50,931 nt of DNA from Candidatus Martarchaeota archaeon (lineage in GTDB: Archaea > Micrarchaeota > Micrarchaeia > Micrarchaeales > Micrarchaeaceae), in contig JAMCZI010000032.1 in NCBI GenBank assembly GCA_023485545.1, positions 1 through 50,931 on the forward strand, read 5' to 3'. The translations under genes and the position numbers were made by a program. Shown in pieces: positions 1 to 50,931 of the stretch (position 1 is its first letter; the number at the start of each line of letters is the position of its first letter). Below the pieces are notes generated by a model. It ran no database searches. It was not told the DNA's origin and was given only the letters and a program-made list of their open reading frames with translations.

Positions 1-74
1 CATACTGTATTTTTGCTTTGTTTAAAAAGGCTAGTGCTTTGGCTTTTTCATTACGATTGAAATGGTGAATATAT

Positions 75-779
75 ATGTACCCAAATAGCATACAGGCTTA
101 TGACAGAGGGGTTATGTTCAGCCCCGACGGGAGACTTTTTCAGGTTGAATACGCTAAAGAGGCAGTAAGGAAGGGCGCCACATCTATCGGTATAGTTGCA
201 AAGGAGGGCGTCGCGCTAATAGCCCACAAAAACGTGAACGAGCCACTTGCGATAGCTGACACAGTGCAAAAGATATTCAGGGTTGATTCTTACATAGGAG
301 CGACCTATAGCGGCCTTGTCTCTGACGGCCTCAGGGTTACAAGCATGATGAGGTCTAAGACACAGACGCACAGGATGATATACGATGAAACAGAGTCTGT
401 TGAGAGCGTTGCCAGGGAAATATCTGAGGAGATGCAGCAGGCTACGCAGTACGGAGGCATAAGGCCATACGCCATATCGCTTCTGATAGGAGGGATAGAC
501 ACAGTTCCGAGGCTTTACGAGGTCGAGCCAGGAGCCTCTTTCCTTGGATACAAGGCTGACGCGATAGGCAGCGGAAGGAAGATTGCGCAGGAGGTCCTTC
601 TCAAGGAGTACAAAGACGAGATGGACATAGACGACGCGATCTCTCTTGGCGTGAAGATAATAAAGAAGGTGGCTGAGAACGGGCTGGCGTGCGGCGCGGA
701 ATGCCTTGACGTTGCAACCATAGAGAAGAAGAAGGGATACGTCGCCCTAACGCAGGACAAGATAAAGAAATACCTTTGA
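75..779 (+). CDS. psmA: Proteasome subunit alpha
   Basis: YDRGVMFSPDGRLFQVEYAKEAVRKGATSIGI is the archaeal 20S alpha N-terminal signature; SD-like GGTGA upstream. Confidence 0.97.
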   Translation: MYPNSIQAYDRGVMFSPDGRLFQVEYAKEAVRKGATSIGIVAKEGVALIAHKNVNEPLAIADTVQKIFRVDSYIGATYSGLVSDGLRVTSMMRSKTQTHRMIYDETESVESVAREISEEMQQATQYGGIRPYAISLLIGGIDTVPRLYEVEPGASFLGYKADAIGSGRKIAQEVLLKEYKDEMDIDDAISLGVKIIKKVAENGLACGAECLDVATIEKKKGYVALTQDKIKKYL

Positions 780-791
780 ACGGTAGTTTTG

Positions 792-1478
792 ATGGGAAAG
801 ACAGTAGTTATCAGGTACAAGCACAACGGCGAAAATTTCGAGCTTCTTGCTGACGCAGACATGGCTTACGAATACGTTATCGGAAAGAGGGCTGACGCGC
901 TCTCCGTCCTCCAGACAGAGGAAGTTTTCAAAGACGCGAAGAAGGGAGAGAGGCAGAGCGAGGAGAAGATAAAGAAGTCGTTCGGCACAACAGACCTGAA
1001 AGAAGTTGTAGAGCACATACTGAAAAACGGCGAAGTGCCGATAACCACCGAACAAAAAAACAAGATGATAGAGGAGAAGAGGAAGCAGATAATAAGCCTC
1101 ATAGCTAGCAACTCGATAGACCCGAGGACCAATGCGCCAAACCCGCCGCTCAGGATAGAGAACGCGATGAACGAGGCAAAGATAGGGATAGATCCGTTCA
1201 AGAGCGCAAACGACCAGCTCAACGTCATAGTGGCGAAGCTGAGCGCATACCTGCCGCTCAAGTTCTCCCTGGCAAAGATACAGGTGACGATCCCTGCTGA
1301 CGCGGCCAACAGGTCGTACGGCACACTTAAGCACTACGGCATAAAGAAGGAGGAGTGGCTCGCTGATGGGAGTCTTAGGGTGCTTGTTGAGATACCTGCA
1401 GGAATGCAGACCGAGCTTTTCGACAAGGTGAACAAGCTGACGCAGGGCAGGGCAGAAACGAAGATAGTGGAGCAGTGA
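792..1478 (+). CDS. sdo1: SBDS family ribosome maturation protein
   Basis: SBDS-like N-terminal domain ([17 protein letters not shown]...), between psmA and rrp4 as in the conserved archaeal superoperon. Confidence 0.93.
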
Positions 1479-1482
1479 ATTC

Positions 1483-2094
1483 ATGAGAGAGATACTTTTT
1501 CCAGGGGATGTGATTTCCGATAGGCCGATAAGGATGCCTAACGCGACAATAGCCAACGGCGTGACTGTCGCAACGACTCTTGCGATGAAGGAGAGCGGCA
1601 AGGACCACATCGTGCCACTGACAGGCCCGTGGGTGCCCAAGGCTGGCGACCCGGTGATAGGCATTGTGAGCGCAACGCGAGGCAACATGAGCGAGGTAGA
1701 CCTTTCCTTCTTCGGAAGGGGGCTCATACTCTACAGCAAGGACTCGAGGGACAGCAAGTTCGCTCCAGGAGCGGCAGTGGAAGCAACCGTCAAGAATGTT
1801 GAGAACAGGAAGGACGTCATACTCGCCTTTCCGACCCCTCTCGAGGGAGGAATAATAGTTAACGTAAAACCAACAAAAGTTCCAAGGATCATAGGCAAGG
1901 CTAACACGATGATAGACCAGATAGCGAAGCTCACCAGGTGCAAGATAGCAGTAGGAAGGAACGGAATGATATGGATTGACGGAGGGAACGTCGCACTGGC
2001 AATCGCAGCAATAACCAAGGTTGAGAGGGAGGCACATACGCACGGCCTCACGGACAGGATAAGGGAAATGCTTGAAAAAGGTTTTATAGAGTGA
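1483..2094 (+). CDS. rrp4: Exosome complex RNA-binding protein Rrp4
   Basis: S1/KH-type sequence (GDPVIGIVSATRGNMSEVDL; IGKANTMIDQIAKLTRCKIAVGRNGMIWI); AGTGA-N4-ATG start. Confidence 0.93.
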   Translation: MREILFPGDVISDRPIRMPNATIANGVTVATTLAMKESGKDHIVPLTGPWVPKAGDPVIGIVSATRGNMSEVDLSFFGRGLILYSKDSRDSKFAPGAAVEATVKNVENRKDVILAFPTPLEGGIIVNVKPTKVPRIIGKANTMIDQIAKLTRCKIAVGRNGMIWIDGGNVALAIAAITKVEREAHTHGLTDRIREMLEKGFIE

Positions 2095-2106
2095 ATTGGT
2101 GAAAAC

Positions 2107-2835
2107 ATGGCATCATTGACCAACAGGCCCGAGCTGCTGAAAGACGGCAAAAGGCTGGACGGGAGGGCTTTCAACGAACTGAGGCCCATAAAAATAGAGG
2201 CTGGGATACTGAAGAACGCGGACGGATCTGCGTACCTTGAGTGGGGCAACAACAAAGTGCTTGCCGCGATATACGGCCCGAAGGAGGCAGTGCCAAAGCA
2301 CTTTGCCGACCCTGCGAAGGCGATTATAAAGTGCAGGTACTCGATGGCGCCTTTCTCCGGTCTTTCAGACCACGGAAGAAGCGGCCCGAACAGGCGTGCG
2401 ACAGAAATCTCGAAGGTCACTAAGGAAGTTTTCGAGAACGTTGTGCTGCTTAACGAATTTCCGGGAGGGGAGATAGACATATTCATAGAGATACTGCAAA
2501 GCGATGGAGGCACAAGGGCAGCGGGGATAACCGCTGCGTCTGTAGCTCTTGCCAATGCTGGAATACACATGCGCGACATCGTTTACGCTGTTTCTGCAGG
2601 AAGGATAGGCGAGCACGTGGTCCTCGACGTCAACATGATAGAGGACAACTATTCTGATGCGGATATGCCTATGGCGATATCGCCGAGAAACGGGGATGTG
2701 CTTCTCCTGCAGATGGACGGCGGCTTCACAAGGGAGCAGCTCAATGAGGCTATGGGCATGGTGCTTGAGGCAGGAAAGACGATAAGTAAGGTACAGCGCG
2801 AGGCGCTCCAGAAGCTTTACGAAGTAGGTGAATGA
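2107..2835 (+). CDS. rrp41: Exosome complex exonuclease Rrp41
   Basis: RPELLKDGKRLDGRAFNELRPIKIEAGIL; RNase PH-like; GGTGA-N4-ATG. Confidence 0.96.
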   Translation: MASLTNRPELLKDGKRLDGRAFNELRPIKIEAGILKNADGSAYLEWGNNKVLAAIYGPKEAVPKHFADPAKAIIKCRYSMAPFSGLSDHGRSGPNRRATEISKVTKEVFENVVLLNEFPGGEIDIFIEILQSDGGTRAAGITAASVALANAGIHMRDIVYAVSAGRIGEHVVLDVNMIEDNYSDADMPMAISPRNGDVLLLQMDGGFTREQLNEAMGMVLEAGKTISKVQREALQKLYEVGE

Positions 2836-2836
2836 A

Positions 2837-3622
2837 ATGGGAGTATTGGAAACATTGAGGGGAAATTACGCTAAGGAGCTGCTTGACAAGGGCATAAGGG
2901 AAGACATGCGAGGAATGCACGACTTCAGGAAGATAGACGTGAAGAGGGGCGTGATAGAGCATGCTGAAGGATCGGCGCAGGTTGACATAGGCAACACGCG
3001 CGTTCTCGCAGGAATAAAGCTCATGGTCGACGAGCCAATGCCGGATACGCCGGACCAGGGGAACCTTGTAATGAACGCCGAGCTTCTTCCGATGGCGTCG
3101 GCAGACTATGAGACAGGACCGCCAAGCCCCGAATCTATAGAGCTTGCAAGAGTTGTAGACAGGGGGATACGCGCAGGGCCTTCCATAGACCTGCCCTCGC
3201 TGCTCATAGAGGAGGGCAAGTGCTGGACAGTCTTCGTGGACGTGTACGTGTTAAACTACGCTGGCAACCTGTTCGATGCAAGCCAGATGGCGGCCATGGC
3301 AGCGCTGCTCGACACGAAAATACCAAAATATGAAGACGGCAATGCCATCAGGGAGGAGAGCTCGGGCAAACTCAAGGTGGACAAGATAGTTGCTTCGACG
3401 ACGTTTGGCAAGATAGGAAGCGCGTTGCTGCTCGACATGAACAAGTATGAGGAGAGCGTTGCCGAATGCAGGCTCACGATAGCCACTGACGGGAGCTCCG
3501 TCAGGGCGATGCAGAAGGGCCTGAGCGGAAGTTTCTCTGTCAGGGAAGTGGATGAGATGGCAGGGATCTCATTGGAAAAGTATAAAGAACTGAAGGACAT
3601 AATAGAAAGCACTGGGGAATGA
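2837..3622 (+). CDS. rrp42: Exosome complex component Rrp42
   Basis: RNase PH-like, DFRKIDVKRGVIEHAEGSAQVDIGNTRVLAGIK; directly after rrp41. Confidence 0.95.
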   Translation: MGVLETLRGNYAKELLDKGIREDMRGMHDFRKIDVKRGVIEHAEGSAQVDIGNTRVLAGIKLMVDEPMPDTPDQGNLVMNAELLPMASADYETGPPSPESIELARVVDRGIRAGPSIDLPSLLIEEGKCWTVFVDVYVLNYAGNLFDASQMAAMAALLDTKIPKYEDGNAIREESSGKLKVDKIVASTTFGKIGSALLLDMNKYEESVAECRLTIATDGSSVRAMQKGLSGSFSVREVDEMAGISLEKYKELKDIIESTGE

Positions 3623-3626
3623 TAGT

Positions 3627-3866
3627 ATGGTAAATTTCAGCGTTAAGTACGGCGCAAGGATAAGGAAGAGATATTACGCAGTGAGAAAGGAGAAGAGCTC
3701 CGTCTACAGGTGCCCATCCTGCGGAACCGATTCAGTGAGGAGGAAAGGCACTGGCATATGGGAGTGCAGGCACTGCAACAACGTTTATGCAGGAGGCGCG
3801 TACCAATTCAGCACGCCGGCAGGAGAGGCGGCAAGGAGGCTCATAGAAGGGGCCAAGAACAAGTGA
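3627..3866 (+). CDS. rpl37ae: Ribosomal protein L37Ae (eL43)
   Basis: CPSCGTDSVRRKGTGIWECRHCNNVYAGGAYQFSTPAGEA zinc-ribbon protein. Confidence 0.95.
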   Translation: MVNFSVKYGARIRKRYYAVRKEKSSVYRCPSCGTDSVRRKGTGIWECRHCNNVYAGGAYQFSTPAGEAARRLIEGAKNK

Positions 3867-3870
3867 TTGC

Positions 3871-4230
3871 ATGGTAAACGTAGTTTTCTCGCCGATAACA
3901 GACCTTATAGTGCACGAGGTTGTCAAGATAGACCTTGAAGACCTCATAAGGGAGAGGGTCACGCCCTCTGGGAACATGCCGCTCTACTGGTGCGATGGAA
4001 TGCTTTTCAGCTTCTCGTCGATGCCGATGTCTAAGGATACAATAAAGGAGTATCTAGAGGGGAGGGTGCACTGGGCTGAGGTGCACTACACAGAGATAGG
4101 AGGCTACAAGCCGGTAGTTACCCTTGAAGACTCGCAGTATCAAGGCTCGCTGAACGTCAGGGTTATAGATACCAGCAGGTCGGAGCTGCACAAGGATTTT
4201 GTCAAATGGCTCGCCAAGAACAAGAGGTAG
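3871..4230 (+). CDS. Hypothetical protein in the exosome/RpoP operon
   Basis: ORF with AGTGA-N4-ATG start; co-directional between L37Ae and rpoP. Confidence 0.8.
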   Translation: MVNVVFSPITDLIVHEVVKIDLEDLIRERVTPSGNMPLYWCDGMLFSFSSMPMSKDTIKEYLEGRVHWAEVHYTEIGGYKPVVTLEDSQYQGSLNVRVIDTSRSELHKDFVKWLAKNKR

Positions 4231-4243
4231 TGGTGTTATACTT

Positions 4244-4375
4244 ATGTCTTACAAATGCACGCAATGCGGGAGGAAGATACCTAAGATAGAGGGCTTTGTC
4301 AGGTGCCCCTACTGCGGCAGCAGGATACTGGTCAAGGACAGGCCGAACATTTCGAAGGAGGTATCAACGGACTGA
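4244..4375 (+). CDS. rpoP: DNA-directed RNA polymerase subunit P (Rpo12)
   Basis: Read from the nucleotides: MSYKCTQCGRKIPKIEGFVRCPYCGSRILVKDRPNISKEVSTD*; CxxC...CxxC zinc ribbon and the conserved RPNI(x)K tail; absent from ORF track because it is only 43 aa. Confidence 0.93.
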   Translation: MSYKCTQCGRKIPKIEGFVRCPYCGSRILVKDRPNISKEVSTD

Positions 4376-4618
4376 GTGCTGCTCAGCCTGCGAACCGACT
4401 ATTATTGTCTGCGAGACGTTCTTGACGGCCTTGTAGCTGACGCTGTTTTTCGACAGGTAGGAAGCGCTTGGCTTAGCCTTTGCCAGGTCGTCTATCTTGA
4501 CGAGAAGGAGATCAGAAACTTCCCAGTCCTCGACGTTGAGCACTATCTCTTCGACAAAGCCGAGCTTGCGGCCGTCGTTCGTTATTATTTGCTTGCCATA
4601 AAGTTCTGAAAGCATCAT
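4364..4618 (-). CDS. PRC-barrel domain protein
   Basis: SELYGKQIITNDGRKLGFVEEIVLNVEDWEVSDLLL; overlaps 3' end of rpoP convergently. Confidence 0.85.
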   Translation of the reverse strand: MMLSELYGKQIITNDGRKLGFVEEIVLNVEDWEVSDLLLVKIDDLAKAKPSASYLSKNSVSYKAVKNVSQTIIVGSQAEQHSVR

Positions 4619-4626
4619 GAATATCC

Positions 4627-5160
4627 CTATTTTATACCAATTATCCTTTTTGATGCAAATATTCTTATTATGTACTCTCTGAGCTCATTGGAGAACTTGC
4701 CTGGATCGGTTTCAAGCTCCTTCCGTTCAGCATCGCTGAATGCCCTTAGATTCTCGCGCACCAGCTGCGACAGGTATTCGTCAGTGAGCATAAAAGCCTT
4801 GGCACCGCATGACGTGCATACGTATATCGGCATTATAGGCACGCTAGAATCGCGGTGCTCGATAAGTGTGCTCGCTGCGCACGTGGGGCATGGCTTGGAC
4901 AGCTTCACCGGAGAATATTCGCCGCCCTTTACCGGAGTGCCAAGAAGCCTTGCAGTTTCCATGGCAATTTCCTCTATGCCTTTTTTAGGATCAACCGGCT
5001 CCCTGTGCAGTATCGCGCCCTCCTTGTCAAAATATGTCCTGAGCGTGCCGCCCCCATACCTCTCTATTGTGCAGCTAGAGCTTCCGGATATGCCTGAATA
5101 GTCCAGGCGCGCAGCGTCCTTGGACAGCGATACATATACAGAATCAGATTTACTTCCCAT
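4627..5160 (-). CDS. Hypothetical zinc-ribbon protein
   Basis: CPTC...CTSC pair; overlaps the histone gene by 11 nt. Confidence 0.75.
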   Translation of the reverse strand: MGSKSDSVYVSLSKDAARLDYSGISGSSSCTIERYGGGTLRTYFDKEGAILHREPVDPKKGIEEIAMETARLLGTPVKGGEYSPVKLSKPCPTCAASTLIEHRDSSVPIMPIYVCTSCGAKAFMLTDEYLSQLVRENLRAFSDAERKELETDPGKFSNELREYIIRIFASKRIIGIK

Positions 5161-5389
5161 TCCCGCTCAGCCTGTATGCGTCGACGTCCTCCTCCATAAC
5201 GGTGGACCTTTTCCTCTTCTTCGCATTCTCCACCGCAAAGGTAGCTATTTCCTTTGCTTTCTCTTCAAGCAGCTTAGCTATGGCCGCAGCGGCGTCGCTG
5301 CTTACATTTACCCCTGCAGCCTTAGCGAGCTCCTTTATAACCGCGTTAGGTATCTTTGTCATCCAATCAGCACTCAAGATCTTCCTCAT
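5150..5389 (-). CDS. Archaeal histone-fold protein
   Basis: IPNAVIKELAKAAGVNVSSDAAAAIAKLLEEKAKEIATFAVENAKKRKRSTVMEEDVDAY; histone-fold pattern with TVMEEDV. Confidence 0.9.
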   Translation of the reverse strand: MRKILSADWMTKIPNAVIKELAKAAGVNVSSDAAAAIAKLLEEKAKEIATFAVENAKKRKRSTVMEEDVDAYRLSGNGK

Positions 5390-5600
5390 AGCAATATGCA
5401 GCTCGGCAAATGCGGATCATCACAACATGCTTTCAGTTTTCATATATTTAAACGTAACTGCAGCATCGCATAAAACAGCCTACAATGAGAGACGCGGGCA
5501 AAATATTTACCTGCCGCCTATCGGTCGCAGAGAATACTTTTATATATTATTACAGCATAAATTAATTGCTTGCTTTTTATTTTTGTAAATAGGTGATAAA

Positions 5601-5924
5601 ATAGCAGTTGTAGACGTAAACGAAGACAAATTCGAGGAAGAAGTGCTGAAGTCGAAGACGCCTGTTGTTGTAGACATCTGGGCAACGTGGTGCGGACCGT
5701 GCAGAATGTATTCGCCAATAATAGAAGAGGCGTCCAAGGACTACGAAGGGAAGATAAAGTTCGTAAAGATCGATGCGGACGCCAACCAGAAGATAGACGA
5801 GAAATACGGAATAATGAGCATACCGACTACACTTCTTATAAAAGATGGGAAGCTTAAGGCGATGCAGGTAGGCGCGGTGCCAAAAGCGGTCCTGAAGAAA
5901 TGGATAGACAGCAACATAGGGTGA
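5601..5924 (+). CDS. trxA: Thioredoxin; likely AUA start (track start GTG 5643 truncates the N-terminus)
   Basis: WATWCGPCRMYSP active site; in-frame upstream sequence (M)AVVDVNEDKFEEEVLKSKTPVVVD completes the fold; GGTGA-taaa-ATA. Confidence 0.85.
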   Translation: MAVVDVNEDKFEEEVLKSKTPVVVDIWATWCGPCRMYSPIIEEASKDYEGKIKFVKIDADANQKIDEKYGIMSIPTTLLIKDGKLKAMQVGAVPKAVLKKWIDSNIG

Positions 5925-5930
5925 AATTCG

Positions 5931-7193
5931 ATGGACCTTAACCCCCCGAAGGGCTTCAGGGATCTTATGCCCAATGAAGCCCTGATGGTGGAGGAGGTGT
6001 CCGGCAAGATCGCCGAGGTCTTCAGGCTGTTTGGCTTCTGCACGATAGACACCCCTATGCTTGAGCGCTTGGAGATACTCAGAGCCAAAGACGCGATAGG
6101 GGAAGAAGGCAAGCTAATCTATGAGATAGACGGCGGAGAGCTTGGGCTAAGGTACGACAAGACTGTTTCTCTGGCACGTTTTTTTGCAAACAACCGCAAT
6201 CTTCCGCTTCCTTTCAAAAGGTATTCAATAGGGAAGAGCTGGAGGCGTGAGGAGCCGCAGAAGCTCAGGTACAGGGAGATAATGCAGGCCGACATAGACA
6301 TACTCGGAGGCGAGAATGTGTATGCTGATGCAGAAGTGATTGCAGCCGCATCAAAAGCTCTGGAGGCGCTTGGGCTGAAGTACATAGTCAAGATAAATGA
6401 CAGGAGGATACTCGACGCTTCTATGGAAAAATCAGGAGTTCCAAAGGAAAATAGGGGCGCGGTGCTACATGCGATAGACAAGCTCGACAAGATAGGGCTT
6501 GATGAAGTGAGCAACACCATAATAGGCATAGCTGGAAGGGAAAAGGCTGAAACGCTCCTAAGCATGCTTTCGCTTGGCGGCAGCAACGAAGAGAAATTAG
6601 GCTATGTTACAGATTCGGTTGACAAAGGAGTCGGAAAAGAATTCGGCGAACTGCTCGACCTTATATCCAACTACGGGCTGAAAGGCAAGGTTATCATGGA
6701 TTTCTCAACAGTGAGAGGCATAGACTATTACACTTCAACGGCTTTCGAATTCTGGGTTGAGCGGGAGGATATCAAAAGCACGATAGGAGGAGGGGGAAGG
6801 TACGACAGGCTCATAGGCATGTACGGCGGCAGGGAAATAAATGCAACAGGAACTGCACTCGGGATCGACAGGATACTAGACGTCCTTGAATTCTCAAAGT
6901 CAGCAAAGCACACATATGCGAGGTGCGTCGTGTGCACTATAAAACCGGCAAACTTCGCATACGCATTGAAAGTGGCGAAATCTTTTAGGGATGCAGGGAT
7001 AAAAACAGAACTGAACGTTTCAAACAGGAACATAGCAAACCAGCTCGACTACGCCAACTCGTTAAACATAAGGTTTGCGGCGATAGTGGGTGACGCAGAG
7101 CAGAAGGAGGGGATGGTGAAGGTTAGGGACATGGTAAGCGGAAGCGAATCTGTCCTTGGTATAGAAGATGCGATAGCTCTCATGAATGGGTGA
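5931..7193 (+). CDS. hisS: Histidyl-tRNA synthetase
   Basis: PPKGFRDLMP; class II aaRS motifs (RYSIGKSWRREEPQKLRYREIMQADIDILG; GGGGRYDRLIGMYGG). Confidence 0.96.
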   Translation: MDLNPPKGFRDLMPNEALMVEEVSGKIAEVFRLFGFCTIDTPMLERLEILRAKDAIGEEGKLIYEIDGGELGLRYDKTVSLARFFANNRNLPLPFKRYSIGKSWRREEPQKLRYREIMQADIDILGGENVYADAEVIAAASKALEALGLKYIVKINDRRILDASMEKSGVPKENRGAVLHAIDKLDKIGLDEVSNTIIGIAGREKAETLLSMLSLGGSNEEKLGYVTDSVDKGVGKEFGELLDLISNYGLKGKVIMDFSTVRGIDYYTSTAFEFWVEREDIKSTIGGGGRYDRLIGMYGGREINATGTALGIDRILDVLEFSKSAKHTYARCVVCTIKPANFAYALKVAKSFRDAGIKTELNVSNRNIANQLDYANSLNIRFAAIVGDAEQKEGMVKVRDMVSGSESVLGIEDAIALMNG

Positions 7194-7197
7194 ATGC

Positions 7198-7701
7198 TTG
7201 AAAAAATCAGAAGTAGACGTGGTTACTGAGGAAAGCGTGAGGAATGGGGGCTTGCTCGTCAAGATGTATTTCGACATGCAGCACAAGGAGAAAGAGAAGC
7301 TGAAGCCGCTGATGGTTGACCTGGTAAACAACAGGCTCATGAAGGAAAAAGGCGTTGTATACTGCTACGGCGCTGTCGCGGAGCCTATAGAGAACAAGGA
7401 TACTTTCATAACAAACGCGAGAGTGACTGTGCTGGTGCAGAATTTCACCGCACTGGTAAACATCGTGTTCAATTACGCCCCGGCAGGAATAGAGATAATA
7501 AAGCCAGAGAAGAGCGTGGAGTTCAAGGTCGCAGAGCTGCAGGGCATACTGATAGACCTTTCGCAGATATCTGTAGGGTACTCAAAGTACATACTTGAGA
7601 AGGTCCTAACCCCGGAGGAAAAGGAGGACATAGCAAAAAGCCTTGAGAGCAGGGCTGAGCTTGGAAAGAAAATGCTTGAGAAGAAGGGCGACGAGGAGTA
7701 G
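7198..7701 (+). CDS. Conserved hypothetical protein
   Basis: ORF; GGTGA-atgc-TTG start with hisS TGA inside the SD. Confidence 0.75.
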   Translation: MKKSEVDVVTEESVRNGGLLVKMYFDMQHKEKEKLKPLMVDLVNNRLMKEKGVVYCYGAVAEPIENKDTFITNARVTVLVQNFTALVNIVFNYAPAGIEIIKPEKSVEFKVAELQGILIDLSQISVGYSKYILEKVLTPEEKEDIAKSLESRAELGKKMLEKKGDEE

Positions 7702-7707
7702 GTCGGC

Positions 7708-8400
7708 ATGCACAAGGGCAGGAGCGTAGAGGTGATAATGCCGGCATACAACGAAGGCAAGACGATTTTCAGAGTGATACGGAGGGTACTGCGACAGAAA
7801 CCCGTGGACAGGCTTATCATCGTATATGACAAATCTGATGACGCAACGCTTGATGAGATAAAGAAGGCGATGTCTGGCGCAGGAAAACGGTGCAGGCTCG
7901 TATACAGCAGGGAGAAGAGGGGAAAGGGCCATGCGGTGAGGCAGGGGCTTGAGCTTGTTGGAGAAAGTAGCATAGTCATAATACAGGACGCAGATGAGGA
8001 ATATTATCCTGAGGATTATCCAAAGCTTCTCAGAGCTTTCGGCAGCGGCTCTCCAGTATTCGGAGTAAGAGTAGGCAATTCAGGGCACAGGTACGTGCTC
8101 GGCGACCTTGCCACAAAAGTGCATACAGGAACGTTCAATCTGCTTTATCGCCAGAAGCTGAAGGACATAAATGGGGCGTATAAGGTATTTTCGCCGGAAA
8201 TGCTCAAAGGTTACCGACTTAAGCAGGACGGGTGGCCATTTGACCAAGAGCTTGCCACAAGGCTGGCGAAGAACGGGTATACTATAAAACAGGTAGGGGT
8301 CAGGTACAAAGGCAGGACTTTCGATGAGGGCAAGAAGATAGGGCCGCGTGGGGCGATAGAGGATTTCTTTTTCATTTTGGCTGATAGGTTCAGAAGATAG
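7708..8400 (+). CDS. Glycosyltransferase family 2
   Basis: VEVIMPAYNEGKTIFRVI ... IVIIQDADEEYYPEDYPKL. Confidence 0.92.
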   Translation: MHKGRSVEVIMPAYNEGKTIFRVIRRVLRQKPVDRLIIVYDKSDDATLDEIKKAMSGAGKRCRLVYSREKRGKGHAVRQGLELVGESSIVIIQDADEEYYPEDYPKLLRAFGSGSPVFGVRVGNSGHRYVLGDLATKVHTGTFNLLYRQKLKDINGAYKVFSPEMLKGYRLKQDGWPFDQELATRLAKNGYTIKQVGVRYKGRTFDEGKKIGPRGAIEDFFFILADRFRR

Positions 8401-8430
8401 TTATTTTAAAGTTTACGCATATAGGTATGC

Positions 8431-9072
8431 ATGGACAGCAGGGCACTTGCAATTTTTTCTGCAATTTTGGTGTCGTTTGCACTGCTTGGCACTGCGGCAG
8501 CCGCATCTACAGGAGTTGCCAGCATAAGGCTCAACAATACGCATGCCACATTTTATCTAAACACGTCAGAGGTATTCACTTACAATGTCACGCTCTACAA
8601 CGGCACTGCAGGCAAGACATATCTTGGCATAGGGCCATCAAGCGCTCTTATTGCAAACGGAATATACACAGGCCTTGCCCCTGACACAGGCACGCCACCC
8701 TGGGGCGGAACTCTCCTTGTCAGGGTGTTGGGCAATGCGACTGCAGGCAATTATACGGTGCCGATTGGTGCGGTTGGGGCTGATCCATCGACGCATGGGA
8801 TAGCTGTACTTTACATGTCAATTCTGCCGTATACTAAACCGTCTACTACCACAACAACAGTAAAAACCACGACAACGATACCGTCTAATTCGGTTACGAC
8901 GTCAGTTCTGCCCACAACTACCGTCCTGACAACCGCAACTACAAGCATTGCTGCGGTGGCAACGCAGCCAGTGGTACTTAGCGCAACAGAACTTTACATC
9001 ATAGTTTCGATCATAGCGATAATAGTCGTCGTGATAGTGGCAGTTTACCTGTGGAACAGAAAGCGCTGGTGA
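8431..9072 (+). CDS. Secreted, C-terminally membrane-anchored Thr-rich surface protein
   Basis: N-terminal signal-like segment, Thr-rich stalk (TTTTTVKTTTTIPSNSVTTS), C-terminal TM helix followed by NRKRW. Confidence 0.82.
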   Translation: MDSRALAIFSAILVSFALLGTAAAASTGVASIRLNNTHATFYLNTSEVFTYNVTLYNGTAGKTYLGIGPSSALIANGIYTGLAPDTGTPPWGGTLLVRVLGNATAGNYTVPIGAVGADPSTHGIAVLYMSILPYTKPSTTTTTVKTTTTIPSNSVTTSVLPTTTVLTTATTSIAAVATQPVVLSATELYIIVSIIAIIVVVIVAVYLWNRKRW

Positions 9073-9098
9073 AGAACCTGTAGGTGTTTGGGTTAGGA

Positions 9099-10532
9099 TT
9101 AGATAAGTTTTTTGCGGTACCACACGGTGCCGTACTGCGTGTCTTCTATTGATATCCCATACTTGTTCTCCAGTTCGCCGCGCATTCTGTCAGACTGGAT
9201 ATAGTCGCCTATCGACCTGAGTTTTTCACGTGCTGCGATCAAGTCTTTCGGCTCCTTTGACAGGCCTTCCTTGTAGGACTCCTTGAAGAATATTCCAATG
9301 ATTGCACCAAGACCGAGGATTGAAGAAAGTGCAGCTTGCTTTTCCGCGGATGTTATTGCCGTACCTTCCTTTATCGCCTTCTTTATGCGGTTCAAGCCCG
9401 ATATTAGGTGGGACATGGCTTCAGGAGTATTGAAGTCGTAATCCATCGCCTCGCCGAACCCTGCTGACATTTCCTGCGCTATCTTTTCTATTGCGCCGTT
9501 CGATTCTTCCGACTCTGCAGCATGGAAGAGCACTGAAAGCGATGAATACATGTCATTGAGCTGTTTTCTTGAAGATTCGAGCAGATCAGAGGTGAAATCC
9601 ACCTCCTTCCTGTAGTGTGACATTGAAAATAGGAGTCGCAGGACTTCGGAGTCATAATCCTTCAGAACATCCCTTATCCTTATGAAGTTCTTCAAGCTCT
9701 TGCTCATCTTTACTCCATTGACTGTCAGGACGCCAACATGCATCCAGTATTTGACGAAAGGTTTCTTGCCAAAGGCAGCCTCAGCCTGTGCAATCTCGTT
9801 GGAATGGTGGGGGAATAGAAGTTCCAGCGCACCGCCATGTACGTCGTACTGTGGGCCAAATGCAGAGTATGTCATTGCGGTGTCCTCTATATGCCAGCCT
9901 GGCCTGCCCGAAAATTTCTTTTCCTCGCCGTCAACTGTCAGCCTTATGTCCCAGGAAGGCTCGCCGGGCTTAGAGGCCTTCCAAAGCGCAAAATCATATT
10001 GATTTCTCTTTCCTTCCCTCGGCTCTATTCTGTGCTTTACGAGCTCGTCGAGTTTCATCCCGGAGAGCTTGGTGTAATCAGCAAACTTAGCCACGTCGTA
10101 GTAGATATCTCCGTCGAGGACATAGGCGTAGCCGTTGTCAATAAGAAGCTGTATCTGCTGCCTTACCGGATCTATATAATCGCTGGAACGCATGTATGTG
10201 TCGATATTGCGCCGGACATTGAGAGCTGACATGTCCTCCATGAATCTTTCCTCGAAGTGCCTGGCGAGCTTTTCTGGAGTTGTGCCGGACTCAGCAGCCC
10301 TGGCGATTATCTTGTCCTCGACGTCGGTTATGTTCTGGACGTATTTGAGGTTGAAGCCAGACTTCCTGAGCCATGAGGCTATAACGTCAAAATTTATGTA
10401 CACCTTTGCGTGGCCTATGTGTGCGTCGTCGTATACAGTCTGGCCGCACACGAACATCTTTACATCGTTGCCATTCATCGGTACGAAATCCTCGATCTGC
10501 CTTGAAAGCGTGTTGTACACTTTGATTGCCAC
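9099..10532 (-). CDS. cysS: Cysteinyl-tRNA synthetase
   Basis: MFVCGQTVYDDAHIGHAKVYINFD; KMSKSLKNF. Confidence 0.97.
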   Translation of the reverse strand: MAIKVYNTLSRQIEDFVPMNGNDVKMFVCGQTVYDDAHIGHAKVYINFDVIASWLRKSGFNLKYVQNITDVEDKIIARAAESGTTPEKLARHFEERFMEDMSALNVRRNIDTYMRSSDYIDPVRQQIQLLIDNGYAYVLDGDIYYDVAKFADYTKLSGMKLDELVKHRIEPREGKRNQYDFALWKASKPGEPSWDIRLTVDGEEKKFSGRPGWHIEDTAMTYSAFGPQYDVHGGALELLFPHHSNEIAQAEAAFGKKPFVKYWMHVGVLTVNGVKMSKSLKNFIRIRDVLKDYDSEVLRLLFSMSHYRKEVDFTSDLLESSRKQLNDMYSSLSVLFHAAESEESNGAIEKIAQEMSAGFGEAMDYDFNTPEAMSHLISGLNRIKKAIKEGTAITSAEKQAALSSILGLGAIIGIFFKESYKEGLSKEPKDLIAAREKLRSIGDYIQSDRMRGELENKYGISIEDTQYGTVWYRKKLI

Positions 10533-10534
10533 TC

Positions 10535-11614
10535 CTATACACCGTAGTACGATTTTGAGACAATATTTGACAGCGCGTGGAGAACCCTGCGCTTTTCAGT
10601 CTGTTCTATGCCTGAACCACTTATTATTCCTTTCATTTCATCCACAACCGAATCGTAGTCGTGAAGGTTGATCCTGTATGGTATCCCATCTTTGCCGCCG
10701 AGATTGTAGGAGTACACAACTGGATCGCGCTCTGCTATCTGCTTGTCGTATATCAAGGAGGATATCAGCGCGAGCGACCTAATCGTCTTCCTGCCCATTC
10801 CCTTTTGCGAGAGCAGCTCTGCGTAGCTGTGCATGTGCGTCCCTTCGAGATCTGACAGCAGCTTCCTCCCGTTCTTCGTGAGGTCGGTCGGCAGTATCTC
10901 GTGCCTTTGCGGAAGAACATATGGCCTGCCTGCAGTGCGCAATATCTCTGGAACGCTCTCCTCTACCGCTTTTAGCGATGCGCCCTTTACCTGCGAATTC
11001 GCTGCAAACGTCATATCCATGGTCGTACCCATACCCCTAGCAACGACCGCGCCGTTCGTCTCATTTGTTATGTCTGACATGTCGACATTTTTGGAGCAGG
11101 CCTGGAATCTTATTGCATTCCTGGAATTGGAGTGCATTGCCTGCTGGACAACAGCCCAATCCATGCTCTTCGAGAATGCGATCGTATGGTGGTATATACC
11201 TACATCGTCGTATATGAGCGCAGAGTCTATCTTTGCAAGCATTTTGCTATAGTACTTGAGCTTTTCCGCTTGGGCGCTTATCGAAAGGTAATCTGCACCG
11301 GATTCTATCTGCTCCGGAGTGAGCAGCCCCTGCTTGCCCTTCCCTCCTGCTATGAATATTCCGCAATTGAAATTCAGGGCTTCCTTGAGTGCACCCATTG
11401 TCACCGTGGTAGTGCCGCTGCTATGCCAGTCGTAGCCTATCGCGCATGAAAGCGCCTGAAACCAGTGCGGATCTGATAGCCTCGCTATGAGCTCGGACTC
11501 GCCATAAGATTCAATTACCTCCCCCGCTATCAGCCCTGCTAGTTTTACCATCCTAGGAAACAGCCATCTTGGTGCTCTTCCGCCGTGAAGCGGGAGAACT
11601 GAAACGTTCTGCAA
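10535..11614 (-). CDS. DUF763 family protein
   Basis: LPLHGGRAPRWLFPRMVKLAG N-terminal signature; GGTGA-gttc-TTG start. Confidence 0.9.
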   Translation of the reverse strand: MQNVSVLPLHGGRAPRWLFPRMVKLAGLIAGEVIESYGESELIARLSDPHWFQALSCAIGYDWHSSGTTTVTMGALKEALNFNCGIFIAGGKGKQGLLTPEQIESGADYLSISAQAEKLKYYSKMLAKIDSALIYDDVGIYHHTIAFSKSMDWAVVQQAMHSNSRNAIRFQACSKNVDMSDITNETNGAVVARGMGTTMDMTFAANSQVKGASLKAVEESVPEILRTAGRPYVLPQRHEILPTDLTKNGRKLLSDLEGTHMHSYAELLSQKGMGRKTIRSLALISSLIYDKQIAERDPVVYSYNLGGKDGIPYRINLHDYDSVVDEMKGIISGSGIEQTEKRRVLHALSNIVSKSYYGV

Positions 11615-11777
11615 GAACTCACCATCTCCATTAATGATTTATATGCGCAAAGTTAAATGTTTACCATGCAATGTACGCGCTTGGAAGCAAGCGCTGCGTA
11701 GTTATGTTTTTATTTATATAGGCTCATAATATATTGCTTTTTGGCGATTCAGAATAATCGCTGTTTAGGTGTTATTT

Positions 11778-11891
11778 TTGGGAAGCATACCTAGGAAATG
11801 GAAGAAAAAGGGCCGGATGCGCTGGAAGTGGCTGAAGAAAAGGAGGAAACGCATCAAGAGAGCGCAGAAGAGAAGAGTCGGCAAGCTCTAG
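11778..11891 (+). CDS. rpl41e: Ribosomal protein L41e (eL41)
   Basis: Read from nucleotides: (M)[36 protein letters not shown]; matches the archaeal L41e pattern ([11 protein letters not shown]); absent from ORF track. Confidence 0.88.
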
Positions 11892-11917
11892 CTGTGCTTT
11901 TTTAGACATATACGGGC

Positions 11918-11938
11918 GCCATGCAGTTTTGGCATGGC
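11918..11938. terminator. Intergenic hairpin between convergent eL41 and secY
   Basis: GCCATGC-agttttg-GCATGGC perfect 7-bp inverted repeat; T-run just after the eL41 stop. Confidence 0.4.
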
Positions 11939-11990
11939 CGCTCCGCTGCTTCTTTTAATATGGTCTTTCACTTGCGGCTGCATTGCTGCT

Positions 11991-13451
11991 TCACTTGAGA
12001 AGCCTGTCCAGCACAGGATACGAATCGAACAGGCTCTCCTGCTCCAGCTGCTGGTAAAGCATGTAGATTATACCTACTGTAAGCAGTATGCCCATTCCGG
12101 TGCCAACTGCCCCTGAAAGCGTAGCTATCGCAGCCAGGAATCCTACGAAAAGGCTGCCGAGCACTGTCACAGTCGGTATATACTTATTGAGAACGTTTTC
12201 TATGACCCTTGGATCCCTCCTGAATCCGGGTATCTGCCAACCCATCTCGCCCAGCTGCTCTGAAAGGTTCTTTGGGCTCTGCCCGGTCATCTCTATCCAG
12301 AACTTGCCGAACACTATGCAGAGCAGCATTAAAACTACAGTGTATATTATGGCATGCACCCATTCAGGCACTAGCACAAAACCGCCCCACGGCATGAAAA
12401 GCTGCGTGGTGTGTGTAAGGAGATAGTTTACGTAAGGACCGTAGCCGCCTATGCCGCCCTGGTAGGGAAGCGGGAATGATGGGGAAATTAGATAGGCAAT
12501 GCCTCCGTTGAGCTGGAGCGTTGTGCCGCCGCCAGTGGTGCCGACGGGCTGGTACAGCGCTATGAATTTGGCGAGGTTTGCGAGGCTGCCCTTGACCCCA
12601 GAGAGGAAGCGGAGCCAGACGGTAAGGCTGAGCTCGAGCGATGAGGCGAGTATGACTGGCAGCACGCTCACATATAGGAATGGTATAGGGAGCCTGCCGC
12701 CAACCCCCCTAAGCTGCTCAAACGCGAGGGGCAGCTCAACCTTCATCTCGTAAGCGTATATGCTTATCAGGAATACTATCACGGCGAAGAGGAGCGGCGC
12801 GAATGCGAGTATTGCATTGGATATGGCTGCTGCGCCTCCTGCAGTTATTGCGGCTGCAGCTTCCGGTATGAGTATGCCTACAGTGCCCGCTACTATCGCG
12901 AAGGAAACGCCGCTTGCTATGAACAGGTTTATGCCGGAGGTTATCCCGTATTTTGACATCATCTCGTCCATGAACACTATGGCTATGGCGCCGAGAGCAA
13001 GCTGCAGTATCACAGTGCCGACGACCGCAGCTGAATTCACTGGTACATATCCTGTAATTACGAAAATTGCCGCTTCGACCACTGCAAGGGACATTGCTGA
13101 TATCTTCTGCAGTGCCTGGAACCTTGCTTTCTGCGCAGTGTCGTTCATGTCCATCTTCAGTATGCCCGATCCGGACAGCAGCTGCAGGACTATGCTCGCG
13201 AGCACTATGGGACCTATTCCTACAGTTATCAGGCTTCCTATCCTAGCTGCAAACACGATGCTTATCAGCTGCAGAATCGGCTGGCTCACGTCCACTGTGT
13301 TTACCCCAACGGCATACGTGTTGTAGAGGACGAAATATACGGATAGTATTATGCCTGTCCACATCATCTTCTCCTTGAGAGACAGTGGCTTCGCTGGCGG
13401 TTTTATTGTGGGAATGTATTTAGCAATCTTATCCATGAATTCCAGTGCCAT
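11991..13451 (-). CDS. secY: Preprotein translocase subunit SecY
   Basis: Ten-TM-like protein with SecY motifs (ARIGSLITVGIGPIVLASIVLQLL; GMGILLTVGIIYMLYQQL). Confidence 0.96.
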   Translation of the reverse strand: MALEFMDKIAKYIPTIKPPAKPLSLKEKMMWTGIILSVYFVLYNTYAVGVNTVDVSQPILQLISIVFAARIGSLITVGIGPIVLASIVLQLLSGSGILKMDMNDTAQKARFQALQKISAMSLAVVEAAIFVITGYVPVNSAAVVGTVILQLALGAIAIVFMDEMMSKYGITSGINLFIASGVSFAIVAGTVGILIPEAAAAITAGGAAAISNAILAFAPLLFAVIVFLISIYAYEMKVELPLAFEQLRGVGGRLPIPFLYVSVLPVILASSLELSLTVWLRFLSGVKGSLANLAKFIALYQPVGTTGGGTTLQLNGGIAYLISPSFPLPYQGGIGGYGPYVNYLLTHTTQLFMPWGGFVLVPEWVHAIIYTVVLMLLCIVFGKFWIEMTGQSPKNLSEQLGEMGWQIPGFRRDPRVIENVLNKYIPTVTVLGSLFVGFLAAIATLSGAVGTGMGILLTVGIIYMLYQQLEQESLFDSYPVLDRLLK

Positions 13452-13464
13452 AAATCCCGCCAGG

Positions 13465-14598
13465 TCAACCTTTGCTCGGAGAATTAAGCCTTAATACATA
13501 ATGGCCGCCGTCTGCAGAAGCTTTGGCTTCAGGCCCAGCGGGTTTGTGGTACCCCACAAGGCCTTTTATGAACGTTTCGGCAAAATCGTTGAATTCCTGC
13601 CTGGACTTCAACAGGCTTACGGACAGCTCCAGCTTTAAAGGTTCTAGACTTTTAACATTTATCCTCCCAATGTTTAATAAACTTATAGTACGCTCCATCG
13701 CAGCCTTTGCGGCAGCGGCGCGTTTTCCTTCTATCGTGTTGCTGCGTATGGTGCGCCCCATTTCAAATGCCATAGACATGCCCCCGTGCCCAGCGGCATA
13801 TGACAGGGACTGCTTGCCCCTAAGGACCGCATACGCTTCGCTGAACTGCGCTTGCGAAGAGCCGGACATCACTTTTGCCGAAACACTTTCGGACAGCGCT
13901 GCGACGGCTGACTTGGAAAGAGGGGTGCCATGGCCTTCCTGCCTGGAAAACATGCCAGAAGAGGAGAAACTGCAGTAGGGATTGCCTTCCATCATGCACT
14001 TGACTTCGCGTATGTGGAAACCCTGGTATCCCAAGGCGTTGAGGAACCCCTCTATCATCCCCGCTTCGAATGCGTGGCCTTTTATCCCAACGGCATTTGC
14101 CCCGTATTCGAACCTTAGCATGAACTTGTCTGTGAATATCGAATAGGATACGTTCTTGTAGCCCGCATTGCTGAAGAACAGCTGCATGTCTGGAATTCTT
14201 TCCGATTCTGGCTTCCCGGGCCGCGAAAGCCTTGAAAATTCGTGCAGTATTCGGCCAGCATTGACTCCTGCTGCGAAACTGGAGGCTTTGGATTCATCGG
14301 TTGCGCCTGAAAGTATTGAAAGCATGTCGAGAGACTCAGGGCTTGACGCTTTTTCGCTGTTTCCGGTGAGAATGTCGTACACCATTGCATGTTCATAAGT
14401 CTGCATGGCGTATACTGGCACCTTGATCTGCATTGCTGGCGTAACCGGCTTGCTTGTTGGCTTGCCGATCTTCGGAGCTTTTTTTCTTGTAGCGGTACGT
14501 CTATAACTTGAAACCACCTTGCGTGGCTTCGCCTTTGTGGCTGGCCGCTTGGCGCTTGGATTATCTCCTCTTTTCAGTGGCTTCTTCCTTGTGGCCAT
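13465..14598 (-). CDS. V4R (4-vinyl reductase)-like domain protein with Lys/Arg/Pro-rich N-terminal tail
   Basis: GFHIREVKCMMEGNPYCSFSSSG resembles the V4R Cys motif; about 55-aa basic N-terminus. Confidence 0.7.
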   Translation of the reverse strand: MATRKKPLKRGDNPSAKRPATKAKPRKVVSSYRRTATRKKAPKIGKPTSKPVTPAMQIKVPVYAMQTYEHAMVYDILTGNSEKASSPESLDMLSILSGATDESKASSFAAGVNAGRILHEFSRLSRPGKPESERIPDMQLFFSNAGYKNVSYSIFTDKFMLRFEYGANAVGIKGHAFEAGMIEGFLNALGYQGFHIREVKCMMEGNPYCSFSSSGMFSRQEGHGTPLSKSAVAALSESVSAKVMSGSSQAQFSEAYAVLRGKQSLSYAAGHGGMSMAFEMGRTIRSNTIEGKRAAAAKAAMERTISLLNIGRINVKSLEPLKLELSVSLLKSRQEFNDFAETFIKGLVGYHKPAGPEAKASADGGHYVLRLNSPSKG

Positions 14599-15100
14599 CA
14601 GATCGCCCTATTCTACATGATGGTTTGGCAAATTTATTAAGATAATACCCTATTATGACAAGGTTGACAGCTATCAGCGCGATTATTAGTGGTATCCCAT
14701 TGTTGCTTACGAATGTGTCTATGGATATTGCCTCTGCGCTCCCAAATGCTATGGAGAACAGGCTGAACATTATGGGAGCGCTGCAGCCACAGCCGTTTAC
14801 CAGACCTCCGAAAACCGTCGCAAATGCACTGAATCCGGAAGATGAGACCTTTGCCGCATTGGCTCTGGTATTGCGTATTGAGTATATTGATATCGTAAGC
14901 ATGACAGATGAGGTGGCTATTAGAACGTACAGGTATGAGTACGGCACGCTTATGAGAAGCAAAACGCCGTGGTTCTGCGCCTTCACTATGTATTCAAATA
15001 GGTAGTAGTATAGTATTGCGATTGCCACATTTGCTGCCAGATATAGCGGTTTTAAATATATGCGCTTTATCGAGCTAACCACATTATTTGTGAATTGCAT
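14561..15100 (-). CDS. Polytopic membrane protein with a GCGCSAP motif
   Basis: Multiple hydrophobic helices; GLVNGCGCSAPIMFSLFSIAFG. Confidence 0.75.
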   Translation of the reverse strand: MQFTNNVVSSIKRIYLKPLYLAANVAIAILYYYLFEYIVKAQNHGVLLLISVPYSYLYVLIATSSVMLTISIYSIRNTRANAAKVSSSGFSAFATVFGGLVNGCGCSAPIMFSLFSIAFGSAEAISIDTFVSNNGIPLIIALIAVNLVIIGYYLNKFAKPSCRIGRSDGHKEEATEKRR

Positions 15101-15106
15101 CGAAAC

Positions 15107-16099
15107 TCATCCTATGAAAGAGATCAACTGCTTCATCGCAGGAAGCTGGCATATTGGTGCAGTGTCATTGATTTGTTGGCAGGTATATGCTATGTACACG
15201 TCGGCTGCTGCGTATTCGCCCCATGAGAACTGATCGTTGAAGTTCTTGAGCTGGCTGAACACTTGTGCATGCGTTTCGTAGGTAAGCGGCAGAGTCGTGG
15301 ATGTCGGAGTTGAGTTGCCGAACACTATTCCGTCTGCCCCTGTCACCAGCGTATTGCCCCACAGGGTAAACGGCGTCCCTTGGAACTGTTTTGTGGAGTT
15401 CATGAATGACATCGCCTTTAGGTATGTTTCATTTGACGCCTGCGACACGAAATATGATAGTGGCTGAATTTCAAACCCCTGGGTTATCGGCGAAAGATAG
15501 TCTGCCGAAAGGAAATTTATGTACTTGCTGGAGTAGGAATTCCCGAATCCTACGCCCGCAGGTATCGTATAATTGTCATCTGCCCAGTACAGAGTGGGAA
15601 GGTTGTGGTCACCGAAGCTGCTGTAGCCCTCGTAGAGATTGCTGAAGTTTCCGAACCTTGACAAAGCCAGAGCCATGGCCCACCTGTTTTCACCGCAAAA
15701 GACGCAGGATGTTGCTCCGATGTATATGACCGTTGGCTTGCCATTGTAGATGTAAGGTCCTGCGTGCAGAGACTGATTTGCGGGAACTACAAGTATTTGA
15801 TCAGTAAGTGAGCCGTTCATGAGCCTTTGTGCAGCGCTTTCAAAATACGCGTTTGGTGCGTCGTTTATTACTGAGAGGTCAGAAGCATTGAGTGGCTTGT
15901 CTATGTTTGTCAGCCTTGCACCGAAAGACTCGTTGGTAGAGTTGTGCACAACGGTCTTTGCAGAGCTGAGCGCCGAAACTTCAGAATTGAGATGGCTTAT
16001 CTGGTATGTTTGAAACACAGCCACTATTGCCAGCAGGACGATTATCGTAATCACTGCATAGTCGAATATTCGGAACCCTATCACCTTATCTTCCTGCAT
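15107..16099 (-). CDS. DUF929-like extracytoplasmic thioredoxin-fold protein
   Basis: N-terminal TM anchor; IYIGATSCVFCGENRWAMALALSRFG CxxC motif characteristic of DUF929. Confidence 0.82.
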   Translation of the reverse strand: MQEDKVIGFRIFDYAVITIIVLLAIVAVFQTYQISHLNSEVSALSSAKTVVHNSTNESFGARLTNIDKPLNASDLSVINDAPNAYFESAAQRLMNGSLTDQILVVPANQSLHAGPYIYNGKPTVIYIGATSCVFCGENRWAMALALSRFGNFSNLYEGYSSFGDHNLPTLYWADDNYTIPAGVGFGNSYSSKYINFLSADYLSPITQGFEIQPLSYFVSQASNETYLKAMSFMNSTKQFQGTPFTLWGNTLVTGADGIVFGNSTPTSTTLPLTYETHAQVFSQLKNFNDQFSWGEYAAADVYIAYTCQQINDTAPICQLPAMKQLISFIG

Positions 16100-16162
16100 C
16101 TATTTATTTTATCACAGCACATATTTATTTGTGATGCGATATCTCGAATGTTTGGTGATTCT

Positions 16163-16984
16163 TTGCACACTGTACAAAAAAGCGGGCAGGCGGTCGTTGG
16201 AAAACTGCGCACCGAGCAGCTTCCAGAGTTTGCCGATGCGCATACGCACCTTGACCTTCTCAAGGACGACGTTCTTCTGAAAGAATCGATTAGCAGAGGG
16301 GTTGGCACGATAATAACATGCGGAGTGGATTACCAAACCAGTATTAAGGCCATGGCACTTTCTGATTATTCGGTAATATTTCCGGAAGTCGGCTTGGATC
16401 CAGAGAACGCATTGCTAAGTGGCAATGACATTGACGCTGTATGTGAGTTGGCGAGGAAAAATTCAGCCAGGATAGTTGGCATAGGTGAAATAGGGCTAGA
16501 TTTCAAGAAAGCCGTATCTGAGGAGGACAGGGAAAAGCAGCGTGAAGCATTCAAGAGCATGATAGAACTCGGCAGGGAGCTTGACAAACCATTAACGGTG
16601 CATTCCCGTAACTCTATGAAGGAGGTGCTTAGGATTCTTGAGAGCTCTGGAGCAAAAAGGGTGCAGCTGCATTATTTCGAGGGAGATAAGGACGATGCTA
16701 GAACGGCTGCGGAGCTTGGCTACTACATATCAGTGCCTCCACTGGAGTCCGGAAGGCGTGCGGCAGCGATAAAAGATTTCCCTCTCGGTCTGCTCATGGC
16801 TGAAACTGACACTCCGGTTGTCGGGAAGGCGCCTTATTATGTAGAGGTATCCGTCCAGATGGTTGCGAATGTAAAGGGCATTGATTATTACAAGGCTGCG
16901 GAGGTACTGACTGCGAACACAAAGCGTTTTTTCAGAATACATGCTGGAGGCATGGCAAGCAGCGAAAGTAATATAAGGGTGTAA
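16163..16984 (+). CDS. TatD-family metal-dependent hydrolase
   Basis: FADAHTHLD ... GEIGLDF ... LMAETDTP; GGTGA-ttct-TTG start. Confidence 0.9.
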   Translation: MHTVQKSGQAVVGKLRTEQLPEFADAHTHLDLLKDDVLLKESISRGVGTIITCGVDYQTSIKAMALSDYSVIFPEVGLDPENALLSGNDIDAVCELARKNSARIVGIGEIGLDFKKAVSEEDREKQREAFKSMIELGRELDKPLTVHSRNSMKEVLRILESSGAKRVQLHYFEGDKDDARTAAELGYYISVPPLESGRRAAAIKDFPLGLLMAETDTPVVGKAPYYVEVSVQMVANVKGIDYYKAAEVLTANTKRFFRIHAGGMASSESNIRV

Positions 16985-17019
16985 AAGCGAATCAGAATGC
17001 TGGCGCTTGCGCGGCTAAC

Positions 17020-17118
17020 GGGCCCATAGCTCAGCTTGGACAGAGCGGCAGCCTTCTAAGCTGATGGTCGCGGGTTCAAAATGGTCCATACAGGATCATG
17101 AAAATCCCGCTGGGCCCG
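17020..17118 (+). tRNA. tRNA-Arg(UCU) with a 24-nt intron (17081..17104) in the T-loop
   Basis: Acceptor GGGCCCA/TGGGCCC; D-stem GCTC/GAGC; anticodon loop CTTCTAA; T-stem GCGGG/CCCGC; spliced T-loop TTCAAAT. Confidence 0.93.
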
Positions 17119-17135
17119 TAATATCGCTTAATCGC

Positions 17136-17549
17136 TTACTGCTGCTGCACCTTGCCCCCGCGCTTCTGCTGGGGTTCCTTGCGCGCTGATGGGAATATGA
17201 TATCCATGTCCTCATCCTGATTGGTCTCCATCCATGTCTTTATGTACACTGAAAGGTTCTTCAGCGGCTTTGAAAACCTGTCCGTCATCGTATACGCGGA
17301 GCCTTCATGCTTTAACAAACCGGCCTGAACTGCAAAATCAAGATATCTTTTTGATGTAGCTATCGGAAATATTGCCTTTGCCTCATTCAGGCGCAGGCTG
17401 CCCCGCTTCTTTACTTCATACAATAGCCTTGCAAATCGGTATGCTTCTGTTTCGTTTTCATAGTAAATCTTCGCTATGTCCCTTATGCTTACGTTTTTCA
17501 GCTTCTCCTTCATTGGAGCATCTTCGAACTCCCAGTATTTCAGGTTCAT
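17136..17549 (-). CDS. Hypothetical protein
   Basis: ORF; predicted helical, possibly winged-helix-like; Gln/Lys-rich C-terminus. Confidence 0.7.
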   Translation of the reverse strand: MNLKYWEFEDAPMKEKLKNVSIRDIAKIYYENETEAYRFARLLYEVKKRGSLRLNEAKAIFPIATSKRYLDFAVQAGLLKHEGSAYTMTDRFSKPLKNLSVYIKTWMETNQDEDMDIIFPSARKEPQQKRGGKVQQQ

Positions 17550-17592
17550 CCAATCGCCTAAACAATATCCTAATGCAGTATTTATATCCGAA

Positions 17593-18699
17593 TCATATCT
17601 TTATGAAAGTTACGACGTCGCGATCCATGAGGACGTGGTCTACGCCAACCCGCTGGTTTCTGAATTTTGAGCTTGGACCATCTATATATGCACATTTCAG
17701 CTGGTTTCGGAGTTCAGTGTGTATTTTTTGCGCCGCTGCGCCAACGGTCGATCCTTTCGCGAGGATTAATGGTTCTCTTGAATGGGAATCGAGCCTGTTC
17801 CTCAGGTATACTGTTATTATGTTCAAGTTATCATAAATCTTCCTTTTCAGTTCGTTTAGGTTGGTATTCGAAGATGCGCTTATGGGTACGGTTTCAAGCC
17901 CGTATTTGGACTTTATGGCTGCGACGGTCTTTGCGTAGTCGGCTGCTATGTCTATTTTGTTCAGCGCGGCTATGGCGCCCACATAATGGCAGTTGCCCGA
18001 GACCAAAGCCATGAACTCCTCGACGGGCAGGTCTTCATTAATCTTCACATTGGCCCCGAATATTCCGAAACCGTTGAGTACTGATTCTATTTCCTTCTGC
18101 GTCAACTTTGAACGATTTACCTCGATATTTATGCCCTGGCGCTTTTCATCTTCGGCTATGCGTATGTCAGGTTTCCTCCTATTGAGGAATATGTTGAGCG
18201 CCTTGAACTCGCCGAGTATAGTGTCAAGCTTTTGCCAGTCCGTCGCGTCAATGACAATGAGTATAAGATCTGCAGCCTTTGCCGCAGATATCACCTGCAG
18301 CCCGCCGCCGACGCCGGTGTGCGCCCGCTCTATTATCCCTGGCATGTCCAGTATCTGTATGTGTGCGTCATTGTATAGCATCATTCCAGGTATAATCTCG
18401 TTCGTGGTGAATGCGTAACTTGCCGTCTTAGAGCGGGTATTTGATATCGCATTTATCAGCGTTGATTTGCCCGCGCTCGGAAATCCGACCAGAGCTACTG
18501 TTGCATCTCCAAGTTTCTTTACGAAAAATCCCTTCCCCTTTTTCGTCTTCTTTGCTGCCTCAACTTCCTTCCGTAGCCTCGACATTTTGGCGCGAAGGGT
18601 TAGCAGGTACTTGTCGGTTTTCTTGTTGTATTTGGTCTTGGAATACTGTTCTTTAAGCTCTTCAAGCTTCTCGTTCAGCGCTCCGGCCTTTGATTCCAT
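17593..18699 (-). CDS. DRG-family (Obg-type) GTP-binding protein
   Basis: VALVGFPSAGKSTLINAISNTRSKTASYAFTT; DMPGIIERAHTGVGGG; C-terminal TGS-like segment. Confidence 0.94.
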   Translation of the reverse strand: MESKAGALNEKLEELKEQYSKTKYNKKTDKYLLTLRAKMSRLRKEVEAAKKTKKGKGFFVKKLGDATVALVGFPSAGKSTLINAISNTRSKTASYAFTTNEIIPGMMLYNDAHIQILDMPGIIERAHTGVGGGLQVISAAKAADLILIVIDATDWQKLDTILGEFKALNIFLNRRKPDIRIAEDEKRQGINIEVNRSKLTQKEIESVLNGFGIFGANVKINEDLPVEEFMALVSGNCHYVGAIAALNKIDIAADYAKTVAAIKSKYGLETVPISASSNTNLNELKRKIYDNLNIITVYLRNRLDSHSREPLILAKGSTVGAAAQKIHTELRNQLKCAYIDGPSSKFRNQRVGVDHVLMDRDVVTFIKI

Positions 18700-18783
18700 C
18701 GTCAATTCCCTTTACTTTTATATATGAATATATAGAATGGTAAACTAATATTTACCTTGCAAGTTCGCAGTATTATTAGCCAT

Positions 18784-18803
18784 TTAAATATATTAATATA
18801 TAA
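18784..18803 (+). promoter_or_regulatory. AT-rich TATA-like promoter region for the Lys-rich microprotein
   Basis: ttaaatatattaatatataa about 30-50 nt upstream of ATG 18835. Confidence 0.45.
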
Positions 18804-18834
18804 GTGAAACCGTTGTGAAACAAAAGTGAAAACT

Positions 18835-18921
18835 ATGGCATCGAAGAAAAAGTCAACTAAGAAAAAGGCCACAACAAAGAAGAAGGCAACAAACAAGAAA
18901 GGAAAGAGCAAGAAAAGGTAA
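18835..18921 (+). CDS. Lys/Thr/Ala-rich 28-aa basic microprotein
   Basis: Read from nucleotides: MASKKKSTKKKATTKKKATNKKGKSKKR*; AT-rich promoter-like upstream and hairpin terminator immediately downstream; absent from ORF track. Confidence 0.7.
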   Translation: MASKKKSTKKKATTKKKATNKKGKSKKR

Positions 18922-18922
18922 T

Positions 18923-18954
18923 GGAAAGGTTTTTACCTTTCCTATTTTCTTTTT
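18923..18954 (+). terminator. Hairpin plus T-run terminator
   Basis: GGAAAGG-ttttta-CCTTTCC followed by tattttctttttt. Confidence 0.65.
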
Positions 18955-18968
18955 TTATTTAATTTGAA

Positions 18969-20267
18969 TCAGAACGACATGCCGCCGAATTTTCTTTTGA
19001 GCGAGCGGTCGTTCTTCATCGAATTGAAGAGCTTCTTCATCTTGTTGAAGTCTGAAATCAACTGGTGGACGTCTTTTTCTTCCATGCCGCTGCCTTTTGC
19101 TATCCTTGCAACCCTTCCAGGCTGGTGGAGGAGGCGCTCGTTGCGCCTCTCTTCAGGAGTCATCGAGGATATTATTACCTTGTCCTTTTTGAGTTTCTCC
19201 TCGCCGCTGTCTATTACGTCCTTTGGCACATCTGAAGCGCCAAGCATGCCGAATATGTTTTTGAGCGGCCCCATCTTTGACATTGCCTTCAGTTGCGAAT
19301 AGAACGTTTCAAAATTCAACTCATTAACATCTACTTCTTCAGGATTTACATTGGCTTCGCTTATCGCCTCCTGCACCTTTTCGACGAGAGAGCCTATGTC
19401 AGGTATGCCGAGCAGGTTGCCGATGAACTTTTCGGAGTCGTACGGGGATATGTCCGACAGTTTCTCCCCGGTGGTTATGAACTTGACCTTGGCGCCAGAG
19501 GCATGCGCTGCGCTAAGCGCACCTCCACCCTTTCCAGAGCCGTCCATCTTCGTGACTATTATACCGTCTACACCCACTGCTTCCCTGAATCTTGCAGCCT
19601 GGTCTCCGGCTGTCTGGCCCATATCCGCGCTTATCACCAGCATTTTTGAATCGGGCTTGAACTCTGAGGTTATGCGCTTCGCCTCCTCTATGAGCTCCGA
19701 GTCGAGCGCATTTCTTCCAGCAGTATCGCACACTATAACTTGCTTTTCTGGGTACTTTGCCAACGCGTTGCGCACTATTTTAGCAGGATCTGCCTCTCCT
19801 TTCTCCCCGTAGAATGCAACGTTGGACGACTTTGCAAGACTTTCAAGCTGCTCGTAGGCAGCCGGACGCTGCGTGTCGCAGCATATGATCAGCGCGCCGA
19901 GGCCCCTATTCTGGTAGTACCGGGCTATTTTGGCAGCAGTAGTTGTTTTTCCGGCGCCGTAGAGCCCCAGAAGCATTATGCGCTGTTTTTCGAAAGTTGG
20001 AGAGTAAGACTCGCCCATCAGCTCAACTAGCCCTTCGTATACCATATTGGTGATGTAGTCGCGCGGCGCCACCCCTGCGGGGAGCTTGCTCTCCAGCACC
20101 TGGCGCTCGAGCTTTTTTGTGAATTCGAGGACGAGCTTTACGTTTACGTCAGATGAAAGGAGCGCCTTCTGGAGATCCTTGTTGAATTCGCGTATTGTCT
20201 TTGCGTCTATTATTGTGGCTCTTTTGAGCTTCGCAAGCGCCTGACGCAATCCTTCGCCCAGATCCAG
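18969..20267 (-). CDS. srp54: Signal recognition particle 54 kDa protein; likely CUG start
   Basis: GLYGAGKTTTAAKIARYYQ; DTAGRNALD; KMDGSGKGGGALSAA; in-frame upstream (M)DLGEGLRQALAKLKRA restores the conserved N-terminus; GGTGA-tgtt-CTG. Confidence 0.92.
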   Translation of the reverse strand: MDLGEGLRQALAKLKRATIIDAKTIREFNKDLQKALLSSDVNVKLVLEFTKKLERQVLESKLPAGVAPRDYITNMVYEGLVELMGESYSPTFEKQRIMLLGLYGAGKTTTAAKIARYYQNRGLGALIICCDTQRPAAYEQLESLAKSSNVAFYGEKGEADPAKIVRNALAKYPEKQVIVCDTAGRNALDSELIEEAKRITSEFKPDSKMLVISADMGQTAGDQAARFREAVGVDGIIVTKMDGSGKGGGALSAAHASGAKVKFITTGEKLSDISPYDSEKFIGNLLGIPDIGSLVEKVQEAISEANVNPEEVDVNELNFETFYSQLKAMSKMGPLKNIFGMLGASDVPKDVIDSGEEKLKKDKVIISSMTPEERRNERLLHQPGRVARIAKGSGMEEKDVHQLISDFNKMKKLFNSMKNDRSLKRKFGGMSF

Positions 20268-20419
20268 AACATCACCTACAAGGCAGAAATCGAAAACGCA
20301 TCCTGCTGTGAGAGCCGATTCGTTTTCAGCTTAATCCGTGTATGCATTTTTATTTTGTGCGCTTATATTTATATGCTTAGTGCGGGCCGTGTTACGGCGG
20401 CGCTCAGCAACGGTGGTGG

Positions 20420-21541
20420 TTGGTGAAGTTGGTAATTACACAGGCGAACCTTATACTCAAGGGTGGGGCGGAGGCTGTGGTGCTTGAGATTGCGAAGCAC
20501 TACGATGCTAAGATATACACAGCAGAATACGACAGGCATGGCACGTTCGATGAATACCGCGACGTCGACATCGAAGTTATAGGTAAGGGAGGAAGCAGCG
20601 GGAGTAGCAGGATGAAACAGGGAATTTCGTATGCTTCCGCGTTCTACAATTTCAAGGTAAAGGAGGACTATGACGTACTGAACGCGCATATAGCGCCGAG
20701 CCATTGGGCTAGCAATAGGAACGAAAGGGTGCTTTGGTACTGCCACACTCCGCTTAGGGAGATATACGACCTCTACAGTTACAGGATGGCGCTGAGGAAG
20801 CGCTACCAGAGGCCAGTGTACGCTGCGGGCGCCAGGATACTCAGGTCGATAGACAGGAGAATGGTGAAGAAGATTGACAGGATAGTTGCAAACAGCATGA
20901 ACACCGCCTCGAGGGTAGAAAAGTATTACGGGAGAAATGCTAACGCAGTGATAGGCGGCGGCGTGGACTACAAAGGATACAGGAACGACGGTTTCGGAAG
21001 GTATTTTTTCTACCCTTCCAGAATATCGCCAAACAAGAGGCAGGATTATGCCATCAGAGCGTTTGAGATATTCAGGAAGAAGCACAAGGGTTACCGCCTT
21101 ATAATTGCCGGGCAGGTATCAAAAGAAGAAGGGCACCAGAGGTATTACAAAAAGATAGTTGATGAAGCAAAGAGAGTCGGCGGAGTAGAGATACTGTCAA
21201 ATGTGGGGAGCCGAAAGATGCTGGAGCTGTATGCAGAGGCAAGATGCATCCTGTACACACCGATAAACGAGGATTATGGGCTCGTGCCGCTGGAGGGAAT
21301 GGCCAGTGGAAAGCCGGTCATAGCGGTTAACGAGGGAGGGCCGAAGGAAACAGTCGTTGATGGAAAAACTGGCTACCTTGTGAACAGCGAAGCAGAGATG
21401 GCTAACAGGATGGGCAGGATAGCGGACGACGAACGCTTGGCTGAAACGCTTGGAAAGCACGGAAGGAAAAGGGTAGTGTCAGAGTACTCATGGGCAAGGT
21501 TCTTTGAGAGATTTGACATCGAACTTTCAAAGGTGCGCTAG
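20420..21541 (+). CDS. Glycosyltransferase family 4 (group 1)
   Basis: NEDYGLVPLEGMASGKPVIAVNEGGPKETVVDGKTGYLV. Confidence 0.93.
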   Translation: MVKLVITQANLILKGGAEAVVLEIAKHYDAKIYTAEYDRHGTFDEYRDVDIEVIGKGGSSGSSRMKQGISYASAFYNFKVKEDYDVLNAHIAPSHWASNRNERVLWYCHTPLREIYDLYSYRMALRKRYQRPVYAAGARILRSIDRRMVKKIDRIVANSMNTASRVEKYYGRNANAVIGGGVDYKGYRNDGFGRYFFYPSRISPNKRQDYAIRAFEIFRKKHKGYRLIIAGQVSKEEGHQRYYKKIVDEAKRVGGVEILSNVGSRKMLELYAEARCILYTPINEDYGLVPLEGMASGKPVIAVNEGGPKETVVDGKTGYLVNSEAEMANRMGRIADDERLAETLGKHGRKRVVSEYSWARFFERFDIELSKVR

Positions 21542-21873
21542 CCCGTAAGCTCTATGACGTACTTTGATATTATGCCAGCGGCGTATTCGAGCACTTTTTT
21601 TATGTCGGCTTCCGTTTTGGCGCCGGTGCATATCATCTTGCCGTTCTTGAAAAGTATTATTGCAACGTGTGGGTTCTCTATCTTGAATATTGCTCCGGGA
21701 AACTGCTCCGGCTCGTAGTCAACGGCCTTTACGCCGCGGGACAGAGCATAGAGATCTATTACGGCGTGGACTTCTGCGCTGACAACTATGTTCTCTATGT
21801 GTATGTTTGGCTTTAGTATTGCTGCCGCTGCGCCCTTCTGCGGCTGTGCGGGTTGCTGCTTTTTGGATGCCGT
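21538..21873 (-). CDS. Single-repeat TATA-binding-protein-like protein (half-TBP); likely ACG start
   Basis: Read from nucleotides: (T/M)ASKKQQPAQPQKGAAAAILKPNIHIENIVVSAEVHAVIDLYALSRGVKAVDYEPEQFPGAIFKIENPHVAIILFKNGKMICTGAKTEADIKKVLEYAAGIISKYVIELTG*; YEPEQFPG and CTGAK are TBP hallmarks; no ATG/GTG/TTG upstream of the domain in frame, so missing from track. Confidence 0.85.
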   Translation of the reverse strand, partial: TASKKQQPAQPQKGAAAAILKPNIHIENIVVSAEVHAVIDLYALSRGVKAVDYEPEQFPGAIFKIENPHVAIILFKNGKMICTGAKTEADIKKVLEYAAGIISKYVIELTG

Positions 21874-21974
21874 ATAATCACTATAGAGTTTTAGAAAAGA
21901 AAAGCTTAAATAGGGCTATCTGCCCACCAACGCTATATATTTGTTTTATGCGATTAATGAAAACGTCGCGATGA

Positions 21975-23090
21975 GTGGTCATTTTGGTCAAGGAGGTTGT
22001 CATAGTTGGTGGAGGCACGTCAGGTCTCATACTCGCAAGGGAGTTGGGCAGGCGCGGCGTTGTGGCAACGGTGTTCGAATCCGAAAAAAAGGTAGGCATT
22101 AAGGCTGACAGGGCTTCGGGAATACTGTCAGCATCGGGGCTATCGAAGTTAGGGATAGATTTCTCGGATGCAATAGTAAACTCGTTATACGGGGCGTCGC
22201 TGCACGCAGGCAGGCGGTCGTTGCATGTCAGAGCAGAAAAGGTGCAGGCATATGTGCTTGACAGGATAAAGCTCGCAGAAATATGCTCGCGCGAAGCAGT
22301 CGATGCTGGTGCCAAGGTAGTCACTGGAAAGAGAATTGGCCCTAAGGAGCTCGAGCAGTTCTCTTCAGAGGGTAAAATAATAGTTGGGGCTGACGGCGGG
22401 CTTTCAGCAGTTGCAAGATGGGCAAAATTTCCTCCAATAGAGGACCATGTGCTCACTTTCAAGGCTTTATTTGAGAAGTCAGAGCGACTAATTGAGGATG
22501 AGGTCGATCTTTTTTTCTCTGAGCGCTTCGCCAGCGGGTTCTTCGGATGGGCAGTCCCATATGGCAAGGGCACAGTGGAACTCGGAATAGGGACGAGAAG
22601 CGGCTCGTGGAACAGCGCGGAGGCGTTCAGAAGAATGCTCAAAGAGGCTTCCGTTAGGGAAGCGGTAGGCGAAGGGAAGATGGCCGATTCAAAGGCCAGC
22701 ATTATACCAATAGGCACACGCAGCGTCACCGCAAAAGGGAATGTGTTGCTTGTCGGCGATGCAGCAGGGCAGGTGAAGGCGACGACTGGCGGCGGCATAA
22801 TATTCGGCGGTGCTTGCGCGATGGTCGCTGCAAAATCCATATCAAGGTACATTGACAACGGCGAGCCGCTGGAGCGCTACGACAGAATGTGGAGGAAGCT
22901 TTATGGGAACGACCTTTCAATGCACAGAATTATACATGCTTATTATTCCAGGGCTGGAGAAGCGGGTGTTGAAAAGCTGTTATGGCTGCTCAATATATTA
23001 GGAATGGAAAACTTCCTCTCAAAATATGGCGATATGGACAGGCCAAGCGTGATGGTAAAAAGGTTTTTCCTAAGGAATCTGGCGGACTAG
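21975..23090 (+). CDS. Geranylgeranyl reductase family FAD-dependent oxidoreductase
   Basis: VVIVGGGTSGLILARELGRRG; NVLLVGDAAGQVKATTGGGIIFGG. Confidence 0.9.
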   Translation: MVILVKEVVIVGGGTSGLILARELGRRGVVATVFESEKKVGIKADRASGILSASGLSKLGIDFSDAIVNSLYGASLHAGRRSLHVRAEKVQAYVLDRIKLAEICSREAVDAGAKVVTGKRIGPKELEQFSSEGKIIVGADGGLSAVARWAKFPPIEDHVLTFKALFEKSERLIEDEVDLFFSERFASGFFGWAVPYGKGTVELGIGTRSGSWNSAEAFRRMLKEASVREAVGEGKMADSKASIIPIGTRSVTAKGNVLLVGDAAGQVKATTGGGIIFGGACAMVAAKSISRYIDNGEPLERYDRMWRKLYGNDLSMHRIIHAYYSRAGEAGVEKLLWLLNILGMENFLSKYGDMDRPSVMVKRFFLRNLAD

Positions 23091-23133
23091 TAGTTTCGCA
23101 TGGTATTTTAAGTTTTATTGTAATACACATTAG

Positions 23134-23598
23134 ATGGTAGCTGGGAAGAAAAGGGCAAGTAAGTCAAAGCTGCGCACTGCCAAGAAACGTGACAGGCCAG
23201 TTCATACGTATAAGGTAGTGTGGGCAGGTGCCCTCTTTGGATTCTTGCTGATGCTTTTCGTTGGATGGATGCCGTTCATAGGGCCGTTGATGATAGGGCT
23301 TGCCATAGGCTTTCTTGTAAAGAAAGCTGGGTGGAGTTTCTTCGCAGGCTTTTCCGCCGGAGTAATAGGTACGATAGTACTAGCATTGTGGTCGCTTCTT
23401 ATCGGAATGTCTTTTGCGCCAATGTTTCTTTCGGCGTCGGCGCTGGTCGGGCTTGTGTTTGGACTTCCGATAATATACGGATTCCTAATAATGAGCTTCA
23501 TCAGTGCGCTTATAGGAGGGACCGCAGGAGCCCTCGGTGCGTTTTTCTCTGCGGCAAGCGTCTGGAATTACAGGAATGACGACGCAAGCGCCGCGTAA
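23134..23598 (+). CDS. Small multi-TM membrane protein with basic N-terminus
   Basis: MVAGKKRASKSKLRTAKKRDRP followed by several Gly-rich TM helices. Confidence 0.75.
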   Translation: MVAGKKRASKSKLRTAKKRDRPVHTYKVVWAGALFGFLLMLFVGWMPFIGPLMIGLAIGFLVKKAGWSFFAGFSAGVIGTIVLALWSLLIGMSFAPMFLSASALVGLVFGLPIIYGFLIMSFISALIGGTAGALGAFFSAASVWNYRNDDASAA

Positions 23599-24947
23599 TG
23601 GAGCACCGGCGTTGGATATATGCCAAGCGCCACCACAGAAAATAAGGATATGATGACAACCGCAAGCGTTGTGCGGCTCATGTTGAGCTTTCTGGCCTCC
23701 TTCTCTGTAAACATGAAGCCCATTAGACGTATGTAGTAGTATATCGATATCAGGCTGTTTATTATGCCAATAACTGCGAGATATACCATCCCGCTGCTCA
23801 CCGCAGATGAAAACAGGAAAAGCTTCCCATCGAATCCGATCAGCGGCGGTATGCCTGCCATTGAAAGCATTATTAGGGAAAGTGAGACCGCGGCAAACTT
23901 GTTCCTGTAGAACAATCCTGAATACTCCCTGTATGTCTTTATGTTATCCGATTCAAGCATTGCAACTATCGCGAATGCCCCTATTATCATGAATGTGTGC
24001 GCAAATATCTGGAACATGCTAGACTCGAGACCGAACGCAGTGCCAACCGCCAGCCCTATAGTTATGTAGCCAGCCTGCGATATTGCTGAATAGGCAAACA
24101 TGCGCTTTACATTATCCTGAACAAGGGCTATTATGTTCCCGAAGAACATTGTTATTATTGAAAGCAGCGCGAATATGCCGGAGAACTCCGAGCGGTATGC
24201 GGAGAGCATGACGAAGAAAACCTCGAATATTACAACGAACGCCACTTTTTTGTTAACTCCCGCAAGCAGCGCTGTGACATCCGTAGATGAACCTTCATAG
24301 ACATCTGGCACCCATAAATTAAATGGGAACAGCGACGCTTCAAACGAGAGGGCGACAGCGAAAAGTATTGATACCAGGAGCGCTATCCCCGTCAGCAAGC
24401 CGGGCTGCATGGGAGCTATGGAGAGAGAGGGGTTGCCCTGCAGGATAAGGGCCATGGCGAAAGTGAAGATAGAAACAGAAAGCCCTCCGAGTATGAAGAA
24501 CTTTGTCGCCGCTTCCACCCTCTTTTTGCCCCCTGAGAGTATTAGGAAGGACGTTGAGATTGATATTAGCTCCAGCGCCAGGATTAGTTCGATCAGTGAC
24601 GTGCCGGATATTATCAATATTATGCCGGCAGATATAAACCCGGAGAGCATGGCGAAACGTCCAAACTTGTCGGGATGCGATGAGGAAAGCAAGGTAACCA
24701 TCAACAGCGCGGCTCCGAAAAGCATCATGAAGAACGACGTGAATGGAGTTATGTACATGAGGCCCAGGCGGAGAGGGGACGTTGCAAACTCGAGGAAGAT
24801 CACGCCTTCTGCGGAAAGAGCTGCGAACAGAGCGCCGACAGCATATGCGGCGGCCTTGTCATTCCTGTAGAATATGTCCGCCAACCCCACCAAAACGACT
24901 GCGGCGGCTGTGGCGAGTGGAAGCAATCCATATATCTGCGGCAGCAT
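23568..24947 (-). CDS. nuoN: NADH-quinone oxidoreductase subunit N
   Basis: Proton-translocating antiporter-type subunit; last gene of the HIJKLMN operon. Confidence 0.93.
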   Translation of the reverse strand: MLPQIYGLLPLATAAAVVLVGLADIFYRNDKAAAYAVGALFAALSAEGVIFLEFATSPLRLGLMYITPFTSFFMMLFGAALLMVTLLSSSHPDKFGRFAMLSGFISAGIILIISGTSLIELILALELISISTSFLILSGGKKRVEAATKFFILGGLSVSIFTFAMALILQGNPSLSIAPMQPGLLTGIALLVSILFAVALSFEASLFPFNLWVPDVYEGSSTDVTALLAGVNKKVAFVVIFEVFFVMLSAYRSEFSGIFALLSIITMFFGNIIALVQDNVKRMFAYSAISQAGYITIGLAVGTAFGLESSMFQIFAHTFMIIGAFAIVAMLESDNIKTYREYSGLFYRNKFAAVSLSLIMLSMAGIPPLIGFDGKLFLFSSAVSSGMVYLAVIGIINSLISIYYYIRLMGFMFTEKEARKLNMSRTTLAVVIISLFSVVALGIYPTPVLHYAALASSFL

Positions 24948-26405
24948 TTACAAGACCTTTAGAAGATTTATTGCATTTAATATTAAGAAAGGCAGGGAAC
25001 CTATTATGAATATCGAACCCGCAAGGACCACATACGAGAATTTCTGTGATGCACCTATATTGAATTCGTGTGGGGAGCCAGTGCCGTGCGAAAAGAAAGA
25101 TTTTTCGACGAAGAAATATAGGTATGCGCCAATCAGTATTATTGCAGCCAAGGGTATTAGGCCATAAAGCCCGAAGGCTCCAAATGCCCCTATGAATATC
25201 AGGAGGTCGGCTATGAATCCTGCTGTCAACGGCATGCCGGTTATCCCGAGTATTATGATTAGGAACATGTATGCCGGCACCTGTGCGCTGCGCCCTATGC
25301 CATTAAGAAGAGCAAGATTGCGCTCGCCGAACATCATTTCAATTGAACCGACTACAAGGAAGGCGAGGGCTATTGTTATGCCGTGCGCAAGCATGCCGAA
25401 TACTGCGCCGTATATCCCTATCTGGTCAAGTGAGGCTATGCCAACCAGTATTATCCCCATTTCAGCCATGCTCGTATATGCAAGCACCTTCTTCAGATCG
25501 GTCTGCCGCATTGCGACGAAAGCTGCATAAAACGTTGATATCGAGGCTAGGACGAAAACGTAAATGGAGTAATTTTTCGCTATTGGCAGCATCAGGAAAA
25601 GCAGCAGCATTCCGTATGCTCCGAATTTTGACAGGACTCCAGATATCAGCATGGATCCCTCTGTTGAAGCGTCCGCATATGCGTCCGCCATCCACGAATG
25701 CAGCGGAAAGATGGGCATCTTTATCATGAAGGCGACCAAGAGCAGGGCGAATATCGCAGTTTGAATCCCATCAGGTATGGATGAGGCGTTTGCTATCAGA
25801 TAAGGTATGCTGAAGCTGTGCAGCCCTGAAACTGCAGGAGAGTAGTAGTACAGCATTATTATACCGAGCAGCAGCAGGACGCTTGCTGCGAAAGAGTATA
25901 CGAGGAACTTCATCCCTGACCTTCTGCGGCCGCCTGTGCCGAGTGCGGATATCATGAAGTATGTGGCGATGACCCCTATGTCCCAAAAGATGAAGAACAT
26001 GAGAAGGTTGCCCGAAAGGAATAGCCCAGTCGCGGCTACTTGGAATAGGAGAAGAAGCGAAACGGAACCCTTGTATTTGAGCCCCTTGACATTCCCGCCA
26101 ACTGCAGCCGCGAAGAACACTATAGCGGACATGAGCAACAGGACTACTGATATTGGGTATGCGTACAGGCTGAAACCTATGTTTAGCTGGGGTATGTAAG
26201 TTACGCCCTCGGCGGCCGGCCTGCCAGACGATAGAAAAGATGAGAGGATTAGAATTGATATCAGGAGTGACACGGACGTAGACGCTATGCCTGCGCTTTT
26301 TGAGCGGCGCTGGCCAAGCACCAGCGTCGCCATGAGCCCCGCTACTGGAACCGCAAAGGCGAGTATGAGCAATGCCTGTATCACTTCCATGCAAGTTTCA
26401 CCCAA
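24948..26405 (-). CDS. nuoM: NADH-quinone oxidoreductase subunit M
   Basis: KMPIFPLHSWMADAYADASTEGSMLISGVLSKFGAYG. Confidence 0.95.
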   Translation of the reverse strand: MGETCMEVIQALLILAFAVPVAGLMATLVLGQRRSKSAGIASTSVSLLISILILSSFLSSGRPAAEGVTYIPQLNIGFSLYAYPISVVLLLMSAIVFFAAAVGGNVKGLKYKGSVSLLLLFQVAATGLFLSGNLLMFFIFWDIGVIATYFMISALGTGGRRRSGMKFLVYSFAASVLLLLGIIMLYYYSPAVSGLHSFSIPYLIANASSIPDGIQTAIFALLLVAFMIKMPIFPLHSWMADAYADASTEGSMLISGVLSKFGAYGMLLLFLMLPIAKNYSIYVFVLASISTFYAAFVAMRQTDLKKVLAYTSMAEMGIILVGIASLDQIGIYGAVFGMLAHGITIALAFLVVGSIEMMFGERNLALLNGIGRSAQVPAYMFLIIILGITGMPLTAGFIADLLIFIGAFGAFGLYGLIPLAAIILIGAYLYFFVEKSFFSHGTGSPHEFNIGASQKFSYVVLAGSIFIIGSLPFLILNAINLLKVL

Positions 26406-28140
26406 ATATTATGAACAAAGCGATTATGCCGAGCACAAACACCAGCGCGTAAAGCCTCAGCTGCCCATTCTCTATGCGCCTTCCAGCAGAGCCGAAATAC
26501 TTGAATGCGTCTCCTGCGTCTTCGAATATGTCATCTATCGCAGTGTTCAGCCCTGAGATTGCGTAGCCTGCCGCGTAGAATGACTTTGCTATAACCGAAT
26601 ACGCCGAATTTGTGTATGGATTGTTGAACGCCAGCTTGTGCAAGCGCGTGTATGGTATCCGCTCCGGATTCTTCCTATATATCACGTATGCGGCAGCAAA
26701 TCCTGCTATCACCATCACTGATTCCAGCATTGCGCCGATAGCGCTTACGCCAAGCGGGTGCAGACTTAGGTATCCGGGAAGTGCTATAAAGGCATAGCCC
26801 CCAGCCACCACTGCAACTGCCAGTATCGCTTCTGGAACTAGCATTGAGAGCGGTATGTGAGAGTATCTTGCCTTTGATAGCGACGCGTGCTCAGGAGCCC
26901 TCATTGGTATGAAGAGCCACCTGAATATGTAGGCGCTGCTTGCAATGTCTATTACCAGAAGGAGTATGTAGACAGGTATGCTCACCGCCGATTCAACTGC
27001 GAACTTTCCGAAGAATCCGCTAAGCGGGAATATGCCTGCCAGTGAGACCGCTGCTATCGCGTTTGACACGAAAAGCATCCTGTTGGCTCCAGATCCGTAA
27101 CTGTTGAAAATTTCAGTGTCCTCATCGTTGGCGCGCATTATCGAGCCAGCGCCCATGAATATTGCGGCCTTGTAGAACGCTTGCACAAGGAAGAGCAGCA
27201 TGGCGGCAGCGAGCGCGTTGAAGCCAAGTGCTATGAACATCAGTCCGAGGTCCTCAATTGTCGAATATGCAAGCACCCTCTTTATGTGATGCTCTGTAAG
27301 CGCGTTAGACGCCCCCAGCACCACTGTCACTATGCCTACGGCTACAAGAACAGGTCCAAGACCCGCCTTTATGAACAGGGGAAGCAGTACGGCAACAAGG
27401 AATACTCCAGCCTTTACCATCGTAGATGAATGCAAGAACGCCGAGACGGGGGTTGGACCCTCCATCGCGTCGGCGAGCCATTCATGGAACGGAAACTGTG
27501 CGGACTTTGTGAACACGCCTATCAGCACCAGGGACATCGAAACCGTGATTGCGGAAGAATATGGCGCAGAGAGTATTGAGGAGAAATTAAAAGTATGGTA
27601 TGATGACCATAGGATTATCATGGCCATCAGTATCGCTATGTCCCCGATTATTATGGTGGTTATGGATTTCCTTGCGGCGCGTGGCACCTTTTCCTTCCAG
27701 TGCCAGAACCCTATCAGTAAGTAACTCGTAACCCCGAGCAATTCCCACCCTATGAACATCGTGACGAAATTCGCGGATATGGCAAAGAGCATCATAGCAG
27801 CCATAAACACCAGAAGCTCGAAAAAGAACCTTCCGCGCTGGCTTGGAACCTCTATGTAGCCTACAGAATACCAGCATATGAGCGTTCCGATGCCCGACAC
27901 GATTAGTAGGAGCAGCATATTCAGCGGCGCAGTGGTAAACGACAGGTGCACCGTGTATGAGCCGATGCTGAACCATGCTACTTCGCTGTGCAATGAATGA
28001 TTGTAGAGCAGAAGAATTGACAGGGCAAATGAGATTGCCGCCGCAAAAGTTGCAACGTAGCCGGTAAGCCTACGGCTGCCCGTCACCAACGCCAGAAAAG
28101 CGGCGATTATTACTGGAATCAGAGCCATTACCGGAAGCAA
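26398..28140 (-). CDS. nuoL: NADH-quinone oxidoreductase subunit L
   Basis: FTKSAQFPFHEWLADAMEGPTPVSAFLHSSTMVKAGVFL. Confidence 0.96.
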   Translation of the reverse strand: MLPVMALIPVIIAAFLALVTGSRRLTGYVATFAAAISFALSILLLYNHSLHSEVAWFSIGSYTVHLSFTTAPLNMLLLLIVSGIGTLICWYSVGYIEVPSQRGRFFFELLVFMAAMMLFAISANFVTMFIGWELLGVTSYLLIGFWHWKEKVPRAARKSITTIIIGDIAILMAMIILWSSYHTFNFSSILSAPYSSAITVSMSLVLIGVFTKSAQFPFHEWLADAMEGPTPVSAFLHSSTMVKAGVFLVAVLLPLFIKAGLGPVLVAVGIVTVVLGASNALTEHHIKRVLAYSTIEDLGLMFIALGFNALAAAMLLFLVQAFYKAAIFMGAGSIMRANDEDTEIFNSYGSGANRMLFVSNAIAAVSLAGIFPLSGFFGKFAVESAVSIPVYILLLVIDIASSAYIFRWLFIPMRAPEHASLSKARYSHIPLSMLVPEAILAVAVVAGGYAFIALPGYLSLHPLGVSAIGAMLESVMVIAGFAAAYVIYRKNPERIPYTRLHKLAFNNPYTNSAYSVIAKSFYAAGYAISGLNTAIDDIFEDAGDAFKYFGSAGRRIENGQLRLYALVFVLGIIALFIIFG

Positions 28141-28144
28141 ACAC

Positions 28145-28441
28145 TCAACCCTTGAATTTTGACATCTTTGTAACGTCCATGCTCTCCTCCGCCCTCTGCA
28201 GATACCTGTAGATCGCGACTAATGCTATTATTTCCGACGAGGCTATGCCCCATATGGAAAGAAGCAGCAGGATTATGTTGCCGCTGCCTGAAACCGAGAA
28301 CATCGATACGCCAACAAGCGACGATGCTACCAGGACCACCTCTATTGAGAGCACCATTATTATGAAGTTTCTGCTAGCGGCGACGCCACTGATTCCCATA
28401 GCGAAGAGGGCAAACCCCAGCACCATGAATATTTCTATCAA
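28145..28441 (-). CDS. nuoK: NADH-quinone oxidoreductase subunit K
   Basis: Three-TM protein, NFIIMVLSIEVVLVASSL; position between J and L. Confidence 0.9.
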   Translation of the reverse strand: MIEIFMVLGFALFAMGISGVAASRNFIIMVLSIEVVLVASSLVGVSMFSVSGSGNIILLLLSIWGIASSEIIALVAIYRYLQRAEESMDVTKMSKFKG

Positions 28442-28443
28442 TT

Positions 28444-28932
28444 TTACACCCTCCTCTTTTCACCTGCGCTTTTGAGAAGCAGTATGGAGCCCAGGGCAGA
28501 GCCGAAGAGCAGGATTACCAGAACGTAAAGCAGCTGATATCCGGAGGAGAACTCCGCAGATATCGAAGAAGCAGTTAGCTGCGCGCTTGGAGAGCCTGTG
28601 AAGTATCCGATGTATGGGTATGCAACAAAGGCGAATACCAGTATTGAGAGTATCGAGAATGCGGCAAAGTTGGTGTGCCTCCTTTCGCTCTGGTGATCTG
28701 ATGCAACCCCTACAAACAGGTAGGTTGCGACCCCTCCGACCAGTATGAATAGCTGTATTATTGCGAGAAGCGGCTCCCCAAGAGCCATAAATGCGGCTGA
28801 ATTGACAAGGAACATGATGGCAAGCGCAAGAGCGGAATGCATCACGTCCCTAAACAGGAATATGCCAGTCGCAGAAGCAATCTCTACCACAGCGATTATG
28901 CCGAATATGTATTCGTACATCATAACACTCAT
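28444..28932 (-). CDS. nuoJ: NADH-quinone oxidoreductase subunit J
   Basis: FRDVMHSALALAIMFLVNSAAFMALGEPLLAIIQLFILVGGVATYLF. Confidence 0.92.
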   Translation of the reverse strand: MSVMMYEYIFGIIAVVEIASATGIFLFRDVMHSALALAIMFLVNSAAFMALGEPLLAIIQLFILVGGVATYLFVGVASDHQSERRHTNFAAFSILSILVFAFVAYPYIGYFTGSPSAQLTASSISAEFSSGYQLLYVLVILLFGSALGSILLLKSAGEKRRV

Positions 28933-29291
28933 TCAAGGTCCTCAGGGCGCAGTATGTATTCGCGCCTATCATATCTCTCCGTGTCGTAATTCTTGGTAAG
29001 CACAAGGCACTTTGGGGGGCATACCTCTTCGCACAGCATGCAGAATAGGCACCTCTCGACGTTCACCTCTGGCATCTTTTTGACGCCCTTGTCCGTATCC
29101 ACGTCCACCATGGTTATCGTCTGGTTAGGACATATCCTGAAGCATGCGGCGCAGCTTATGCAGGTGTTCATGTCCAGCTTGTGTATGCCGCGGTAGTTGT
29201 CAGTGAGAGGATCGCGCTCTTCCGGATACTGCAGCGTAGATGGCTTCTCCGCAAGAGCTTTCGTAACCTCTTTTAACGATTTCAGTGGCAT
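28929..29291 (-). CDS. nuoI: NADH-quinone oxidoreductase subunit I (2x 4Fe-4S)
   Basis: CISCAACFRICPNQ and CLFCMLCEEVCPPKCL. Confidence 0.94.
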   Translation of the reverse strand: MPLKSLKEVTKALAEKPSTLQYPEERDPLTDNYRGIHKLDMNTCISCAACFRICPNQTITMVDVDTDKGVKKMPEVNVERCLFCMLCEEVCPPKCLVLTKNYDTERYDRREYILRPEDLE

Positions 29292-29295
29292 CAGA

Positions 29296-30339
29296 TCATC
29301 CTATGAATAATACAAATGTAACCAGCATATTTATTACGGCGAGTGGCATCAGGTATACCCAGCCTGCGCGCAGTATCCTGCCTATTTTCATCCTTACCAT
29401 CGACACCCTTATCAGTATTATGAATACAGTCAGTATCACTACCTTTGCCAGAAGCCAGAATGTCGGCGGCAGGAATGCCGGACCGGACCAGCCTCCAAGG
29501 AAAAGCAGGGAAATTATCATGGTGCCGAAGAACATGCGCGTATAGTCCAGGAATAGCGCTATCGTATAGTATGGCGCGCTGACATCAGTCAGCCACCCTG
29601 CTATCAGTTCGTTGTCCGCCTCGCTCATGTCAAACGGCGGCCTTTCCACTTCTGCAAGCATCACGACGAAGAATACGAATAGGCCTATCGGCATCAGTAT
29701 GCCGTACCACATGCCGCTCTGCGAATTGACTATCGAGAGGAGGCTGTAGCTTCCGGAGAGCATGGCCACTGATGCGACTACGAGTAGCATTGGTATCTCG
29801 TATGCGAGCATCACCATTACAGATCTCTGGGCGCTTATTGAGCCGAATTTGTTGCCGCTCGTCCATCCTATCAGGAACATGAGCATCGGCGCCAGTGACA
29901 GTATCGCAAAAACAGCTATGAGGCCGAAGCTGCCCCCGATTCCAAACGTGGTGGAATTGAACGGCAGAAACGCAAATATCAGGAAGAAAAGCGCGTAGGT
30001 TATCGGCAGCAAGAGGAAGAAAAGTGGCTTGTCCGCATTGTCGGGGCTTATGTGCTCCTTTGACAGGAGCTTGAGAACATCAGCCATGTTCTGCAGCATT
30101 CCAAACTTCCCCACATATGTGGGGCCGTGGCGGGAGTGTATGCGCCCCATTATCTTCCTTTCGCCCCATCCAAAAAGATACACGTACAAAGTTATGGATA
30201 TTGCTAACGCTATTGAGAATACTATCAGTGCAAGTATTACAGAAAGCACTGACACCTGCGAAGAGGAGCCTATAGCTGAAGCGATTGGCGAAAATATGTG
30301 CGAGTACAGGTAGCCAACTGCTGCAGAGGGGATCTCCAT
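29296..30339 (-). CDS. nuoH: NADH-quinone oxidoreductase subunit H
   Basis: GERKIMGRIHSRHGPTYVGKFGMLQNMADVLKLLSKE; AEVERPPFDMSEADNELIAGW. Confidence 0.96.
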   Translation of the reverse strand: MEIPSAAVGYLYSHIFSPIASAIGSSSQVSVLSVILALIVFSIALAISITLYVYLFGWGERKIMGRIHSRHGPTYVGKFGMLQNMADVLKLLSKEHISPDNADKPLFFLLLPITYALFFLIFAFLPFNSTTFGIGGSFGLIAVFAILSLAPMLMFLIGWTSGNKFGSISAQRSVMVMLAYEIPMLLVVASVAMLSGSYSLLSIVNSQSGMWYGILMPIGLFVFFVVMLAEVERPPFDMSEADNELIAGWLTDVSAPYYTIALFLDYTRMFFGTMIISLLFLGGWSGPAFLPPTFWLLAKVVILTVFIILIRVSMVRMKIGRILRAGWVYLMPLAVINMLVTFVLFIG

Positions 30340-30402
30340 CTAATCGCTTTCTTATTGTATGTTTATATATTTTGCTTCGAAAATGTCGTATGCGATGATG
30401 AC

Positions 30403-30663
30403 ATGCCGGTTCAGTCAGTGGAGGAAATACTGAAATCAGGCAGGGTCAAGATCAGGGTGCTTAGAACTGGGATGTTCCAGATGCAGACGTTCGTAGTCAA
30501 GGACGTAAAGTTCGGAAGCGGCGCTTTTTATGAGCTTTTTTTGGACAAGGTTGTCGAACTCCCGGAGCTTGAGCGCGTGGCGAATGAGATTGGCATGCCG
30601 GTGGAGGCGAGCAATGGAAGGGTATTCCCTAAAGGCAAGGCTGCGAAGGACTTCCTTAGGTGA
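30403..30663 (+). CDS. Hypothetical small protein
   Basis: ORF with ATG 30403 and TATA-like upstream (tttatatatttt). Confidence 0.7.
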   Translation: MPVQSVEEILKSGRVKIRVLRTGMFQMQTFVVKDVKFGSGAFYELFLDKVVELPELERVANEIGMPVEASNGRVFPKGKAAKDFLR

Positions 30664-30668
30664 AACGC

Positions 30669-32327
30669 TCAGCCTAGTTCCGAAAGCTTCAGGTATCCTG
30701 TAGCGATGTGCACCTTGCCGTTTATGCTGTAGTTTAGGGCAATTGTGTAATTTGACACTATTGCAAAGCTGCTCACTGCGCCGTATGTGCACGTAACGTT
30801 GTATACTCCTGATTCACCTGGCTTTAGCGATGAGTTTATCTGCTGGGGCGGTGACTCAGACTGCAGGTAGCAGGCCGCCGAATTCAGGTGTATCGTGCTG
30901 TTCATTTTATTTGTTAGATTGAGCTCTGCCGAAGATGCAGTAGCGTTTTTTACGCTGCATGAAATGCTCGTATTGTAAAAGCCGCATGAGTCGGAGAATG
31001 CACTAGTCCATGTATACTTCGGGCCAGATATGTTCAGGTGCTCCAGTAGCGAAACACCGTTGCTATAAGCCCCTGAGGTTTCCTTAACTGGGACTATTGA
31101 GTATATGGATGCGGTGTAGTTTGGCGTTGAGAGCCTTGAATCAACAAGGCTGAAGTTTGAGAATGACGAATTGAATGATATGCCGTATATCGTGCATATT
31201 GTATTGTTGTTGTCAAGAAGGCCGGAGCAAACGTAGCTGCCGTTTGCGTAGTTGTGGGTCTTTGATAGCATGCTCAGGAAAAGGCCGTAGTTGTTTATGA
31301 ATATGTTGCCTATGCCGAGTGTGGTTGCATTGCGGAAGATTATGCCGCCTATATCAGAATGGTCCTGATAGACGAATTCTGAAGAGGCATTTGACAGGTA
31401 TCTGCTTGAGTTTATCGCCGATATTATTGATTCTGATGAGTTCAGGCTTGGCTTTGTCGAGACGAATGAGGTGCACTGCTCAGAGCCGTTTGAGATTGCG
31501 TACACGAGCTTTGTCCAACCGCCGCTGAAAAAGATGCATGCTGACACATCACCCTTGGTCAGGTAATCGAATTTAGGCGAGATGTTAATGGGCTCGGGCT
31601 GGGGAGCATAGCCGAGGCCCTCCATCACGCTCGATATGTATGCGGGGCCTATGCCACGAATCCATGCCTGCCCTACCGTGAGGCTCTTGTTTGAGGAATA
31701 TGCTCCATCAAATGATTCTATGCCGCCCAGCTTTGAAAGCACTTGCTCTATGGCTCCTGTCTTGTTCTGGAGGACTGTCTGCTCCTGTCCTATGTCGTAT
31801 TGCGACAGCAGCGTCGGAACCACGCTGACTCCGTAAGAGCTGAGAGCTATGGATTTAGTATAGCCATTTGTGAGACTTGGAATGTAATCCATCACCAGCG
31901 GCGCTTCTGGTGGCAAAACGGTCACCTTCTTTGTGACAGTTGTCACGCTTGAGCTGGATAGGTTCAGTATCCTTCCAGGATTCGCTATGACCGAAAATGA
32001 ATAATTGCCAGGGCCAGGATAGACATAAGTAAAGTTAAGCTCTGCTACCTTGTGCGTAGGTATCGTTATGCGGTACAGCTTCTTCGACGTACCGTTCACA
32101 TACACGTTGAGTACCATGTCCTTTATCAGCTTCTCGCCAGTGTTGTTGATTGCCAGGCGTATATAGGATACGTTGTATGGGTATATGCCTGTGGAATTGG
32201 TCACATTCATGTGCACCACCACAGCAGCATACGCGTTGAGAAGCGTGAAATATATTGCGGTGTACACCGCCACTACTACGAAAATCGCTATTATGCCATA
32301 CGCTATCGTGTTCTTCCCTACGATTAT
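30669..32327 (-). CDS. Large membrane-anchored surface protein; likely AUA start
   Basis: (M)IVGKNTIAYGIIAIFVVVAVYTAIYF signal anchor; many N-x-S/T sequons; GGTGA-ttct-ATA. Confidence 0.8.
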   Translation of the reverse strand: MIVGKNTIAYGIIAIFVVVAVYTAIYFTLLNAYAAVVVHMNVTNSTGIYPYNVSYIRLAINNTGEKLIKDMVLNVYVNGTSKKLYRITIPTHKVAELNFTYVYPGPGNYSFSVIANPGRILNLSSSSVTTVTKKVTVLPPEAPLVMDYIPSLTNGYTKSIALSSYGVSVVPTLLSQYDIGQEQTVLQNKTGAIEQVLSKLGGIESFDGAYSSNKSLTVGQAWIRGIGPAYISSVMEGLGYAPQPEPINISPKFDYLTKGDVSACIFFSGGWTKLVYAISNGSEQCTSFVSTKPSLNSSESIISAINSSRYLSNASSEFVYQDHSDIGGIIFRNATTLGIGNIFINNYGLFLSMLSKTHNYANGSYVCSGLLDNNNTICTIYGISFNSSFSNFSLVDSRLSTPNYTASIYSIVPVKETSGAYSNGVSLLEHLNISGPKYTWTSAFSDSCGFYNTSISCSVKNATASSAELNLTNKMNSTIHLNSAACYLQSESPPQQINSSLKPGESGVYNVTCTYGAVSSFAIVSNYTIALNYSINGKVHIATGYLKLSELG

Positions 32328-32331
32328 AGAA

Positions 32332-32793
32332 TCACCTTGTCTTGAATTCCTTGAGGACTGTCTTGAGCTTGTCCTTTATAGGGGATACTTCAGAATCGAA
32401 GTAAAAATCCACCCATGCTGCTTCGTCGTACTTCTCGCCGTTTTCTGGTACCATCATGAAATACTTGCCCTTCAAATTCCCCAATATGCCGGCATTCTTC
32501 AACCTCAGTAGGTGGTACCTCAAGGTCTTCTCATTTATGTGGCCCCAGTTTGTATTTATGTATTCCGAAAGTTCCTGCACAGACGGATCCTGCTTCTTCT
32601 TGAACTGAAAATTGAATATGCCATCAAGAACGTATAGCGCCTGGATTCTGGATTCCCCCGGATTTATTATGCCAAGGGACAGGGCGAGCCATCTTACCAT
32701 TGACCTCCTTGTCTCCAGCACTTCCCTTGATAGCCTTAGCTTCCTGAGCGTGAGTTCCTTTTCTATGAACTTGGATTCGTTGATTTCTGCCAT
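32332..32793 (-). CDS. Predicted winged-helix-like regulatory protein
   Basis: INTNWGHINEKTLRYHLLRLKNAGILGNLKGKYFMMVP resembles wHTH. Confidence 0.65.
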   Translation of the reverse strand: MAEINESKFIEKELTLRKLRLSREVLETRRSMVRWLALSLGIINPGESRIQALYVLDGIFNFQFKKKQDPSVQELSEYINTNWGHINEKTLRYHLLRLKNAGILGNLKGKYFMMVPENGEKYDEAAWVDFYFDSEVSPIKDKLKTVLKEFKTR

Positions 32794-33010
32794 ATGCGCA
32801 CTCCTATTTGCCTGCAGCAACTCTTGCGCGACCGTGTTCTGCGAAGATACGCTTGTGCAAGACGTATCTATTGTTGTATTTCATATTTTTATGCATTATT
32901 GATTGCATGGCGGATTTCAGTGCGAGTCAAAAGCTTGAAACATTTTAATATGCGTATCTTGATAGTATTAGGCTTGATAGAAGCAGGGTTTCATACAATA
33001 GGGGAGGATT

Positions 33011-33370
33011 ATGGGCGACGTGAAAGTTAACATAAACTTTAATCCGGAGAGGATAGATGCGGGAAAGCGCGGGGAGGGCGAGGTGTTGATTGGACTTTCG
33101 AATGCTAGCAAGGACAAACTGTTCTGGTGCGAATGCGATGTACGCATAGACTCGCAATTTTCGCTGGCTATGGACAGGGACCTTAACGAGGGGAGAACGC
33201 GCATAGGGATAATAAAACCAGGGGGCTCCGCAAGCAAGCGCGTAAGGTTTTATACCAAACAGGGAAGCTACCCCGGAAAGTACAAAGTATCGGTCACCAT
33301 GTACGCCTATGATGAGGACGGTGCGATAGCGGAGCGCAGCGACATAGATACCGAGCTGGAGTGCAGGTAG
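33011..33370 (+). CDS. Hypothetical beta-sandwich-like protein
   Basis: ORF; alternating beta pattern. Confidence 0.65.
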   Translation: MGDVKVNINFNPERIDAGKRGEGEVLIGLSNASKDKLFWCECDVRIDSQFSLAMDRDLNEGRTRIGIIKPGGSASKRVRFYTKQGSYPGKYKVSVTMYAYDEDGAIAERSDIDTELECR

Positions 33371-34693
33371 CTACTCCTTTTGAAGCCTTATAATGCTGGT
33401 GCTCCAAATTCCGGGAGCAATAAGGCTAAGTACTGCCTCTATATATTCAGCATAGGACCATTCGAGCTCTTTTATAGTTTCGCCGTTGTTCCGCTCTAGA
33501 TCGCGAAGGCCAGCTTCATGGTTAGGGCTTTCTGGCTCCACCAGGACCTGCTCGGGCATGGAGTCGAAGTGATGCTCTAGCACGTGGGCTATCTTCCTCT
33601 CTGCGGCTGCTGAATTCCCGTTCCTTGCAAGATAGCTTGCACATTCCAATCCGAGAAGCAACCATCTTCCTCCTGTGAAATAAATGTCTCCAGGATATCT
33701 TGTTGGGAGTTCGTTGTTCCCAAAACGCCGCGAAATTATCTCTTCTATAGTTCTGCGCTCTATTTCGGGCCCGAGTTCGCCTTCAAGGAAGCGGCTGAAT
33801 ATGAAAAGCTCCGAAGAATCGACACCCGCAGCTGCAGATGCGCGCTGCTCATGTCCATGGGCGTATCTCATAAGCACGTTGTCTACGACGAAAGTATCCT
33901 TAAGTATCTGTATCGGGTCCTTGTCATGATACTGGTAGAATGTCTTCATTACGTCTTCGGGCTTTATGTTGGCGATGCCCTGCGATGCAAAGTACTCCAA
34001 GGCCTTCAGACCGGAATATATGCATGCGTAATCGTACGAGTGACGCTTGTCAAGATCCATTTCCCATGCGTTCGAGCTTTTCAAATCGTAAATTTTCGAC
34101 AGGTATTTTACAAGCTCGTTTGAATACCTGTTCAGCAGCAAGTTTGCGCTACGCGGCAGTTTCCCGAACATCTGGTATTCCTGCTTCAGCGCGAGTATTG
34201 TCAGGGGTATGGAATCGAACTGGCGTAGCCAACTGTCGCCGTAAGTTGTCTCGTTGGTATCTACCACTGGGAAGTCCCTTCCGTTAGAGGTAAAACGCTT
34301 GTCGCACAGCATCCCGTTCTCGTCCAGCCTGGCAGGAATATGGAAGCGGAGGTTGTAGAAATCAGGATCGCTGGAGAGCTTGTGGTTTGATTCGCCTATG
34401 GCTCCGATCCTAACCAGTATATTGCGGGAATTGAAGCCGTTGATTCTGTCAGCCGCCTCAAATGCCTCTTCCCCTTTTGAGAACATCTGCGTGCGGCGCG
34501 AGACGGAAGAATACCGCAGCAGCGCCATCGAAACAAAACTAGAATCCCTGAACCAGTGAGGGTAATACCAAGGATACCTCCTTGATGCAGACATAAATCC
34601 GTTCTCTTTTACTCCGGAGATTAGGTGCTCGACCGAGCGCTCTACACTTTCTGTAAGACTATTCGTGTAGTCTTTGGTGTAGGATAGGACCAT
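33371..34693 (-). CDS. GH15-like glycoside hydrolase (glucoamylase family)
   Basis: RRYPWYYPHWFRDSSFVSMALLRYS; GDIYFTGGRWLLLGLECASYLAR; ATG at 34693 preferred. Confidence 0.8.
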   Translation of the reverse strand: MVLSYTKDYTNSLTESVERSVEHLISGVKENGFMSASRRYPWYYPHWFRDSSFVSMALLRYSSVSRRTQMFSKGEEAFEAADRINGFNSRNILVRIGAIGESNHKLSSDPDFYNLRFHIPARLDENGMLCDKRFTSNGRDFPVVDTNETTYGDSWLRQFDSIPLTILALKQEYQMFGKLPRSANLLLNRYSNELVKYLSKIYDLKSSNAWEMDLDKRHSYDYACIYSGLKALEYFASQGIANIKPEDVMKTFYQYHDKDPIQILKDTFVVDNVLMRYAHGHEQRASAAAGVDSSELFIFSRFLEGELGPEIERRTIEEIISRRFGNNELPTRYPGDIYFTGGRWLLLGLECASYLARNGNSAAAERKIAHVLEHHFDSMPEQVLVEPESPNHEAGLRDLERNNGETIKELEWSYAEYIEAVLSLIAPGIWSTSIIRLQKE

Positions 34694-34768
34694 CGTGACT
34701 GACCCGAAACATATAATAAAAAAAAGATTTATATTCATTTGTCTGTTTTCAGATTGTAAGGTTTTGTA

Positions 34769-35293
34769 ATGGGAGGCACAACCTGGCTTGAAGCGCAGGC
34801 TTTTTTGATAAAGATTAAGGACGAGATGCTAGCACGGGCGCTTGACACGCTTGACATGGAAGTTAAGGCAGGCAGGGCTGCAATAAACGGCAGGCTGGTT
34901 ACTGCGGTGGAGCAGAACGATTCTGAGACGAAGATGTTCGTACTGGATAACATAGTTGGCAACGCTGACGCGATAATACACAGGCATTCACAGAGCATAG
35001 AGGAGCTTGAGAGCTCAGGCAGCCTTGACAGTAAAACGGTTGAGAGGATTGAGGAGTTGAAGAGATTTCTTCTTGCTGTAGGAAAGATGAAGATGCTGTA
35101 CGACTATTCTGTAGAACTCGGTAGTTGGGCGTCCGAATTGCAGGCGGATACACCAGGGAACAACGTCGATAGCATGCTACTGCACGGGATTACCGATTAC
35201 AGGAAGGAGATACTTGAATTCGTAAGAAAAAATCCAGGGGACGCATTTGACGATATTGAGATAGGAATAATGGTGTCTATTCTCGGAGGATGA
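34769..35293 (+). CDS. Hypothetical helical protein
   Basis: ORF, largely helical. Confidence 0.65.
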   Translation: MGGTTWLEAQAFLIKIKDEMLARALDTLDMEVKAGRAAINGRLVTAVEQNDSETKMFVLDNIVGNADAIIHRHSQSIEELESSGSLDSKTVERIEELKRFLLAVGKMKMLYDYSVELGSWASELQADTPGNNVDSMLLHGITDYRKEILEFVRKNPGDAFDDIEIGIMVSILGG

Positions 35294-35344
35294 ATGCAAA
35301 CAAATATTATATGTTTATGTTGAATTTGTAGGTAGCGTGATTTC

Positions 35345-35869
35345 ATGAAACTTGGAGCCGGAAAGGATGCACCAGAGAAGGTGAACTCTTTCATAGAGAT
35401 ACCTATGGGCAGCAACATAAAATATGAGCTTGATGAGGAGTCGGAAGTGCTGAAGGTTGACAGGGTGCTCTTCACATCAATGGTCTATCCGTTCAACTAC
35501 GGATTCATACCTGGAAGCTGGGGAGAGGACAATGACCCGCTTGACATACTAGTCATATCAAACCAGCCATTCGCACCAGGAACATATATCGTTTCGAGGC
35601 CGATAGGCGTGGCCCACATGGAAGACGAAAACGGCAAGGACGAGAAGGTGATTTCTGTACCTGTTGAGAAGGTGGACCCGTATTTCTCGAAGATAAGGGA
35701 CATCTCTGACCTAGACGAAAGCGTGAGGAAGAAGATAATACATTTCTTTGAGCATTACAAGGAGCTAGAATCTGGAAAATGGGTCAAGATAACGGATTTT
35801 GGCAATGCTGAAGAAGCCAAAGACAAGATAAGGAAGGCAATACAGCGCGAAAAAGATAGAGAGCAATAG
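35345..35869 (+). CDS. ppa: Inorganic pyrophosphatase
   Basis: [18 protein letters not shown]...[24 protein letters not shown]. Confidence 0.96.
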
Positions 35870-35877
35870 GTGTCCTA

Positions 35878-36540
35878 ATGGGATTCATGAAAAACATAAA
35901 TCTTGGGTGGAAGGTGTATTTCCATCCTTCATTCTTGGCTAAGTCGAAGATGAGCGTTGGTGACGCCCTCAAATTCTATTACCAGAATACAATCGTACCC
36001 GCAATAATATTCATCATAATAGGGGCAGCTATGATTTCGTTGGGGATATCGTCATACGGCAGCACGATATTCGGAGGCAACGCCGCTTTCCTGGCTGGGA
36101 TAGGGGCCGTAGCTATTGTGCTTGGACTTGTATATTTTTGGGTTCTTGTGCCTATAAGCATATTCATAAACGCATTCATATACCAGTTGGTGGGGTACAA
36201 CCTGCTCAAGATATTCGACAAGAATTATGATAGAAGTTTTGCTGCGGTAATGTTTGCAGAGCTTCCAATGATGCTGCTGTACTGGGTTGTTGCCATACCT
36301 ATAGTTGGAATAGCAGCGCTTGTTGTTCTTTCGGTTTGGAGTATGGTTGTACTAATAGTTTCGCTTGCTGCGCAGCACAAAGTGAAGAGGACTGACGCAG
36401 TAGTGGCAATACTTGCAGCAATGCTGCTTGTGTTTGCACTGACAGCAGTAATTTTTGCATTTACGTACATTTTCGCTTCTGCGGCTTTGCTTTCAAGGGC
36501 CGGAGTAGGTGCAGGAAGCTTTACTATGCCGTACCAGTGA
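35878..36540 (+). CDS. Yip1-domain membrane protein
   Basis: Five-TM-like protein with Yip1-like layout; GGTGT-N4-ATG. Confidence 0.7.
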   Translation: MGFMKNINLGWKVYFHPSFLAKSKMSVGDALKFYYQNTIVPAIIFIIIGAAMISLGISSYGSTIFGGNAAFLAGIGAVAIVLGLVYFWVLVPISIFINAFIYQLVGYNLLKIFDKNYDRSFAAVMFAELPMMLLYWVVAIPIVGIAALVVLSVWSMVVLIVSLAAQHKVKRTDAVVAILAAMLLVFALTAVIFAFTYIFASAALLSRAGVGAGSFTMPYQ

Positions 36541-36570
36541 TTGATCAGTACACAACAAATAGGTAAGCAG

Positions 36571-37218
36571 ATGAGACTTGCAGATGCGACAACGCTTTTC
36601 AGGACCGCGCTGATATTCCTTGTCGCATATCTAGTGCTGATAAAGTTCCCCGGATACGTCACAGTGGCGATAATAGCGATAGCTATGCTTCTTGACGCAG
36701 TAGACGGCTATTTTGCAGTTTGGGAAGTCAGCAAAGGCAAGGTTGGCTTCGTGAGGTACATAAATGGTGCTGCCCTTGGGAACAAGGAAGCAAGGGAGGA
36801 GATACACAGGTACAAGCTTGAGGTTTCAAAGGTCTCGAAGTTCGGTGCTAGGATAGACATAGCGGGGGACAGGGTAGCAGAGTACGTGCTGTGGATACTT
36901 TTCACATACCTGCACCTGATACCGCTGATAATATTGCTGCTTGTTGTCGTTAGGCATTCATTCGCAGATGCGTTCATGGGGGCGAAGGGCACATCTTCGA
37001 AGATGAAATCAAAGTTTGCAAACGTAGTCTACAAATCGAACGCGAGCCGTGGTGCAATAAACATAGTTAAGTTCCTGACGTTCAGCTATCTTGTGCTTGA
37101 GTTCGTCTACAGCTATCCTGTGGTCATAGGCTACGCTTTGGTAGGCATATTGTTCGCGTTCATAATGTTGCGCGGTGCGGCGGAGATATACGAAAGTGTG
37201 CTGAACGATAAGGATTGA
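36571..37218 (+). CDS. CDP-alcohol phosphatidyltransferase-like protein with interrupted signature
   Basis: LDAVDGYFA ... GARIDIAGDR (DGxxA...GxxxDxxxD); GGTAA-N4-ATG. Confidence 0.75.
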   Translation: MRLADATTLFRTALIFLVAYLVLIKFPGYVTVAIIAIAMLLDAVDGYFAVWEVSKGKVGFVRYINGAALGNKEAREEIHRYKLEVSKVSKFGARIDIAGDRVAEYVLWILFTYLHLIPLIILLLVVVRHSFADAFMGAKGTSSKMKSKFANVVYKSNASRGAINIVKFLTFSYLVLEFVYSYPVVIGYALVGILFAFIMLRGAAEIYESVLNDKD

Positions 37219-37223
37219 GATTA

Positions 37224-38132
37224 TCACTTTTCAAGATAAGGCCTGCATACTTCAGCGAGAATACCTGAGAGTTCAGGAGAATCGTTTGGCATCTCCGGCC
37301 GCAGATAGCCCTTGCCAAGCTTTGAGCAGTATTCCTTGGTCTCGATGTCAAGATCGTACAGCACTTCAAGATTGTCGGACACGTATCCTATTGGAGCGAA
37401 TGCAAAGGAGTCACATTCGGACTTGTGCTCCTCCAGCTTGGATGCAATATCTGGGCCAAGCCACCCGTCTCTTCCGGCGCCGCTCTGGAACGCGAAATCG
37501 TACTTCTTTATTCCGCAAGCACGGACTATTGACTCTACAGTCTCCGTCAGCTGGGCCTGGTATGGATCACCAGGTGACATGGCAGCTTTCGGTAGGCTGT
37601 GAGCAGTGAAAATTACAAACGTGTCATCACTTTCGCCAGCAGTGCATTTTGATATCCTAGAAGCCCACATCTCCGCAAATCCAGGGGCATCATACCACTT
37701 TCCCACCATCTCAACTTTGGCATGGCCTTCCAGCGCAGAGACAAGCGGATCCATGTATCCGGGTATGCTAACAGAAGAGTACTGAGGGGAGAGAGCTATC
37801 CCTATGACCTCTGTTATGTTGCCGAAAGAACGTATCCTTTTCGCAGATTCGGCGATCTTTGGATATGCATGCTTCATCCCTACGAAGACACGTATGTCCT
37901 CGCCGTATTCCATGAATAGTGCGTGTTCAAATGACAGGGCCTGTTTCTCCGTAACGGCCTTTATTGGCGAAATTCCTCCTATGGCTGCGTACCTTTTCTT
38001 TAGTGCAAGAATCTCATCATCCGATGGCTTGGAGCCGTGCTTTATGTCGGCCAAGTATGCCCCTGCGTCATCCAGGCTGCTTGGCGATCCGTAAGCCATC
38101 AGCATCACCGCGGTGTCTTTGAGCATGCGCAT
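37224..38132 (-). CDS. hemH: Ferrochelatase family protein
   Basis: VMLMAYGSPSSLDD; VIFTAHSLPKAAMSPGDPYQAQLTET; FAPIGYVSDNLEVLYDLD. Confidence 0.93.
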   Translation of the reverse strand: MRMLKDTAVMLMAYGSPSSLDDAGAYLADIKHGSKPSDDEILALKKRYAAIGGISPIKAVTEKQALSFEHALFMEYGEDIRVFVGMKHAYPKIAESAKRIRSFGNITEVIGIALSPQYSSVSIPGYMDPLVSALEGHAKVEMVGKWYDAPGFAEMWASRISKCTAGESDDTFVIFTAHSLPKAAMSPGDPYQAQLTETVESIVRACGIKKYDFAFQSGAGRDGWLGPDIASKLEEHKSECDSFAFAPIGYVSDNLEVLYDLDIETKEYCSKLGKGYLRPEMPNDSPELSGILAEVCRPYLEK

Positions 38133-38247
38133 GATTTATACTTGGCTGAAACACCCTAAATATTTATCCGTTAACATGAAGGCATTTCAAGGTAAAAGTT
38201 TTCTGCACATATGCTTTATATCTTCTATGAGTAATTTCACTGATATT

Positions 38248-38541
38248 ATGATAAACGTTGGTCTGTATTATAGGGTGAAGCAGGGGCATGAGGCGGAATT
38301 CGAGAGCATGTTTGGCGATGTTATCGAGCATCTTAAGGGGGCTGCATCAGGCATCAGGGACGCAAAGCTCTACAAGCAAATAGGAGGGGAATCCGAATAC
38401 ATGATATATACGGAGTGGGAGAGCATGGAGTCCTTCAAGAAATTTGTACAAAGCAGTGAATTTCACAGCACAACACAGAAGGGAAGAGAGATAATAGATG
38501 GAATGCCGAAGCACAGGGTATTCAAGGAGGAGACTGCCTAA
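38248..38541 (+). CDS. Antibiotic biosynthesis monooxygenase (ABM) domain protein
   Basis: INVGLYYRVKQGHEAEFES ... YTEWESMESFKKFVQSSEF. Confidence 0.82.
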   Translation: MINVGLYYRVKQGHEAEFESMFGDVIEHLKGAASGIRDAKLYKQIGGESEYMIYTEWESMESFKKFVQSSEFHSTTQKGREIIDGMPKHRVFKEETA

Positions 38542-38857
38542 GGATCCCCAATGCCTTCCTGTACAGCTCGGCCGTTTTTTTGTAAACCGGTATGTAGACT
38601 TTGTCGAGAAGCTTATACTCGATAGCGTATATCAATGGTGCAGCAATCAGTACTGACGCCGAGAGCACTATTTCTATGCCAGTCCCGGAGATGCTTGCAA
38701 TTGCTGGCAATTTGATTAGGGAATGCCCGGCGAAGGTTATGCTCCCACTTCGCGCAGACTCGTAAAGATAATAGCGCGATGTCACGGAGCCCAGTGCCAA
38801 ATCTGCGAGGGCCAAGTCCGCTGCAGCCAGGCGCTTCAATGTTTTGCTTTGTGGCAT
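38522..38857 (-). CDS. Hypothetical protein
   Basis: ORF overlapping the ABM 3' end; one or more hydrophobic segments. Confidence 0.55.
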   Translation of the reverse strand: MPQSKTLKRLAAADLALADLALGSVTSRYYLYESARSGSITFAGHSLIKLPAIASISGTGIEIVLSASVLIAAPLIYAIEYKLLDKVYIPVYKKTAELYRKALGILRQSPP

Positions 38858-38904
38858 AGGTATAATCCGTGCTACGAGATATTTACATCTTTTGCGAGGG
38901 AGTC

Positions 38905-39966
38905 TTACACGTTTCCTCCGCTTATTATTGCTACGCTTTTCCCCCTCAGATGCGGCTTGAGCAAATCATAGGCGGCTATAGTTGCGGCAGAAGCGAGCTC
39001 TATAGTTATTCCATAATCCTCATTCATGCGTCTCTGCGCTTTGGCCATCGAAGCCTCGCTTACTGATACAGCTGTTCCTCCATTCAGCCTGAGCTGCTCT
39101 GCTGCCATGTCCCCGAATGTCGGGTACCCGACAGCTATAGCGTCTGCTGATGTCGCTGGAGCGATATAGCTGACTTTTCCGTTTAAATTGAATGACTTTG
39201 CGAACGGATTACACCGCTCTGACTGCACGGCTATGACTTTTGGCTGGCGCTTTATAGATCCTGCTGCCTCCATCTCATTGAGCGCCTTTAGAGTGCCGCT
39301 CAGCAGAGTCGCGTTCCCTACTGGAACTATTATGTTTGATACGTCCTTTGCGCTGCTTATTATTTCGTATGCGATTGTCTTCTGCCCTTCTTTCCTGTAG
39401 CAGTAATCTCCGGTTATGAAGGCGCCAGTCTTTGCGGAATATTTCAGCGCCTCTTTCTGCGCTCCGGTAAAGTCCCATTTGCCCCTGGTTATTACGGCGT
39501 CGTGCGTTGACCTTATCTCTTCTATCTTGTCCCTGTTCGCCTCCCTGCTCACAAAAATCCTTGATTTTATCCCGTAGAGCTTGGAGTAGTATGCGACAGA
39601 GTACGCCATGTTGCCTGTCGAGGCGCAGGCGACCTCGTCGAAACCATACTCCTTTGCCTTAGCAACCTCTATAATCGAGCCCCTGTCCTTGAATGAGTGC
39701 GTGGGATTCTCGGTTTCGAGCTTGTACAGGAGCTTTTTGTCCTCTGCATCTGTAAACATTTTCGTCATTCCGACTTCGTACCTCCTGTATTTTCCGTCAG
39801 GAAGCACACCAGAAAAATCCCAGAACGAACCTCTCATCTGAGATAGAACTTTCGGGGCAGATTTGTAGACTACTTCGAGGAAAGATCCGCAAGCGGTACA
39901 CACCTGGCTCTTGTGCGATGGCCCATACCTGTGGCCGCAGTTTGTGCAAACAAGATTGTACTTCAA
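38905..39966 (-). CDS. thrC: Threonine synthase
   Basis: LETENPTHSFKDRGSIIEVAKAKE; CASTGNMAYSVAYYSK; N-terminal CxxC zinc knuckle; GGTAA-N4-TTG start. Confidence 0.93.
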   Translation of the reverse strand: MKYNLVCTNCGHRYGPSHKSQVCTACGSFLEVVYKSAPKVLSQMRGSFWDFSGVLPDGKYRRYEVGMTKMFTDAEDKKLLYKLETENPTHSFKDRGSIIEVAKAKEYGFDEVACASTGNMAYSVAYYSKLYGIKSRIFVSREANRDKIEEIRSTHDAVITRGKWDFTGAQKEALKYSAKTGAFITGDYCYRKEGQKTIAYEIISSAKDVSNIIVPVGNATLLSGTLKALNEMEAAGSIKRQPKVIAVQSERCNPFAKSFNLNGKVSYIAPATSADAIAVGYPTFGDMAAEQLRLNGGTAVSVSEASMAKAQRRMNEDYGITIELASAATIAAYDLLKPHLRGKSVAIISGGNV

Positions 39967-39970
39967 TGCA

Positions 39971-41119
39971 TTACCTTTGCTCAATGGGCACATATTTGAG
40001 GTCCAGCGGCCCTTTATAGTAATCAAGCGGGCGTATCAGCCTGTTGTTGTTCCAGTATTCCAGCATGTGGGCACACCATCCAGGCATCCTGCTCACCGCG
40101 AACAGCGGCGTGAATATCTCTATCGGTATGCCTATGTGCCTGTACACTGGACCGCTGAAGAAATCTACGTTCGGCCATATATTATGCGATTTGCCAAGCC
40201 GCTCGACCATAATCTTTTCTGCAGCAAGAGCTATGCCGGAGAGGTTCTGGACTTCTTCGGTAGAATCGGACTGGAGCTTCATCAGGTATTTCTTTATTAT
40301 CCTTGCCCTTGGGTCGTATGTCTTGTACACCCTGTGGCCGAAGCCCATCACGCGCTCCTTGCTTGACAGTATGCCGTTTATGTAGCTCTCGGTATTCTCT
40401 GGCTTGCCTATGTCGTACAGCATCTTCAGGGCACGCTCGTCCGCGCCTCCGTGGAGAGGCCCCTTGAGCGTGCCTATACCGGATACCACTGCGGAATACA
40501 AGTCGGATAGGGTTGCCCCAGTGACTATAGTAGAGAACGTGGAGGCGTTAGAGCTATGCTCCGCATGCAGCACCATCATCAGATCCAGCATCTTCGCCTT
40601 TTCGGGCTCGGGCTTCTCTCCCTGAAGCATGTAAAGGAAGTTTTCTGCATGACCAAGCGCCTTGTCAGGTTCGACGTATTTCGCGCCTATAGAAAACCTT
40701 CCTATCGCCGCCACTATGCTTCCTGTCTTCGCAATTAGCCTTGCCGATTTGCGAAAATTTGCTTCAGGCGCCGCATCATCCGCCTCCTTGTCGAGCGACG
40801 CTTCCATCGACACGGCAGTGCGCAGGATATGCATTGCATGGCTTTTCCCAGCTACAGATTTAATGTATTCTAGAACCTGGGGCTCGATGTTCCTGTTTGA
40901 GGCAAGCAACGAGGAAAACGACTCAAACTCTGGTTTTGTGGGGAGCTTTCCGTAAAGGAGCAGGTAGGAAACCTCCTCGAAACTGGAATGCTCGGCAAGA
41001 GTTTCTATTGGGTAGCCCCTATAGTAGAGCTTGCCTTCGGTCCCGTCGACCTTGCATATCATGCTCTCGGCAAAATAGACCCCTTCAAGACCTAGGTTTA
41101 TGCTTTCTTGCTCAGCCAT
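39971..41119 (-). CDS. gltA: Citrate synthase
   Basis: LYYRGYPIETLAEHSSFEEVSYLLLYGKLP; LKGPLHGGADERALKML; VMGFGHRVYKTYDPRA. Confidence 0.96.
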   Translation of the reverse strand: MAEQESINLGLEGVYFAESMICKVDGTEGKLYYRGYPIETLAEHSSFEEVSYLLLYGKLPTKPEFESFSSLLASNRNIEPQVLEYIKSVAGKSHAMHILRTAVSMEASLDKEADDAAPEANFRKSARLIAKTGSIVAAIGRFSIGAKYVEPDKALGHAENFLYMLQGEKPEPEKAKMLDLMMVLHAEHSSNASTFSTIVTGATLSDLYSAVVSGIGTLKGPLHGGADERALKMLYDIGKPENTESYINGILSSKERVMGFGHRVYKTYDPRARIIKKYLMKLQSDSTEEVQNLSGIALAAEKIMVERLGKSHNIWPNVDFFSGPVYRHIGIPIEIFTPLFAVSRMPGWCAHMLEYWNNNRLIRPLDYYKGPLDLKYVPIEQR

Positions 41120-41224
41120 TCTACCACTGGATTAACTTTGATTGAAAATACTTATAGCTTATCGTGATATGCTTTGCGCGCTTACGGTTAATTATATCTT
41201 TTTAACGCTAAATTTAATGATGCG

Positions 41225-42550
41225 ATGGAGAAAGTTTATGACTTGATTATTGTTGGAGGGGGAATAACAGGATCAGCACTGCTATTTGCCGCAAGCAGGT
41301 ACACAGGCATAAAAAACATATTGCTGCTTGAGAAATACGACAAGCTCGCAACTCTGAACTCGAGCGCAAGAAGCAACTCCCAAACCCTTCATGTAGGGGA
41401 CGTAGAAACTAATTATACACCAGAAAAGGCGCTGAAAGTCAAGCAGGAGGCAACCTTCCTCCTCAACTACACAAGGAAGTTCGTGGAAGACTACGAAAAG
41501 GAGAAGGTCATACAGCAATGTCAGAAGATGGTGCTTGGGGTCGGCGACGAGGAGGCTGAGTCGCTCGAGAAGACGTATGAGAGCATAAGTTCCAGCTACC
41601 CCGGGCTTAAGGTTATAGGCAGGAAGGAGCTTGAGGCACTTGAACCAAGGACCATTAAGGGAAGGCCGAAGGATGAGAAGGTGAGCGCCCTGCTATCCGA
41701 CATGGGGTACATGCTCAACTTCGGCAACGTTGCTGAAACATTCCTGAAGAATGCACTAACCTCAAAGGGAAAGAGAATAGAGGTAAAGTTCAACAGCCCA
41801 GTTACAAAGGTTGAGAGGGGCGACGACTATTACAGGGTGTACACACGCGGCGGTGTCTTCAAGGCTTCGTTCGTGGCGTTTGAAGCCGGAACGTACAGCC
41901 TTTACTTCGCAAAAAAGCTTGGCTACGACAAGGGCCTTTCCATACTAGCGATAGGGGGTGGATATTATTTTTCGAAGAGGCTGCTCAATGGTAAGGTTTA
42001 TAGGGTGCAGCACGGAGGCATACCATTCGCCGCAATACACGCTGACCCGGACATAACCAACCCTGATGTGATAAGATATGGACCGACAGTAACGCTTGAG
42101 GTTGAGCTGGAAAAGGGCCATCCGGAGACCATACCTGATTACATAAAGACCTTCAATACTGACGCGAAGAATATTGCAGCAATAAACAGGATACTGATGA
42201 ATGAGGACATAAAGCGCATAATAGACAGCAACATGGCGTACTCTCTTCCAGTAGTGGGGAAGCACAGGTTCGTGGACAATGAGGCTAAAAAAATAATACC
42301 AAACATAAAATATGATGACATATGGATAGACAGGGCAACAGGAGGCATAAGGCCGCAGATAGTTGATGAGAACAAAGGAGCGCTTGTACTTGGGGAGGCA
42401 AAGCTTCAGAAAGAAGGAATGATATTCAACATAACGCCTTCGCCTGGCGCCAGTTCATGCTTAGGAAGCGCGCTTGACGACATCGCTTACATAAGCAAGT
42501 ACATAGACGCCAAATTCGACAGGGAAGCGTTCATGGCAGAGCTTGGGTGA
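41225..42550 (+). CDS. mqo: Malate:quinone oxidoreductase-like FAD enzyme
   Basis: DLIIVGGGITGSALLFAASRY; LEPRTIKGRPKDEKVSALLSDMGYMLNFG; ITPSPGASSCLGSALDD. Confidence 0.88.
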   Translation: MEKVYDLIIVGGGITGSALLFAASRYTGIKNILLLEKYDKLATLNSSARSNSQTLHVGDVETNYTPEKALKVKQEATFLLNYTRKFVEDYEKEKVIQQCQKMVLGVGDEEAESLEKTYESISSSYPGLKVIGRKELEALEPRTIKGRPKDEKVSALLSDMGYMLNFGNVAETFLKNALTSKGKRIEVKFNSPVTKVERGDDYYRVYTRGGVFKASFVAFEAGTYSLYFAKKLGYDKGLSILAIGGGYYFSKRLLNGKVYRVQHGGIPFAAIHADPDITNPDVIRYGPTVTLEVELEKGHPETIPDYIKTFNTDAKNIAAINRILMNEDIKRIIDSNMAYSLPVVGKHRFVDNEAKKIIPNIKYDDIWIDRATGGIRPQIVDENKGALVLGEAKLQKEGMIFNITPSPGASSCLGSALDDIAYISKYIDAKFDREAFMAELG

Positions 42551-42554
42551 TGGA

Positions 42555-43277
42555 TTGTACACCGTAGTATTGAAGGTCGGAGGCGCTGCGGTGAGCAACA
42601 AGGTCACTGGCGAGTACTTTGGAGAGGAAGTAGCGAGAAGGCTAGTTCGTGAATTAAGGAGGGACATAAGATTTGTAATAGTGCAGGGCGCTGGGTACAT
42701 AGGTCATCAGATAGCTATAGAGAGGAGGATAAGCAGGCTGAACGGCAACCAGGAGGCCTGGGCTTACCTCAGGTACAAGATAGCAGAATCAGCAATGGTA
42801 ACGCTGCGCGAACTTGTCTCAAACCAATTTCCAGCAATATACCTGCCAGTGAACACGATGGTACGAACGCGCGATGGAAAGATATACAAGTCGGATTACA
42901 GCGCGATTGTTGAATATCTTGATAGGGGTTTCATCCCTTTCACGCACTCCGACGGACCGATAGACACAGAAAGAGGGTTGTCAGTGCTTTCTGGCGATGC
43001 GATAGTGTCTGACATTGCGCGCAGCATAGGGGCAAGGATGGCTGTATACTGCAGCGACATAGACGGGATCGAAATGGAAGATGGAAGTGTTGTGAGCAGG
43101 ATAGACAATTTAGATCCTACTGGAATCAGGTTCCGTAAATCCGGAGCAGATGTGTCTGGAGGAATTGCGAACAAGATTGCCGAGGCTCATGCGTCAGGGG
43201 TAGAATCCTACATAGCGAATCTCAGGCGGGACGGAGCGCTTTCTGAAATTTTGAGCAGGATAAGCGCAAACGAATAG
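42555..43277 (+). CDS. Amino acid kinase fold protein, probable isopentenyl phosphate kinase
   Basis: YTVVLKVGGAAVSNK; FVIVQGAGYIGHQIA; LSGDAIVSDIARSIGARMAVYCSDIDGI; GGTGA-tgga-TTG start. Confidence 0.75.
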   Translation: MYTVVLKVGGAAVSNKVTGEYFGEEVARRLVRELRRDIRFVIVQGAGYIGHQIAIERRISRLNGNQEAWAYLRYKIAESAMVTLRELVSNQFPAIYLPVNTMVRTRDGKIYKSDYSAIVEYLDRGFIPFTHSDGPIDTERGLSVLSGDAIVSDIARSIGARMAVYCSDIDGIEMEDGSVVSRIDNLDPTGIRFRKSGADVSGGIANKIAEAHASGVESYIANLRRDGALSEILSRISANE

Positions 43278-43312
43278 GATATATATCTGGATTCGCGCAT
43301 TATATTCTGATC

Positions 43313-44365
43313 TTGATGCCGTTTAAAGCAGTAGATGGGGAGAGCGTCGACAGGGACAAGACAGAGCTGTTGAGGCAAAATGAGGGCATGGGAGAGATAG
43401 CCGAAGCATTTGACATAATAGGTCCTCCAAGAATGCTCATGATAAAGCACTTCGATTCGATATTGTCTGACAACCCATCGGATTCAAGAACAAAGGGATT
43501 CATACGGGTTTTATCGGAAGGCGACTTCACGAATGAAGAGTACATAGCCGCAAAGAAGGCTTTTATGATACTTAAGGACATGAAGCACGGGAACGTCCAT
43601 TACAGGCATGATGACTTCTTATCGGTCTCGAGCTCGTACGCTGACATGGAGGAGGATTACATAGTGTGCAAGGGCGACATTGAGGCGGAGTTCGGAGAGG
43701 AAATAGAGAGATACATAAGAGACGGGGTGTACTGCGAAGGAAAAGTCTACATGTTCGATGGGTTCAAAGATATTGAGGTGAGGGGGCTTGAACGCGACAT
43801 GCAGGGTGCCGGATCCTATTATGGTAATGTCAAAGACACGGTCTTTTACGTCTACGACTCTTCCAAAATGCGTGTGCGAGAGGTTCACGGATCGCTCTTC
43901 GGGGAGTATTATGACGAATCGGGGAACAGGGCATTTGTAGTCGAGGACGGCGAAAAAGTTGTTGCGATAGTAAATTTCAACGTGTCGAGAAGGCTGGGGA
44001 AGATGGAACTGGAGAGGATTGCGGACATTACGAAGTCGAAGGCCGAAAAGATTTATGAAATGTTCGACAGCAGCTATGAAGGTGATGCTGATAGCCAGAA
44101 CAGGGGTTATGTGAAGATTGCGATGGGCAAAAACAATGTTGACGACTATCAGGGAAGACCATTGGTGGTGATAGGGACGCTGAGGGAAGGCAGCAGGTTC
44201 ATGCTTATAACTTCAAACAGCAGGACATGGGAAGCCTACCTTGACGATTATCCAGTGTCTTTTTCGATAGAAAACTATCCCGGATTTACGGAACCTGATG
44301 ACGGGGTTTATGAAATCAAAAGCTCTTCCTTCCAAAAAATTACGGACAACAGCTCGCTCGAATGA
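43313..44365 (+). CDS. Hypothetical protein, possibly lineage-specific
   Basis: Long ORF; no family recognised. Confidence 0.65.
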   Translation: MMPFKAVDGESVDRDKTELLRQNEGMGEIAEAFDIIGPPRMLMIKHFDSILSDNPSDSRTKGFIRVLSEGDFTNEEYIAAKKAFMILKDMKHGNVHYRHDDFLSVSSSYADMEEDYIVCKGDIEAEFGEEIERYIRDGVYCEGKVYMFDGFKDIEVRGLERDMQGAGSYYGNVKDTVFYVYDSSKMRVREVHGSLFGEYYDESGNRAFVVEDGEKVVAIVNFNVSRRLGKMELERIADITKSKAEKIYEMFDSSYEGDADSQNRGYVKIAMGKNNVDDYQGRPLVVIGTLREGSRFMLITSNSRTWEAYLDDYPVSFSIENYPGFTEPDDGVYEIKSSSFQKITDNSSLE

Positions 44366-44435
44366 ACGACGGTGCGATATTTTACGTGCCGGGCTGTAAA
44401 GAGCGCACAGTCATTTGCTTGCCAAAAGCATAAAA

Positions 44436-44457
44436 GGCGGCAAAGCCGCCTTGTTTT
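44436..44457 (+). terminator. GC-rich hairpin terminator
   Basis: GGCGGC-aaa-GCCGCC followed by TTGTTTT. Confidence 0.65.
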
Positions 44458-44470
44458 CCAGGTGTGCCGG

Positions 44471-44500
44471 ATTTCTCCGGCAATTATATTTCTCCGGCAA
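44471..44500. repeat. Two 13-nt direct repeats ATTTCTCCGGCAA
   Basis: 44471-44483 and 44488-44500, just upstream of a TATA-like aaatatttaaat. Confidence 0.7.
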
Positions 44501-44638
44501 AATATTTAAATCTTTTCTTTAGTTACATATTTGTGTAGTAAAGTATAAATAATTTCTTAGAGTAAAATACATGGAAAATGCGTGCCGACGCTCTATAAAA
44601 CGGATGTGGCTTGGCCGACTTGTTTTCCAGGTGGTACA

Positions 44639-46663
44639 ATGGGAGAAAGAAAAGAAAGAGAGTTAGCGGAAGCAGGGCTTGACAAAGCTCTAAGAAGCAT
44701 TGTAAAAGAGGAATGCACGAAGGCATATCTCAATGACGAAATCGCTAATGGGGTTGTTTCGCAAGTTGCGGGGCACATCAAAAGCGTATTGCGTGCATTT
44801 GAGGTCGCCAGGCAATATGCAAATAAGGGGCTCGGAAAGAGATACACATTTGAGGTAAAGGTTGACGCCTCAGGGGTGCACGAGTCCAGCCTGGCGCACG
44901 ACGAAGCAGGGATGGGTCCTCTCCCACCCCACCGGATTAATATTTTTGCCCTTTTAAGGGCCCTGAAGGAAATTGCCTCTAGGCCTCTCAGAAAAATATT
45001 GGCGAGGCGCAATCTAATTGTACTTGGACGCCGGCTTTACAGGTTGACACCTTCTCATTCGTCTACCGTAAGAATAAGCAGGGCTTCTCTTCAGTATTCG
45101 GGGGAAAACGGATGGAAATGGACAAAGGCAAGGGGGCGACTGGCACTTGACGCGGCGCAGTCTGCAAACAGGCACATTGTGATCGTTGGCTCGTCAGGCT
45201 ACGGAAAAAGCACAATGCTCGAGACAATAGCCGGCGGGATATGTGGTTTAGGCGTTCCTATAGTGATGTTCGACGCACATGGTGAACATCGTAGCATGAT
45301 ATCCTCGCTTGGGGGCAGGGCGCACGACTCTTCGATTTCAGGCATAAACATCTTATCGCTTGATGGGACTTCGGAGAAGACTAGGGCGAGGGAGGTTTCC
45401 TATGCGATAGCCAGGACGTACTCCCTCGGATATCTGCAAAGACTTAAGCTGAACCAGTGCATATTGTATACATACAGGAAGTTCAGAGGAGCGGGAAGAG
45501 AGCCAGCAATCAGAGACCTGATCGCAGAGATAAACATATTCATAAGAAGGTCGAGATCAGCAGCCGAGAAGAACAGGCTCTACCAGATAAAGGACAGGGT
45601 AGAGGAACTTGATTATGGCACATTTTCAGAGGATGTATTCTCCATAAAGGAAGTTTTCAGCAGCGTGAATTCCTTCGATCTGTCGCGCATATATGGAGCC
45701 GACGCTAAAATGCTCTACATTGAGGAGCTGCTCAAGAGGCTCTATTCAAGGATGCCTGAGGCTAAAGCCGGAAGCATGCCGCGAATGTACATAATGATAG
45801 ACGAGGGCAGATCGATGATAGAGAACTCAGGGGCTTCGGCGGAAATAGTCAACAGCATCATGGAGGAGGGAAGGAAATTTGGGTATGCAGTGGTGCTGGT
45901 GGCACACAACGCTTCGGAGCTCAGCAAGCAAATCATAAGCAATGCAGGCACTCTGATAGCTTTCAGGTCAAAGGAGCCGTCGGACCTGAATTACATAGCC
46001 AACATAGTTTCAGGTGGGATGCAGAATATGCAGGAGGTTAAGAGCATGATGGCAAGGCTTGACGTGGGCCAGGCTATTGTGGCTGGCGGCTCGATTGGAA
46101 CACCTACTGTGATAGGGGTGCACAGGCGCCGTTACACGCAAGAACATGGAAAGGGCTGGCAGGATTCTTTATATGAAAAGCTTGCCGTGCCTGTGCTTCT
46201 GAAGGACGTAGTTGTGGAGGACGACATGCAGCTTAGCCGCGCTCTATATTCATTGCTGAATTCAGGAAAGGCAGAAATGTTCGATTTCAAGCTTAACGGG
46301 GCGAATGAGAGGTGGGTGATGCGGAAGAGCAATCAGAGTGCAGAACACGCAGTGATGGTGAAAAAGATAGCTGAGAGCGCATCGTCGTCAGGACTCTGGT
46401 GCCGTATATACAACAACTCTAAAGGACCAGACCTGGTAGTCTATCTGGGAGGCAAAAAGATAGCTATAGAGTATGAAACTGGGAGGAAGGCCATAGAAGA
46501 TAGTGTGAGGATGATAGCGTCTCGAAATCGAAGTTTTTCCAGGACGATAGTAGTTGTGAACGATTCACACGTAAATGAATACAAGAACGCTTTGCTTGAT
46601 GGTACGCTGGTTGTCGGTGCATCTGAAGCAATGCGTACCGGAATTAAGGAGTTGCTGGCTTAA
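44639..46663 (+). CDS. HerA/VirB4-like (DUF87) ATPase with C-terminal PD-(D/E)XK-like domain
   Basis: HIVIVGSSGYGKSTMLETIAGG (Walker A); PRMYIMIDEGRSMIE (Walker B); C-terminal GPDLVVYLGGKKIAIEYETGRK; GGTGG-N4-ATG start. Confidence 0.82.
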   Translation: MGERKERELAEAGLDKALRSIVKEECTKAYLNDEIANGVVSQVAGHIKSVLRAFEVARQYANKGLGKRYTFEVKVDASGVHESSLAHDEAGMGPLPPHRINIFALLRALKEIASRPLRKILARRNLIVLGRRLYRLTPSHSSTVRISRASLQYSGENGWKWTKARGRLALDAAQSANRHIVIVGSSGYGKSTMLETIAGGICGLGVPIVMFDAHGEHRSMISSLGGRAHDSSISGINILSLDGTSEKTRAREVSYAIARTYSLGYLQRLKLNQCILYTYRKFRGAGREPAIRDLIAEINIFIRRSRSAAEKNRLYQIKDRVEELDYGTFSEDVFSIKEVFSSVNSFDLSRIYGADAKMLYIEELLKRLYSRMPEAKAGSMPRMYIMIDEGRSMIENSGASAEIVNSIMEEGRKFGYAVVLVAHNASELSKQIISNAGTLIAFRSKEPSDLNYIANIVSGGMQNMQEVKSMMARLDVGQAIVAGGSIGTPTVIGVHRRRYTQEHGKGWQDSLYEKLAVPVLLKDVVVEDDMQLSRALYSLLNSGKAEMFDFKLNGANERWVMRKSNQSAEHAVMVKKIAESASSSGLWCRIYNNSKGPDLVVYLGGKKIAIEYETGRKAIEDSVRMIASRNRSFSRTIVVVNDSHVNEYKNALLDGTLVVGASEAMRTGIKELLA

Positions 46664-47515
46664 TCACCTGTTTTCCAGAAAATCAGCAAATTCCGTCATC
46701 TTCAAATAATTCCATACAGTAATTGAGGCGAACCGCTGGTAATACTCTTCCATGTGCGGCAGAAGCCGTTCCGAAATTGCAGCCCTGCCTGGATAGGCAG
46801 TTGCGCTTTCCTTCATATAATCAGAGATCGGCTTCCTGCCTGAAAGGTGCATACCCTCGGAAAGCATCCCATTCGGAGCAAAATAATCGAGAAGCGCATC
46901 GGCGAAGGCAGAGGCCTCCACAGATTTCTGCTTGAGGAAGCCGCCCTGTAATATGCGGTTGCGTATAAGGGTGCGTAGGACCACACCTATGGCAAGCGCG
47001 GGCTCCTCCTTTATCCTGTGATTTATCGTAAGGGATATTGCAGTCTCGCCAGCATTGTAGTAAAGCATGTTGCACGAAAGCCTCCCGTGTATGTTCTCGG
47101 TCAGTACGATGACAAGGGTCTTGGGCAGGTCTATGTCGAAAATCTTGTGCACCACAGGCTCAAACAGCGCTGCGGACTTGTAGGTGCGGATAAATGATTT
47201 CTTAAATGAGCGAAAAGTGCCGCTATGCCTGCTCATCATTGGTATGGATGCCCTATCAACAAGTTTTTTTGCTTCTTTTGACTTGAGAGATTCTATCTGC
47301 TTCTGGTTGTCGTGCACGACTGCGCTGTAGAATGCTTCCCTATCCTTCCCCAACCGGTGTATCGCATGTGCGGCGAGCGTAGACCTGTAGAAATCCTTGC
47401 CGTAGAGCATTGGATATAGCTTCATTATTTCAGGCATCGAGCTAGAGACGAAGAAAGACTCGTTTATGTATGCGAGCTTGCGTATCGTATTGCCTGTAGA
47501 AAATTTTATTCTCAC
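46664..47515 (-). CDS. Hypothetical protein
   Basis: Long ORF abutting acylphosphatase; no family recognised. Confidence 0.65.
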   Translation of the reverse strand: MRIKFSTGNTIRKLAYINESFFVSSSMPEIMKLYPMLYGKDFYRSTLAAHAIHRLGKDREAFYSAVVHDNQKQIESLKSKEAKKLVDRASIPMMSRHSGTFRSFKKSFIRTYKSAALFEPVVHKIFDIDLPKTLVIVLTENIHGRLSCNMLYYNAGETAISLTINHRIKEEPALAIGVVLRTLIRNRILQGGFLKQKSVEASAFADALLDYFAPNGMLSEGMHLSGRKPISDYMKESATAYPGRAAISERLLPHMEEYYQRFASITVWNYLKMTEFADFLENR

Positions 47516-47818
47516 TTACCACACCGTTTCAAACTTAGATGGAGAGCTGTTGTCGATAGGCGCGAGGGTTTTTTCTATGCTAAAAACTGAGGGCCCGCCG
47601 TCATATGAGACGTTTATCTCTTCCATGAAAAGCTCAAGATCTGCAGCCGTGCCAAAGGCCTTTACCTCTACGCTTCCGTCTTCGAGATTCTTCACATAGC
47701 CGAGTATACCGTGCTTCTTCGCTATAGAGGCTACGAGTGCCCTGTACCCCACCCCCTGAACTACGCCGTGCACTCTAAGCAGGAAGCAGGACTTGGGCCT
47801 AGAATCGTTGTTGGCCAT
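47516..47818 (-). CDS. acyP: Acylphosphatase
   Basis: CFLLRVHGVVQGVGYRALVASIAKKHGILGYVKNLEDGSVEVKAFG. Confidence 0.95.
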   Translation of the reverse strand: MANNDSRPKSCFLLRVHGVVQGVGYRALVASIAKKHGILGYVKNLEDGSVEVKAFGTAADLELFMEEINVSYDGGPSVFSIEKTLAPIDNSSPSKFETVW

Positions 47819-48004
47819 GCAATTGTACCCAGTTTGTATTTTAGTTGTAGAACTTTGGTATGCACAACGATGGCATATTCTCTCCTGAGATATTTATTAC
47901 TGATTGTTTGCCTTTTCTTGCTGCAAAACAGGAAAAGGACAGGAATACAAACAAAAAATGGGAAAAGTTATAAATACGGAAACAGAAATTAACTTGGTGT
48001 ATAC

Positions 48005-50779
48005 ATGGCAATCAGGAATTCTGATTATTTGGACTCTTTTGACACTACAAGCGGAAAGAAGGTATGGTTTTACTCCCTTCCAAAGCTTGAACAGGCAGGC
48101 ATCGCAAATGTTTCAAGGCTCCCATTCTCTATGCGGATAATGCTGGAGTCAATGCTCAGGAATATTGACGGTGTGGAAATCACTGAGAAGGACTTCAGTG
48201 CAGTTGCAAAATGGGATCCGAAGAACCCGGAGGACGTGGACCTGCCGTTCAAGGTTTCAAGGATACTGATGCAGGACTTCACAGGTGTGCCTGCAGTAGT
48301 GGACATTGCCGCGCTCAGGGAGTACGCAAAGCAGAAGGGGATGGATCCGAGGATTGTGAAGCCGCTGCTGCCTGTTGACCTTATAATAGACCATTCTGTG
48401 CAGGTGGACATGTACAACAATCCTGATGCGCTACGCGTAAACCAGGAAAGGGAGATGCAAAGGAATTCGGAACGCTACATGCTTATAAAATGGGCAGGAA
48501 AGGCTTTTGAAAGGTTTGGGGTGGTGCCGCCTTCCGGAGGCATATGCCACCAGGTCAATCTGGAGAAGCTTGCAACTTGCGTAACTGTGTCGGATAAGGA
48601 TGGGAGGCTTATTGCATATCCGGACACGCTTGTCGGAACAGACTCGCACACAACCATGATAAACGGCCTCGGAGTAGTTGGCTTCGGGGTCGGGGGAATA
48701 GAGGCAGAGGCTGCGCTTCTCAACCAGCCTGTCGTGATACCGAACCCAAAGGTTGTTGGCATGAAGCTTACAGGAAGGCTTTCTGAGGGCGTAACTGCAA
48801 CCGACTTGGCACTAACAGTGACAAGGATGCTCAGAGAGCATGGTGTTGTGGGCAAATTCGTAGAGTTCTTCGGCGAAGGTGTCAAGACGCTCACCCTCCC
48901 TGACAGGGCAACCACTTCCAACATGTGCCCAGAATATGGAGCCACAATATCGCTTTTTGCAGTGGATGATGAGACCGTGAAGTACATGGAAGCCACTGGA
49001 AGGAGCCCCGAGCAGACAGAGATCGTTAGAAAATACTACGAGAAGCAGGGCATGCACAACTTAGACTACAGCAGGGTTGAGTATTCATCAGTTGTTGAGC
49101 TTGACCTTGGAAGCGTAAAACCGAGTGTCTCTGGCCCAAGCCAGCCTAAGCAGCAGGTTGAGCTGGCGGATATAGGGAAAACTTTCAGCGATGCTTTCCT
49201 GGACGGGGAGAAAGGGAAACCAAATGAGAAGGATGAAGCGCGCTGGAAGAACGAGAGCGATGCGTCTACTGAAAGGAGAATAGAAGTAGCATCACACCAG
49301 AGCAGGAAATCTGCAAAGATAGCTTATGAGGACGGAAGCGAAGGCATGCTTTCTGACGGAGATGTGGTGATATCAGCCATAACGAGTTGCACCAATACGA
49401 GCAATCCGTTCGTCATGGTTGGCGCCGGGCTTCTCGCGAGGAATGCAATTAATATGGGTTTGAAGGTCGATACCAAGAAGGTCAAGACGAGCCTTGCACC
49501 AGGATCAAGGGTCGTAATAGACTACCTTGAGAAGGCGAACCTCATTGAGCCTCTCGCAAAATTGGGCTACTCGCTGGTCGGATTTGGATGCACCACCTGC
49601 ATAGGAAACAGTGGGCCGCTTAGCAAGCCAATTGCGTCAGCAATAGAAAGCGCGAAGATAGCCACCGCAAGTGTTCTGTCTGGAAACAGGAACTACGAGG
49701 CAAGGATACATTCAGAGGTAAGCGCGAACTACCTTATGTCCCCGCCGCTCGTGATCGCTTTCGGAATAGCAGGGACTGTGATGAAGGACCTCACAAAGGA
49801 ACCACTTGGCATAGGGAAAAACGGAAAGGAGGTATTCCTAAAGGACATATGGCCGAAAAATGAGGAGATAAACGAAATAGTGTCGAAAGTTGTTGGCACC
49901 GACATGTACAGGAAGGAATACGAGCGCATATTCGGCGTCAACGATTACTGGAACAACCTTTCTACTCCGGAGGGTAACACATACGCATGGGATGAGAGTA
50001 GCACTTACATAAGGCTCCCGCCTTTCTTCGAGAATTTTGACCCTGCTGTTGAGAGGGAATTGAAGCCGATAAAGGATGCAATGATACTTGGTGTTTTCGG
50101 CGATTCTACATCGACGGACCATATAAGCCCTGCGGGAGAGATCAAGGCAGACAGCCCGGCAGGAAAGTATCTCATAGAACATGGAGTTAACACGAACGAC
50201 TTCAACACTTACGGGGCGAGAAGGGGCAACCATGAAGTTATGATGCGAGGCACATTTGCCAACGTCAAGATAAAGAACCTGATGCTGGAGGGAACACAAG
50301 GAGGCATAACGCTGCACTATCCTGATGCAAAGCAGATGAGCATATACGACGCAGCGATGCAGTACAGGAAGGAGGGCAGGAACCTTATAGTTTTTGGCAG
50401 CAAAGAGTACGGATCTGGAAGCTCAAGGGACTGGGCTGCAAAGGGCCCCATGCTCCTTGGTGTCAAAGCGGTGGTGGCGAAGAGCTTTGAAAGGATACAC
50501 AGGAGCAACCTCGTAGGCATGGGCGTGGTGCCATTCCAGTTCGCCGAAGGGGAAGGCTTCATCGAGCTCGGGATAGACCAGTCAAAGCCGGTAACCATAG
50601 AGATGGACAAGGATGTCAAGCCGAAAGGAACGGTAAGGATGTCGTATACTGGAAAGGATGGCAAGGCAAAGAGCGCAAACCTGACGCTAAGGCTTGATTC
50701 GGACCTCGAGATGAAGTACTTCAAAGAGGGAGGGGTGCTGAACTATGTCTTGGCTAAAGTGCTCAGGGAGGCGCAGTGA
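48005..50779 (+). CDS. acnA: Aconitate hydratase
   Basis: VGTDSHTTMINGLGVVGFGVGGIEAEAALLNQP; ITSCTNTSNP; FGCTTCIGNSG; GSKEYGSGSSRDWAAKGP. Confidence 0.97.
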   Translation: MAIRNSDYLDSFDTTSGKKVWFYSLPKLEQAGIANVSRLPFSMRIMLESMLRNIDGVEITEKDFSAVAKWDPKNPEDVDLPFKVSRILMQDFTGVPAVVDIAALREYAKQKGMDPRIVKPLLPVDLIIDHSVQVDMYNNPDALRVNQEREMQRNSERYMLIKWAGKAFERFGVVPPSGGICHQVNLEKLATCVTVSDKDGRLIAYPDTLVGTDSHTTMINGLGVVGFGVGGIEAEAALLNQPVVIPNPKVVGMKLTGRLSEGVTATDLALTVTRMLREHGVVGKFVEFFGEGVKTLTLPDRATTSNMCPEYGATISLFAVDDETVKYMEATGRSPEQTEIVRKYYEKQGMHNLDYSRVEYSSVVELDLGSVKPSVSGPSQPKQQVELADIGKTFSDAFLDGEKGKPNEKDEARWKNESDASTERRIEVASHQSRKSAKIAYEDGSEGMLSDGDVVISAITSCTNTSNPFVMVGAGLLARNAINMGLKVDTKKVKTSLAPGSRVVIDYLEKANLIEPLAKLGYSLVGFGCTTCIGNSGPLSKPIASAIESAKIATASVLSGNRNYEARIHSEVSANYLMSPPLVIAFGIAGTVMKDLTKEPLGIGKNGKEVFLKDIWPKNEEINEIVSKVVGTDMYRKEYERIFGVNDYWNNLSTPEGNTYAWDESSTYIRLPPFFENFDPAVERELKPIKDAMILGVFGDSTSTDHISPAGEIKADSPAGKYLIEHGVNTNDFNTYGARRGNHEVMMRGTFANVKIKNLMLEGTQGGITLHYPDAKQMSIYDAAMQYRKEGRNLIVFGSKEYGSGSSRDWAAKGPMLLGVKAVVAKSFERIHRSNLVGMGVVPFQFAEGEGFIELGIDQSKPVTIEMDKDVKPKGTVRMSYTGKDGKAKSANLTLRLDSDLEMKYFKEGGVLNYVLAKVLREAQ

Positions 50780-50846
50780 TGAATGCTGCCTCCCTGTGAA
50801 GCAAGGCTTGGTTTTTATATAGCTTTTTCATTATATATAGAGCCGT

Positions 50847-50931
50847 GCCAGGGTGGCGGAATCCGGTATCGCGCCGGTCTTGAGTTTACAAAACATCAAG
50901 AGCTGATTTGGTGATGCAACAGGCCAACCGG
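50847..50931 (+). tRNA. tRNA-Ser(UGA), partial at window end, with 41-nt intron at 37/38 (50885..50925)
   Basis: GCCAGGG acceptor 5' half; D-arm GCG/CGC; anticodon stem CCGGT/ACCGG ending exactly at the window edge; anticodon TGA. Confidence 0.85.

Follow-up and report, generated by a model that had tools for sequence, protein, structure and literature searches.

HerA ATPases of archaea, and of some bacteria, act with a separate nuclease, NurA, and the question raised by the locus described here is whether a single protein that joins a HerA-like ATPase to a nuclease-like domain could do the work of both. The gene occupies positions 44639..46663, forward strand, of the window (the whole stretch of DNA that was analysed, 50,931 nucleotides), and lies on contig C6 of a 762 kb, 78% complete Micrarchaeota MAG (G000), whose two near GTDB neighbours are Candidatus Micrarchaeota MAGs. 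Read from its ATG, the ORF encodes 674 aa; an alternative in-frame GTG at 44582, 57 bp upstream of the ATG, would yield a product 19 aa longer. Two congeners contain full-length homologues with 86% and 78% identity to the 674-aa protein, and dN/dS values among the three congeners indicate purifying selection in every part of the fusion gene.

The protein starts with a genus-specific, helical extension (residues 1-125; 44639..45013), modelled with low confidence (pLDDT mostly 40-65) and not present in homologues from other genera, which appears to be coding but fast-evolving, as deduced from its dN/dS of 0.22-0.35. On the same strand there follow a HerA/FtsK-superfamily ATPase domain (around residues 126-495; 45014..46123; dN/dS 0.07-0.09), assigned from Pfam, fold search and dN/dS; a winged helix-turn-helix (around residues 503-562; 46145..46324), modelled by AlphaFold2 as helices plus two strands with pLDDT of ~90-97; and a domain with a PD-(D/E)XK nuclease fold (around residues 566-660; 46334..46618), recognized from its AlphaFold2 fold, Foldseek matches and invariant residues, and likewise under purifying selection (dN/dS 0.12-0.18). 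Sequence and structural models together confirm a fusion of a HerA-superfamily ATPase, a winged helix and a predicted PD-(D/E)XK-fold domain in cis, as anticipated in a preliminary description of this DNA, in which the winged helix had been taken for a linking segment.

Pfam recognized nothing in the full protein apart from the ATPase, whose core matches DUF87 (PF01935; E=1e-11, 45.7 bits against a cut-off of 23.2), HerA_C (E=2e-10, above the Pfam cut-off) and TrwB_AAD_bind (PF10412; 24.8 bits, cut-off 20.5). The Walker A motif (GSSGYGKS, residues 184-191; 45188..45211) keeps G184, S186, G187, G189, K190 and S191 in 54/54 homologues, and D388 and E389 of the Walker B MIDE region (45788..45805) are equally invariant in the 54. 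Membership of the HerA superfamily, as first proposed, is thus clear from DUF87 and HerA_C, but the protein is not a HerA orthologue: it does not match the HAS-barrel (PF09378), its model shows no more than a beta hairpin ahead of the P-loop, its scores with the HerA equivalogs NF040819 and NF040937 (46 and 52 bits) are far under the cut-offs of 970 and 800, and the ATPase resembles those of VirB4, CedB and DndH about as much as HerA.

By the profiles and features compared, the protein does not belong to VirB4, CedB/CedD, NurA or DndH either. The VirB4 profile TIGR00929 gave 39.7 bits against 643, and the VirB4/PrgI N-terminal region is absent. The best NCBIfam similarity of the ATPase is to the DNA-import ATPases CedB and CedD (70 and 69 bits), far under their cut-offs of 700 and 600, and the fusion differs from both in having a nuclease and no membrane anchor. 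A TrwB-type AAD-binding ATPase domain is present, as in VirD4/TrwB coupling proteins, and hydropathy revealed no N-terminal transmembrane anchor, the one weak segment being located beside Walker A, inside the ATPase core. NurA is rejected as well, as PF09376 is unmatched in the protein and the predicted fold is of the restriction endonuclease type instead of RNase-H-type. In whole-model fold searches the protein retrieved DndH-C as the best PDB match, together with HerA, VirB4 and TrwB, and DndH (of DndFGH) is the precedent from which a restriction endonuclease domain and a HerA/FtsK ATPase in one chain are already known as a class, in the opposite domain order. DndH has ~1700 aa and eight core domains, with the nuclease before the ATPase, and a defence setting (PMC10853773). 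The fusion runs from ATPase through winged helix to nuclease in ~540-690 aa (674 aa here) and has no DndF, DndG or other DndFGH-type neighbours, nor modification genes, and is consequently not a DndH.

The C-terminal 179 aa matched no Pfam family, AHJR-like and CoiA_nuc being marginal in 2-3 members only, and no PDB chain by sequence, so the motif initially called there was not checkable through a family match. We relied on an alignment of 54 sequences that represent most of the 49 genera covered by the search, with 21-76% identity to the window domain, from which AlphaFold2 produced a model (pLDDT 93, pTM 0.87) with the winged helix followed by the alpha-beta-beta-beta-alpha-beta core of restriction endonucleases. 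Its Foldseek neighbours in the PDB were FokI (E=2e-4), Bax1, Hjc resolvases, HindIII, EcoT38I and YaeQ; with a single match at E<1e-3 and a best target-normalised TM-score of ~0.5 (Hjc), these modest values assign the C-terminus to a fold, not to a family.

Ten residues, H570, P597, D598, A609, E611, Y612, E613, T614, M625 and R629, are invariant in 54/54 sequences. They include H570, a candidate metal ligand in an EH motif of helix alpha-A (46346..46348), D598 of a PD motif (46430..46432) and the stretch E611-Y-E613 (46469..46477), an ExE in place of (D/E)xK that is followed by T614-G615. The same signature is found outside the order, where 17 distant modules, borne by VirB4-type or other proteins, retain H570, D598, E613, T614 and G615 in 17/17 and E611 in 16/17, with one Asp. 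The conserved PD-(D/E)XK motif is therefore present as a variant, D598...E611-x-E613 preceded by a His in the first helix, with an invariant Glu at the lysine position. Of the D...(D/E)xE/K pattern suggested earlier, the acidic residues D598 and E611 hold, whereas the lysine then indicated is not the catalytic one; K617 is common within the order and not outside. In BamHI, ExE takes the place of ExK, and nucleases of the RecB type use a His in the first helix; by its conserved residues, the putative active site of the fusion is BamHI-like, D...ExE rather than ExK.

A C-terminal profile search of 295 genomes of the phylum retrieved strong matches from 59 genomes of family f1 and 62 of family f2, both of one order, as well as weaker matches from 20 genomes of other orders; one f1 match (G057, E=4e-4) was marginal. 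The fusion is nearly always present in one copy per genome, the f2 homologues being shorter (~540 aa). In the gene tree, f1 and f2 group together (support 0.999), as do the f2 sequences (0.99), and f1 is recovered with weak support. A search of viral contigs was empty with the C-terminal alignment and gave only ATPase-level similarity with the full-length one, and tblastn of plasmids with the fusion matched only the ATPase core; with no full-length relative in either set, we rejected an origin in a mobile element or virus. Sequence comparisons thus indicate that the fusion gene is chromosomal and inherited vertically at the family level.

NurA is almost missing from the same order. The domain (PF09376) was found in 1/118 relatives and was not found in G000, which is 78% complete; in the phylum sample it occurs in 98 genomes, 2 of at least 142 in the order and 96 of at most 153 outside, counts in which MAG incompleteness introduces noise. 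PF09378 gave no above-cut-off match in the 118 relatives, but this profile is insensitive as a HerA detector in the lineage, also missing the HerA of genome G048, and HerA was sought with the G048 protein as query, which found no counterpart at E<1e-15 in the other 117 relatives. G048 itself contains nurA and herA side by side, with an overlap of a few bases (L131:4118-7041, in G048:C9), its NurA match being borderline for Pfam, along with the fusion, indicating that the HerA-NurA pair is detectable in this lineage when present. The Rad50 zinc hook was retrieved from 108/118 relatives; rad50 is on a different contig from the fusion, which is not part of a rad50-mre11 operon.

The near absence of NurA and of NurA-type HerA, together with a nearly universal fusion, suggests that HerA-NurA has been lost from almost all of the order, with the fusion carried in its place; neither NurA nor a NurA-type HerA was found in the host genome. 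This complementarity should be read as a correlation (n about 1), because the tree shows, in essence, a single loss of NurA and a single gain of the nuclease. Also, in five genomes at least 90% complete (G003, G021, G027, G030 and G043) we detected neither the fusion nor NurA, so there the function would be dispensable or performed otherwise. Four of them (G003, G021, G043 and G027) belong to f1 genera g2, g20 and g26.

Outside the order, the ATPase has its closest orthologues in families f11, f13 and f24, and these differ in their C-termini. The f11 orthologue has ~400 aa and no nuclease, while those of f13 and f24 end in a different restriction-type nuclease, REase_MTES_1575 (PF18741)/DUF559-like or Vsr/DUF559-like, as deduced from matches in three genomes (E=4e-6, 1e-5 and 5e-4) that are below the Pfam gathering score but share a motif. 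With window-type and DUF559-like C-termini on orthologous ATPases, one motor has been equipped with at least two kinds of nuclease. Since the orthologue group is poorly resolved in the tree, with a long-branched paralogue inside it (support 0.14), the orthologues outside the order are identified mainly from similarity scores. NurA is present in f11, f13 and f24 genomes, so that in f13 and f24, as in G048, it coexists with an ATPase-nuclease fusion.

Conversely, the winged helix-nuclease module of the fusion also ends ~1050-aa VirB4/PrgI-type ATPases of other orders (E down to 1e-13), so that two kinds of DNA motor have acquired it. These ATPases match PrgI and TraG P-loop profiles and the VirB4-like NF045971 (270 bits, below the cut-off of 325), and are encoded in operons with VirB6-like membrane proteins. 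Their ATPases are related to that of the fusion but form a separate clade (support 0.999), and they possess the PrgI/VirB4 N-terminal parts and operon partners that the fusion lacks. The module of these VirB4-type proteins had no plasmid or viral match. Examples with the winged helix-PD-(D/E)XK module and an ETG motif are L103:7720-10905, L104, L105, L111, L112, L115 and L117, and 10 matches come from genome G185; no relaxase was noticed among their neighbours. The module also occurs without an ATPase in short ORFs of 273-432 aa (L107:7896-8717, L110:6243-7541 and L119:7113-8039), of which that in L110 seems joined to a transposase-like stretch.

Gene neighbourhoods link the ATPase with DNA repair in one family, whereas in others they point towards DNA transfer. 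In f2, endonuclease IV (nfo; TIGR00587, 239 bits versus 130) is on the same strand within 3.4 kb of the fusion gene in 18/20 loci, upstream in 17 and separated by 9-81 nt in eight. In three genomes of genus g3, a VirB4-like ATPase of a T4SS-like locus is within ~5 kb of the fusion; the f13 and f24 orthologues adjoin operons of the VirB4-module ATPases, and the f11 orthologue is beside the gene cluster of a conserved CedB/VirB4-like ATPase. The conjugation-like link of the preliminary description thus finds an echo in recurrent neighbours of the relatives. In the window, one genus-specific ORF lies on each side of the fusion gene (43313-44365 and 46664-47515), with housekeeping genes beyond. 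These genus-restricted ORFs, of 350 and 283 aa, matched nothing in Pfam or PADLOC and had one chance-level NCBIfam match of 14.9 bits, in keeping with their having been noted as unrecognised.

The host genome contains two T4SS-like clusters. One (L161, G000:C8:20000-32000), with a counterpart in L159 (G137:C1:42000-60000), is conserved and combines a CedB/VirB4-like ATPase of 505-512 aa with small proteins and membrane proteins, several of which have 7-9 TM segments in L161. Its ATPase has matches in most genomes searched, and the cluster is a candidate apparatus for DNA transfer or secretion throughout Micrarchaeota. The second (L126:9661-17043, in G000:C27) comprises a weak VirB2-like pilin, an 8-TM VirB6/CedA-like protein, a 381-aa DUF87 ATPase and a 751-aa VirB4-like ATPase.

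We put about even trust in the reading that the fusion is a single-chain functional substitute for HerA-NurA. As an ATPase of the FtsK/HerA/VirB4 superfamily, it is expected to form a hexameric ring that pumps duplex DNA; translocating on a DNA end, the ring would carry tethered nucleases that trim the DNA, with H570, D598 and E611 as predicted metal ligands acting together with E613. The likely job of the fusion would be recombinational repair in company with Rad50 and perhaps also with endonuclease IV, and it might in addition supply processed DNA to the T4SS-like DNA-transfer loci of these archaea. This reading draws on the contrast between 2 genomes with NurA in the order and 96 outside, the missing NurA-type HerA and the persistence of the Rad50 hook; on the invariant H/D/E/E residues, the intact Walker motifs and purifying selection on the nuclease domain; on f11, which lacks the nuclease and has NurA, and on f13 and f24, where another nuclease is attached to the ATPase; and on the endonuclease IV beside f2 loci and the family-level vertical inheritance. 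The likeness to HerA-NurA consists of a nuclease combined with an expected FtsK/HerA-superfamily ring, in a genome with a Rad50 zinc-hook protein; the fusion differs in lacking the HAS-barrel, in having its nuclease in cis and in the PD-(D/E)XK fold of the latter. As NurA is of the RNase-H type, what would have been substituted is the function, without homology.

The main rival, which we regard as possible though rather doubtful, is that the protein is chiefly a soluble, T4CP-like coupling or substrate-processing ATPase of a chromosomal conjugation- or import-like T4SS, in which its nuclease would take the place of a relaxase by nicking or trimming the DNA to be transferred. The module shared with VirB4/PrgI-type ATPases, the T4SS-like neighbours in f11, f13, f24 and g3, the above-cut-off TrwB domain and the two clusters of the host genome would all fit, but there is no transmembrane anchor, the window and most f1 and f2 loci are beside housekeeping genes or nfo and not T4SS genes, and the ATPase clade is separate from that of the VirB4-nuclease proteins. 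A broader proposal, speculative and in our opinion unlikely to hold in full, is that Micrarchaeota possess a winged helix-nuclease cassette that shuttles between two kinds of DNA-pumping motor, the VirB4-type ATPases of transfer and a HerA-like one, that this motor-attached nuclease, independent of relaxase and of NurA, makes DNA for transfer and repair, and that in one order it replaced HerA-NurA altogether.

An anti-invader, restriction-like role on the lines proposed for DndH or for HerA-nuclease defence pairs, with a DNA-scanning ATPase and cleavage of foreign DNA by the nuclease, seems improbable. The protein does match HerA and mad8 of PADLOC as well as profiles of the DndH ATPase, DndH-C is the best PDB fold match and the predicted nuclease fold is FokI-like, but these profile matches cover the shared ATPase core only, the gene is essentially single-copy, vertical and chromosomal across 49 genera, no defence genes or modification partner were identified nearby, and viral contigs and plasmids offered no full-length relative. 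HerA-DUF4297 and HerA-SIR2 likewise combine a HerA-type ATPase with an effector nuclease, but they are two proteins, with another effector and a defence-gene context. The defence machine initially envisaged has nothing positive to recommend it, given vertical inheritance across the order and neighbours that are housekeeping genes here or endonuclease IV in f2. A C-terminal domain that binds DNA through a restriction fold but lacks catalytic activity is very improbable: the motif Lys is replaced by Glu, no family model recognizes the domain and Foldseek scores are modest, but H570, D598, E611 and E613 are kept in 54/54 sequences and nearly so in the 17 outgroup modules, BamHI has D-ExE, and the different nuclease on the orthologous ATPase of f13 and f24 suggests a need for cutting.

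The gene is preceded by an unusual leader. Two terminator-like hairpins (GGCGGCaaaGCCGCC and TGCCGGatttCTCCGGCA; 44434..44482) and an archaeal TATA-box-like element recognized by inspection on the forward strand (AAAATATTTAAAT; 44499..44511) are conserved in the three congeners, and two copies of a 20-bp direct repeat, 19/20 identical and on the forward strand, are located at 44445..44464 and at 44614..44633, the second overlapping the ribosome-binding region. The repeat-bearing promoter reported at the outset is thus confirmed in part, as a local feature: the repeats, spaced 169 bp in all three species of the genus, are confined to these, with no further copy in the host genome and none in five other genera (eight genomes checked). 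The near-invariant, structured leader (44425-44640), whose second repeat can pair with an upstream GGAAAA stretch, folds better than shuffled sequences (z=-2.6), and an Rfam search of the region found no match. The repeats might serve in autoregulation or as a site for the encoded nuclease.

Our literature search found no earlier description of this fusion; the 2004 FtsK-HerA survey (Iyer et al.) was outside that search. HerA-NurA is a core end-resection machine of archaea, and nearly a whole order appears to do without it, with a motor and a predicted nuclease in one chain instead. The fusion offers a compact, assayable system in which H570, D598, E611 and E613 constitute a concrete, mutable candidate site, and it is probably a one-piece tool of this order for trimming DNA in repair or DNA transfer.
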